Origin: an uncultured Oscillospiraceae bacterium
GTDB lineage: Bacteria; Bacillota; Clostridia; Oscillospirales; Ruminococcaceae
Assembly (NCBI GenBank): GCA_949285935.1
Contig: CASEAH010000065.1
Coordinates: forward strand, 1-39,781
DNA: 39,781 nt
Reading direction: 5' to 3'
A program made the position numbers and the translations under genes. Numbering within the stretch: the first letter of the stretch is position 1; each line of letters begins with the position of its first letter. The notes below the pieces were generated by a model. It made no database searches. It saw nothing but the letters and a program-made list of their open reading frames with translations, and had not been told where the DNA came from. Below, piece by piece: positions 1 through 39,781 of this stretch.

Positions 1-873
1 TCCCTGTCCGGTCTCAAAATACAGCACATTGGGGCCCTGCCCGGTCCCCTTCTGCCGCAGCAGTTCCTGGGCTTCCCGCACCGTCTCGGTGGTAAAGCCG
101 AAGGCGCTGTTGCCCTTCTGGCTTCCGGCGATGGATTGGAAGATCATGTCGGTGGGGGCGCCCTTTTTCACCGCTTCGATCTGGGTGGTGATGTGTCCCA
201 GAACACAGATCTGGGTGGGGATCTGGAAACGGTTTTTCACCTCGTCAAACCGTTTGAGCACCTCCGACAGGCTGGCCACCGTGTCGTTGACCGGATTGAG
301 GCCGATGAGGGCGTCACCGCAGCCGTAGCTGAGGCCCTCAAACAGGGAGGCGGTGATCCCCTCCACGTTGTCGGTGGAGTGATTTGGCTGGAGCCGTGTG
401 GCCAACGTCCCCCGCAGGCCGATGGTGGTATTGCAGTGGGCGGGTACCCGCACCTTTCCGGCGGCGTATACCAGATCCATGTTGCTCATCAGCTTGCAGA
501 CCCCGGCGATCATCTCGCTGGTAAGGCCCCGGCTCAGCTCCCGGATCTGCTCCTCGCCGGTTCCGTAATCCAGCAGATATTCCCGCAGCTCTGCCACCGA
601 CCAGCCCCGGATCCGGTTATATACCTGAGGATCCACCCCGTCCTGGATGATGCGGGTCACATCATCGTCCTCGTAGGGCACCGCCGGGTTCTCCCGCAGG
701 TCGCTGAGGAGCAGGTGGCTGAGCACCTCCTTGGCGGCAATCCGCTCCAGGCCGGATGCGGCGGCGATCCCCGCCAGCACATCCCCGGATTTTTCCTCAT
801 TGGCCTTGGCCAGCACCTCCTTCACCGAAGAGAAGGCAAAAGTCTGACCGCTGAGCACAGTCTGTAATCTCAA
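1..873 (-). CDS. eutB: Ethanolamine ammonia-lyase large subunit EutB (partial, C-terminus outside window)
   Basis: Catalytic large subunit of adenosylcobalamin-dependent ethanolamine ammonia-lyase, which turns ethanolamine into acetaldehyde and ammonia, usually inside a microcompartment. The visible 291 codons read through the family landmarks: an N-terminal KANEEKSGD stretch, HCNTTIG-like PAHCNTTIGLRGT, a YGCGDALIGLNPVNDT segment in the TIM barrel, and YFETGQG at the cut edge. The usual length is about 450 residues, so roughly the last third is missing to the left. The start is a TTG at 871-873: no ATG lies in frame nearby, and a GGAGGG ribosome binding site sits 7 nt upstream. It follows eutA after 136 nt in the same direction; eutC would be expected next. 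Confidence in the family is very high. Confidence 0.97.
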   Translation of the reverse strand, partial: MRLQTVLSGQTFAFSSVKEVLAKANEEKSGDVLAGIAAASGLERIAAKEVLSHLLLSDLRENPAVPYEDDDVTRIIQDGVDPQVYNRIRGWSVAELREYLLDYGTGEEQIRELSRGLTSEMIAGVCKLMSNMDLVYAAGKVRVPAHCNTTIGLRGTLATRLQPNHSTDNVEGITASLFEGLSYGCGDALIGLNPVNDTVASLSEVLKRFDEVKNRFQIPTQICVLGHITTQIEAVKKGAPTDMIFQSIAGSQKGNSAFGFTTETVREAQELLRQKGTGQGPNVLYFETGQG

Positions 874-917
874 GGAATCTCCCTCCGTTCTTCCCGTCCG
901 CCCTTTCTGGTCCGACT

Positions 918-961
918 CCGGAGCGGTCCGGTCCTCCCCGCCCGTCCTCTCCGGGCGGAGG
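918..961 (-). promoter_or_regulatory. Two consecutive hairpins in the eutA-eutB gap
   Basis: In the transcribed (minus) orientation the gap has first a stem CCGCCCG/CGGGCGG (938-944 with 952-958, 7-nt loop, extended by CCT/AGG at 933-935 and 959-961 around a CC bulge), then a smaller CCGGA/TCCGG stem (918-931, 4-nt loop). No U-tract follows, so neither is a simple terminator. They may be processing or stability elements, or a binding site for the ANTAR regulator encoded upstream, but neither loop has the A1-G4 hexaloop described for ANTAR targets. Confidence 0.4.
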
Positions 962-1009
962 CTGTTTTTGATGCAGGATCCGCGCCGCCGGTTCCCCGGC
1001 CGCGCTGTC

Positions 1010-2446
1010 TTATCCGAAAATCAGGGTTTTCACCACCACGGGGATCACCATCCCGCCCATCAGGGGACGGCCCAGATCCACATAGTCGTTTTGCTCCACC
1101 CGGATGCTGTCAAGGGCGGCCACCTCCCGGCGGTCCCGGAGCAGGCTTTCCATGGCCTGACCCAAAGCCTTGGCCATGTCCCGCTCCACTACCACCAGCA
1201 CCGGTGCGCCCGGCGGCAGTGCCTGGTCCAGCGCCTCCGCTATGGCCCCGGCAGCGGCCTGCAGCTCCCGATAACCGGGGTCCGCCTTTCCGGGCAGGGC
1301 CAGAATCATCCTCTCAGCCCCGCACTGGTCCAGAAACCACCGTACCCGCTCTTCCAGCGCCGCCTCTTCCCCGGCAAAGACCGGCTCCTGCTCCGCGGCG
1401 CTCAGCTTGAGGACAGGAACATTTTTCAGGGGAAAAAGCCGTGGGCTGTAGGAGATGGTACTGCCGGAAATGGAGGTGGTATAGGTCCCGGCCCCCACCA
1501 CCGTGGCCCGAATGGTCTCCCGGGCCTCCAGCACCTTCCGCCGGGTAAAGAGCCCGCTTTCCCGGATGCTCTGGCCCAGCAGGGGGCCGATGTCCCCGTA
1601 CCGGAAAGGATCGCCGCCGGGATGGTAGATCTGATCCGCCACCCCTCCGGAAAAGCAGAGCCGCTCCGCCGGATGCTCCGGGCGGAAGGGCGTGCTTCCC
1701 GGGGTCTGGAGCGCCTCCAGCAGCGGTCCGGGGGTCCGGAGACCCATCAGCTCCTCCAGAGCCCGGGCAAACAGGTCGGTGATCCGCCGCAGCTCCCGGG
1801 GATCGGCAGGCTGTCCCGGCTTCAGGTCCACCCCTGCCTCCCGGGCCGCCAAAGCCGCCGGAGGGCTGATCCGCTCCACCCGGTGATCCGGAGAGATGCG
1901 GATGAGCCGCCCTCCCACATCCACGCATCCTTTGGCCACCGTCTCGCCCCGCTCAAACTGGACCACATTGGCGGTGCCTCCGCCGATATCCAGGTTGGCC
2001 ACGGTACAATCGTTATCCAGGCTGTACTGCCATGCCCCGCTGCCCTTCCCGGCAATGATGGCCTCCAGATCCGGCCCGGCTGTGGAGACCACAAAATCTC
2101 CGGCAAAGCCGCTGAGCCGCTCCAGCACCAGCCGGGCGTTTTCTTTCCGGGCCGATTCCCCGGTGATGATGACCGCGCCGGTGCCGGTATCGGCAGGGGA
2201 GTAGCCCGCTTTGGCAAATTCGCCCGCCACCAGTTCCCGGACCCGGTCGGCATCGATGCGGCTGGCATCCAGCAGGGGCGTAAAATGGATGTCGCTTTTA
2301 TAAAGAATCTTCTTGTCCACAATGGACACGTGGGGCACCGAAAAATACCCGGAGGTGTTCTCCAACTCCAGCCGGCTGAAGATGACCTGGGTGGTAGAGG
2401 TGCCGATATCAATGCCTACGCTGAGGAGCTCTGCCACCTTCATCAC
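1010..2446 (-). CDS. eutA: Ethanolamine ammonia-lyase reactivating factor EutA
   Basis: EutA is the actin-fold ATPase chaperone that removes damaged cobalamin from EutBC and so restores activity. The protein (477-478 residues, normal for the family) opens with the nucleotide-binding loop SVGIDIGTSTTQ, has a second phosphate-loop region NLDIGGGTANVV near residue 180, and a FSGGV motif near 270. A GTG at 2446 and an ATG at 2443 are adjacent; the ATG with AAAGG just upstream is the likelier start. It lies between the EutW-type kinase (128-nt gap with hairpins) and eutB, the order seen in Firmicutes eut clusters. Very high confidence in the assignment. Confidence 0.96.
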   Translation of the reverse strand: MMKVAELLSVGIDIGTSTTQVIFSRLELENTSGYFSVPHVSIVDKKILYKSDIHFTPLLDASRIDADRVRELVAGEFAKAGYSPADTGTGAVIITGESARKENARLVLERLSGFAGDFVVSTAGPDLEAIIAGKGSGAWQYSLDNDCTVANLDIGGGTANVVQFERGETVAKGCVDVGGRLIRISPDHRVERISPPAALAAREAGVDLKPGQPADPRELRRITDLFARALEELMGLRTPGPLLEALQTPGSTPFRPEHPAERLCFSGGVADQIYHPGGDPFRYGDIGPLLGQSIRESGLFTRRKVLEARETIRATVVGAGTYTTSISGSTISYSPRLFPLKNVPVLKLSAAEQEPVFAGEEAALEERVRWFLDQCGAERMILALPGKADPGYRELQAAAGAIAEALDQALPPGAPVLVVVERDMAKALGQAMESLLRDRREVAALDSIRVEQNDYVDLGRPLMGGMVIPVVVKTLIFG

Positions 2447-2472
2447 CGCCTTTCCGGGCCTGAGGACCCGCT

Positions 2473-2556
2473 AAAAACACAAAGAGACCAAAGCGATATG
2501 CCCGCATATCGCCTCGGCCTCGTTGCCAGATCCGCGCCGCACCCTGTTGTGCGGCG
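2473..2556 (-). promoter_or_regulatory. Twin hairpins plus U-rich tract between eutW and eutA (candidate EutV target/attenuator)
   Basis: Reading the minus strand, the first hairpin is CGCCGCAC/GTGCGGCG (2535-2542 with 2549-2556) with the six-base loop AACAGG. About 22 nt later comes GCGATATG/CATATCGC (2493-2500 with 2505-2512, CGGG loop), followed by a T-rich stretch (2473-2492, ending in TTTTT). The layout of two hairpins with the second next to a U-rich tract resembles ANTAR-controlled antitermination sites upstream of eut genes. The first loop has the expected A at position 1 but not G at position 4, and the second loop is a tetraloop, so the match is only partial. Confidence 0.45.
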
Positions 2557-2574
2557 GAAGTATCTAATTTTTCA

Positions 2575-3663
2575 TCAGGGAAAATCAAAAAGCGCCTTGG
2601 TCCCTTCCGCTCCGGAACTGATCCGCAGCTCTCCCTTGAGCTTATCCCGGACTGTGGCTTCCACAATGTCCAGGCCCAGACTGTTCCGGGGGGCCCGGCA
2701 CGGATCAAACCCCACTCCATCATCCTCCACGGTGACGGTGTTGTACAGGTTGCCCGTCTGAACGGTAATGGTGATCCGCCCCTCCGGCCGCCCCTCAAAG
2801 GCGTGTTCCAGAGCGTTGGAAACCAGCTCATTGACCACCAGGGACACCGAAGTGGCCTGATCCGCCCCCAGCACCAGGTCGTCCCCTTCCACGGCAATGG
2901 TGACGGCCTTGCCGTCGGGGACCAGGGACTGAAGGCTGCGGCGCAGCTTTTCCAGCAGGACCCGGCTGTGCACCGCCATGCCGTCGGCACTGCTTATGGT
3001 CAGTATATCATGGATGGCTGCGATACTCAAGACCCGTCCCACATTTTCCCGGAAAATCCGTTTGATATCCGGGTCAGGGCACTTCCGGGCCTGGATGCTC
3101 AGGACACTGGCCACCAGCTGAAGGTTGTTTTTTACCCGGTGGTGTACCTCCCGCATGGCAGCCTGCTGTTCTTTTCCTTCTCCGGTTCCGGGACAGAGGG
3201 GGCGCAGCGTTTCCTCCCGACCCTCCCGTTCCCGGGCCAGTTCTTCAAACTTTCTCTCCCGCAGCAGGCTCCGGCTGATGTCCTCCTCCCGGATGAGCGC
3301 CCCGATGACCCGGCCGCCCGTTCCCCGGATGGGCACCACATCCTGCTTGACTGACTGGTTTTCCTGGGTGATGGCCTTCAGATCCCGTACAGGCATCCCC
3401 GACGCCAGCGCATGGAAGACCGCCGGTTCCCGGTCCGGCCGGGCCAGCTTCCCCGTTACCGTCTGGCAGTAGGCGCTTCTCTCCCGCAGGGGTTTGGCCT
3501 CTGCCACCACCACCGCCCCGGAACCGTCCCGGAGCGGGCAGTCAATAAACACATCCGAACCGGTCAGGTCCGCCGTCAGCTGGAGGGTGGCCTCCACCTC
3601 CCGGAGGCGTTGGATCTCCTCCGCTTCCAGGTCGGTATATTCTTTGCAAAGCTGTTCCAGCAC
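2575..3663 (-). CDS. eutW: Ethanolamine-type sensor histidine kinase (EutW-like)
   Basis: Cytosolic sensor kinase with no membrane segments. Residues 1-140 look like the H_kinase_N sensor domain that precedes HisKA_2 kinases of the EutW family; a charged helix (135-170) follows; the phosphoacceptor motif is REVHHRVKNNLQ (His174/175); the ATPase domain has an N-box NELVSNALEHAF (278-289) and a G-box DDGVGFDP near 310. In enterococci EutW responds to ethanolamine and phosphorylates EutV. The start is GTG at 3663 with AAGGAG six bases upstream. It lies 34 nt after the ANTAR regulator, so the two form a cognate pair. That the ligand here is ethanolamine is inferred from context. Confidence 0.88.
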   Translation of the reverse strand: MLEQLCKEYTDLEAEEIQRLREVEATLQLTADLTGSDVFIDCPLRDGSGAVVVAEAKPLRERSAYCQTVTGKLARPDREPAVFHALASGMPVRDLKAITQENQSVKQDVVPIRGTGGRVIGALIREEDISRSLLRERKFEELAREREGREETLRPLCPGTGEGKEQQAAMREVHHRVKNNLQLVASVLSIQARKCPDPDIKRIFRENVGRVLSIAAIHDILTISSADGMAVHSRVLLEKLRRSLQSLVPDGKAVTIAVEGDDLVLGADQATSVSLVVNELVSNALEHAFEGRPEGRITITVQTGNLYNTVTVEDDGVGFDPCRAPRNSLGLDIVEATVRDKLKGELRISSGAEGTKALFDFP

Positions 3664-3697
3664 AGGCTTCTCCTTCCTTTCCGCTTTGGGTCGGGGA

Positions 3698-4456
3698 TCA
3701 GTCCAGCACCCGCCGGGCCGCTTCCGCCATGGGTCTTCCCGACCGCCTGGCCTCCTCGGCCAGGTACCGGTAGGCAGCAGGTTCAGAAATCCCCTTCTTC
3801 CGCATCAGAGCCTCCTTGGCGCGGTTGATCAGCTCCCGCTGGGAATGCTGCTCCACCACCGCCCGGGCCAGGGCGGCAATGGTGGTGCGCTTATCCATGG
3901 CCATCTGCCGCAGCTGCCGGTAGGCATCGCCTTCTCCCATTCCCTGTTCCCGGGCCATCAGGGCCTTGGCCCGCTCGATCAGCTTCTGCTCCTCCAGTTG
4001 CCGCAGGGCGTCGGCCGTCTCCTGCCGGCTTTGGCGCAGCCTCCGGCTTTGGGCCAGGGCCACCTCAATGGCAGGCAGCAGCAGCCGCTGCTCCACCGGC
4101 TTGACCAGATACCCGGTGACGCCGATACGGTTGGCCCGCTCAATCAGCTCCGGGCTGCTGAACGCAGTAAGGAGGCAGACACACCCCGCCAGTTCCTGGG
4201 ACAGGATGGTTTCGGCGGCGGTCAGGCCGTCAAAAACCGGCATTTTAATATCCATCAGCACCACGTCGGGATGCCTGGCCCGGCACAGTTCAATGGCGTC
4301 AAAGCCATCCCCTGCCGCGCCGGCCACCTGGAAGCCCAACTCTTCCAGCATCTGGGAAAGGTCCATCCGGGTAATGGGCTCATCGTCCACCACCACCGCT
4401 GTCCGCAGGGTTTCCCCTTCCCGGATCGCTCCTTCCAAAGCTCCGGGGCCGGTCAT
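3698..4456 (-). CDS. eutV: Response regulator with two tandem ANTAR domains (EutV-like antiterminator)
   Basis: Receiver domain at residues 18-135 with the acidic pair D24-D25, phosphorylatable D69 (VLMDIKMP), T97 and K119. Then comes an ANTAR domain (about 150-203: LIERAKALM...AYRQLRQMAMDKR) and a second, clearly homologous ANTAR copy (about 205-252: LINRAKEALM...AYRYLAEEARRSGR). Described EutV proteins have one ANTAR and about 190-200 residues; this one has 252. ANTAR domains bind paired RNA hairpins and prevent termination, so this protein probably controls eut transcription when phosphorylated by the kinase encoded 34 nt downstream. Its ATG overlaps the stop of the upstream phosphodiesterase (ATGA), so the two are translationally coupled. 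Confidence 0.9.
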   Translation of the reverse strand: MTGPGALEGAIREGETLRTAVVVDDEPITRMDLSQMLEELGFQVAGAAGDGFDAIELCRARHPDVVLMDIKMPVFDGLTAAETILSQELAGCVCLLTAFSSPELIERANRIGVTGYLVKPVEQRLLLPAIEVALAQSRRLRQSRQETADALRQLEEQKLIERAKALMAREQGMGEGDAYRQLRQMAMDKRTTIAALARAVVEQHSQRELINRAKEALMRKKGISEPAAYRYLAEEARRSGRPMAEAARRVLD

Positions 4457-5196
4457 GCCCCTTCGCCCCGCTCAAATTCCCGGATGACCTGTCCGCACAG
4501 ATCGGGGTGGTTGGTGATCACCACGTCCACGCCCTTGCGGAACATATCCAGCATCTCCTCCCGGGTATTGACGGTCCAGGTGTTTACCTCCCGCCCCGCG
4601 TCCCGCATTTCCCGCAGGCACTGCCAGGTGAGGTTGTTGACAATGGGATGGACGCACTGGACGCCATGGTCCCGGGTATAGGCGCCTACGCCGATGTACC
4701 AGCTCTCGGTAAGGAAGCCCAGCTTCACATCCGGAGCCAGGGCCTGGAACCGAAGCACCGAAAAATGATTGAAGGAGGAAATGATGATCCGGTCCCGCAG
4801 GTCAAACTCGTCTATCAGCTCCAGAGTTTTCTTCTCAATGCCGGGGTACTCATAAATTCCGGTTTTCAGCTCGATATTGGTCACGATGCCCGTATCCTTT
4901 ACCAGCTCAAAATACTCCCGCAGGGTGGGGATACGGTTGACCCCATAAACGCCTTTATACCCGGCAGAGGCGTCCAGCTGCCGCAGCTGCGCAAGGGTAT
5001 GATCCTTGACCCAGCCATGGCCGTCGGTGGTGCGCTCCAGCTCCTCGTCATGAATAATGACCAGTTCTCCGTCGGTGGTAAGATGGACGTCCAGTTCGAT
5101 CCCGTCACACCCTGCTTCAATGGCTTTCTGGAAGGCCAGAAGGGTATTTTCGGGATATTTGCCGCTGAATCCGCGGTGAGCAAAATTCTTGGTCAT
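4453..5196 (-). CDS. Glycerophosphodiester phosphodiesterase, cytosolic
   Basis: Hydrolyses glycerophosphodiesters (such as glycerophosphoethanolamine) to glycerol 3-phosphate and the free alcohol. The 247-residue protein is a single GDPD TIM barrel: His7-Arg8 (AHRGF), PENT at 15-18, Glu34/Asp36 (GIELDV), the second catalytic His49 (IIHDEELERTTDG), and a late TWTVN segment. There is no signal peptide, so the substrate must already be inside the cell. The ATG at 5196 has AAGGAG upstream; an in-frame extension upstream lacks a better site. It is coupled to the EutV-type regulator by a 4-nt overlap and follows the ABC importer genes after 102 nt, which ties phosphodiester cleavage to ethanolamine catabolism. 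Confidence 0.95.
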   Translation of the reverse strand: MTKNFAHRGFSGKYPENTLLAFQKAIEAGCDGIELDVHLTTDGELVIIHDEELERTTDGHGWVKDHTLAQLRQLDASAGYKGVYGVNRIPTLREYFELVKDTGIVTNIELKTGIYEYPGIEKKTLELIDEFDLRDRIIISSFNHFSVLRFQALAPDVKLGFLTESWYIGVGAYTRDHGVQCVHPIVNNLTWQCLREMRDAGREVNTWTVNTREEMLDMFRKGVDVVITNHPDLCGQVIREFERGEGA

Positions 5197-5223
5197 ATCC
5201 GGTCGCTCCTTTTCATAAAGGTT

Positions 5224-5267
5224 TTTGCCTATGGCAACCGGACCGTCTCCTTCCAAGGCGACGGCCC
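5224..5267 (-). promoter_or_regulatory. Two hairpins between the ABC ATPase and the phosphodiesterase gene
   Basis: On the minus strand GGGCCGTC pairs with GACGGTCC (one G-U) around an inner CCTT/AAGG stem (5240-5267), and TTGCC-ATA-GGCAA follows (5224-5236), ending just before the ribosome binding site. No U-tract follows the first stem. It could set the expression ratio between the transporter and the enzymes, but that is inference. Confidence 0.35.
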
Positions 5268-5298
5268 GGCCCACTCTGCCGCATCCTGGTAAGGGACC

Positions 5299-6306
5299 TT
5301 ACAGCTGGATGCAGTTCTCTTTTTTGATGGACATATAAATCTCCTGGCCGTGGTCAAACATCATGGAAGTGCGGAACAGAACGTCCACATCCACCTGGGT
5401 GCCGCCGCACCGGACCGCATACCGCAGGATGTTGCCGTGGGGCAGGCTGTCGTCGATAACACCCTTCCAGTGGTAGCAGTTTTCCCGCTGAGAGGGCTGG
5501 AGGGTGATCTCCACCGCCTCGGGACGGAAAGCCACGTCCTGGCAGTCCAGCTTTTCTCCCGTCAGGGTACCAAACTCCGCAGCCGACAGGATATTGTAAT
5601 GGCCGATGAAAGTAGCGGCAAACTTGGTAGCCGGGCGGGTGTACATTTCCGTGGGATTGGCGGACTGCTCAATGATCCCCTGATGCATCAGGTGGATCAC
5701 GTCCGACATGACCATAGCCTCATCCTGGTCGTGGGTCACAAAGATGGCGGTCATCCCCAAATCCTTCTGGATCTTGCGGATCTCGATCTGGAGGGAACGG
5801 CGCAGCAGGGCGTCAATGGCCGACAGCGGCTCGTCCAGAAGCAAAACCTTGGGCTGGATGACAATGGCTCTGGCCAAAGCGGCGCGCTGCGGCTGGCCGC
5901 CGGAAAGCTGGGAGGGATACTGCCCGGCCTTATCCGAAAGGCCCACCACCCGCAGGATCTCGCTGACCCGGCGGTCGGTTTCTTCCTTGGGAACCTTCTT
6001 CATTTTCAGGCCAAAGGCCACGTTCTGGGCCACGTTCAGGTTGGGGAAAAGGCTGTACTGCTGGAACACCATTCCCACGTCCCGGTCCTTGGGGTTGACG
6101 TTGGTGATGTCCGCTCCATCCAGATATACCTTGCCCGCGGTGACCGCTTCCAGCCCCGCCAGGCAGCGCAGCAGGGTACTTTTGCCGCAGCCGGAGGGCC
6201 CCAGCAGCGTCACCAGCTGGCCCTGCTCGATCTCCAGGTTGATGTCCTTGAGCACCTCGTTCTGGCCGAAGGATTTATACAGATGTTCAAACCGAATATA
6301 CGACAT
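5299..6306 (-). CDS. ABC transporter ATP-binding protein (spermidine/iron/aminoethylphosphonate-type importer)
   Basis: Energises import through the two permeases encoded just upstream. It has Walker A GPSGCGKST (about 36-44), a Q-loop (VFQQYSLFPNL), signature LSGGQPQR, Walker B VLLLDEPLSAID, H-loop VTHDQDEA, and a C-terminal TOBE-like domain (about 235-335). It belongs to the PotA/FbpC/PhnT group. Two small departures from the usual pattern are visible: Pro instead of Gln in the signature (usually LSGGQQQR) and SAIDALLR where SALDAxLR is normal. The stop of permease 2 lies 6 nt before this start; AAGGGG precedes the ATG. The substrate is not set by the sequence; the eut and GDPD neighbours suggest a phosphate ester of ethanolamine. 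Confidence 0.92.
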   Translation of the reverse strand: MSYIRFEHLYKSFGQNEVLKDINLEIEQGQLVTLLGPSGCGKSTLLRCLAGLEAVTAGKVYLDGADITNVNPKDRDVGMVFQQYSLFPNLNVAQNVAFGLKMKKVPKEETDRRVSEILRVVGLSDKAGQYPSQLSGGQPQRAALARAIVIQPKVLLLDEPLSAIDALLRRSLQIEIRKIQKDLGMTAIFVTHDQDEAMVMSDVIHLMHQGIIEQSANPTEMYTRPATKFAATFIGHYNILSAAEFGTLTGEKLDCQDVAFRPEAVEITLQPSQRENCYHWKGVIDDSLPHGNILRYAVRCGGTQVDVDVLFRTSMMFDHGQEIYMSIKKENCIQL

Positions 6307-6312
6307 AGATCA

Positions 6313-7119
6313 TTACCCCTTACCTTTCTGCATTTTGCCTTTGGCCTCGCGGCTCTTGATGAAGAGTACCAGAGCGGTGATGAGGAAGGTGGTGAGCATA
6401 ATGATCACAAACACCGCACTGGCCTTGGTGCTGGACCGCTTCATCTCCAGGAACAGATAGATCTGCACGTTCTGGAAGGAGGTGCCGGCAATGTTGCGGA
6501 TCAGCACATAATCGCCGAAGATGATCCCTACCGCCAGCAGGGAGGAAACGGTGATGCCCGAAATGATGTTGGGCACGATCACCTTGAAGAAGCCGTAGAG
6601 CTTGGAGGCTCCCAGCATTTCGGCGGCCTCCAGGAGCATGGGCATATTCACCGCGTGCATGCTGTTGCGGATGCCCTGATAGATATAGGGGAGAATAATG
6701 ATGCAGTAAGCGCCCACCAGCATGATCATCCGGTTATCCAGCACCGTTCCCGAACCGGCGTAGAGGGAAAGGATACTGACCGAAAGGATGACTCCCTGAA
6801 TGGTATAGGGGATCATGCAGAGGATCTGAACGTATTTTTCCAGCCGGGGGAAGTAGATCGTCACCACAAACAGGGCCAGCAGCACCAGCAGGATGGTGAG
6901 CAGGATGGGAATGATACAGATGATGACGGTGCGGCCCAGAGAGAGCATGAATTCCTTTTCGGTGAAAAGTTCCACATAGTTGTGCAGGGAAAAATGCTCC
7001 GGCAGCAGGCCGGTCCACTTGTCAAACAGGGAATAGGTGGCGGTGGCCAGCAGAGGAATCAGCAGATAGATGATGATGATGGTAACGGTGATGTGGGCTG
7101 CGGTGTGTTTCTTCTTCAT
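6313..7119 (-). CDS. ABC transporter permease 2
   Basis: Inner-membrane permease of the binding-protein-dependent type, 268 residues with about six hydrophobic segments (near residues 10-30, 65-90, 105-120, 132-150, 190-210, 238-258). The cytoplasmic coupling loop EAAEMLGASKLYGFFKVIVP (near 165-185) is the EAA motif that docks on the ATPase. The ATG overlaps the stop of permease 1 by 4 nt. Together with the neighbouring ATPase, permease and lipoprotein it completes a canonical two-permease importer. Confidence 0.92.
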   Translation of the reverse strand: MKKKHTAAHITVTIIIIYLLIPLLATATYSLFDKWTGLLPEHFSLHNYVELFTEKEFMLSLGRTVIICIIPILLTILLVLLALFVVTIYFPRLEKYVQILCMIPYTIQGVILSVSILSLYAGSGTVLDNRMIMLVGAYCIIILPYIYQGIRNSMHAVNMPMLLEAAEMLGASKLYGFFKVIVPNIISGITVSSLLAVGIIFGDYVLIRNIAGTSFQNVQIYLFLEMKRSSTKASAVFVIIMLTTFLITALVLFIKSREAKGKMQKGKG

Positions 7120-7982
7120 GCCTTGCGCACCCCCTTCTGGGTCTTTCTGGTGATGGCGTTGGTGATGAGGATCATGATGACCATCAGCAGCATCATGATT
7201 ACCGACAGCGCGCCGCCCAGGCCCTTACGGATGGTGACGTCGCCCACAAACATGCCGGAAATGCTGATGGGCAGCAGCGCGTAGTTGTTCATCAGCAGGG
7301 CGTAGGCAGTGGCGTAGGCCGCCAGGGCGTTGGCAAAGAGGACGCTGATGGTGCCCAGAATACTGGGAAGCAGCACCGGCACGCCCACCCGGGTCCAGAA
7401 CTGGAAGGATCCCGCCCCCAGCAGCAGGGAGGACTCCTGCCACTCCCTGCGGATACCCTCAAAGGCGGGAATCAACAACAGGGTGGACAGGGGGATCTGG
7501 AAATAGACATAAATCAGGGTCAGGCCGTGGGTGGTATACAGCTCGTAATTGGCCAGGGCCTCCAGGCCGATGGTCTTTCCCAGTTTCAGCAGCACCCCCG
7601 AATTGCCCAGCATGATCATATAGGCAAAGGCCAGGGGTACACCGGCGAAGTTGGAGACCATATTCAGCACCGTCATAAAAGCGGTGTGGAACCGGCCGTT
7701 GGACTCGTGGGCGGCCTTGGCGCCGAAGAAGGCGATGACAATCCCGATGGCCGAGGAAACACAGGAGATCTGGATGCTGTTGAGGATGGCCTTTTTGTAC
7801 AGGGGTTTGGAAAAGACCGTCACATAGTTTTCCAGGGTGAAGGAGCCGCCGGCGTCGGGGATGAAGCTGTTGAAAATGATCATCAGCAGCGGGATCACCT
7901 CAAACAGCAGAGCTACCACCAAAAAAGGGAGCAGCACCAGAAGGTAGAGGTACTTTCGGTTGTTTTTCATGTTCCGTATCAC
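7116..7982 (-). CDS. ABC transporter permease 1
   Basis: Second integral-membrane subunit of the same importer. It has an N-terminal hydrophobic segment (LYLLVLLPFLVVALLF), five further segments, and a degenerate EAA loop around QESSLLLGAGSFQFWTRVGVP. A GTG at 7982 and an ATG at 7970 are both possible starts; neither has a strong ribosome binding site, and the ATG gives the more typical N-terminus. It follows the phosphodiesterase-family gene after about 45-57 nt and overlaps permease 2 by 4 nt. Confidence 0.91.
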   Translation of the reverse strand: MIRNMKNNRKYLYLLVLLPFLVVALLFEVIPLLMIIFNSFIPDAGGSFTLENYVTVFSKPLYKKAILNSIQISCVSSAIGIVIAFFGAKAAHESNGRFHTAFMTVLNMVSNFAGVPLAFAYMIMLGNSGVLLKLGKTIGLEALANYELYTTHGLTLIYVYFQIPLSTLLLIPAFEGIRREWQESSLLLGAGSFQFWTRVGVPVLLPSILGTISVLFANALAAYATAYALLMNNYALLPISISGMFVGDVTIRKGLGGALSVIMMLLMVIMILITNAITRKTQKGVRKA

Positions 7983-8027
7983 CCGTCCATTTCTTATCTC
8001 TCCCCAGGGCCGGGGAGGCCGCGCAGG

Positions 8028-8846
8028 TTATGTCATGACGATTTCCAGCTCCTGAACCATCTCTGCCGCAGGAGGGATCTCCAGCAGCCGGCAGATGAGC
8101 GGCGCCACATTCAGCTGGGATACCGCCTGCTGGGTGTGATCTCCCGGCTGCACCTCAGGAGCAAAAATGTACAGCGGCAGGGTACGCAGTTCCGGGGAGT
8201 CGCCGCCATGCTGGCCCAAGGAGTTCATGCCATGGTCGGCGGTGACCACCACCCGGTATCCGTCCTCCAGCCAGCCGGGAAGCAGGCGGCCAAGCGCCTC
8301 TCCCGCGCCCAGCGCCGCATCCAGATACTCCCGGCTCTGGCTGCCGTGACGGTGTCCCTCCAGGTCGATGTTCATGGAATGGATCAGAAGAAAATCAGGG
8401 GTGTACTTTTTTCTCAGGAACTCCCCGTCCAGAAACAGATGGCTGTCGGGGTAGGAATCTTCATAGTAAAAAATACCGTGGCAGATGTCCCCCGGGCCAT
8501 CCGGCTGAAACCGGTCCGCCATGGGGTCAAAAGGGGCTTTGGAGTAAAGCTCCGACATCCAGCTGTAGGCTGCCGCCGCGGTCTCCAGGCCCCGGGCCCG
8601 GCAGAGGCGGAAAAGGGTTTCGCACCGGGAACGGCGGACAACGCCGTTGTCGGTGATTCCGTGACGCAGGACGGGCAGCCCTGTCAGCACGGTTTCATAC
8701 ATGGGGCGGGACATGGTGGGCAGCTCTCCCCATACCCTATATTTGGCTCCACGGCCCTGCTGCACCAGATGCTCCAGATAGCCCGCTGCTTGGGTGACGG
8801 TATCCAGACGGCATGCGTCCAGCAGCACAAGAATGGTTTTTCCCAT
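8028..8846 (-). CDS. Alkaline-phosphatase-superfamily phosphodiesterase/phosphatase (type I NPP-like), cytosolic
   Basis: A 272-residue enzyme of the type I phosphodiesterase/nucleotide pyrophosphatase group. All expected two-metal positions can be seen: D10 (LLDACRLD), candidate nucleophile T44 or S46 (LPTMSRP), D161 and H165 (NIDLEGHRHG), D204-H205 (TADHGM) and H213. There is no signal peptide or membrane anchor, so it acts in the cytosol. Members of this superfamily cleave phosphomono- and diesters, including glycerophosphocholine in ENPP6, and phosphonates. Lying inside an ABC importer operon upstream of GDPD and eut genes, it plausibly trims the imported phosphate ester. ATG 8846 has AGGCAGG nine bases upstream; a TTG at 8852 is less likely. 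The exact substrate is unknown. Confidence 0.85.
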   Translation of the reverse strand: MGKTILVLLDACRLDTVTQAAGYLEHLVQQGRGAKYRVWGELPTMSRPMYETVLTGLPVLRHGITDNGVVRRSRCETLFRLCRARGLETAAAAYSWMSELYSKAPFDPMADRFQPDGPGDICHGIFYYEDSYPDSHLFLDGEFLRKKYTPDFLLIHSMNIDLEGHRHGSQSREYLDAALGAGEALGRLLPGWLEDGYRVVVTADHGMNSLGQHGGDSPELRTLPLYIFAPEVQPGDHTQQAVSQLNVAPLICRLLEIPPAAEMVQELEIVMT

Positions 8847-8917
8847 AAGCAATTACCTGCCTGCTCTTCTTTTGTTTGCGGCCCGGCGCCGCGAAAAAGT
8901 CCTTATATGCCAAGAGC

Positions 8918-8998
8918 GGGGTGCACAACAGACCGGTTGCACACCCCACTGTGCCCGGAACGCAGGGAGCCGGGACCCGGCCTGTGGCCGGGTCCCGG
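8918..8998 (-). promoter_or_regulatory. Strong hairpin pair after the solute-binding-protein gene
   Basis: CCGGGACCCGGCC (8970-8982) pairs perfectly with GGCCGGGTCCCGG (8986-8998) around a TGT loop. A second imperfect stem (8918-8929 with 8936-8947, six-base loop) follows on the minus strand. No U-tract is present. Such stems after binding-protein genes commonly stabilise the upstream mRNA and lower downstream gene expression; that role is inferred here. Confidence 0.55.
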
Positions 8999-9039
8999 AT
9001 GGCGGCTCACTGCCTTCCGGACCTGCTTTTGGTATTCAA

Positions 9040-10170
9040 TTAGCTCATCAGGGGGATGATTTCTTCCTGCCATCTCTGGGCGATGGTCTCGCGGATGGCG
9101 TCGTAAGCGGCGGGGTCGGTGATAGGAATCGCGTTGGCGTACTGGTCAGGAGTAAAGGTAGCCGCCTGGATATCCTCAGGGATGACCACGTCGGTACGGG
9201 TGGGGATGGCGCCGGCCTTGGCCAGGTTGGCCTGTCCCTTGTCGCTGAAGATGTACTCACGGGCCAGGGCAGCCGCATGGGGGTGAGGCGCATATTTGTT
9301 GATAACGGAAGCGTAGCCGCTCATAATGGCGCCGTCGGAAGGCACGCAGACGTCAAAGGTATAGTTGGGGGTCTGGTCACGGTAACCGAAAACATTGAAG
9401 CTCCAGGTCACGCCCACTTCCACCTCGCCGGCCTGAATGCGCTGGAGGAGGATGTCGCCGGGATCGATACGGCCGGCCTCGGCCATTTCGGTCCAGAACT
9501 CAAAGGCGGGATCCAGGTTGTCCATGCCGCCGCCAAAAGCATAGGCGGTAGCCAGAACCACGCCCTGGCCGGTAGCACCGGTGACCACGTCGCCGATGGT
9601 CAGCTTGTAATCGCCGTTCTTAACGTCCTCCCAGGACTTGGGGGGATTCTCCACCAGGTCGGTGTTGGTGATGAAGCTGGTGACGCCGGTATAGGCCATC
9701 ATCCACAGGCCGTCGGGATCCTTGGCCCAATCGGGAACGCTGTCCCAATAAGAGGTCTTGTAGGACTGAACGACGCCCATCTCCACGGCTTTGGGACCAA
9801 AAGCGTGGCCCACGTCGCCGATGTCCTTGGTGGGAGAGTTCTTCTCGGTCTCGAACATGTTCAGCTCCTCGGCGGAGGACATGTCGGTGTCATTGTGCTC
9901 GATGCCGTATTCGGCTTCGATGCCGTCCCAGGTCTCCTGCCAGTTGGCCCAGGAGCCGGGCATGCCTACAGATTCCAGTTTTCCTTCGGTTTTTGCGCCC
10001 TCAATGATCTGATCCAGAGTCAGGCTGTTAAGATCCAGCGCCGCTTCGCCGCCGGAGCCGCTTTCACCTTCGGGGGCAGCGGAACTTGCGGGAGCGGAGC
10101 CGCATGCGGACAGAACCAGGGTGAGGCACAGAACAGTTGCGAGAATTCGTAACGCTTTGTTTGCTTTCAT
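9040..10170 (-). CDS. Solute-binding lipoprotein of the ABC importer
   Basis: Extracellular receptor of the importer, 376 residues. The signal peptide ends in a lipobox (LVLSACGS, Cys about 23), followed by a Ser/Gly/Glu linker. The mature part matches the family 1 / Fe-PotD-AfuA-like cluster: two lobes, with conserved-looking DIGDVGHAFGPKAVEMG, YTGVTSFITNTDLV and a C-terminal hinge GYASVINKYAPHP. ATG at 10170 has AGAGGAG eight bases upstream; longer in-frame starts upstream lack this. It is the first gene of the operon, which is usual for a protein needed in excess. The ligand is unknown; a phosphorylated ethanolamine compound is the inference from the downstream genes. Confidence 0.92.
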   Translation of the reverse strand: MKANKALRILATVLCLTLVLSACGSAPASSAAPEGESGSGGEAALDLNSLTLDQIIEGAKTEGKLESVGMPGSWANWQETWDGIEAEYGIEHNDTDMSSAEELNMFETEKNSPTKDIGDVGHAFGPKAVEMGVVQSYKTSYWDSVPDWAKDPDGLWMMAYTGVTSFITNTDLVENPPKSWEDVKNGDYKLTIGDVVTGATGQGVVLATAYAFGGGMDNLDPAFEFWTEMAEAGRIDPGDILLQRIQAGEVEVGVTWSFNVFGYRDQTPNYTFDVCVPSDGAIMSGYASVINKYAPHPHAAALAREYIFSDKGQANLAKAGAIPTRTDVVIPEDIQAATFTPDQYANAIPITDPAAYDAIRETIAQRWQEEIIPLMS

Positions 10171-10436
10171 TTCTGATTCTCCTCTTTCCTTTTGGATTGG
10201 CATCCCCCGTCACAGGTCCTGTAAGGCCTGTCCCGGGGCAGCCTTTTTTCAGCGCCATCAAAGGCCGGAGCCCTATCGGCGCAGGAAAACATAATTTCTT
10301 TCATAGATACAGCGAAGCCACCGGAGGCGTGTGCTTCCAACCGTGGCTTCGGACAACAGTCTTTCTCTTCTTCACAACCCATCCGATGACGTTTCATGCA
10401 GGATCCATATTTTTTTGTTTCACCACTTACATTATC
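10171..10436 (-). promoter_or_regulatory. Long structured 5' leader of the importer-eut operon
   Basis: About 260 nt separate the predicted promoter from the first start codon, with no credible ORF. On the minus strand three hairpins can be drawn: CGAAGCCAC/GTGGCTTCG, then GCGCC/GGCGC enclosing AGGGC-TCCG-GCCTT, then CCCCG/CGGGG enclosing ACAGG/CCTGT close to the ribosome binding site. No B12 box (GCCACTG) or other riboswitch consensus that I know is present. A cis-regulatory role is inferred from length and structure. Confidence 0.4.
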
Positions 10437-10465
10437 AGAATATCACAAAAAAGCCTTTGTGTAAA
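10437..10465 (-). promoter_or_regulatory. Sigma-A promoter of the importer-GDPD-eut operon
   Basis: TTTACA (10460-10465), a 17-nt spacer, then TATTCT (10437-10442) on the minus strand. It lies just after the stop of the mgtC-like gene, with no obvious terminator in between, so read-through from mgtC cannot be excluded. Confidence 0.6.
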
Positions 10466-10507
10466 TAAAGTCTTTATAAAGTTCTGCCAAGTTTTTGTAA
10501 AGAATCG

Positions 10508-11203
10508 TCAGATCCCTTCCACAAACTTGACTCCCTGGATCCCGCTGATCAGCACCAGCAGATCGGCATGGTCCCGCTTCTGATCCAGCCTCAGGGTCAT
10601 GACCGTTGCCACAGCGGCGTCGCTCCCGGCGTTGGGCTTGGTGATCTCAATGGCCACCACCCGGATGCCGTGCACCCGGATCTTGTCCATGAAGGCGCTG
10701 ATATCCGCCGTTTCCTTGAACTCCACATACAGGTCCATGACCTTGCTCCGGGAAAGGATATAGTTATCCAGGCGATGCAGAGCGGAGCTGACCAGCCAGA
10801 TAAAGAAACAGGCGATAATGGCCGCCTCATAAAATCCCACACCAATGGCCAGTCCCATGCAGGCAGAAGCCCAAAGCCCTGCGGCAGTGGTAAGGCCCTT
10901 GACCTGCTGCCGGCCGGTGACGATGATGGTGCCTGCCCCCAGGAAACCGATACCGCTGATGACCTGGGCTCCCAGCCGGGCGGGATCGCCCCCTCCATAA
11001 CACTGGATCAGGTATTCATTGGTCATCATGGCCAGGGCTGATCCCAGACACACCAGAATATGGGTACGGAAGCCTGCGGGGCGGCCTTTTTTCCCCCGCT
11101 CCATGCCGATAATGCCGCCGCACAGCACGGCAAGGCAAAGGCGGGCAATAATGGAGACGGAGTTTAGCTCCTCCATCATCCTGATAAAATCCTGAAACTG
11201 CAA
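10508..11203 (-). CDS. MgtC/SapB-family membrane protein
   Basis: Four to five hydrophobic segments occupy residues 17-125 with the family signatures GGIIGMERGKKGRPAGFRTHILVC and GAQVISGIGFLGAGTI; a soluble ACT-like C-terminal domain (about 150-231) follows, as in larger MgtC proteins. Family members are linked to Mg2+ homeostasis and inhibition of ATP synthase in pathogens; the role in gut Clostridia is not established. The longest frame starts at TTG 11203; an ATG at 11179 (nine codons in) is an equally reasonable start, and neither has a strong ribosome binding site. It has its own promoter with a palindrome. Confidence 0.9.
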   Translation of the reverse strand: MQFQDFIRMMEELNSVSIIARLCLAVLCGGIIGMERGKKGRPAGFRTHILVCLGSALAMMTNEYLIQCYGGGDPARLGAQVISGIGFLGAGTIIVTGRQQVKGLTTAAGLWASACMGLAIGVGFYEAAIIACFFIWLVSSALHRLDNYILSRSKVMDLYVEFKETADISAFMDKIRVHGIRVVAIEITKPNAGSDAAVATVMTLRLDQKRDHADLLVLISGIQGVKFVEGI

Positions 11204-11274
11204 ATCATCATCCCGTTCCTGTTAAAAGAAAAAACCGGTTGTCGCTGTGACTCTTAAGCCGATATTCGATTAAT

Positions 11275-11304
11275 ATTAAAGCACAATTTACAATGTAAAG
11301 TCAA
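11275..11304 (-). promoter_or_regulatory. Promoter of the mgtC-like gene with overlapping palindrome
   Basis: TTGACT (11299-11304) and TTTAAT (11275-11280), spacer 18 nt. A perfect palindrome TTTACA-N-TGTAAA (11287-11299) fills the spacer next to the -35 box, a typical repressor position. Confidence 0.6.
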
Positions 11305-11790
11305 TAAAAATTTTATTATAAATGCACAGTTTTGTTGGGGAATTTTGCCGTAAAAACCTTTAAAAAACACGAAGAAATCGTAATTTTTTCAGTCCATTCC
11401 CACCATTTTTTTAAAGCTCTGGATGGAGCATCCGTTTTCCGGGCCTGTGGGAGCTTCCATTTTGCCGGGAGCGGCTTGCATCACCGTTTGGGAAAAGGAG
11501 AAGCCTCGGCGCGATGTGGATGGCAAAGCCTGTTTGTGCCCCAATATGGCTGTCTTCGTCAGGATATCCGGCAGCCAGCGTCCATCCCATATTCTTCCCG
11601 TTTGCGGAAAGACTGCCGGACTCAGGCTGCGCCAGCCCTTGGTTTTTCCGGCACTACGGAAACCTTTTGATGTGTCTCGATCCCTTTCCCATTTTTCTGC
11701 TCCCAGGGTTCGGCAGATTTCTGAAATATCCCCACCTGCTTTGTTTTTGAAGCGAGCAGGCATTTTGATGTACTGCTACCCCTTTTCCGC
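11305..11790. other. Gene-free stretch between the mgtC promoter and the DUF4349 terminator
   Basis: Begins AT-rich and then becomes mixed-composition sequence. Short open frames on both strands lack ribosome binding sites and recognisable domains. Nothing further is seen. Confidence 0.6.
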
Positions 11791-11823
11791 AAAAAGCGCC
11801 CCGGCAGGCTGCCGGGGCGCTTT
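11791..11823 (-). terminator. Rho-independent terminator of the DUF4349 gene
   Basis: On the minus strand AGCGCCCCGGCAG pairs with its complement CTGCCGGGGCGCT around CC, followed by TTTTT. Confidence 0.9.
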
Positions 11824-11833
11824 GGTTCAGCTG

Positions 11834-12895
11834 TTATTTTTCTTCTTTTTTCTCTTCCGTCGGGGGTTGAGGGCTCTGCGGGGCGGGATATTTCTGAAAT
11901 CCTCCCTGCATCGGCGGGACATAGGGCGGCCGGGGAGGTTGAGGCGGCCTCCGGGAAGCAATTTTCTTGCTGATGCGCACAACGATCCAGGCGATCAGTC
12001 CGATGAGGGCCGCAAAGATCAGCATCACCGGAAGGTCCTCGATGACGAAGAAGAGGATCCCCTGCAAAGCGCCGGAAATATTCTCCAAAGAGCGGGCTCC
12101 GGAGGCCTGCAGCTTATCCCAGAAGGTCTTGGGCTGGTTTTTCAGCAGGTTGTACTCCACCACTTCCCGCAGATTGAGATTCAGGTAGGAGTAGGTGACC
12201 TGGCTGTCCATCCGCTTGAGAGAAGCGGTAAGGGATTCGATCTGGTACCGCACATCAGACAGAGCCTGCTCCAGGGTGATAACATCCTCCAGCTTTTCTG
12301 CTTTGGAAAGGATATCCAGCAGCCGCTCTTCCTGAAGCTTCAGGGTATCCAGCCGGGCCTGGGCATCGTAATAGCTGTCGGTAATGTCATCCATGCTCTC
12401 ATTTTTGGAAACAACATTGCACAAACCGCCTACCGATTCCGTCACCGCGTCCAGCTGATCTGCCGGAATCCGGGCCGAGATGCTGGCGTTTCTTTCGTAG
12501 TACTCTCCCTGGTTATAGAAGCTTCGGCCGCCTACCTCCTGATTCTGGATATAGCCGCCCGCTTCTTCTACGATCCGGACAATATCCTCAAGGGCCTGGT
12601 CAAACTCCATGGTCTCCATTTCCAGGGTGCAGTACTTGACGATTTTTCGCTCCTCCTGAGGAACTGCCGCACCTCCGGTATCCGGCTGGACCTTTTCCGT
12701 TTCCACCGCATCTGTGGCTGAGGGGGCCTCCTGCGGCGCAGCCATATCAAAGGCCATCATGTTCCTGCCGCCGCCCATCTCCTCCATGACGGCAGCGGAA
12801 CTGGATGCCCCGCCGCTGCTGGCTCCACAGGCGGTAAAGATCATTGCCATTGCTGCCAGTACCGATAATCCGGCCATCCACGTTCTTTTGTTCAT
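11834..12895 (-). CDS. DUF4349 domain lipoprotein/membrane protein
   Basis: 353 residues. An N-terminal signal segment ends in a plausible lipobox (IFTACGAS), followed by a Ser/Ala/Met-rich linker. The DUF4349 core (about 85-290) contains KIVKYCTLEMET, YIQNQEVGG, ISARIPADQLD and a long coiled-coil (LKLQEERLLDILSKAEKLEDVITLEQALSDVRYQIESLTA); a membrane segment (about 292-312) and a Pro-rich cytosolic tail follow. The family is of unknown function. The ATG at 12895 has AAGGAGG eight bases upstream, which decides it over longer in-frame starts. It is monocistronic, with its own promoter and terminator. Confidence 0.9.
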   Translation of the reverse strand: MNKRTWMAGLSVLAAMAMIFTACGASSGGASSSAAVMEEMGGGRNMMAFDMAAPQEAPSATDAVETEKVQPDTGGAAVPQEERKIVKYCTLEMETMEFDQALEDIVRIVEEAGGYIQNQEVGGRSFYNQGEYYERNASISARIPADQLDAVTESVGGLCNVVSKNESMDDITDSYYDAQARLDTLKLQEERLLDILSKAEKLEDVITLEQALSDVRYQIESLTASLKRMDSQVTYSYLNLNLREVVEYNLLKNQPKTFWDKLQASGARSLENISGALQGILFFVIEDLPVMLIFAALIGLIAWIVVRISKKIASRRPPQPPRPPYVPPMQGGFQKYPAPQSPQPPTEEKKEEK

Positions 12896-12968
12896 AGAAA
12901 GGACCTCCTTATTTTCAGGCCAGTCAACGTCCTTGCGGATCTGCTTTCTTCGTCTATTGGGTGGCTCT

Positions 12969-12997
12969 ATTTTACCCTTTTGATGCGCAAAAGGCAA
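12969..12997 (-). promoter_or_regulatory. Promoter of the DUF4349 gene
   Basis: TTGCCT (12992-12997), 17 nt, TAAAAT (12969-12974) on the minus strand. Confidence 0.55.
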
Positions 12998-13467
12998 ATT
13001 TTCCGTTCTGCCCAAACCCAATCCTTTGTTTTTGGCGTTTTTTCCACCTGCCGCCAGCTGTTTGTCCCTGTCACAATCCCCGTTCTGCTGTGGGGGCGGC
13101 GTTGCCTGTCCAGACCTTTTGTTTCATCTTCTGCCAGACACAGGATGCTGCCGCCAACGACCGGCAGGTATTTTCTTTTTATTTTCACATTCAGGACGCC
13201 TTGCTTCCCTTCCGCGGCTGCTTTTTTGTTTTTGCCTGCGTCCTGAGCATATGGGCAATCTTCCGGAACGCTCAGATCTTGCTGCGGGATCCTCTTTCCG
13301 CCGCCTGCAAACAGGACCGATGGGTCTTCGGTGTTTCTGCTTTTATGGATGCTGCTGCCTTTTTTCATTGGCTGCAAGGGACTTATGCTGCGCCTCTCTG
13401 AAATCTACCCAGCATTGGTCTGCCGTACCCAAATCCTTTTATCCCACACGCCGCCCATTTTCCGCAG
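12998..13467. other. Gene-free stretch
   Basis: Between the DUF4349 promoter and the next terminator. Open frames of up to 204 codons exist but have no ribosome binding sites, no conserved domains and Phe/Cys/Arg-rich shadow-like compositions. I see nothing functional. Confidence 0.55.
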
Positions 13468-13468
13468 C

Positions 13469-13497
13469 AAAAAGGCGCGCCTTTTGTCCGGCGCGCC
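13469..13497 (-). terminator. Terminator of the DUF2975-regulator-DUF4173 operon
   Basis: Minus-strand GGCGCGCC (13490-13497) pairs with GGCGCGCC (13474-13481) and is followed by TTTTT; it starts 11 nt after the stop codon of the DUF4173-like gene. Confidence 0.85.
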
Positions 13498-13507
13498 CAA
13501 AGGATTT

Positions 13508-15430
13508 CTATTGCCATTTCCAACGGCGGACCTCCCGCCCGTTCTCCATTTCGGTACGCAGCAGGCTGTTTTCCACCCTTGCCGCTTCCCGTGCCCGCAG
13601 CTTTTGCAGGCTGCCGCCGAGCCAGAAGCCATCGGAATAAAATACGGCTCCATCTGGTGTGCTGTCCATCCAGGCCCAGGCCAGAAGTTCCTCCGCCTGT
13701 GCTTTTACCCTGGGGTCGCCGCTGTCATACAGGTCCCGGGCATAGGGAGCCGCCGCTACCGCCACGCTTCGCAGGGCCACTGTGTCCAGCTGTTCGTCCA
13801 GTCCGGCCCGGTACCTTCCGATATTGTGGCGGGCGATGATCCCTCCCACATCGCACCAGCATAAAGCCAGAAAGAGTGCGCAGAAGGTAATGGCCAGCCA
13901 CCGCGGCGTGCAGATGGGCCTGATCCGGGACAGGATCAGAATGGTGAAAACGGCAAAAAGCAGCACCATAAACCAGCTGGTATAGACCCGCAGCAGCGTC
14001 AGCCCGTAAAATCGGATGTAGAGTCCCATCTTACTCAGGGCAGTGACGATCAGCAGCAGCGTCTGGGCACAGAGGAGAAGATCCAGCACGGTAAGGGCAC
14101 GGGAAGGCTTCTTTTCCGGGAACCGGGTATAGAGCCGGCCGGCTCCCAGCAGCAGCAGATTTACCACTGCCACCCGGCACAGTTCAAAGAAGCCGTCCCG
14201 GGCATATTGGGAATAGCTCATGCTTTCTGGAGCCTCTCCGGCCAGAACCCCCAACAGGGTGGAGATCTGGGCGGCAAAAAACACCAGATACAGCAGGCAG
14301 AAAAGGCTCAGAGCCGTAACCGGCACCGAAACCGGCAGTCTCCGGCGCCGGTCTGCCCGCCGGGCTGCCTCATCCGCATGGAAGCAGTTTCCGCCCCGAC
14401 GTTCCGCGGCCCCAAAGAACAGGCCGAAGAACCAGCATCCCACCGGCACCGCCAGGATCATCCGGGCAGCCAGGGTGCCCAGATCCAGGTCCACACCCCG
14501 GAAAAGGTCTTCCACCATGCGGGCAAAGGTCTCGTCGGCAGCAGTCAGCTGCAGGGCCGCGTAAAACAGAACAGGCAGGCAAAGCAGCGCTGTGACGGCC
14601 ACCGGCAGGAACGCACGGACATTTTTTCCCCGGCGGATCCCCTGGTTTACCGCGCCGAACCCCAGGCCCAGGTTCCCAAAGGGCAGAATGATGAAATGAT
14701 TCCACAGGTCGGTGACAAGAAAACGTCCCAGCCGTTCCTCCAGGCGGCTCTCAAAAAGAACCGACGTCCAGTACACCACACAGAGCATCAGGAAAAGCAG
14801 ATTGAAAAGGGAAAGCGCCGGGTGGTTGGTCAGGATTCCAAAGGGCAGCGCCGCCGCCAGGGTCACTCCCAGCCAGGGCCAGCTTTTCCGGGGAATGTTT
14901 CCTCCCGATCTTGCCTTCCACGCCAGAGCCAGCCCGCAGAAGCAGCCGGTAAACAGGAGTACTCCCAGCCCCAGGTCAAAGATCCGAACCATCCGCAGAA
15001 AGAGGTACCCCGCCCCATAGCAAAGGAGCGCCAGAACCGCATCCTGCGGCCGGTATTTTACCGGGGGGACATTTTTAGGAGGGACATTGCCGGCTGCGGG
15101 CAGTGTCTTTTTCTCATCTTCCGGCGTAACGTTGCTGCCCGGAAAGAGCGGGGCCCCGCCCCCTGCAGGCTGCTCTCCGTCATGTCCGGCGGGGGCAGAA
15201 TCCGCCCGGGGCGGCTGCTGTTGATTTGCGGCCCCTCCGGACCCATCTGGAGAGGGGCCAAGACGGACATTTCCAGACTGTACCGTCACTTTTTCTTCCT
15301 CCAAAGCAGGCGGCTGACCTAAACGCTCTGCCGCCGGAGGAAAGCTTTTTTCTGCCGCACAAGGGTTTTGGGGCGCACTGAAACAGGCGGGCGTCCGGGA
15401 AGCGTCCGCAGAAAAGCAGATGGAATTCAT
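13508..15430 (-). CDS. DUF4173/DUF4153-like polytopic membrane protein
   Basis: 640 residues. Residues 1-125 are a hydrophilic, Pro/Ala/Gly-rich low-complexity region; then about ten to twelve hydrophobic segments; the C-terminal 100 residues are soluble (HNIGRYRAGLDEQLDTVAL...). The conserved-looking core includes RMVEDLFRGVDLDLGT and the segment SYSQYARDGFFELCRVAVVNL, which matches the DUF4173/DUF4153 family of unknown function. ATG at 15430 has CGAGGT upstream. It is the last gene of a three-gene operon after a DUF2975 protein and a Cro-type regulator, 20 nt after the latter. Confidence 0.85.
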   Translation of the reverse strand: MNSICFSADASRTPACFSAPQNPCAAEKSFPPAAERLGQPPALEEEKVTVQSGNVRLGPSPDGSGGAANQQQPPRADSAPAGHDGEQPAGGGAPLFPGSNVTPEDEKKTLPAAGNVPPKNVPPVKYRPQDAVLALLCYGAGYLFLRMVRIFDLGLGVLLFTGCFCGLALAWKARSGGNIPRKSWPWLGVTLAAALPFGILTNHPALSLFNLLFLMLCVVYWTSVLFESRLEERLGRFLVTDLWNHFIILPFGNLGLGFGAVNQGIRRGKNVRAFLPVAVTALLCLPVLFYAALQLTAADETFARMVEDLFRGVDLDLGTLAARMILAVPVGCWFFGLFFGAAERRGGNCFHADEAARRADRRRRLPVSVPVTALSLFCLLYLVFFAAQISTLLGVLAGEAPESMSYSQYARDGFFELCRVAVVNLLLLGAGRLYTRFPEKKPSRALTVLDLLLCAQTLLLIVTALSKMGLYIRFYGLTLLRVYTSWFMVLLFAVFTILILSRIRPICTPRWLAITFCALFLALCWCDVGGIIARHNIGRYRAGLDEQLDTVALRSVAVAAAPYARDLYDSGDPRVKAQAEELLAWAWMDSTPDGAVFYSDGFWLGGSLQKLRAREAARVENSLLRTEMENGREVRRWKWQ

Positions 15431-15450
15431 TTGAATAACCTCGTTACCTT

Positions 15451-15678
15451 TCAGAGTTTGGCGTCCGGCTTTTCCTCTTCCCAATATTCCAGAAGGTCGC
15501 CGGGCTGGCAGTCCAGGGCCCTGCAAAGCGCCTCCAGAGTGGAAAAGCGCACAGCCTTGGCCTTGCCGTTTTTGAGGATGGACAAATTGGCGGGAGTGAT
15601 GCCGATCTGTTCCGCCAGTTCTCCCGAGGAGACCTTTCTTTTTGCCATCATCACATCCAGATTGACTACGATGGGCAC
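15451..15678 (-). CDS. Small Cro/C1-type HTH regulator (YozG-like)
   Basis: 75 residues that are almost entirely one helix-turn-helix domain: ELAEQIGITPANLSILKNGKAKAVRFSTLEALCRALDCQPGDLLEY. Proteins of this kind (HTH_26) are usually encoded next to DUF2975 membrane proteins, as here (upstream neighbour 16 nt away). It probably regulates its own operon; a pair of 13-nt direct repeats overlaps the operon promoter. Confidence 0.92.
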   Translation of the reverse strand: MPIVVNLDVMMAKRKVSSGELAEQIGITPANLSILKNGKAKAVRFSTLEALCRALDCQPGDLLEYWEEEKPDAKL

Positions 15679-15694
15679 AACAGAGGCCTCCTTC

Positions 15695-16141
15695 CTAAAT
15701 GGTATAATCGTTTTCCTGCTTCAATTCCATGGCCTGCATAAAGACGTTTTTGACCACCCGCAGGATGAGTCCCATAAAGGACGCGGCCACCGCCACAAAA
15801 AAGAAAGGCAGATAAATCCACCCGCAGCCCAGGCATACAACCGCGGCGGCAAAGCAGCACCAGGAAATGATCCGAAGGGAAGCCACATTCTCAGGAACAA
15901 ATACCTTCCCGCAGTCAATGGCGGTAAGGAGAGCCCGCAGCCTCCACAGCAGCACCGCCGCCGGAACCGCACAGATATAAAACGCCGTCAGGAGCACAGG
16001 AAGCAGGCTTTCCGGTTTATGGCCCCAGTGGATGTAAGCCAGGGCCATAGGCCGGGCCATTACCAGGCCGCAGGCCAAAACGGCCATAAAAAGCCAGGTG
16101 CATACCAGGGATAAGCGGATGGAAGATTTTTGAGTCCACAT
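15695..16141 (-). CDS. DUF2975 membrane protein
   Basis: 148 residues with four hydrophobic segments (about 10-28, 45-66, 88-105, 108-128), the layout of DUF2975 proteins of unknown function, often paired with small XRE regulators. ATG at 16141 has AAAGGAGGT eight bases upstream; longer in-frame starts extend back into the promoter and are rejected. First gene of the operon. Confidence 0.88.
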   Translation of the reverse strand: MWTQKSSIRLSLVCTWLFMAVLACGLVMARPMALAYIHWGHKPESLLPVLLTAFYICAVPAAVLLWRLRALLTAIDCGKVFVPENVASLRIISWCCFAAAVVCLGCGWIYLPFFFVAVAASFMGLILRVVKNVFMQAMELKQENDYTI

Positions 16142-16172
16142 GGCGGGGACCTCCTTTGTTCCTGATGGTGCC

Positions 16173-16201
16173 ATTGTAGCACGGGAAAATTTGAAAGTCA
16201 A
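16173..16201 (-). promoter_or_regulatory. Promoter of the DUF2975-HTH-DUF4173 operon
   Basis: TTGACT (16196-16201), 17-nt spacer, TACAAT (16173-16178) on the minus strand; about 30 nt upstream of the first start codon. Confidence 0.8.
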
Positions 16202-16231
16202 TATATTTTTATTGTTTTTCAATATATTTTT
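16198..16231 (-). repeat. Two 13-nt direct repeats overlapping and upstream of the -35 box
   Basis: AAAAATATATTGA occurs at 16219-16231 and again at 16198-16210 on the minus strand, 21 nt apart (two helical turns). The second copy overlaps the -35 hexamer. Probable operator for the small HTH protein or UP-like AT-rich element; the role is inferred. Confidence 0.6.
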
Positions 16232-16597
16232 CCCGTTTTGCATTATATTCATGCTGGTTGCACATTTCTTGTATTTTAAGCAATCGTCTGCCTTTGACTG
16301 CGCCGCTTTCTGCAGGCATCCGCTCCTTGAGCCATTTGGGAATTCCACACATAGCTGTGCTATTTTTGGAGACGGGCAGGCTGCGTTTAAACCCGGAACA
16401 AGGGACACAGACTGATTTTATCCGGCTGCATTCCCTAACAAGCCCAGGGCTTCCGGCTGCACAGGTGAAGATAAAAGGCTTTGATTTAAGGGGCACATGC
16501 GCCGCAGGCGAAAATTTGGCACGGAGAAGACGCTTTTGGAGCAATACTTCCTGGTATCATCCGTGATGGCAAGGGATGTAAAAAGGATATCTTCTAT

Positions 16598-16661
16598 ATC
16601 ACATATAGACTCTGTCCGCAGGAATCTCTATCACATATGGACTCTAATCGCAGGAATCTCT
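16598..16661. repeat. Two tandem 32-nt repeats
   Basis: Units 16598-16629 and 16630-16661 are adjacent and identical at 28 of 32 positions; each ends in GCAGGAATCTCT. Confidence 0.85.
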
Positions 16662-17000
16662 CCCGTAAAGCTTGTTTTGAAGGATCCCAGCCAGGGGGTA
16701 AATGAAAGGACAAGACAAAATCTGGAACCTCACAGCCGCCCTGCCGCTGCTGGCCAGACGGTCTGCCTTATGGCACCGGACCGGCTGATTAATCGGTCAA
16801 TTTCCTGGCTGCTTTGATTTTCAGCCCTTCCCTTCTGCCAAAACAAATCCGTCTGATTAACAACCGCCGGCCTAAATCATATTTTTTAATGTTTCCTCTT
16901 TAAAACCTATGGAATACCTGGAATCACCTGTTTTTTATTTTTTTCCATTGACTGAATCTCTTCAAAAGTGCGAGATTTGGGCGCTGCTCCTGTTGGGGAA

Positions 17001-17063
17001 AGATATAAAGCAACAAGAGGAACGCCATCAGGCGTTCCTCTTGTTGCTAAGGGGGTTATATCT
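17001..17063. repeat. Long inverted repeat
   Basis: AGCAACAAGAGGAACGCC (17009-17026) is perfectly complementary to 17031-17048 across an ATCA loop; AGATATAA (17001-17008) and TTATATCT (17056-17063) extend the stem after a 7-nt one-sided bulge. On the minus strand a TTTATATCTTT tract follows the main stem, so it could be a terminator, but no gene ends before it. Confidence 0.8.
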
Positions 17064-17358
17064 GGAGACAATTTGGGGAAAAGCATCATTTGAGAAAGGA
17101 GCAAAACAACGATTTTCCTGCCACCATATTACCTTACAATCTCCACCAAAGCAATTCTCCCAAAAAGATTTTTGCATTTTTTTAACGGGTTTGTGGACTT
17201 TTTCCCGGCATGTTAACATCTTCCAAAAAGCCCGGCATCTCGTTTAGCGCCGGCTATGGACGGATGACTGCTGCAGGAAAATCGGGGCAGCATAGGGGGT
17301 GGTGAACATAAAGTTCTTGTCGGGCCGGGCAGCCCTTTGCTCCATGGAGGACAGTTAT

Positions 17359-17389
17359 AAAAAACCGCCCCCGGGAATTCCGGAGGCGG
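17359..17389 (-). terminator. Terminator after rplA
   Basis: Minus strand: CCGCCTCC/GGGGGCGG with an inner GG-AATT-CC (one bulged C), then TTTTTT (17359-17364). It begins 19 nt after the rplA stop and ends the ribosomal operon here. Confidence 0.85.
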
Positions 17390-17407
17390 CAAAAGTTTGC
17401 AAAAAGC

Positions 17408-18121
<714 letters not shown>

Positions 18122-18130
18122 ATCGTTCAT

Positions 18131-18204
18131 TCTCCTTCTACCAAGTGGTGTATAACGGATGTGCTTCCTCCCACAAAGGCTGTGCAGCCTTGGAGACCGG
18201 GTCC
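18131..18204 (-). promoter_or_regulatory. rplK-rplA intercistronic segment with possible L1-binding motif
   Basis: Contains an AAGGCTG-CA-CAGCCTT hairpin followed by TGTGGGAGGA (18166-18175). The same ten bases occur upstream of rplK, and 23S rRNA near the base of the L1 stalk has GGUGGGAGG. An L1 feedback site is possible but unproven. Confidence 0.3.
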
Positions 18205-18630
18205 TTAGTCGACGACTTCCACGCCCATGCTGCGGCAGGTGCCGGCCACCATGCTGATGGCGGCGTCCAGGCTGGCGGCGTTAAGGTCGACCATCTTGGT
18301 CTCAGCGATCTTCTGGAGCTGCTCCCGGGTGATCTTTCCAACCTTGTTCTTGTTGGGAGCGCCGGAGGCGGTTTCCAGGTTCAGGGCCTTCTTGATGAGG
18401 ACCGCGGCAGGGGGGGTCTTGGTGACGAAGCTGAACGTACGGTCAGCGTAAACGGTAATCACAACAGGGATGATCAGGCCGACGTCATTTTTGGTGCGCT
18501 CATTGAATTCCTTGGTGAACGCCATGATGTTGACGCCGTGCTGGCCAAGGGCGGGGCCCACCGGGGGAGCGGGGGTCGCCTTGCCGGCGGGGATCTGCAG
18601 CTTGATGTAGCCTACAACTTTCTGAGCCAT
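18205..18630 (-). CDS. rplK: 50S ribosomal protein L11
   Basis: 141 residues, full length. The N-terminus [34 protein letters not shown] is diagnostic, and the C-terminal rRNA-binding domain ends in [10 protein letters not shown]11 binds the GTPase-associated centre of 23S rRNA and is needed for RelA-type stringent activation. ATG at 18630 has GGAGGT upstream. It lies between nusG and rplA as in most bacteria. Confidence 0.98.
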
Positions 18631-18640
18631 AATTGGCACC

Positions 18641-18758
18641 TCCAAAATAAGTGGTAATTCTTGCGGATGCAGTCCCAAAGGGGCTGCTCCTCCCACAGAC
18701 GGCGGCGCACAGGCGCCGTACGTCTATCTGTGTGGCTCCCGCCAGGCGGGGGCCGCTG
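18641..18758 (-). promoter_or_regulatory. nusG-rplK intergenic leader with hairpins
   Basis: On the minus strand a long stem (CCACACAGA...TCTGTGG enclosing AGACG/CGTCT and GGCGC-CTGT-GCGCC) is followed by TGTGGGAGGA (18688-18697) and by a GCAGCCCC-TTT-GGGACTGC hairpin before the rplK ribosome binding site. Position and motif fit an autogenous ribosomal-protein leader (L1 type); this is inference. Confidence 0.35.
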
Positions 18759-19280
18759 TTAATCCAGGGGCTTGACCTGCGTCAGCTCCAGTTCCACGGG
18801 AACTTCCTTGCCCATCATGGACACCCGGACACGCACCAGCTGCTTGTCCGTATCAATGTCATCCACAATGCCGATGAAGCCCTCCATGGGTCCTTCCGCG
18901 ACCATAACGCTGTCGCCTTTGGCGTAGTTGACCACGACTTCCCGGGTCTCCACGCCGAAGCGGGCAACCTCCGCGTCGGTGAGGGGAACAGGCTTGGAGC
19001 CAGGGCCCACAAAGCCGGTGACTCCCCGGATGTTGCGCACAACATACCAGCTGTCGTCGGTCATGATCATCTTCACCAGAACATAGCTGGGGAAGAGCTT
19101 GCGCTCCACTTCCTTCTTCTGATTGTCCTTGATCTCGGTCACCTTTTCGGTGGGGATCTTCACCTCATGGATCAGGTCGTGCAGCTGGCGGTTCTCCACC
19201 GCGTTGACGATGCTGTCGGCCACCTTGTTCTCGTAGCCGGAATAGGTGTGCACCACATACCATCTGGCCTCGTCTGCCAT
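18759..19280 (-). CDS. nusG: Transcription termination/antitermination factor NusG
   Basis: 173 residues, full length. The N-terminal NGN domain begins WYVVHTYSGYENKVADSI and contains LFPSYVLVKMIMTDDSWYVVRNIRGVTGFVG; the C-terminal KOW domain is near 120-173 (VAEGPMEGFIGIVDDID). It binds RNA polymerase at the clamp. ATG at 19280 with GGAGGG upstream. It follows secE by 47 nt. Confidence 0.98.
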   Translation of the reverse strand: MADEARWYVVHTYSGYENKVADSIVNAVENRQLHDLIHEVKIPTEKVTEIKDNQKKEVERKLFPSYVLVKMIMTDDSWYVVRNIRGVTGFVGPGSKPVPLTDAEVARFGVETREVVVNYAKGDSVMVAEGPMEGFIGIVDDIDTDKQLVRVRVSMMGKEVPVELELTQVKPLD

Positions 19281-19327
19281 CTGTTTCCCTCCAAACGTAA
19301 TGTTTTACGGCTGCCCACTGCCGGGAT

Positions 19328-19546
19328 TCAGACCACCGAAAGGATGAGTCTGAGGGCTCCGGAGAAGACAAGGTCCAGCACGCCGATAAACACGGCACAG
19401 ATGGCCACAAAGACAAACACCACAATGGTGTTGTTGACCAGCTGCTTTTTGGTGGGCCATACGACTTTCTTCATTTCGCCCTTCATGTCCCGCAGGGAAC
19501 GCCCCATCCGTTCAAATAAGCCGGGTTTTTTTGCTTGCTCAGCCAT
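19328..19546 (-). CDS. secE: Preprotein translocase subunit SecE
   Basis: 72 residues with one transmembrane helix (about 35-65) preceded by the amphipathic stretch SLRDMKGEMKKVVWPTKKQLVNNT, where KKVVWP is the SecE signature. It clamps SecY in the membrane. It sits between rpmG (18 nt) and nusG as usual. Confidence 0.97.
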   Translation of the reverse strand: MAEQAKKPGLFERMGRSLRDMKGEMKKVVWPTKKQLVNNTIVVFVFVAICAVFIGVLDLVFSGALRLILSVV

Positions 19547-19564
19547 GTTACAAAAGCCCCTTTC

Positions 19565-19714
19565 TTATTTGGTCTCCTTGTGGAGTGTGTGCTTGCGGCA
19601 GAAGCGGCAGTACTTGTTCATTTCCAGACGATCCGGATCGTTCTTCTTGTTCTTCATGGTGTTGTAGTTGCGCTGTTTGCACTCCGTGCAAGCCAATGTG
19701 ATCTTGACTCTCAT
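19565..19714 (-). CDS. rpmG: 50S ribosomal protein L33
   Basis: 49 residues: [17 protein letters not shown]...[17 protein letters not shown], with the two CxxC zinc pairs (Cys9/12 and Cys36/39 region), so it is the zinc-binding (C+) form. ATG at 19714 with AGGAGGT upstream. First gene of the operon. No tRNA-Trp is found next to it. Confidence 0.97.
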
Positions 19715-19830
19715 GTTTGTCGGCACCTCCTGATTTTCGGATTTTTTTGCCTCCCTCTTTCTGGTTCGGAGGGGCTGCGCGCCGGTCATTTTGGCGCACA
19801 AAAAAAGAACCCTCCGCGAGAGGTATCAAA

Positions 19831-19859
19831 AGTATACCACGTCCCGCTGGTCAAGTCAA
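19831..19859 (-). promoter_or_regulatory. Promoter of rpmG-secE-nusG-rplK-rplA
   Basis: TTGACT (19854-19859), 17 nt, TATACT (19831-19836) on the minus strand; about 115 nt upstream of rpmG. A CCTC-TCGC-GGAGG-like small hairpin and a T7 tract lie just downstream. Confidence 0.85.
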
Positions 19860-19937
19860 GGAATTTACCCTCTTCAAAAGCAGTTTTTTTCGCTAAAAAT
19901 CAGGGTTTTGAGGCCTTTTTTCTGGCGGTGCGGTCCA

Positions 19938-19966
19938 TTGCGCATAGAATATCGGTATGCTATACT
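19938..19966 (+). promoter_or_regulatory. Promoter of the ddl operon
   Basis: TTGCGC (19938-19943), 17 nt, TATACT (19961-19966); about 60 nt upstream of ddl and divergent from the rpmG promoter. Confidence 0.7.
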
Positions 19967-20028
19967 ATACTGTATATGCGGCGCGTGCATTTCGGCACAA
20001 TCCCGCGCGGCAGAAAAGAGGACTCATT

Positions 20029-21135
20029 GTGACCAAAAAAACCATTGTCGCCGTTTTGTTCGGCGGCGTTTCCAGCGAACATGAGGTATCCAGGCTGTCG
20101 GTGTCTTCGGTACTGGCAAACCTGGACCGTGAAAAATACGAGGCGGTGCCGGTGGGCATCACCAAGGACGGCCGCTGGCTGCGGTTCGACGGGGAGGAAC
20201 GGCTCATCGCCGACGGCAGCTGGGAAAAGGACGCCCCGCACCTGACTCCCTGCATCCTGTCTCCCGACGCGGCCCACCACGGCCTGCTGGTCCTGGGAGA
20301 GGCCGGCTGGGAGATCGTCCGGGTCGATGTGGTCTTTCCCGTTCTCCACGGCCGGGGCGGAGAAGACGGCACCGTTCAGGGCCTGCTGGATCTGGCCGGT
20401 ATCCCCTATGTGGGGTGCGGCGTGGCCGCCAGTGCCAACTGCATGGACAAGGACATTGCCAAGACCCTGCTGGCGGCAGCCGGCATCCCGGTAGCCAGGT
20501 GGATCACCGTGGAGGCCCGGGAGTTCGGCGGCATCGAAGAGCTGGACGCCCGCATCCGCAAGGAGCTGGGGTATCCCGTCTTCATCAAGCCCGCCCGGGC
20601 AGGATCCTCGGTGGGAGTCTCCAAGGCTTCCTGCCGGGAGGACCTGCGCCCGGCCATGTACGCCGCCTTCAAGGAGGACGGCAAGGTGATCGTGGAGGAG
20701 ACCCTTACCGGCGCAGAGGTGGAATCTGCGGTGCTGGGCAACAGCGATCCCCAGGCCGCCCCCGCTGTGGGAGAGATCGTCCCCAAGCGGGAGCTGTACG
20801 ATTATGAGGGAAAATATCTGGACGGCTCCACCGATCTGTACATACCTGCCCGTATCCCCGACGGCCAGGCCAGCCTGATCCGGGAAACCGCCGTCCGGGC
20901 CTATACGGCGCTGGGCTGCACCGGCCTTTCCCGGGTGGACTTTTTTGCCTGCCCCGACGGCAAAAGCGTTGTCCTGAATGAACTGAACACCCTGCCCGGC
21001 TTTACCAGCATCAGCATGTATCCCAAGCTGTTCCTCCAGGCGGGGATGACCTATCCCCAGCTGCTGGACCGCCTGATCGCCCTGGCGCTGGAGCGTGGAA
21101 AGGACCGCGCCTCCCTGTCCGGGCAGGACCGGTGA
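20029..21135 (+). CDS. ddl: D-alanine--D-alanine ligase
   Basis: ATP-grasp enzyme that makes D-Ala-D-Ala for peptidoglycan; 368 residues. Motifs: VLFGGVSSEHEVS near the N-terminus, FPVLHGRGGEDGTVQGLLDLAGIPYVG, KDIAKTLLAAAGIP, the lid FIKPARAGSSVGVSK, and the metal/substrate site NELNTLPGFTSISMYPKLF. The start is GTG at 20029: AGAGGA lies 6 nt upstream and upstream in-frame codons run into the promoter. Which residue at the ligase position selects D-Ala or D-Ser cannot be settled by eye, though the EKYLDG-like KYLDGSTD segment looks like a D-Ala type enzyme. It overlaps or abuts murI. Confidence 0.96.
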   Translation: MTKKTIVAVLFGGVSSEHEVSRLSVSSVLANLDREKYEAVPVGITKDGRWLRFDGEERLIADGSWEKDAPHLTPCILSPDAAHHGLLVLGEAGWEIVRVDVVFPVLHGRGGEDGTVQGLLDLAGIPYVGCGVAASANCMDKDIAKTLLAAAGIPVARWITVEAREFGGIEELDARIRKELGYPVFIKPARAGSSVGVSKASCREDLRPAMYAAFKEDGKVIVEETLTGAEVESAVLGNSDPQAAPAVGEIVPKRELYDYEGKYLDGSTDLYIPARIPDGQASLIRETAVRAYTALGCTGLSRVDFFACPDGKSVVLNELNTLPGFTSISMYPKLFLQAGMTYPQLLDRLIALALERGKDRASLSGQDR

Positions 21136-21140
21136 CTGCC

Positions 21141-21974
21141 ATGGACAACCGCCCTATCGGTGTTTTCGACTCGGGACTGGGAGGGCTTACCGCGGTCAAG
21201 GAGCTGCTTCGGATCCTTCCCGGCGAGGATATCGTCTACTTCGGTGACACAGGCCGGGTCCCCTATGGCTCCCGCTCCGGAGAGACCATCACCCGCTATG
21301 CCGTCCAGGATGTATCCCTGCTTCTGCGGCAGCAGGTGAAGGCTGTCCTTTGTGCCTGCGGCACCGTCAGCTCGGTGGCGGGTCAACTGCTCCGCAGCCA
21401 GGCCCCCTGTCCCTTTTTTGAAGTGGTGCGCCCTGCCGCCCAGGCCGCCGCGGCCCTTTCCGCATCGGGACGCATCGGCATCATCGGTACCAGCGCCACC
21501 ATCCGCAGCGGCAAATTTCCTCCCGCCGTCCGGGAATTCCGCCCCGACGCCCAGGTGCTGGCACTGCCATGCCCCCTGTTCGTCCCTCTGGTGGAAGCCG
21601 GGCACGTCCGCCCCGACGACCCCATCACCCGGCCGGCAGTGGAACTGTATCTTTCCCCCTTTAAGGAGGCCGGCGTGGACACCCTGATTTTGGGGTGCAC
21701 CCATTACCCCATCCTGGCCCCCGCCATCCATGAATTTTTCGGCGGCTCTGTCGCCCTGGTGGATTCCGGACGGGAAGCTGCCCGGGCCATCCGCGAGGAA
21801 CTGGAACGCCGGGATCTGCTGGCCGCCCCCGGACGGCAGGGCTCCTGCCGGTATCTGGTCTCCGACTCTCCGGAGGGTTTTTTCCAGGTAGCCGAGGGGT
21901 TCCTGGGCCGCCAGATCCGGGGCCAGGTGGAAAAAATCGAAATCGGACTGCTGGAATCCCTGCCGGCATTATAA
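21141..21974 (+). CDS. murI: Glutamate racemase
   Basis: Makes D-glutamate for peptidoglycan; 277 residues. It begins RPIGVFDSGLGGLTAVKEL; second-half motif LGCTHYPIL carries the second catalytic Cys; YFGDTGRVPYG is typical. The first catalytic loop reads CACGTVSS where most racemases have ACNT, so the substrate-contacting Asn is Gly here. A GTG at 21132 overlaps the ddl stop (GTGA), but the ATG at 21141 gives the usual N-terminus. Co-transcribed with ddl, which makes both D-amino-acid precursors in one operon. Confidence 0.94.
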   Translation: MDNRPIGVFDSGLGGLTAVKELLRILPGEDIVYFGDTGRVPYGSRSGETITRYAVQDVSLLLRQQVKAVLCACGTVSSVAGQLLRSQAPCPFFEVVRPAAQAAAALSASGRIGIIGTSATIRSGKFPPAVREFRPDAQVLALPCPLFVPLVEAGHVRPDDPITRPAVELYLSPFKEAGVDTLILGCTHYPILAPAIHEFFGGSVALVDSGREAARAIREELERRDLLAAPGRQGSCRYLVSDSPEGFFQVAEGFLGRQIRGQVEKIEIGLLESLPAL

Positions 21975-22110
21975 TCCCCAAAGCTGCCGGAACGCTTCCG
22001 GCCCAGGGACATTTTTCAAGCTTCCGCGGCTCTTTTCCGTCCGTTTCCGGCACAGGAACCATACGGACCGGAGCCGCCTGAATATCTGCCCCGCAAGGAG
22101 GGGGACGCAT

Positions 22111-22545
22111 ATGGTCAAAAATGCACAGGACGTACTGATCAAAATCAAAGGCATCCAGATGGCCCAGGGGGACCGGGATGTGGTGGAGCTGCTGACCACC
22201 GGCAGCTTCTGCCGCACCAAGGACGCCTATTTCATTTCCTATGAGGAGAGCGAGGCCACCGGCTTCCAGGGCTCCCACACCACCCTGCGCTTCGAGCCCC
22301 GGGACAGCCGGGTGACCATGACCCGTTCCGGCAGCCTGGAGACCCAGCTGATTATTGAGGAAGGCCGCCGCCACCAGTGCAGCTATGATACCGGCTACGG
22401 CCAGATGACCATCGGCGTACTGGGGGACCGGATCGTCAGCACCCTTACAGACGAAGGCGGGGACATTTCCTTTGGTTATACCCTGGACATCGACACCGCC
22501 CTCACCAGTGAGAATCAGGTGTATATCTCGGTAGCCAAGGCGTAG
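22111..22545 (+). CDS. DUF1934 (YwiB-like) beta-barrel protein
   Basis: 144 residues with alternating beta strands: VLIKIKGIQ..., KDAYFISYEESEATGFQGSHTTLRFE, VTMTRSGS, HQCSYDTGYGQMTIGVLGDRI, GGDISFGYTLDID. This matches DUF1934, a calycin-like family of unknown function whose member YwiB precedes argS in Bacillus subtilis, the same order as here. ATG at 22111 has AAGGAGGGGG upstream. Confidence 0.9.
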   Translation: MVKNAQDVLIKIKGIQMAQGDRDVVELLTTGSFCRTKDAYFISYEESEATGFQGSHTTLRFEPRDSRVTMTRSGSLETQLIIEEGRRHQCSYDTGYGQMTIGVLGDRIVSTLTDEGGDISFGYTLDIDTALTSENQVYISVAKA

Positions 22546-22600
22546 GAAAAGTTAATTTGGGTATAAAATAAAGTAAAATATACAGGGAGTTTAAAAAATT

Positions 22601-24292
22601 ATGATCAGCATCTCGGAAACCACCCAGCAACAGATCAGAACGATCATTACCGCAGCTTTTGCGGCAGCCTCCCAGGCAGGAGATCTGCCCCAGGCGGAGC
22701 CTGCAGACTTTATCGTGGAAGTCCCCGCCGACACCACCCGGGGCGACTTTGCCACCAACGCCGCCATGACCAACGCCCGGGCCATGCGGATGCCTCCGGT
22801 GAAGATCGCTCAGGCTCTGCTGCAGCATATGGATTTTTCCGGCACCCTGCTGGACCGTGCTGAAGCCGCCGGCCCCGGCTTTATCAATTTCTTTGTAAAG
22901 CCTCTGTGGTTCGGCTCCATTCTGGATGAGATCACCGCGGCGGGGGACCGTTACGGCCGCAGTGACTACGGCGCCGGCAAAAAGGTGATGGTGGAGTTTG
23001 TTTCCGCCAACCCCACCGGCCCCATGCATATGGGCAACGCCCGGGGCGGCGCCATCGGCGACTGCCTGGCGGCGGCTCTGGACTGGGCGGGCTATGACGT
23101 CACCCGGGAGTTTTATGTCAACGACGCCGGCAACCAGATCGAGCGGTTCGGCATCTCTCTGGAAGTGCGGTATCTGCAGCTCTATAAGGGCGAGGAAGCG
23201 GTGGAGCTGCCGGAGGACTGCTATCACGGCTCCGACATTATCGACCACGCCAAGGCCTTTGCCCAGGAGTTCGGCGACCGGTATGTGGAAGAGGACAGCC
23301 GGGTCCGCCGGGACGCCCTCATCGCCTTTGCCCTGCCCAAGAACATCCGCAAGCTGGAGGAAGACCTGCTCCGGTACCGCATCAAATACGACGTCTGGTT
23401 CCGGGAGAGCACCCTGCATCCCGACGGAGTCAACCTGATTCTGGACATTCTGGAAAAGAAGGGCCTGACCTACCGTCAGGACGGCGCTTTGTGGTACAAG
23501 GCCACTGAGTTCGGCGGCGAAAAGGACGAGGTGCTGGTGCGGGCCAATGGGATCCCCACCTACTTTGCCGCAGATATCGCCTACCATTACAACAAGTTTG
23601 CCGTACGGCATTTTGACCGGGTCATCAACATCTGGGGCGCCGACCACCACGGCCATGTGGCCCGGCTCAAGGGCGCCATGGATGCCGTGGGCCTGGAGGG
23701 CGACAAGCTGGACATCGTTCTGATGCAGCTGGTGCGGCTGATGAAGGACGGCGAGCCCTACCGGATGAGCAAGCGTTCCGGCAAGGCCATTACCCTCTCC
23801 GACCTCATTGAGGAGGTGCCCATCGACGCCGCCCGGTTCTTCTTTATCATGCGGGAGCCCGGCTCCCCCCTGGACTTCGACCTGGACCTGGCCGCCCGGG
23901 AAAGCAGCGAAAACCCTGTTTTCTATGTCCAGTATGCCCACGCCCGTATCTGCAGCATCCTCAAAAATCTGGGCGCAGAGGGGATTACCCCCAAGGCCCT
24001 TTCCCCGGAGGACTACGGGGTACTGACCGCCCCCGAGGAGCGGGAGCTGATCCGCCGTCTGGGCCAGCTGCCCGAGGAGATCATCGCCGCTGCCCGGGAT
24101 TACGACCCCGCCAAGCTCACCTATTATCTCACCGACGTGGCCACCCTCTTCCACAAGTTCTACAACACCTGCCGGTGCAAGGGCGTGGACGAGCCTCTGC
24201 AGCAGGCCCGGCTCAACCTCTGCGTCATCACCCGGACCGTGCTGCGCAACGTTCTGGAGCTGCTGAAAATCGGCGCTCCGGAGGTTATGTGA
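22601..24292 (+). CDS. argS: Arginyl-tRNA synthetase
   Basis: Class I synthetase charging tRNA-Arg; 563 residues, full length. The N-terminal additional domain occupies residues 1-110; the HIGH-type motif is MHMGN within ANPTGPMHMGNARGGAIGD (about 145); the KMSKS-type motif is RMSKRSG (near 388); the DALR anticodon-binding domain is C-terminal, ending at LLKIGAPEVM. ATG at 22601 has GGGAG 11 nt upstream. It follows ywiB by 55 AT-rich nt and is followed by a MetH-like gene after 50 nt. Confidence 0.97.
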   Translation: MISISETTQQQIRTIITAAFAAASQAGDLPQAEPADFIVEVPADTTRGDFATNAAMTNARAMRMPPVKIAQALLQHMDFSGTLLDRAEAAGPGFINFFVKPLWFGSILDEITAAGDRYGRSDYGAGKKVMVEFVSANPTGPMHMGNARGGAIGDCLAAALDWAGYDVTREFYVNDAGNQIERFGISLEVRYLQLYKGEEAVELPEDCYHGSDIIDHAKAFAQEFGDRYVEEDSRVRRDALIAFALPKNIRKLEEDLLRYRIKYDVWFRESTLHPDGVNLILDILEKKGLTYRQDGALWYKATEFGGEKDEVLVRANGIPTYFAADIAYHYNKFAVRHFDRVINIWGADHHGHVARLKGAMDAVGLEGDKLDIVLMQLVRLMKDGEPYRMSKRSGKAITLSDLIEEVPIDAARFFFIMREPGSPLDFDLDLAARESSENPVFYVQYAHARICSILKNLGAEGITPKALSPEDYGVLTAPEERELIRRLGQLPEEIIAAARDYDPAKLTYYLTDVATLFHKFYNTCRCKGVDEPLQQARLNLCVITRTVLRNVLELLKIGAPEVM

Positions 24293-24342
24293 CCTGGAAA
24301 ATCCTTTTATTGCCGGTCATTTTGTAAGGAAAGGAAATTATC

Positions 24343-25452
24343 ATGGACAATGTCCCCCGACGACCCTGTATCCTGCTTCAGCCCGATCAGGCGGAATTTG
24401 CTTCCGCCGTTTCTCAGGCCGGAGCCCAGCCCCTGGTACTGGCTCCCGTTCCCCGGGATGGAACTTCCCCGGATGTCCGTCTTTTTCCGGAACTGGTGAG
24501 CCGCGCCAGAGCTCAGGCCGGTCCCCAGGCCCTGGTGGCAGGGCAGCTGTTTGCTGGCGGCCTCATGCTGGAGCCTTATGGAGAAACGCCCTTTTACGAT
24601 GGTGTGATGGAGTTTCGCTCCCTGGGACGGGCTTTTGCGGCAGCGGGTGCCGACTGCATCCTCATCCACGGCGCCCGGAGCCTCCTTCAGGCCCGCGCTG
24701 CCCTGCTGGGGGTGCGGCCCTGCGGTCTGCCGGTGCTGGTCACCTTTGAAATTGTGGGAGAGGGCGAATGCCTTCTGGGAGGCGGAGACATTCTGTCCGC
24801 CTTCCTGATCCTTCAGGAGCTGGGAGCCGCCGCCATCGGCTTCTGCTCCAGCGTCACCGCCCTGCAGCTGGAGGCTTTGGAGCGGGTGGCGCCTTTCCGC
24901 CGGGTCCCTCTTATTTCCATGACCCAGAACCTGGCCGACGCTCTGGAGCCGGAGGACAACTCCTGTCTGCTGGCGCGGCGGGCCCAGGGGCTCTCTGCTC
25001 TGGGCGTTTCCATGCTGGGGATCATGGGCGGCCGGCCCCACCACATGACTGCCGCCGCCGGCAGCATCCAGGTCCCCGACCTTCCGCCCAATCCCCTGGA
25101 AGGAGAAATCTGGGCAGCCAATGAAACCCAGCTTTATTATCTGGATGAAAATGTGGAATTCTCCGAACCTGTCGCCTGCCAGCTGGATATGTCCGACGCC
25201 ATTATTGAAACCGAGCGGGACAACTGGGGGCTGCTGTGCATTGAGGTGGAAAGCCCTGAAGAGGGAGAAGCCATCTCTCTGAACAACGCCCATCTTTCCC
25301 GGATGCCGGTAGCCTTCTCCTCCGATGATGAGGAAGCCCTGGATGCAGCTCTTTTTTCCTATAATGGCAGAGCCATTCTGGACAGCCGTTCCGAACTGCC
25401 CGAGGAAAAGCTGGAAGCCCTGGCCCGCCGCTACGGTGGGATGGTGCTCTGA
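24343..25452 (+). CDS. Degenerate homocysteine S-methyltransferase / MetH-like protein lacking the zinc CC pair
   Basis: 369 residues. The middle follows the homocysteine methyltransferase barrel: VAGQLFAGGLMLEPYG, FRSLGRAFAAAGADCILIHGARSLLQARAAL, LPVLVTFEIVGEGECLLGG, LQELGAAAIGFCSSV, and LGVSMLGIMGGRPHHM. The C-terminal 75 residues (DNWGLLCIEVES...YNGRAILDSRSELPEEKLEALARRYGG) resemble a fragment of the MetH pterin domain. The enzyme family binds zinc through one Cys after strand 6 (kept here as C168) and a GGCC pair that reads GGRPHH here (229-234), so normal methyl transfer is unlikely unless the histidines substitute. Function unknown. GGAAAGG-type ribosome binding site; last gene of the ddl operon. 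Confidence 0.8.
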   Translation: MDNVPRRPCILLQPDQAEFASAVSQAGAQPLVLAPVPRDGTSPDVRLFPELVSRARAQAGPQALVAGQLFAGGLMLEPYGETPFYDGVMEFRSLGRAFAAAGADCILIHGARSLLQARAALLGVRPCGLPVLVTFEIVGEGECLLGGGDILSAFLILQELGAAAIGFCSSVTALQLEALERVAPFRRVPLISMTQNLADALEPEDNSCLLARRAQGLSALGVSMLGIMGGRPHHMTAAAGSIQVPDLPPNPLEGEIWAANETQLYYLDENVEFSEPVACQLDMSDAIIETERDNWGLLCIEVESPEEGEAISLNNAHLSRMPVAFSSDDEEALDAALFSYNGRAILDSRSELPEEKLEALARRYGGMVL

Positions 25453-25453
25453 A

Positions 25454-25756
25454 TCCGCTTTCCCTTACTGCGAGAGGGTTTCCCCATGATAGCTGCCCTG
25501 CACTGGGGAAAGGGACAAAAGTTTCCTGCTCCGCCGGGGGACGGCGCTTTGGACCCGCTTTCCTTGCTGCGAGATAGTTCCCCATGATGGCTGCCCTGTT
25601 TACTGGGGAAGAGATAAAAGTTTTCTTCTCCGCCGTGGGGCGGCGCTTTGGACCCGCTTTCCCCTGTGAGGAGGACTTCCTGTCAAAACCGCCCCTGCCG
25701 CCCGCGGGAAGGACGAAAATTCCCGTTGCCATTGCAGTGGGATGGCATTTCAGACC
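25454..25756 (+). repeat. Three tandem repeats of about 100 nt with conserved hairpins
   Basis: Units start at 25455, 25555 and 25654. The first two are about 85% identical; the third is strongly diverged but keeps the order of blocks. Each unit has stem A (TTCCCCA/TGGGGAA in units 1 and 2; CTTCC/GGAAG in unit 3) and stem B (CGCCG/CGGCG in units 1 and 2; TGCCAT/ATGGCA in unit 3). The spacings of 100 and 99 nt do not preserve a reading frame. They lie in the 3' untranslated part of the ddl operon, before its terminator. Confidence 0.8.
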
Positions 25757-25811
25757 GGTTTTTTCACAGAGCAGGCTTCCCATCCGGTCTCTTCTTTCAA
25801 CGATACGGCAA

Positions 25812-25855
25812 AACGCCCCAAACCCATGCAAATGCCTGGGCCGGGGGCGTTTTTT
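25812..25855 (+). terminator. Terminator of the ddl-murI-ywiB-argS operon
   Basis: AACGCCCC (25812-25819) pairs with GGGGGCGT/GGGGCGTT (25843-25851) with an inner CCCA/TGGG stem, followed by TTTTTT. Confidence 0.85.
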
Positions 25856-26011
25856 ATATGTGAACAGATCGAGGGCTGGGGAGGACGTGCTCCTCACGCC
25901 GCCATGAACACAAAAATATTGTTTCCTTTTCTGAATAGGAAAAGTTTTCCACTTCCATCCGCTCGCCCGGTGGAAAATTTCGCTTTTCCATCAGACCCAG
26001 TGCTGGCTGGA

Positions 26012-27031
26012 TTATGGATATATGTCTGTCTCTACTACATAAACAGGATCGCCCTGGACATCATAAACAGACCCTTCGGCCCCTACCAGCCACCATCCTT
26101 CCGGCTCATCCAACGGCTCGCCTCTGTCATCGCTTTCAAACAGATCCGCCAGTGCCAAATGGTGGAGCCCCCAGCCATCCGTCACCTCAGCATACAGTTC
26201 CAGCCGGCTTCCCAGGGGAATCTCCCAGCTTTTGTCCAGATAGAAATAAAACTGGGAACTCTCTCCCTCACGGTAGCTCTGCCGTTCCGGCAAGGCCCGA
26301 CGGCTGTTGCTCCCCTGTGACTCCTGAGTCAGGTAGCTCTCCTGTCCCTCATAGCTGAGATCCACCGGGATCCGTTCCATTTCCTGTCCGTCGATCCGGC
26401 AGACCAGGTCGATCCTCTCCACCCCGGCCTTCTGGGGATCCTCCACATCCACAATCACCAGCCCTTCCCACGACTTGACGGAATGGTCATCCCGGGCAGT
26501 TGCAGCCCCTCTCCCCGCAAAGCGGGCGTAAACCATAGGCAGATACTCATACTGGGGAGAAAATATCCACTCCAGTGCCTGGGTACGGACCACATCTCCG
26601 TCCTGGAAAAATACCGATGTAATCTGGCTGTCAGCACAGAGGGGGATCTCTACTACCGCCGTATATTCTCCGTTTTCCAGGGACATCTCCTGCTCTTCCC
26701 CATCGCAGACCAGAAAGGCCCGGGTGCTCCCGGCCGTGTACTCCTTGGGGGTAACCCGGCAGCGCACCTGGATGCTCCGGTCTGCCAGATCCGCATCGCC
26801 ATATTCCCAGGAAGCAGCGGATAACAGGCTGGCCTGCTCCTCCAGAGCCTGCTGCATCCGGGAATAAATACCGTCGATGTCATTACTGATGGTACGGCTT
26901 TCGTCCGTCACCTGGGAGCGGAGCTGGCGAATCTCCTCCTTAAGAGCGGCAATGCGCAGCAGGCAGGTGATGCCCAAAATACAGGCCACAGCGGCTCCCA
27001 CCGCCGCGATGGCTCCCAAATATCGTTTCAT
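26012..27031 (-). CDS. Membrane-anchored hypothetical protein with coiled coil
   Basis: 339 residues, not recognised. An N-terminal membrane anchor (about 5-27) is followed by a short coiled coil (about 28-70: LKEEIRQLRSQV...SRMQQALEEQASLL) and an extracytoplasmic, acidic, beta-rich region with two or three repeat-like sections (WEYGDADLADRSIQVRC; RVTPKEYTAGSTRAFLV; WEIPLGSRLELYAEVTDGWGLHH). The topology suggests a surface or periplasm-facing structural protein. ATG at 27031 has AAGGGAGG seven bases upstream. It has its own strong promoter and no clear partner. Confidence 0.85.
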   Translation of the reverse strand: MKRYLGAIAAVGAAVACILGITCLLRIAALKEEIRQLRSQVTDESRTISNDIDGIYSRMQQALEEQASLLSAASWEYGDADLADRSIQVRCRVTPKEYTAGSTRAFLVCDGEEQEMSLENGEYTAVVEIPLCADSQITSVFFQDGDVVRTQALEWIFSPQYEYLPMVYARFAGRGAATARDDHSVKSWEGLVIVDVEDPQKAGVERIDLVCRIDGQEMERIPVDLSYEGQESYLTQESQGSNSRRALPERQSYREGESSQFYFYLDKSWEIPLGSRLELYAEVTDGWGLHHLALADLFESDDRGEPLDEPEGWWLVGAEGSVYDVQGDPVYVVETDIYP

Positions 27032-27072
27032 GTGTTTCCTCCCTTGCTGCGGCTGACAGCCGTATTGCCGCC

Positions 27073-27101
27073 ATTATAGCACAGCTTCCTCTTCCCGGCA
27101 A
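27073..27101 (-). promoter_or_regulatory. Promoter of the membrane-anchored hypothetical gene
   Basis: TTGCCG (27096-27101), 17 nt, TATAAT (27073-27078) with an upstream TGC extended -10, on the minus strand. Confidence 0.8.
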
Positions 27102-27952
27102 CACCGCTGCCCTTTGGGCCGGAGGGAAGAAGCCGCATTGGGTATCCTATGAAGCTTCTCCGCGGCGCTCTCTTTTCCGCGGCAGATGGAGTCATCGGTT
27201 CCGGAAAACCAAATTCAGGGGGCTCCGGGCCAAACCGGGGATGCGTGAGGCCGCCAGGGCTTTCTGGCCCCAAGAGGACAAAAGGCTCTGACAGTCCGAC
27301 ATCTGCATCATTTGTTCCCACCGATTGCAAGGGGAGCGTCTGATGCACCAATAAAAATCTCTCCTTTCGGAAAGCAGGTTTTTGCTTTTCATTCCTGTTA
27401 TCCTTTCCAAGGCTTTTTTGCAAAGGCGGGACGTGTCCTCCCTCCAAAGCGAATCAAAGCCATCTGTCAAACAGCCCTAAAAGGACCTCTTACCGGCACG
27501 CGTCACAAAACGCAGTGAATTCACTTCACTTGCATCACTTGTCCCGCAGCCCGCAAATGGGCAGCCGCTGTTTTGGGAAAGTTTTTTCATAGTCAGCGAT
27601 TTGCTGCTGGCAGCTGCCTTCTCTCGATCCTTGAAGCTGAAGTTTTTGCGGGGATATGCATCGGCAGAGCCAGGGAAGAGCCCAATCAAAACCACCAGCC
27701 ATGCCGGTGGTTTTCACAAGCCTTCTTGGGCTCTTTTACCAGATGGCGCACAAATTGTATTTCGATTACATGGAGCGCGCCACTGCTATTAAAATAGCGG
27801 CAGGCTATTTCTCTTTTCGCTTGCCACATCTTTTACTCTCTGCCCTGTTGGTTCAGTAACATTTCCTGCCTTTGCCCGGATCTGTTTTGGGGCATAGCCA
27901 AAGCTTTTTGAGTCTGCCGGCACAGCCGACAGTTTTTGTTTGGAAACAGAAC
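27102..27952. other. 0.85-kb gene-free region
   Basis: Short frames on both strands overlap and lack ribosome binding sites. Apart from a nested inverted repeat (27676-27735) and a small AAATAGC/GCTATTT stem near 27790, I see nothing defined. Confidence 0.55.
27676..27735 (+). repeat. Nested inverted repeat (two-part hairpin)
   Basis: Outer arms AAGAGCCCAA (27676-27685) and TTGGGCTCTT (27726-27735) enclose inner arms AAAACCACC (27688-27696) and GGTGGTTTT (27706-27714). A short T run follows on the plus strand. Could be a small RNA, a terminator or a mobile-element remnant. Confidence 0.7.
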
Positions 27953-27994
27953 GGCAAGGCATCCTTCTCACCGTAGCGAAAAGGATGCCTTGCC
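27953..27994 (-). terminator. Hairpin/terminator after the class V aminotransferase gene
   Basis: Minus-strand GGCAAGGCATCCTT (27981-27994) pairs with AAGGATGCCTTGCC (27953-27966); the 3' tail (GTTCTGTTTCC) is only moderately U-rich. It lies 42 nt after the stop codon. Confidence 0.65.
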
Positions 27995-28035
27995 GGGATT
28001 CCCGGAAGTTCCGGATGGATTCATAAAAATCAGGC

Positions 28036-29181
28036 TCAACGGGCCAGATGCTGGATGAGGGTGCCCACACCGACGCCGGGCTGGAAGTTGTATCCCACCT
28101 TGACCAGTGCCCGCTCCACAGCGGAAAGCGCAGCGCACATATCATGCTCGTCAATGTTGCCCATATGGCCCATGCGGAACATCTTGCCTGCATAGGCCCC
28201 CAGGCCGCCGCCCACCGTGATTCCTTCCTCATAAACGGCGGCACGGAATTTGGCGTCGTCCACGCCATCGGGATAAATGAGATTGGAGAGGGTGACCGCC
28301 CGGTATTTTTCTTCCGCCAGGAGGGTCAGGCCCAGCGCCTCCAGGGCAGCCTGCATGGCGGCCGCATTCCGGCGATGCCGGGCATACCGGGCCTCCAGGC
28401 CTTCCTCCTGGATGATCCGGACTCCTTCCTTCAGGGCCCACACCATATTTACTGCCGGGGTGGCGAAATATTTGGAGGGGTCCTGCATGATGGGTGTCCA
28501 CAGCTCCAGATCGCAGTAATACTCCGGAATGGTCCCCAACGCCTTACGGCGGGCCAGAGCCTTTTGGTTGGCCCAGATCATGGTCAGTCCCGGGGGCACG
28601 CCGAAGGCCTTCTGGCTGCCGGTAAAGAGCAGATCGATGTCCAGTTCCGCCATATCCTCGGGGATACCGCCGGTGGCGCAGACCCCGTCCACAATGAGCA
28701 GGGTGTCTTCATACCGGTGCACCACCCGGGAAATATCTCCCACAGGGGCGCAGACGCCGGTGGAGGTATCCACATGGGTGACCAGCACTGCCGCATAGTG
28801 CTTGGCTTTCAGCTTTTCCTCCACCTCTTCCGGAGTGACGGAGGTGCCCCATACCGCCTGCAGCACATCCACATTCAGGCCCTTGCGCTGGCACAGGCCC
28901 ACAAACCGGTCGCCAAAATAGCCGTTGGAACAGATCAGCACATGATCTCCCCGCTTGGTGGTATTGGCCACGGCAGTTTCCATGCCCAGGGTACCCGTTC
29001 CCGCAATGACAAATGCTTCGCCGTCACAGCTGAACATTTTCTTGAGCGCTTCGGTCAGTTCCTTGTGGTCCTTGACAAAGGCGGGATCCCCAAAGGCCAC
29101 TGTCTCCCGTCCCAGTTCATCCTGAATGGACCGGACAACGGGGGTAGGCCCGGGAATCATCACCAGCTTATGCTTTGTCAT
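28036..29181 (-). CDS. Class V PLP-dependent aminotransferase (alanine--glyoxylate / serine--pyruvate type)
   Basis: 381 residues, full length. It begins with the family opening MIPGPTPVV; TGTGTLGMETAVAN (61-74) is the phosphate-binding loop; D165 (VDGV) and the PLP lysine K191 (TGSQKAFGVPPGL) are present; MGHMGN near the end contacts the substrate. Such enzymes transaminate alanine or serine with glyoxylate or pyruvate; related members are purine-catabolic PucG and soluble-hydrogenase-subunit-like proteins. Neighbours give no help with the substrate. ATG at 29181 has AAAGGGG upstream. It has its own promoter and terminator. Confidence 0.9.
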   Translation of the reverse strand: MTKHKLVMIPGPTPVVRSIQDELGRETVAFGDPAFVKDHKELTEALKKMFSCDGEAFVIAGTGTLGMETAVANTTKRGDHVLICSNGYFGDRFVGLCQRKGLNVDVLQAVWGTSVTPEEVEEKLKAKHYAAVLVTHVDTSTGVCAPVGDISRVVHRYEDTLLIVDGVCATGGIPEDMAELDIDLLFTGSQKAFGVPPGLTMIWANQKALARRKALGTIPEYYCDLELWTPIMQDPSKYFATPAVNMVWALKEGVRIIQEEGLEARYARHRRNAAAMQAALEALGLTLLAEEKYRAVTLSNLIYPDGVDDAKFRAAVYEEGITVGGGLGAYAGKMFRMGHMGNIDEHDMCAALSAVERALVKVGYNFQPGVGVGTLIQHLAR

Positions 29182-29234
29182 GGTATGATTCGCCCCTTTC
29201 TGCCGCCAATGAAGCTGGCGGATGCTTTTTTCTC

Positions 29235-29263
29235 AGTGTAGCACAAACCATCCCTTCCTGCAA
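29235..29263 (-). promoter_or_regulatory. Promoter of the class V aminotransferase gene
   Basis: TTGCAG (29258-29263), 17 nt, TACACT (29235-29240) on the minus strand. A GCCGCCAAT...ATTGGCGG-like GCCAG...TTGGCGGC stem lies in the short leader. Confidence 0.65.
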
Positions 29264-29264
29264 T

Positions 29265-29292
29265 GAAAGCCGCGGATTTTTCCGCGGCTTTC
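29265..29292 (-). terminator. Hairpin after the SurA/PrsA-like gene
   Basis: GAAAGCCGCGG (29282-29292 on the minus strand) pairs with CCGCGGCTTTC (29265-29275) around an A-rich six-base loop, 18 nt after the stop. The tail is only TTTCATT, so termination may be partial. Confidence 0.6.
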
Positions 29293-29310
29293 AAAAATAT
29301 ATGGGGGTAA

Positions 29311-30522
29311 TCAGCCGGCTGTGCTGCCGGATTCGGAGGAGACCGCTTCGGAAGAAGCGTCTGCACTGGAGGAAGAAGCCGCCTCGGAGGAGGAATCCTC
29401 GCCGGTGGAGGAGGCCGCCTCAGAGGAGGAGCTTACACTGGAGGAGGAAGCCGCGCTGCTGTTGAGGGAATCATAGTAGGCATCCGCGTCCTTCTTCACC
29501 TTCTCAGGGGTATAGACCTTGAGAGCATCCTCATTGTACTGGATATCCAGCTCGTTGCCCCACTGCTCCAGCTTGGTCATGAACTCATCCATCTTTACCT
29601 GCTGGGTAACGCTGGTGCGGTACCGGTCCTTGGTTTCCTGGGGAGTTCCCTTGGGATCCAGCTTCTGCACCACATAGTAGTAATATTCGTCCTCCAGCTT
29701 GAAGATATCGCCGGGGGCGGCCTCGCTCAGGCCATACAGGAAGGCGGGGGGCAGGTTGGCGTCATCTTTGGTAAAGAGATATTCATACAGCTCGTCCTCA
29801 TACCGGACGGGAGGCTCCTGTCCCTCCTCCGTGTTGGCCAGCTGCTGCTCATACAGCAGGTCCACAAAGCTTTCGCCGGCCTTGGCACGGTTATAGAATT
29901 CTTCTGCCTGAGCCTGAGCCTTGTCCACTTCCTCCTGGCTCAGAGGGTTGCCGGTGGTAAAGTCCATTTTGGGGAAAACGTAGTAATAGCTGCGGTAATA
30001 CAGGTCGGCAAAGGCCTCGTCATATTCCTCATCGGACATGGCCAGTTCGCCGCCGGCGCCATACAGCTCCTCAAAAATCATGGCGGTCATCATGCTGTTC
30101 TCGTTGATGGCCAGGACCGAATCCTTGGAAATGCCCGCCATTTCGTAGTAATCGCTGCCCATCTCATAGATGTAGTTGGCATAATCCTCATACTGGGCAA
30201 TGTCTTCTTCAGTCATGGAAAGGCCCAAAGCCCGGTACTGCGCCGCGGCTCCCAGATATTTGGTGACTTCCCGCTTGGCATACTCCACTACATACTGGTC
30301 GGCAGGAACGCCGTCGATCTCCCCTTCCAGAGGCTTTTCGGGATCCGCCGCCTTGGTGGATGCGTCGTTGACCCCCGTCATCAGGAAGGTAAGGTAAATC
30401 CCGGGGGCGATCACGTCATCCCCCGCTTTGGCTACCCAGCTGGTGTCCTTGGTGCCGCAGGCGGCCATGGACAGCGCCAGCATCAGGGCCAGCGCCAATG
30501 CAACGATTTTCTTCATTCTCAT
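29311..30522 (-). CDS. SurA/PrsA-like lipoprotein without a recognisable rotamase core
   Basis: 403 residues. The lipobox SMAACGTK places the lipid-anchored Cys near 23. The rest resembles the SurA_N/PrsA chaperone architecture: long helical, Tyr/Glu-rich N-domain (SMTEEDIAQYEDYANYIYEMG...), a central DLLYEQQLANTEEG, and a section (LPPAFLYGLSEAAPGDIFKLEDEYYYYVVQKLDPKGTP) that matches the end of a parvulin domain. A full parvulin fold is not evident. The last 50 residues are a Ser/Ala/Glu low-complexity tail. It probably acts as an extracytoplasmic chaperone. ATG at 30522 with AGAGAGGAAA upstream is chosen over ATG 30516. Confidence 0.8.
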   Translation of the reverse strand: MRMKKIVALALALMLALSMAACGTKDTSWVAKAGDDVIAPGIYLTFLMTGVNDASTKAADPEKPLEGEIDGVPADQYVVEYAKREVTKYLGAAAQYRALGLSMTEEDIAQYEDYANYIYEMGSDYYEMAGISKDSVLAINENSMMTAMIFEELYGAGGELAMSDEEYDEAFADLYYRSYYYVFPKMDFTTGNPLSQEEVDKAQAQAEEFYNRAKAGESFVDLLYEQQLANTEEGQEPPVRYEDELYEYLFTKDDANLPPAFLYGLSEAAPGDIFKLEDEYYYYVVQKLDPKGTPQETKDRYRTSVTQQVKMDEFMTKLEQWGNELDIQYNEDALKVYTPEKVKKDADAYYDSLNSSAASSSSVSSSSEAASSTGEDSSSEAASSSSADASSEAVSSESGSTAG

Positions 30523-30580
30523 GGTTCGTTTCCTCTCTGGGGGGCAGCGGCCCCGCCTGTGTTTTTGCTGACAAGTACCC

Positions 30581-30609
30581 ATTATACACGTCATGGGACC
30601 CCTTGTCCA
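30581..30609 (-). promoter_or_regulatory. Promoter of the SurA/PrsA-like gene
   Basis: TGGACA (30604-30609), 17 nt, TATAAT (30581-30586) on the minus strand, 58 nt after the mfd stop codon. Confidence 0.8.
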
Positions 30610-30666
30610 TAAATAATGTATGAATTGCGCCCCTTCTCCGGTGTGAAAAAGGCGATGAGACCGCAC

Positions 30667-33600
30667 TCAGCCCTGCATGGCGGCAATGGTCTCCCGGATG
30701 GCATCCAGGGGCTTCTGACCCTTCTGGAGCCGGACAGTGATATAGGGCTTGGCGCCGGCGTTGACCAGGACCCGCCCCTTGAGCGCCTGGACCAGGGTGA
30801 TGGTCCGCTCCATGTCCAGAGCCTCAGGGTAAAGGAGGATGCTGCTTCCCCGCTGGCTGATCTCCCGGATCCCCATGGCGGCGGCGCCGTTGCGCACCAG
30901 GGCCACGTCCAGCAGGCCCTTTACCGCAGCAGGCGGCTCTCCAAAGCGGTCGATCAACTCGTCCATGGTGTCCAGGTAATCCTCCTGGGTATAGACGCAG
31001 GCGATCTTTTTGTATATGTCGATCCTTTGGTTCAGGTTGCTGATATAGCTTTCGGGAATGTGGGCCTCGATCTGGATATCCACCAGACATTCTCCCGACT
31101 GCTGCACCGGCTCGCCCTTTTCTTCGCTGATGGCTTCAGAAAGAAGCTTGAGGTACAGGTCGTAGCCCACCGCCTCCATATGGCCGTGCTGCTGGCTGCC
31201 CAGGATGTCCCCCGCGCCCCGGATCTCCAGGTCCCGCATGGCGATGCGGAACCCGGAGCCAAAGGAGGTGAACTCCCGAATGGCGGCCAGCCGCTTTTCT
31301 CCGGTTTCCGTAAGGATCCGCCCCCGCCGGAAGGTAAAGTAGGCGTAGGCCCGGCGGCCCGACCGCCCTACCCGGCCCCGCAGCTGATACAGCTGGCTCA
31401 GGCCCATGCGGTCGGCGTCCTCAATGATGAGGGTGTTGCAGTTGGGCACGTCCACCCCGGTCTCGATGATGGTGGTGCAGACCAGAATATCGATCTCCCG
31501 CTCCACCAGCTGCCGCCACACCTCGGACAGCTGGGCCTCGGTCATCTTGCCGTGGGCCGAGGCGATGCGGGCGTCGGGCAGCTGTTCCCGCAGCCGTGAG
31601 GCACAGCTTTCAATGGAGTCCACCCGGTTATGGAGATAAAAGGCCTGGCCGCCCCGGCGCAGCTCCTTCCGAAGCGCCTCCACCAGCAGCCCCTCATTGT
31701 ATTCCAGCACATAGGTCTGGACCGGGTGCCGGTCGTGGGGCGCCTCGGTGATCACCGACATATCCCGGATCCCGCTCATGGCCATGTTCAAGGTGCGGGG
31801 GATGGGGGTGGCGGACAAAGTCAGGACATCCACCTCCTGGCGCAGCTCCTTGAACCGCTCCTTGTGGGCCACGCCGAACCGCTGCTCCTCGTCGATGATG
31901 CACAGCCCCAGATCCTTGAAGCGGATATCCTTCTGGACCAGCTTGTGGGTGCCCACCACAATGTCCACCTCTCCGGTAGCCAGCTTGCGGACGATCTCCT
32001 TCTGCTCCTTGGGGGAACGGAAGCGGCTGAGAAGCTCCACGGTGATGGGATACCCCTCCAGCCGCCGCAGAAAGGTCTGGTAATGCTGCCAGGCCAGGAT
32101 GGTGGTGGGGACCATGACGGCGCACTGCTTGCCATCCAGGACACATTTAAAAATACCCCGGAGGGCCACTTCCGTCTTGCCGAAGCCCACATCCCCGCAC
32201 AGAAGCCGGTCCATGGGCACCGGCCGCTCCATATCCGCCTTGATCTCGGCGGCGCAGCGAAGCTGGTCGTCCGTCTCATCGTACTCAAACCGCTGCTCGA
32301 ACTCCCGCTGCCAGTCGCCGTCCTCGCTGAATGCATATCCTTTGGCGGACAACCGCCGGGCATAAAGCTGGATCAGCTCCTTTGCCATATCCGATACGGC
32401 CTTTTTCACCCGCTGCCGGGTCTTGCTCCACTCGGCAGAGTTCAGCTTGCTCAGCCGTACCTGGGTCTCCTCCCGGCCCCCGATGTATTTGGTCACCAGA
32501 TCCAGCTGGGTGACGGGAACAAAGAGGGTGTCTGTCCCGGCGTAACGGATCTTGATGTAATCCTTGATGACGCCCTGGACCTCTTTTTTGATGATCCCCT
32601 CAAAAACCCCGATGCCGTGAGCCACATGGACCACATAATCTCCGGGGGTCAGGTCGGCGATGTCCTTGATGACTTTGCCGCTGTCCTTGTGCCGGCGGAC
32701 TTTCCGGGTGGGAGCCGCGTGGGCCGCCCGGCCATAAGGGATGGCGGCAAAGGCGATGTCGGGGTATTCCAGTCCGGCGGAAAGCCCCCCTTCACAGACA
32801 AAAACCACCCCGGGGGCAAAATCCTCCCGGCTCTCGCTGAAGCGGGCCCGCAGTCCCCGCCCCTCCAGGTCGGTGACCAGGGCCAGCGCGCCACGGCGGG
32901 TCCCCGCCAGCACATAGCAGCAGTAATTCTCCTCCATGTAGTGTTCCAGGTCTTCCACCAGGGTATCCAGCTGGCCGCTCCACACCGACAGGGTGTTGGC
33001 GCGCAGATCGGCCAGCTCGCTCAGGGGAAGCCCGGGATAGCTGCGGGGAAAATTATCCAGCAGCAGGGTGGGCCGGGCGGTGTACAGATCGGTGAGGACC
33101 GAAAGGTCCGCCGACAGCCGTTCCGCCCCTTTGGTGAGCAGTCCCTCCTCCAGCAGCTGCTTCTGGTCCTCCTCCTGCTGCCACTGGCTGTGGGCGGCGG
33201 CTTCCCGGACGGATGCGCCCTCGCATACCACCAGCAGCCGGTCCCCCAGATAGGACAAAAGGGTAGACCGCTCCCGGTAGATCAGGGACAGGTATCGGTC
33301 GGCGGTGGGCAGCTCCTCTCCCTCCCGCAGCAGCCGGATGTCCTCCTCCAGCCGGGGCCCGCCCTTCTCCCGCTGACGGGAGGTGAGGCTGTCCAGGTGT
33401 TTTTCCAGAAGATCCGCCAGCTGGGCGGGCGTATAGAGCAGTTCCCGGGCAGGGGTGATGACCGCTTCCTCCAGGGGATCTTCCCGTCGCTGGGTTTCGA
33501 TGGAGAAGGCACTGACGGTGTCGATATCGTCCCCCCAGTACTCCACCCGAACAGGGCTGGGCGCGTCGGGAGAAAAGAAATCCACGATCCCGCCCCGGGC

Positions 33601-34122
33601 GGCAAACTGGCAAAGGCCCTCCACCTGATCGCACCGGCGATAGCCCGCCCACACAAGGAAGCGCAGCAGCTCCTCCTGAGGCAGGGTGTCCCCGGGGTGC
33701 AGGGTCCGCAGGCTCTGAGCCAGCACCGCCGGCGGCATAGTGATCTGCAGGGCGGCCTGGATCCCCGCCACGGCGATGCCGCCCCGCTCCCGCAGCCGGG
33801 CCAGCACTTTCAGCCGCATATGCTCATATTCCAGGGAAACGCCCTCCACCTTCCGCAGGGTCAGCTCCCGCTCCGGATACAGGCAAGCGGCGTCTCCCCC
33901 GGCAAAGAGGTTCAGTTCCTCGCAGAGACGGGCGGCGGTCTGCTCATCCTGGGTCACCACCAGCGCCCCCCGGCCCTCCATCTCGGCCAGGGTACTGATG
34001 AGGTTGGCCTTGTGGACCTGGGCGGGTCCCGTTACCAGCACCGGTCCCCGGCCTGCTTCCAGGCCCGTCCGGATCTTGGAAAAGCTCTCCAGCCTTTGCA
34101 GCTGGGAGGAAAAAAGCGCCAT
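30667..34122 (-). CDS. mfd: Transcription-repair coupling factor Mfd
   Basis: 1151 residues, full length. The UvrB-homology N-terminus (about 1-340) is followed by the RNA-polymerase interaction domain (about 480-560: DLTPGDYVVHVAHGIGVFEGI), the translocase with Walker A GDVGFGKTE (near 645) and DEEQRFG box, TRG motif region (LRGRVGRSGRRAYAYF), and the C-terminal TRCF domain. It removes stalled RNA polymerase at lesions and recruits UvrA. ATG at 34122 has AAGGAGG upstream, 16 nt after the pth stop codon; the longer frame from 34155 overlaps pth and is rejected. Confidence 0.97.
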   Translation of the reverse strand: MALFSSQLQRLESFSKIRTGLEAGRGPVLVTGPAQVHKANLISTLAEMEGRGALVVTQDEQTAARLCEELNLFAGGDAACLYPERELTLRKVEGVSLEYEHMRLKVLARLRERGGIAVAGIQAALQITMPPAVLAQSLRTLHPGDTLPQEELLRFLVWAGYRRCDQVEGLCQFAARGGIVDFFSPDAPSPVRVEYWGDDIDTVSAFSIETQRREDPLEEAVITPARELLYTPAQLADLLEKHLDSLTSRQREKGGPRLEEDIRLLREGEELPTADRYLSLIYRERSTLLSYLGDRLLVVCEGASVREAAAHSQWQQEEDQKQLLEEGLLTKGAERLSADLSVLTDLYTARPTLLLDNFPRSYPGLPLSELADLRANTLSVWSGQLDTLVEDLEHYMEENYCCYVLAGTRRGALALVTDLEGRGLRARFSESREDFAPGVVFVCEGGLSAGLEYPDIAFAAIPYGRAAHAAPTRKVRRHKDSGKVIKDIADLTPGDYVVHVAHGIGVFEGIIKKEVQGVIKDYIKIRYAGTDTLFVPVTQLDLVTKYIGGREETQVRLSKLNSAEWSKTRQRVKKAVSDMAKELIQLYARRLSAKGYAFSEDGDWQREFEQRFEYDETDDQLRCAAEIKADMERPVPMDRLLCGDVGFGKTEVALRGIFKCVLDGKQCAVMVPTTILAWQHYQTFLRRLEGYPITVELLSRFRSPKEQKEIVRKLATGEVDIVVGTHKLVQKDIRFKDLGLCIIDEEQRFGVAHKERFKELRQEVDVLTLSATPIPRTLNMAMSGIRDMSVITEAPHDRHPVQTYVLEYNEGLLVEALRKELRRGGQAFYLHNRVDSIESCASRLREQLPDARIASAHGKMTEAQLSEVWRQLVEREIDILVCTTIIETGVDVPNCNTLIIEDADRMGLSQLYQLRGRVGRSGRRAYAYFTFRRGRILTETGEKRLAAIREFTSFGSGFRIAMRDLEIRGAGDILGSQQHGHMEAVGYDLYLKLLSEAISEEKGEPVQQSGECLVDIQIEAHIPESYISNLNQRIDIYKKIACVYTQEDYLDTMDELIDRFGEPPAAVKGLLDVALVRNGAAAMGIREISQRGSSILLYPEALDMERTITLVQALKGRVLVNAGAKPYITVRLQKGQKPLDAIRETIAAMQG

Positions 34123-34138
34123 GGTCCGCCTCCTTGCT

Positions 34139-34918
34139 CTATTGTCCGCTTCCATCAGGCTGCCCGGGGCATCCGGCAGGGCCGGAGGTTTCTCCGGCCG
34201 GGCTGCCTTCCCCCGGAGCGCCGGTTGCAGCCGGTTCCCCTTCCGCCGTTTCCCTGGATTCCCGGGAGGGACGGGGCGGTTTTGGGGGCTTGGGGGGCGC
34301 CCCGTAGCTGTTGTAGCGGTTCATGGCCTGATCCGTCCGTCCTTCCACAATAAGGGCGCAGGCCTGGGGGATCACTTCCAGCAGCTTCAGCAGGGTTTGG
34401 GCGTCCTCCCGGCTGAACTTCCCCAGCACCCAGTCGGCCAGATCGTAATCGGGATGGGGCTTCTGCCCCACGCCGATCCGGATGCGGGGGAAGCGGTCCG
34501 AGCCGCTGAGATAGATGATATTTTTCAGCCCGTTGTGCCCGCCGTCGCTTCCGCCGCTGCGGATCCGCAGCCGTCCCACCGGCTGGGCAATGTCGTCGCA
34601 AAGCACCAGCACCCGCTCGGGAGGGATCTTGTAAAAGCGCATGGCCTCGGTCACGGCCTGGCCTGAAAGGTTCATAAAGGTAGAGGGCTTCATCAGCAGC
34701 ACCCGGCGGCCTCCCACCAAAGCGTCGCCGCACAGGGCCTGAAACCGGAGGCGGTCCACCCGGGCCCCGGCTTCTTCCGCCAGGGCATCCAGGGCCTCAA
34801 AACCGATATTATGCCGGGTCCCCTGGTATTTGGCGCCTGGGTTCCCCAGCCCCACCACCAGCCATTCCACCGGTCCCGAAACCGGCGCTGCCGCAGTTTT
34901 TTTTCCTTTGCCGAACAT
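34139..34918 (-). CDS. pth: Peptidyl-tRNA hydrolase with C-terminal Pro/Gly-rich extension
   Basis: Releases peptides from dropped-off peptidyl-tRNA. The catalytic core (about 15-205) has LVVGLGNPGAKYQGTRHNIGF with catalytic His36, MKPSTFMNLSG, and DDIAQPVGRLRIRSGGSDGGHNGL. Family members usually have about 185-200 residues; this one has 259 because of a low-complexity tail (PPKPPKPPRPSRES... to the end) and about 15 extra residues at the N-terminus. ATG at 34918 has AAGGAG upstream. It is between prs and mfd as in Bacillus. Confidence 0.96.
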   Translation of the reverse strand: MFGKGKKTAAAPVSGPVEWLVVGLGNPGAKYQGTRHNIGFEALDALAEEAGARVDRLRFQALCGDALVGGRRVLLMKPSTFMNLSGQAVTEAMRFYKIPPERVLVLCDDIAQPVGRLRIRSGGSDGGHNGLKNIIYLSGSDRFPRIRIGVGQKPHPDYDLADWVLGKFSREDAQTLLKLLEVIPQACALIVEGRTDQAMNRYNSYGAPPKPPKPPRPSRESRETAEGEPAATGAPGEGSPAGETSGPAGCPGQPDGSGQ

Positions 34919-34961
34919 GAACAGTATCTCCTTTTTCCCGGCACTCCCGGGCAGCGCCCAA

Positions 34962-34994
34962 CGGGCAGGATGGGGGAACCCCCCACCCTGCCCG
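34962..34994 (-). promoter_or_regulatory. Strong intercistronic hairpin between prs and pth
   Basis: CGGGCAGGGTGGGGG (34980-34994, minus strand) pairs with CCCCCATCCTGCCCG (34962-34976) with one G-U pair and a GTT loop. There is no U-tract, so it is more likely a processing or stability element than a terminator. Confidence 0.6.
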
Positions 34995-35059
34995 GGAATC
35001 CGTATTGATGATAACCTACCGGCGAAAAAAATTCCGTCGAAAGATGTTTTCTTTCCGCC

Positions 35060-36022
35060 TCACACAAAGAGGGGAGAGACGGGCTTGTCTTCGTAGATGC
35101 GTCCGATGGCCTCGGCAAAGACAGGAGCGATGGAAAGCTGGCTGATCCGGGCTTCCTTGGCGCCCTCGGGGAGAGGAATGGTATCCAGGAACACCATCTC
35201 CTTGATGACGCTGTTCTTGATCCGCTCCAGGGCGGGGCCGGACAGCACGCCGTGGGTGGCGCAGGCATATACCTCGGTGGCGCCGCCCTTTTCCACCAGG
35301 GCAGCGGCAGCATTGCAGATACTGCCCGCGGTGTCCACCATGTCATCCACCAGGCAGACCTTCTTGCCCTTGACGTCGCCGATGATATTCATCACTTCGG
35401 AAACGTTGGCCCGCTGGCGGCGCTTATCCACGATGGCCAGAGCGCAGTTCATCCGCTCGGCAAACTTCCGGGCCCGGGTGACGCTGCCCAGGTCAGGAGA
35501 GACCACTACCAGTTCCTCCCGGGAGCAGTCCTTGAATTTTTCCACATAATAGGGAGCCAGGATGGGCACGCCCAGCAGGTGGTCCACGGGGATGTCAAAG
35601 AAGCCCTGGATCTGGGGGGCGTGAAGGTCCATGGTCAGCACCCGGTCGGCGCCGGCGGCGGCGATGATATCGGCGCACAGCTTGGCGGAGATGGGATCGC
35701 GGGCCTTGGCCTTACGGTCCTGGCGGGCATAGCCGAAGTAAGGGATAACAGCGGTGATGCGTCCGGCGGAAGCCCGCTTGAAGGCGTCCACCATAATGAG
35801 CAGTTCCATGAGATGATCGTTGACAGGAGCGGAAGTGGACTGGACCACAAACACGTCCGAACCGCGGACCGATTCCTCGATGGACACGGAGATCTCGCCG
35901 TCAGCGAAGCAGGTCACCGTGCTTTTGCCCACAGGCAGGCCCAGAAGCTTGGCAATATCCTTGGCCACCTGCGGGTTGGAGTTGGCTGTAAAGATCTTGA
36001 TATCCTTACCGTGAATATTCAT
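35060..36022 (-). CDS. prs: Ribose-phosphate pyrophosphokinase
   Basis: Makes PRPP from ribose 5-phosphate and ATP; 320 residues, full length. Motifs: [33 protein letters not shown], the divalent-metal/ATP site [18 protein letters not shown], and the PRPP loop [16 protein letters not shown] at 36022 has AGAGGAGA upstream. It follows glmU after 73 nt. Confidence 0.98.
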
Positions 36023-36095
36023 TTTTTCAGACTCTCCTCTTACTTCGTTGCTGTTGTCTTCATGCTCTATCTCAAGCGCAAACGCGCCTGCAGCC

Positions 36096-37472
36096 TTATT
36101 TTTTGACCTTGCGGTACCGCAGGGCCAGCCCTTCCTTGATAACCTCCCGGGAACGGGCGATACACACCGCGTCCTCCGGCACGTCCACCGTAACGGTAGA
36201 GCCGGCGGCGGTGTAGGCCCCGTTTCCGATCTTCACCGGCGAGACCAGGTTGGTATTGCAGCCGATAAAGCAGTCGTCCCCGATGGTGGAGCGGAACTTC
36301 TGCTTGCCGTTATAGTTGGCCACGGCCACGCCGCAGCCAAAATTGACCCGGGCGCCGCAGTCGGTGTCTCCAATATAGGTGAGATGGGCGGCGTGGGTAT
36401 CCTCCCCGATGGTGGAGTTCTTCACCTCCACAAAATCGCCGATGCGTACGCCCCGGCAAATGCGGCAATCGGGCCGCACCTGGGAGAAGGGGCCGATCTG
36501 TACGTCGTCTTCCAGGACGGAGCGGGTAATATAGGTGTTGCGCACCACACAGCCGTTCCCAACCCGGGCGTCCTCCAGCACCGATCCGGGACCGATCACG
36601 CAGTCCCCGCCGATGACCGTCTCCCCCTTGAGGATGGTCCCGGGAAGGATCTGGGTCCCGGCTCCCACCCGAACCTGAGGTCCGATGATGACGCCGTCGG
36701 TGACAGGGATATCCACCCCTTCCTCATACAGGCGGTCAAAGACCATTTCCCGGGCAATGGCGTTGAGAGCGGCCAGATCCCGGCGGCTGTTGGCTCCCAG
36801 CACCACCCGGGGATCTCCGGCATCAAAGGCATCCACCCGGTACCCCCGGTCCCGAAGGATCCCCAGAGTATCGGTAAGGTAGTATTCTCCCTGGGCGTTG
36901 GCGGGAGTCAGGGCTTCCAGGGCTTCCAGCAGGGCGGAGGCCTTGTACCAGCAGGCTCCGGAGTTGATCTCCCGGACGGCTTTCTGGGCGTCGTCGGCAT
37001 CCCGGTCCTCCACGATGGCGCAAACTCCCGCTCCGTCGCGGATGATCCGCCCGTATCCTGTGGGGTCTTCCACAACGGCGGAGACCACCGTCATGGCGTT
37101 GTCTCCGGCCTTATGGAAGTCATAGGCCCGGCGGATCACGTCAGAAAACAGGAAGGGGGCGTCCCCCAGAAGGATCAGCACATCCTTCTCCCGGTTCTTT
37201 TGAAGGAATGCCTCCGCAGAGCGCACCGCGTGGCCGGTCCCCAGCCGCTGTTCCTGGACGGCGGTGGCCGTCTCCGGCGGCAGCTGGCGGCAGACGTCCT
37301 GAGCGTCTTTGCCCACCACCACGCAGGTCTCCCCGATGTCCGCCCCGGCGCAGTTGCCGCATACCCACCGGATCATGGGCTGGAACAGTACCTGGCAAAG
37401 GACCTTGGAACCCCGGGCCTTCATTCGTTTGCCCTCTCCGGCGGCCAAAATTACGGCACATGTTTGATTCAT
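36096..37472 (-). CDS. glmU: Bifunctional UDP-GlcNAc pyrophosphorylase / glucosamine-1-phosphate acetyltransferase
   Basis: Makes UDP-GlcNAc for cell wall synthesis; 458 residues. The N-terminal uridyltransferase (1-230) has [18 protein letters not shown] (the usual GxGTRM loop reads GEGKRM), [11 protein letters not shown] and GDAPFL; the C-terminal left-handed beta-helix (about 250-450) carries hexapeptide repeats and ends with [31 protein letters not shown] at 37472 has AGGGGG upstream. First gene of the glmU-prs-pth-mfd operon. Confidence 0.97.
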
Positions 37473-37592
37473 GGATCGGTTTCCCCCTAAAAATCAGACG
37501 TTTTGCCCCAGATTATGCGTCGGAAAGGCTCTTTGACAGTCTGCAGACGCTTCTTTCCGGTCCGGAAACCGGCAGATGGGCGTACTGTTTTT

Positions 37593-37621
37593 ATTATGGC
37601 AACATTTTCTCTCTTTTGCAA
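37593..37621 (-). promoter_or_regulatory. Promoter of the glmU-prs-pth-mfd operon
   Basis: TTGCAA (37616-37621), 17 nt, CATAAT (37593-37598) on the minus strand; leader of about 115 nt with a CCGGTTTCCGG-type stem. Confidence 0.65.
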
Positions 37622-37861
37622 GTATCCAAAGGGGGATTTTTGTGAAAAATCCATCTATCTTTTTGATTTTTGTCTTTTGCATTCCCTCCTGTTTTTATTT
37701 GGCATTGGCAGCAGGCCGCTTTTTCCGTTCCTGACCCGCCTGCATTTTGGAAAAAATGTGTTGTTTCGGCGCGGAATCCCCCTTTGTCCTGATCCGGCGC
37801 AGGATCCTGTTCTTCCATTTCCGGAAGGGGATAAATACAAAAAAAATTTTGCATGAATATA
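37622..37861. other. Intergenic stretch between the divergent glmU and ppdK promoters
   Basis: T-rich, no ribosome binding site or recognisable coding. Nothing further seen. Confidence 0.5.
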
Positions 37862-37890
37862 TGGTAATTACCAATAATCTTTGCTATAAT
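37862..37890 (+). promoter_or_regulatory. ppdK promoter with 12-bp palindromic operator
   Basis: TATAAT (37885-37890) preceded by TGC forms an extended -10. No good -35 hexamer exists at the right distance; instead a perfect palindrome TGGTAATTACCA (37862-37873) sits there, which suggests control by a dimeric regulator. Confidence 0.65.
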
Positions 37891-37966
37891 GTTCCATGAA
37901 TGCATGACGCCCTCTCCCACGCGGGGCCGGCGGTGTATGTAAAACTTTTGGGAGGTAAAAAGCTAC

Positions 37967-39781
<1,815 letters not shown>

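Follow-up and report, generated by a model that had tools for sequence, protein, structure and literature searches.

An import module joined to a eut operon

The start of a 39,781-nucleotide stretch of DNA (the window, by which we mean that whole stretch) from the metagenome-assembled genome (MAG) of an uncultured Oscillospiraceae bacterium codes for a transporter and phosphoesterase module that leads directly into an ethanolamine utilization (eut) operon. All ten genes named in a preliminary description of the window were recovered on the minus strand at the positions given there by an ORF list and a Pfam profile search, with one permease falling below its cut-off. That roster stands, but the gene order needs revision: the gene for the alkaline phosphatase-superfamily enzyme (AP) sits between those for the binding protein and the permeases, and the order of transcription is binding protein, AP, permease 1, permease 2, ATPase, GDPD, EutV, EutW, EutA and EutB. 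The features are:

10437..10465, minus strand: promoter-like site TTTACA-17-TATTCT, with TG before the second hexamer (consensus match only)
9040..10203, minus strand: solute-binding lipoprotein, SBP_bac_6 (Pfam), 48% identical to Campylobacter jejuni 5t1p
8028..8852, minus strand: predicted cytosolic AP-superfamily (NPP-like) phosphoesterase, 274 aa (Pfam Phosphodiest, E 4e-20)
7116..7982, minus strand: ABC permease 1 (BPD_transp_1, 22.7 bits, under the 26.4 cut-off)
6313..7119, minus strand: ABC permease 2 (BPD_transp_1)
5299..6306, minus strand: ABC ATPase with TOBE domain (ABC_tran; top NCBIfam match PhnT2, under cut-off)
4453..5196, minus strand: predicted cytosolic GDPD (PF03009, E 1e-51; ATG start at 5196, ORF opening at 5274)
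3698..4456, minus strand: EutV, receiver and ANTAR antiterminator (Pfam)
2575..3663, minus strand: EutW, histidine kinase, GAF_PdtaS/HisKA_2 (Pfam)
2513..2554, minus strand: ANTAR-type dual hairpin, loops AACAGG and AACGAG, in the same place in 6 loci
2484..2521, minus strand: intrinsic terminator before eutA, overlapping the second small hairpin
1010..2446, minus strand: EutA reactivase (Pfam, E 2.5e-167)
1..873, minus strand: EutB, 5′ part, cut by the contig end (Pfam; remainder on contig C59)

The promoter-like site lies upstream of the binding-protein gene, which has a second Met codon at 10170 with a ribosome-binding site close by. Inspection by eye found a lipobox (LSAC) in the binding protein, no transmembrane stretch in EutW and no signal peptide in either AP or GDPD, in keeping with the cytosolic location earlier attributed to these two enzymes, both of which are predicted to act on phosphoesters. 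The PF03009 match covers the GDPD in full (positions 1-244 of 244). The 4-nt overlaps described between the permease genes (7116-7119) and between GDPD and eutV (4453-4456) are both present; the reported 24-nt gap between the ATPase and GDPD genes becomes about 102 nt if GDPD starts, as is likely, at the ATG of position 5196, which has AAAAGGAG ahead of it.

Contig C59 of the same genome opens with an identical 47-codon overlap in eutB and continues after it with eutC, bacterial microcompartment (BMC) shell genes and genes for an aldehyde dehydrogenase, a cobalamin adenosyltransferase, a PTAC, EutN, a PduS-like protein and EutP; the profile matches in the operon include EutC, four BMC-domain proteins, EutN, PTAC and PduV-EutP. 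With EutB/C, EutA, EutV/EutW, a PduL-type PTAC and shell proteins, this is a eut BMC operon of the EUT2 type. A contig of A. massiliensis (L010) carries the genes from the binding protein through the cobalamin adenosyltransferase in unbroken order; hence, the arrangement is not an assembly artefact.

The terminator and dual hairpin ahead of eutA

Contrary to the earlier claim that no terminator interrupts the series, a strong one lies between eutW and eutA, together with an ANTAR-type dual hairpin: the terminator (2521-2484) consists of a hairpin of 17 pairs and then UUUGUGUUUU, with z = -5.4 for a 67-nt stretch. By the rule given for EutV-type dual hairpins of E. faecalis in part of a published account (PMC3369931), the hexaloops have A at position 1 and G at position 4; the P2 loop, AACGAG, conforms, while the P1 loop, AACAGG, has A rather than G at position 4. 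From the binding protein to EutW, the terminator scan gave only weak matches, all within coding regions. Strong folding (z = -7.3) is predicted for the 187 nt that follow the binding-protein gene, although the scan did not list them as a terminator. An Rfam search of the window returned no family reaching its gathering score.

A first scan for dual hairpins with A at loop position 1 and at least one G at position 4, covering 13 stretch/strand sets and 12 kb at the start of the window, matched the window site and three sites within coding sequence (L010, L018 and L019), which were set aside. A second scan, whose loop pattern was widened after the loops had been seen and is thus tuned on the window, covered both strands of 27 loci and gave six matches, every one of them in a eutW-eutA gap; one mononucleotide shuffle per locus gave none. 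EutW is present in nine of the 27 loci, three of which (L174, L176 and L178) have no dual-hairpin match. A terminator downstream of the hairpins was read in the five matched loci inspected for it (the window, L010, L019, L172 and L183), the sixth match being that of L015. No dual hairpin precedes any binding-protein gene in the 27 loci, and we accordingly rejected control of the importer by EutV through a leader of its own.

Spread of the module with and without eut

Eut genes are found in 10 of 13 distinct clostridial stretches having the binding protein, AP and a permease, in four arrangements: the module is upstream of eutV (the window, L017 and L019), divergent from eutV (L015), after eutP (L016, L018, L020, L022 and L040) or convergent with the eut operon (L025). 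This sample is largely of one genus, and many of its genomes are incomplete MAGs; in one of these (L018) EutB has no match, yet eutS/eutP adjoin the module. The conserved core is the binding protein, AP and ABC genes. The GDPD, previously taken as a constant enzyme of the module, is next to the ATPase gene in three of the six modules that could be assessed (the window, L017/L010 and L019) and does not follow it in L040/L012, L025/L014 and L021, the other seven stretches stopping at or near the ATPase gene; it was therefore rejected as the defining enzyme. An ABC-GDPD set away from eut, which the preliminary description had named as evidence against its proposal, does occur in one family genome (L011 of G061, with two GDPDs and no AP), though two EutB matches lie elsewhere in that genome. 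In G061 and in G075, both of them EutB-positive, the binding protein and ABC genes are found away from eut and AP is missing; both genomes have EutH. Frisingicoccus-type genomes (L023, L024 and L086) have AP and EutB, with neither eut genes nor a module-type ABC set within 10 kb of AP, and no EutB match was found in the AP-positive genomes L021, G022 and G326 or in G145, whose AP match is weak.

EutH (PF04346), a permease that EUT2-type operons usually but not always have, was not found in the genome of the window (a MAG, 89% complete) or in the Angelakisella massiliensis isolate (L017, G398). Among 30 EutB-positive family genomes 12 have it: one of nine with AP versus 11 of 21 without (Fisher p 0.049, with kinship ignored, as eight of the nine belong to one genus and six of the 11 to another). 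Among genomes reached through their loci, it was not found in 10 of 11 with AP and EutB, and it is present in one of 13 AP-positive clostridial genomes. Its absence proves little, because 10 of the 21 EutB-positive genomes without AP also lack a match; moreover, a passage in a review describes neutral ethanolamine as able to enter by diffusion (PMC5821096). Adjacency that recurs in different arrangements, with EutH mostly not found, supports the proposed link between the import module and eut.

The module is not, as had been supposed, specific to eut. Its core occurs without eut in Chloroflexota, where genes for MttB and phosphate transporters adjoin it, as well as in one Vibrio and on numerous Enterococcus plasmids; no EutB match was found in the 19 Chloroflexota/Curvivirga genomes queried, and no eut genes were seen in the Enterococcus and Pseudomonas plasmid stretches with the module. 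In the Chloroflexota set (60 of 61 loci, L090 having been removed before clustering as it has no AP gene), the neighbors, named from one profiled member per cluster, include a PHO4-type transporter (24 loci), MttB (23), DUF47 (17) and FAD-GcvT (15). Two others of the commonest neighbors, DJ-1/PfpI (21) and UPF0047 (16), are encoded on the opposite strand and have no obvious connection with head groups. Elsewhere, the module is adjoined by PHP (L187 and L014), HAD-IB (L188 and L191) or choline-kinase-family (L037) genes, and in the Vibrio locus L191 betI-betB-betA lies about 2.7 kb downstream, betA being cut by the stretch end (gene calls in the Vibrio loci L189/L191 and Aeromonas L193 are our own).

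Predicted substrate, mechanism and parallels

The AF2 model of AP (pLDDT 97.3) has mostly NPP/ENPP enzymes as structural neighbors in the PDB, the nearest solved ones being phosphodiesterases. In an alignment of 40 rows drawn from the window and 84 listed AP rows, the presumed active-site columns are D11 (40 rows), S47 (39), N68 (40), D162 (40), D205 (39), H206 (39) and H214 (40), while position 166, H in the enzyme of the window, varies (H in 22 rows, E in 17 and G in one). These positions align to 2gsn, H214 excepted, and we take them to be the nucleophile and two-metal-site residues of the NPP-like AP superfamily. Rows here and in the binding-protein alignment (34 rows from the window and 60 others) exceed 230 aa and were picked for diversity, some representing one genome fetched twice; L161 (27% identity) was kept in the AP alignment and in the tree, where its branch is long.

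By a narrow judgment, we favor the module being an ABC importer of organophosphates with amino-alcohol head groups which, with a cytosolic AP, has been attached in the genus of the window to the eut microcompartment operon, in genomes from which EutH is mostly missing, and feeds EutBC from an ethanolamine phosphoester. This is supported by the eut genes in 10 of 13 stretches, the scarcity of EutH in AP-positive genomes, the phosphoester or phosphate genes and head-group-type pathways beside the module, the NPP/ENPP-like fold of AP and the confinement of the dual hairpin to the eutW-eutA gap in six loci. The lipoprotein would capture an ethanolamine phosphoester derived from membrane lipids (glycerophosphoethanolamine and/or phosphoethanolamine), which the permeases and ATPase would bring in intact for hydrolysis in the cytosol by AP, helped by GDPD where present; the freed ethanolamine would pass to EutBC and the phosphate or glycerol 3-phosphate would be kept. 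The importer and eutVW would form an upstream transcription unit, with the soluble kinase EutW sensing intracellular ethanolamine and activating EutV, which would release the terminator ahead of eutA, so that the compartment would be built only after ethanolamine had been produced.

The earlier proposal of a phosphoester substrate is supported by AP in most modules and by GDPD, PHP, HAD or phosphate-transport genes adjoining in various lineages; the evidence does not tell glycerophosphoethanolamine from phosphoethanolamine. An overlapping, narrower and less probable reading is that phosphoethanolamine is imported and AP is a phosphomonoesterase, with GDPD as a local addition widening the diet to the diester. 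It would fit the presence of AP in all 13 stretches (by construction, as these were selected for it) and in most other modules as against GDPD in three of six, the phosphate-transport genes of Chloroflexota and the matches of the PHP/HAD neighbors to models of histidinol phosphatases, which are amino-alcohol monophosphatases (cut-offs were passed only by the L014 HisJ-subfamily match and general HAD-IB matches); against it, the solved structures nearest to AP are those of phosphodiesterases, GDPDs too cleave diesters, and the ABC set of L011 comes with two GDPDs but no AP.

We consider it rather improbable that the module is a general phosphate-scavenging or 2-aminoethylphosphonate (2AEP) importer merely adjoining eut. 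The 2AEP-binding AepX also belongs to pfam13343, as stated in part of its description (PMC8316502). AepXVW and PhnSTUV have the binding-protein family PF13343 in common with the window and a related ATPase and permeases. The top NCBIfam names include PhnT2, PhnU2, PhnV and PRK15046/PhnS; unlike those proteins, however, the ones in the window miss every equivalog cut-off (binding protein 64.7 versus 310, ATPase 359 versus 458, permeases 55.9 versus 358.7 and 56.4 versus 593). Furthermore, the binding protein is only 18% identical to 4r6y, a putative 2AEP-binding protein, as against 48% (E 1.1e-107) to 5t1p, the adjacency to eut is recurrent and rearranged, no phosphonatase-type gene was recognized among the profiled neighbors of clostridial modules, and we know of no 2AEP hydrolysis that yields ethanolamine. 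It is very doubtful that the adjacency arose by chance or by common descent in a single genus and is functionally meaningless: the eut-linked cases are mostly from Angelakisella and other phyla have the module without eut, but the four arrangements include one from a second genus (G011/L025), and GDPD overlaps eutV in the window.

More tentatively, and short of an even chance, the widespread transporter and AP module (the C. jejuni 5t1p type, Enterococcus plasmids, Chloroflexota, Vibrio and P. aeruginosa) may be a system for phospho-head-group import and hydrolysis plugged into lineage-specific amino-alcohol consumers, namely the eut microcompartment, choline oxidation or betaine-type demethylation. 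Eut pathways have been described as using free ethanolamine. If our proposals are true, AP would act inside bacterial cells as a choline/ethanolamine phosphoesterase, and the eut compartment would draw on ethanolamine produced in the cell rather than on EutH. Some gut-associated bacteria would then take up the head group while it is still phosphorylated; this would provide them with nitrogen, carbon and phosphate and spare them competition with cells that must await free ethanolamine. A candidate substrate class would also emerge for the Enterococcus plasmid module and the phosphate-regulated Campylobacter operon.

The parallels with known systems are each partial. We take 5t1p, the homolog of the window's binding protein, to be Cj0727, and the operon cj0727-cj0732 presumably contains an AP gene; C. 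jejuni is not known to have eut genes. Our literature search on PA3251/PA3254 and cj0727-0732 found no function; passages in two papers name cj0727-cj0732 as an operon with no function assigned (PMC7176700) and describe Cj0728-Cj0734 as phosphate-regulated (PMC1892558), the latter also in keeping with a scavenging role. ENPP6, the choline-specific glycerophosphodiesterase, is found at rank 43 among the structural neighbors of AP (14% identity), and shares its AP/NPP fold and, if our reading is right, related substrates; it is longer (392 aa in the chain) and is a secreted animal enzyme. EUT2-type Firmicutes loci resemble the window in EutVW two-component regulation, EutA/B/C, a PduL-type PTAC, a PduS-like protein, shell proteins and an antiterminator-like element ahead of eutA; unlike them, the window has an organophosphate ABC-AP-GDPD module preceding eutVW and a genome in which EutH was not found. 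The main text of the LoClass paper gave no match for glycerophospho-, ABC transporter or phosphodiesterase (PMC4207490). Like the window, the Ugp/GlpQ-type systems and Phaeobacter use an organic-phosphate ABC transporter with a GDPD; the binding protein of the Ugp/GlpQ-type glycerophosphodiester system is of another family. In Phaeobacter, the transporter and GDPD are co-induced in lipid head-group catabolism and ethanolamine is consumed, as described in part of a published study (PMC10132767), with an extracellular GlpQ and a route via EtoX and gamma-glutamylation that has no eut microcompartment; in the window, by contrast, the GDPD is predicted to be cytosolic and the ethanolamine route would be the eut microcompartment.

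Gene order and the importer proteins

The gene calls of the preliminary description hold: the minus strand of the window encodes, in transcription order, a lipoprotein binding protein, an alkaline-phosphatase-superfamily enzyme (AP), two permeases, an ATPase, a GDPD, EutV, EutW, EutA and EutB. EutB is truncated at the end of its contig (C65; assembly of 2.44 Mb, 110 contigs, 89% complete), and an identical 47-codon eutB overlap opens contig C59, where the eut set continues with eutC, BMC-domain shell genes and genes for an aldehyde dehydrogenase, a cobalamin adenosyltransferase, PTAC, EutN, a PduS-like flavoprotein and EutP, together with one protein matching TIGR02536 below cut-off. Same-genus genomes include Angelakisella massiliensis (G140, whose loci L010 and L017 belong to one contig). 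An MgtC-family gene (10508-11203, minus strand) immediately precedes the module in the same orientation. The gap 3′ of the binding-protein gene (8900-9040, minus strand) folds very strongly (-84 kcal/mol over 141 nt, z = -7.3), which may perhaps keep the binding-protein message above the rest in abundance. The eut operon of locus L009 contains a tandem pair of near-identical EutM-type shell genes (3868-4754).

Both the model (pLDDT 91.7) and the sequence of the binding protein are nearest to the solved Campylobacter jejuni protein 5t1p, at 48% identity, as against 19-20% for the hexose-phosphate binder AfuA. Passages of published work list cj0727-cj0732 among operons without assigned function (PMC7176700) and term Cj0728-Cj0734 (PMC1892558) and Cj0727-Cj0755 (PMC2292242) phosphate-regulated. 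The AP model (pLDDT 97.3) has NPP/ENPP phosphodiesterases as its nearest structures. In a 40-row AP alignment, residue 166 (window numbering), a presumed metal-ligand histidine, is histidine in 22 rows, glutamate in 17, all from the Chloroflexota set, and glycine in one; judged from the alignment, this difference is a possible metal-site switch.

Association of the module with eut genes

Searching about 85,000 genomes with a pattern query based on four AP proteins recovered 76 loci: 14 from Bacillota, one from Pseudomonadota and 61 others (Chloroflexota, with one exception titled only “bacterium”). Counting the Bacillota loci plus the window and genome G326 (L186), and leaving Enterococcus outside, we found 13 distinct clostridial stretches that combine binding protein and AP with one or more permeases; 10 of them also carry eut genes. 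Four arrangements occur: in the window, L017 and L019 the module lies upstream of eutV with a GDPD; in L015 it is divergent from eutV; in L016, L018, L020, L022 and L040 it comes after eutP; and in L025 it is convergent with the operon. L017, L040 and L025 share their contigs with L010, L012 and L014, respectively. The eut-less stretches are L021 and that of G326, from genomes without an EutB match, and L026, a 5.7-kb contig whose genome has EutB elsewhere. No open-licence PMC paper listed in the literature searches describes, in its title or abstract opening, a eut operon that carries an organophosphate ABC-AP module.

The components also occur apart. AP lacks this ABC set nearby in L023, L024 and L086, with EutB elsewhere in the genomes, and in G022 (4.5-kb contig, EutB match absent); binding protein and ABC genes lack AP in two loci lying away from eut, L011 (G061) and L013 (G075), whose genomes have EutB and EutH, and, by annotation, on a Pseudomonas aeruginosa plasmid stretch (L190). 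A tree of 45 AP proteins joins the clostridial and E. faecium enzymes in a single group (17 members, 96/93), with a separate Chloroflexota group (22 members, 100/99). The window enzyme clusters with those of L015 and L021 (99/96), and modules with and without eut linkage are thus closely related. The eut specificity initially ascribed to the module was overrated, as it also occurs without eut, e.g., in L021, Enterococcus L187 and Chloroflexota.

In L021 (10349-17058; an Oscillospiraceae MAG), the opposite strand beside the module encodes S-methyl-5-thioribose kinase (MtnK), an MtnA-like isomerase, an FGGY-type kinase and a 2-hydroxyacid dehydrogenase as well as, judged by eye, an aldolase of class II and an iron alcohol dehydrogenase, a set resembling methylthioribose/5-deoxyribose salvage in its gene content. 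The AP gene of L023, L024 and L086 (from Frisingicoccus and a related MAG of the Clostridia), away from eut, comes after a gene for a D-2-hydroxyacid dehydrogenase, profiled in L086 only, with probable 2-hydroxyacyl-CoA dehydratase genes nearby (by eye). Genome G011 has a second AP gene on another contig (L162; C40:16162-16983), 53-55% identical to the window AP, with no binding-protein gene recognised within the 3.8-kb locus.

Among 396 family genomes, EutB was found in 30, the ethanolamine permease EutH (PF04346) in 38 and AP in 12 (the G145 match being weak). EutH is present in one of nine genomes with AP and EutB (G264) versus 11 of 21 with EutB only, including G012 with an EutB match of just 57 residues (Fisher p 0.049, kinship uncorrected). 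Of the 13 AP-bearing clostridial genomes that were reached through their loci, EutB is present in 11, and EutH in one of those 11. The lack of EutH is only suggestive, because 10 of the 21 AP-negative EutB genomes also lack it. In passages of a eut review (PMC5821096), Eat and EutH are given as transporters and diffusion is mentioned.

Lineage-specific neighbours and the presumed substrate

The module's companions vary by lineage: GDPD in the window, L017 and L019 (with two GDPDs in the AP-less L011); PHP-domain proteins in E. faecium L187 and L014; HAD-IB phosphatases in P. aeruginosa L188 and Vibrio L191; and a PHO4-type transporter and DUF47 in Chloroflexota. These can be grouped as acting on phosphate or phosphate esters, a theme that the Chloroflexota neighbours DJ-1/PfpI and UPF0047 do not evidently fit. 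GDPD, being only one such extra, was given too much weight in the preliminary description.

Across 60 clustered Chloroflexota-set loci, mutually related and hence not independent, with many contigs cut, the core comprises the main AP cluster (57), ATPase (46), permease 1 (36), permease 2 (29) and binding protein (29), accompanied by PHO4 (24), MttB (23), PfkB kinase (21), DJ-1/PfpI (21), DUF47 (17), UPF0047 (16) and a FAD-GcvT fusion (15); in a few, an Opp- or Liv-like ABC transporter replaces the usual set (by eye). No EutB match was obtained in the 19 Chloroflexota/Curvivirga genomes queried. Enterococcus accounts for 179 of the 199 AP-bearing plasmid records; the sole one opened (L187:6936-12490) carries the binding protein-AP-ABC module and the divergent PHP-domain gene, with eut absent from the stretch. 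Further neighbours are a choline-kinase-family gene in L037 and, in Vibrio L191, betI, betB and betA (truncated at the stretch end), beginning about 2.7 kb past the HAD gene after two intervening ORFs. From such neighbours, the common thread would be a phosphorylated choline- or ethanolamine-type compound. The core of the original proposal is retained as the best available reading: a presumed ethanolamine phosphoester (diester or monoester) would be imported and cleaved inside, feeding EutBC.

A probable conditional terminator ahead of eutA

The operon had been described as free of terminators, which overlooked the following elements in the eutW-eutA gap:

2554-2513, minus strand: two small hairpins with six-base loops, ahead of the 17-pair hairpin
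2521-2484, minus strand: 17-pair hairpin with a T-rich run after it

Therefore, the operon is best read as two units: the importer with eutVW first and, behind a conditional terminator, everything from eutA on. Matching dual hairpins occupy the eutW-eutA gaps of L010, L015, L019, L172 and L183, with a T-rich run seen after them in L010, L019, L172 and L183; a scan of 27 loci, whose pattern had been tuned on the window, found none elsewhere. Passages of Ramesh et al. (PMC3369931) place such elements in front of eutP, eutG, eutS and eutA of Enterococcus faecalis, their loops having A as the first and G as the fourth base; in the window, P2 (AACGAG) conforms to this rule, whereas P1 (AACAGG) deviates at position 4.
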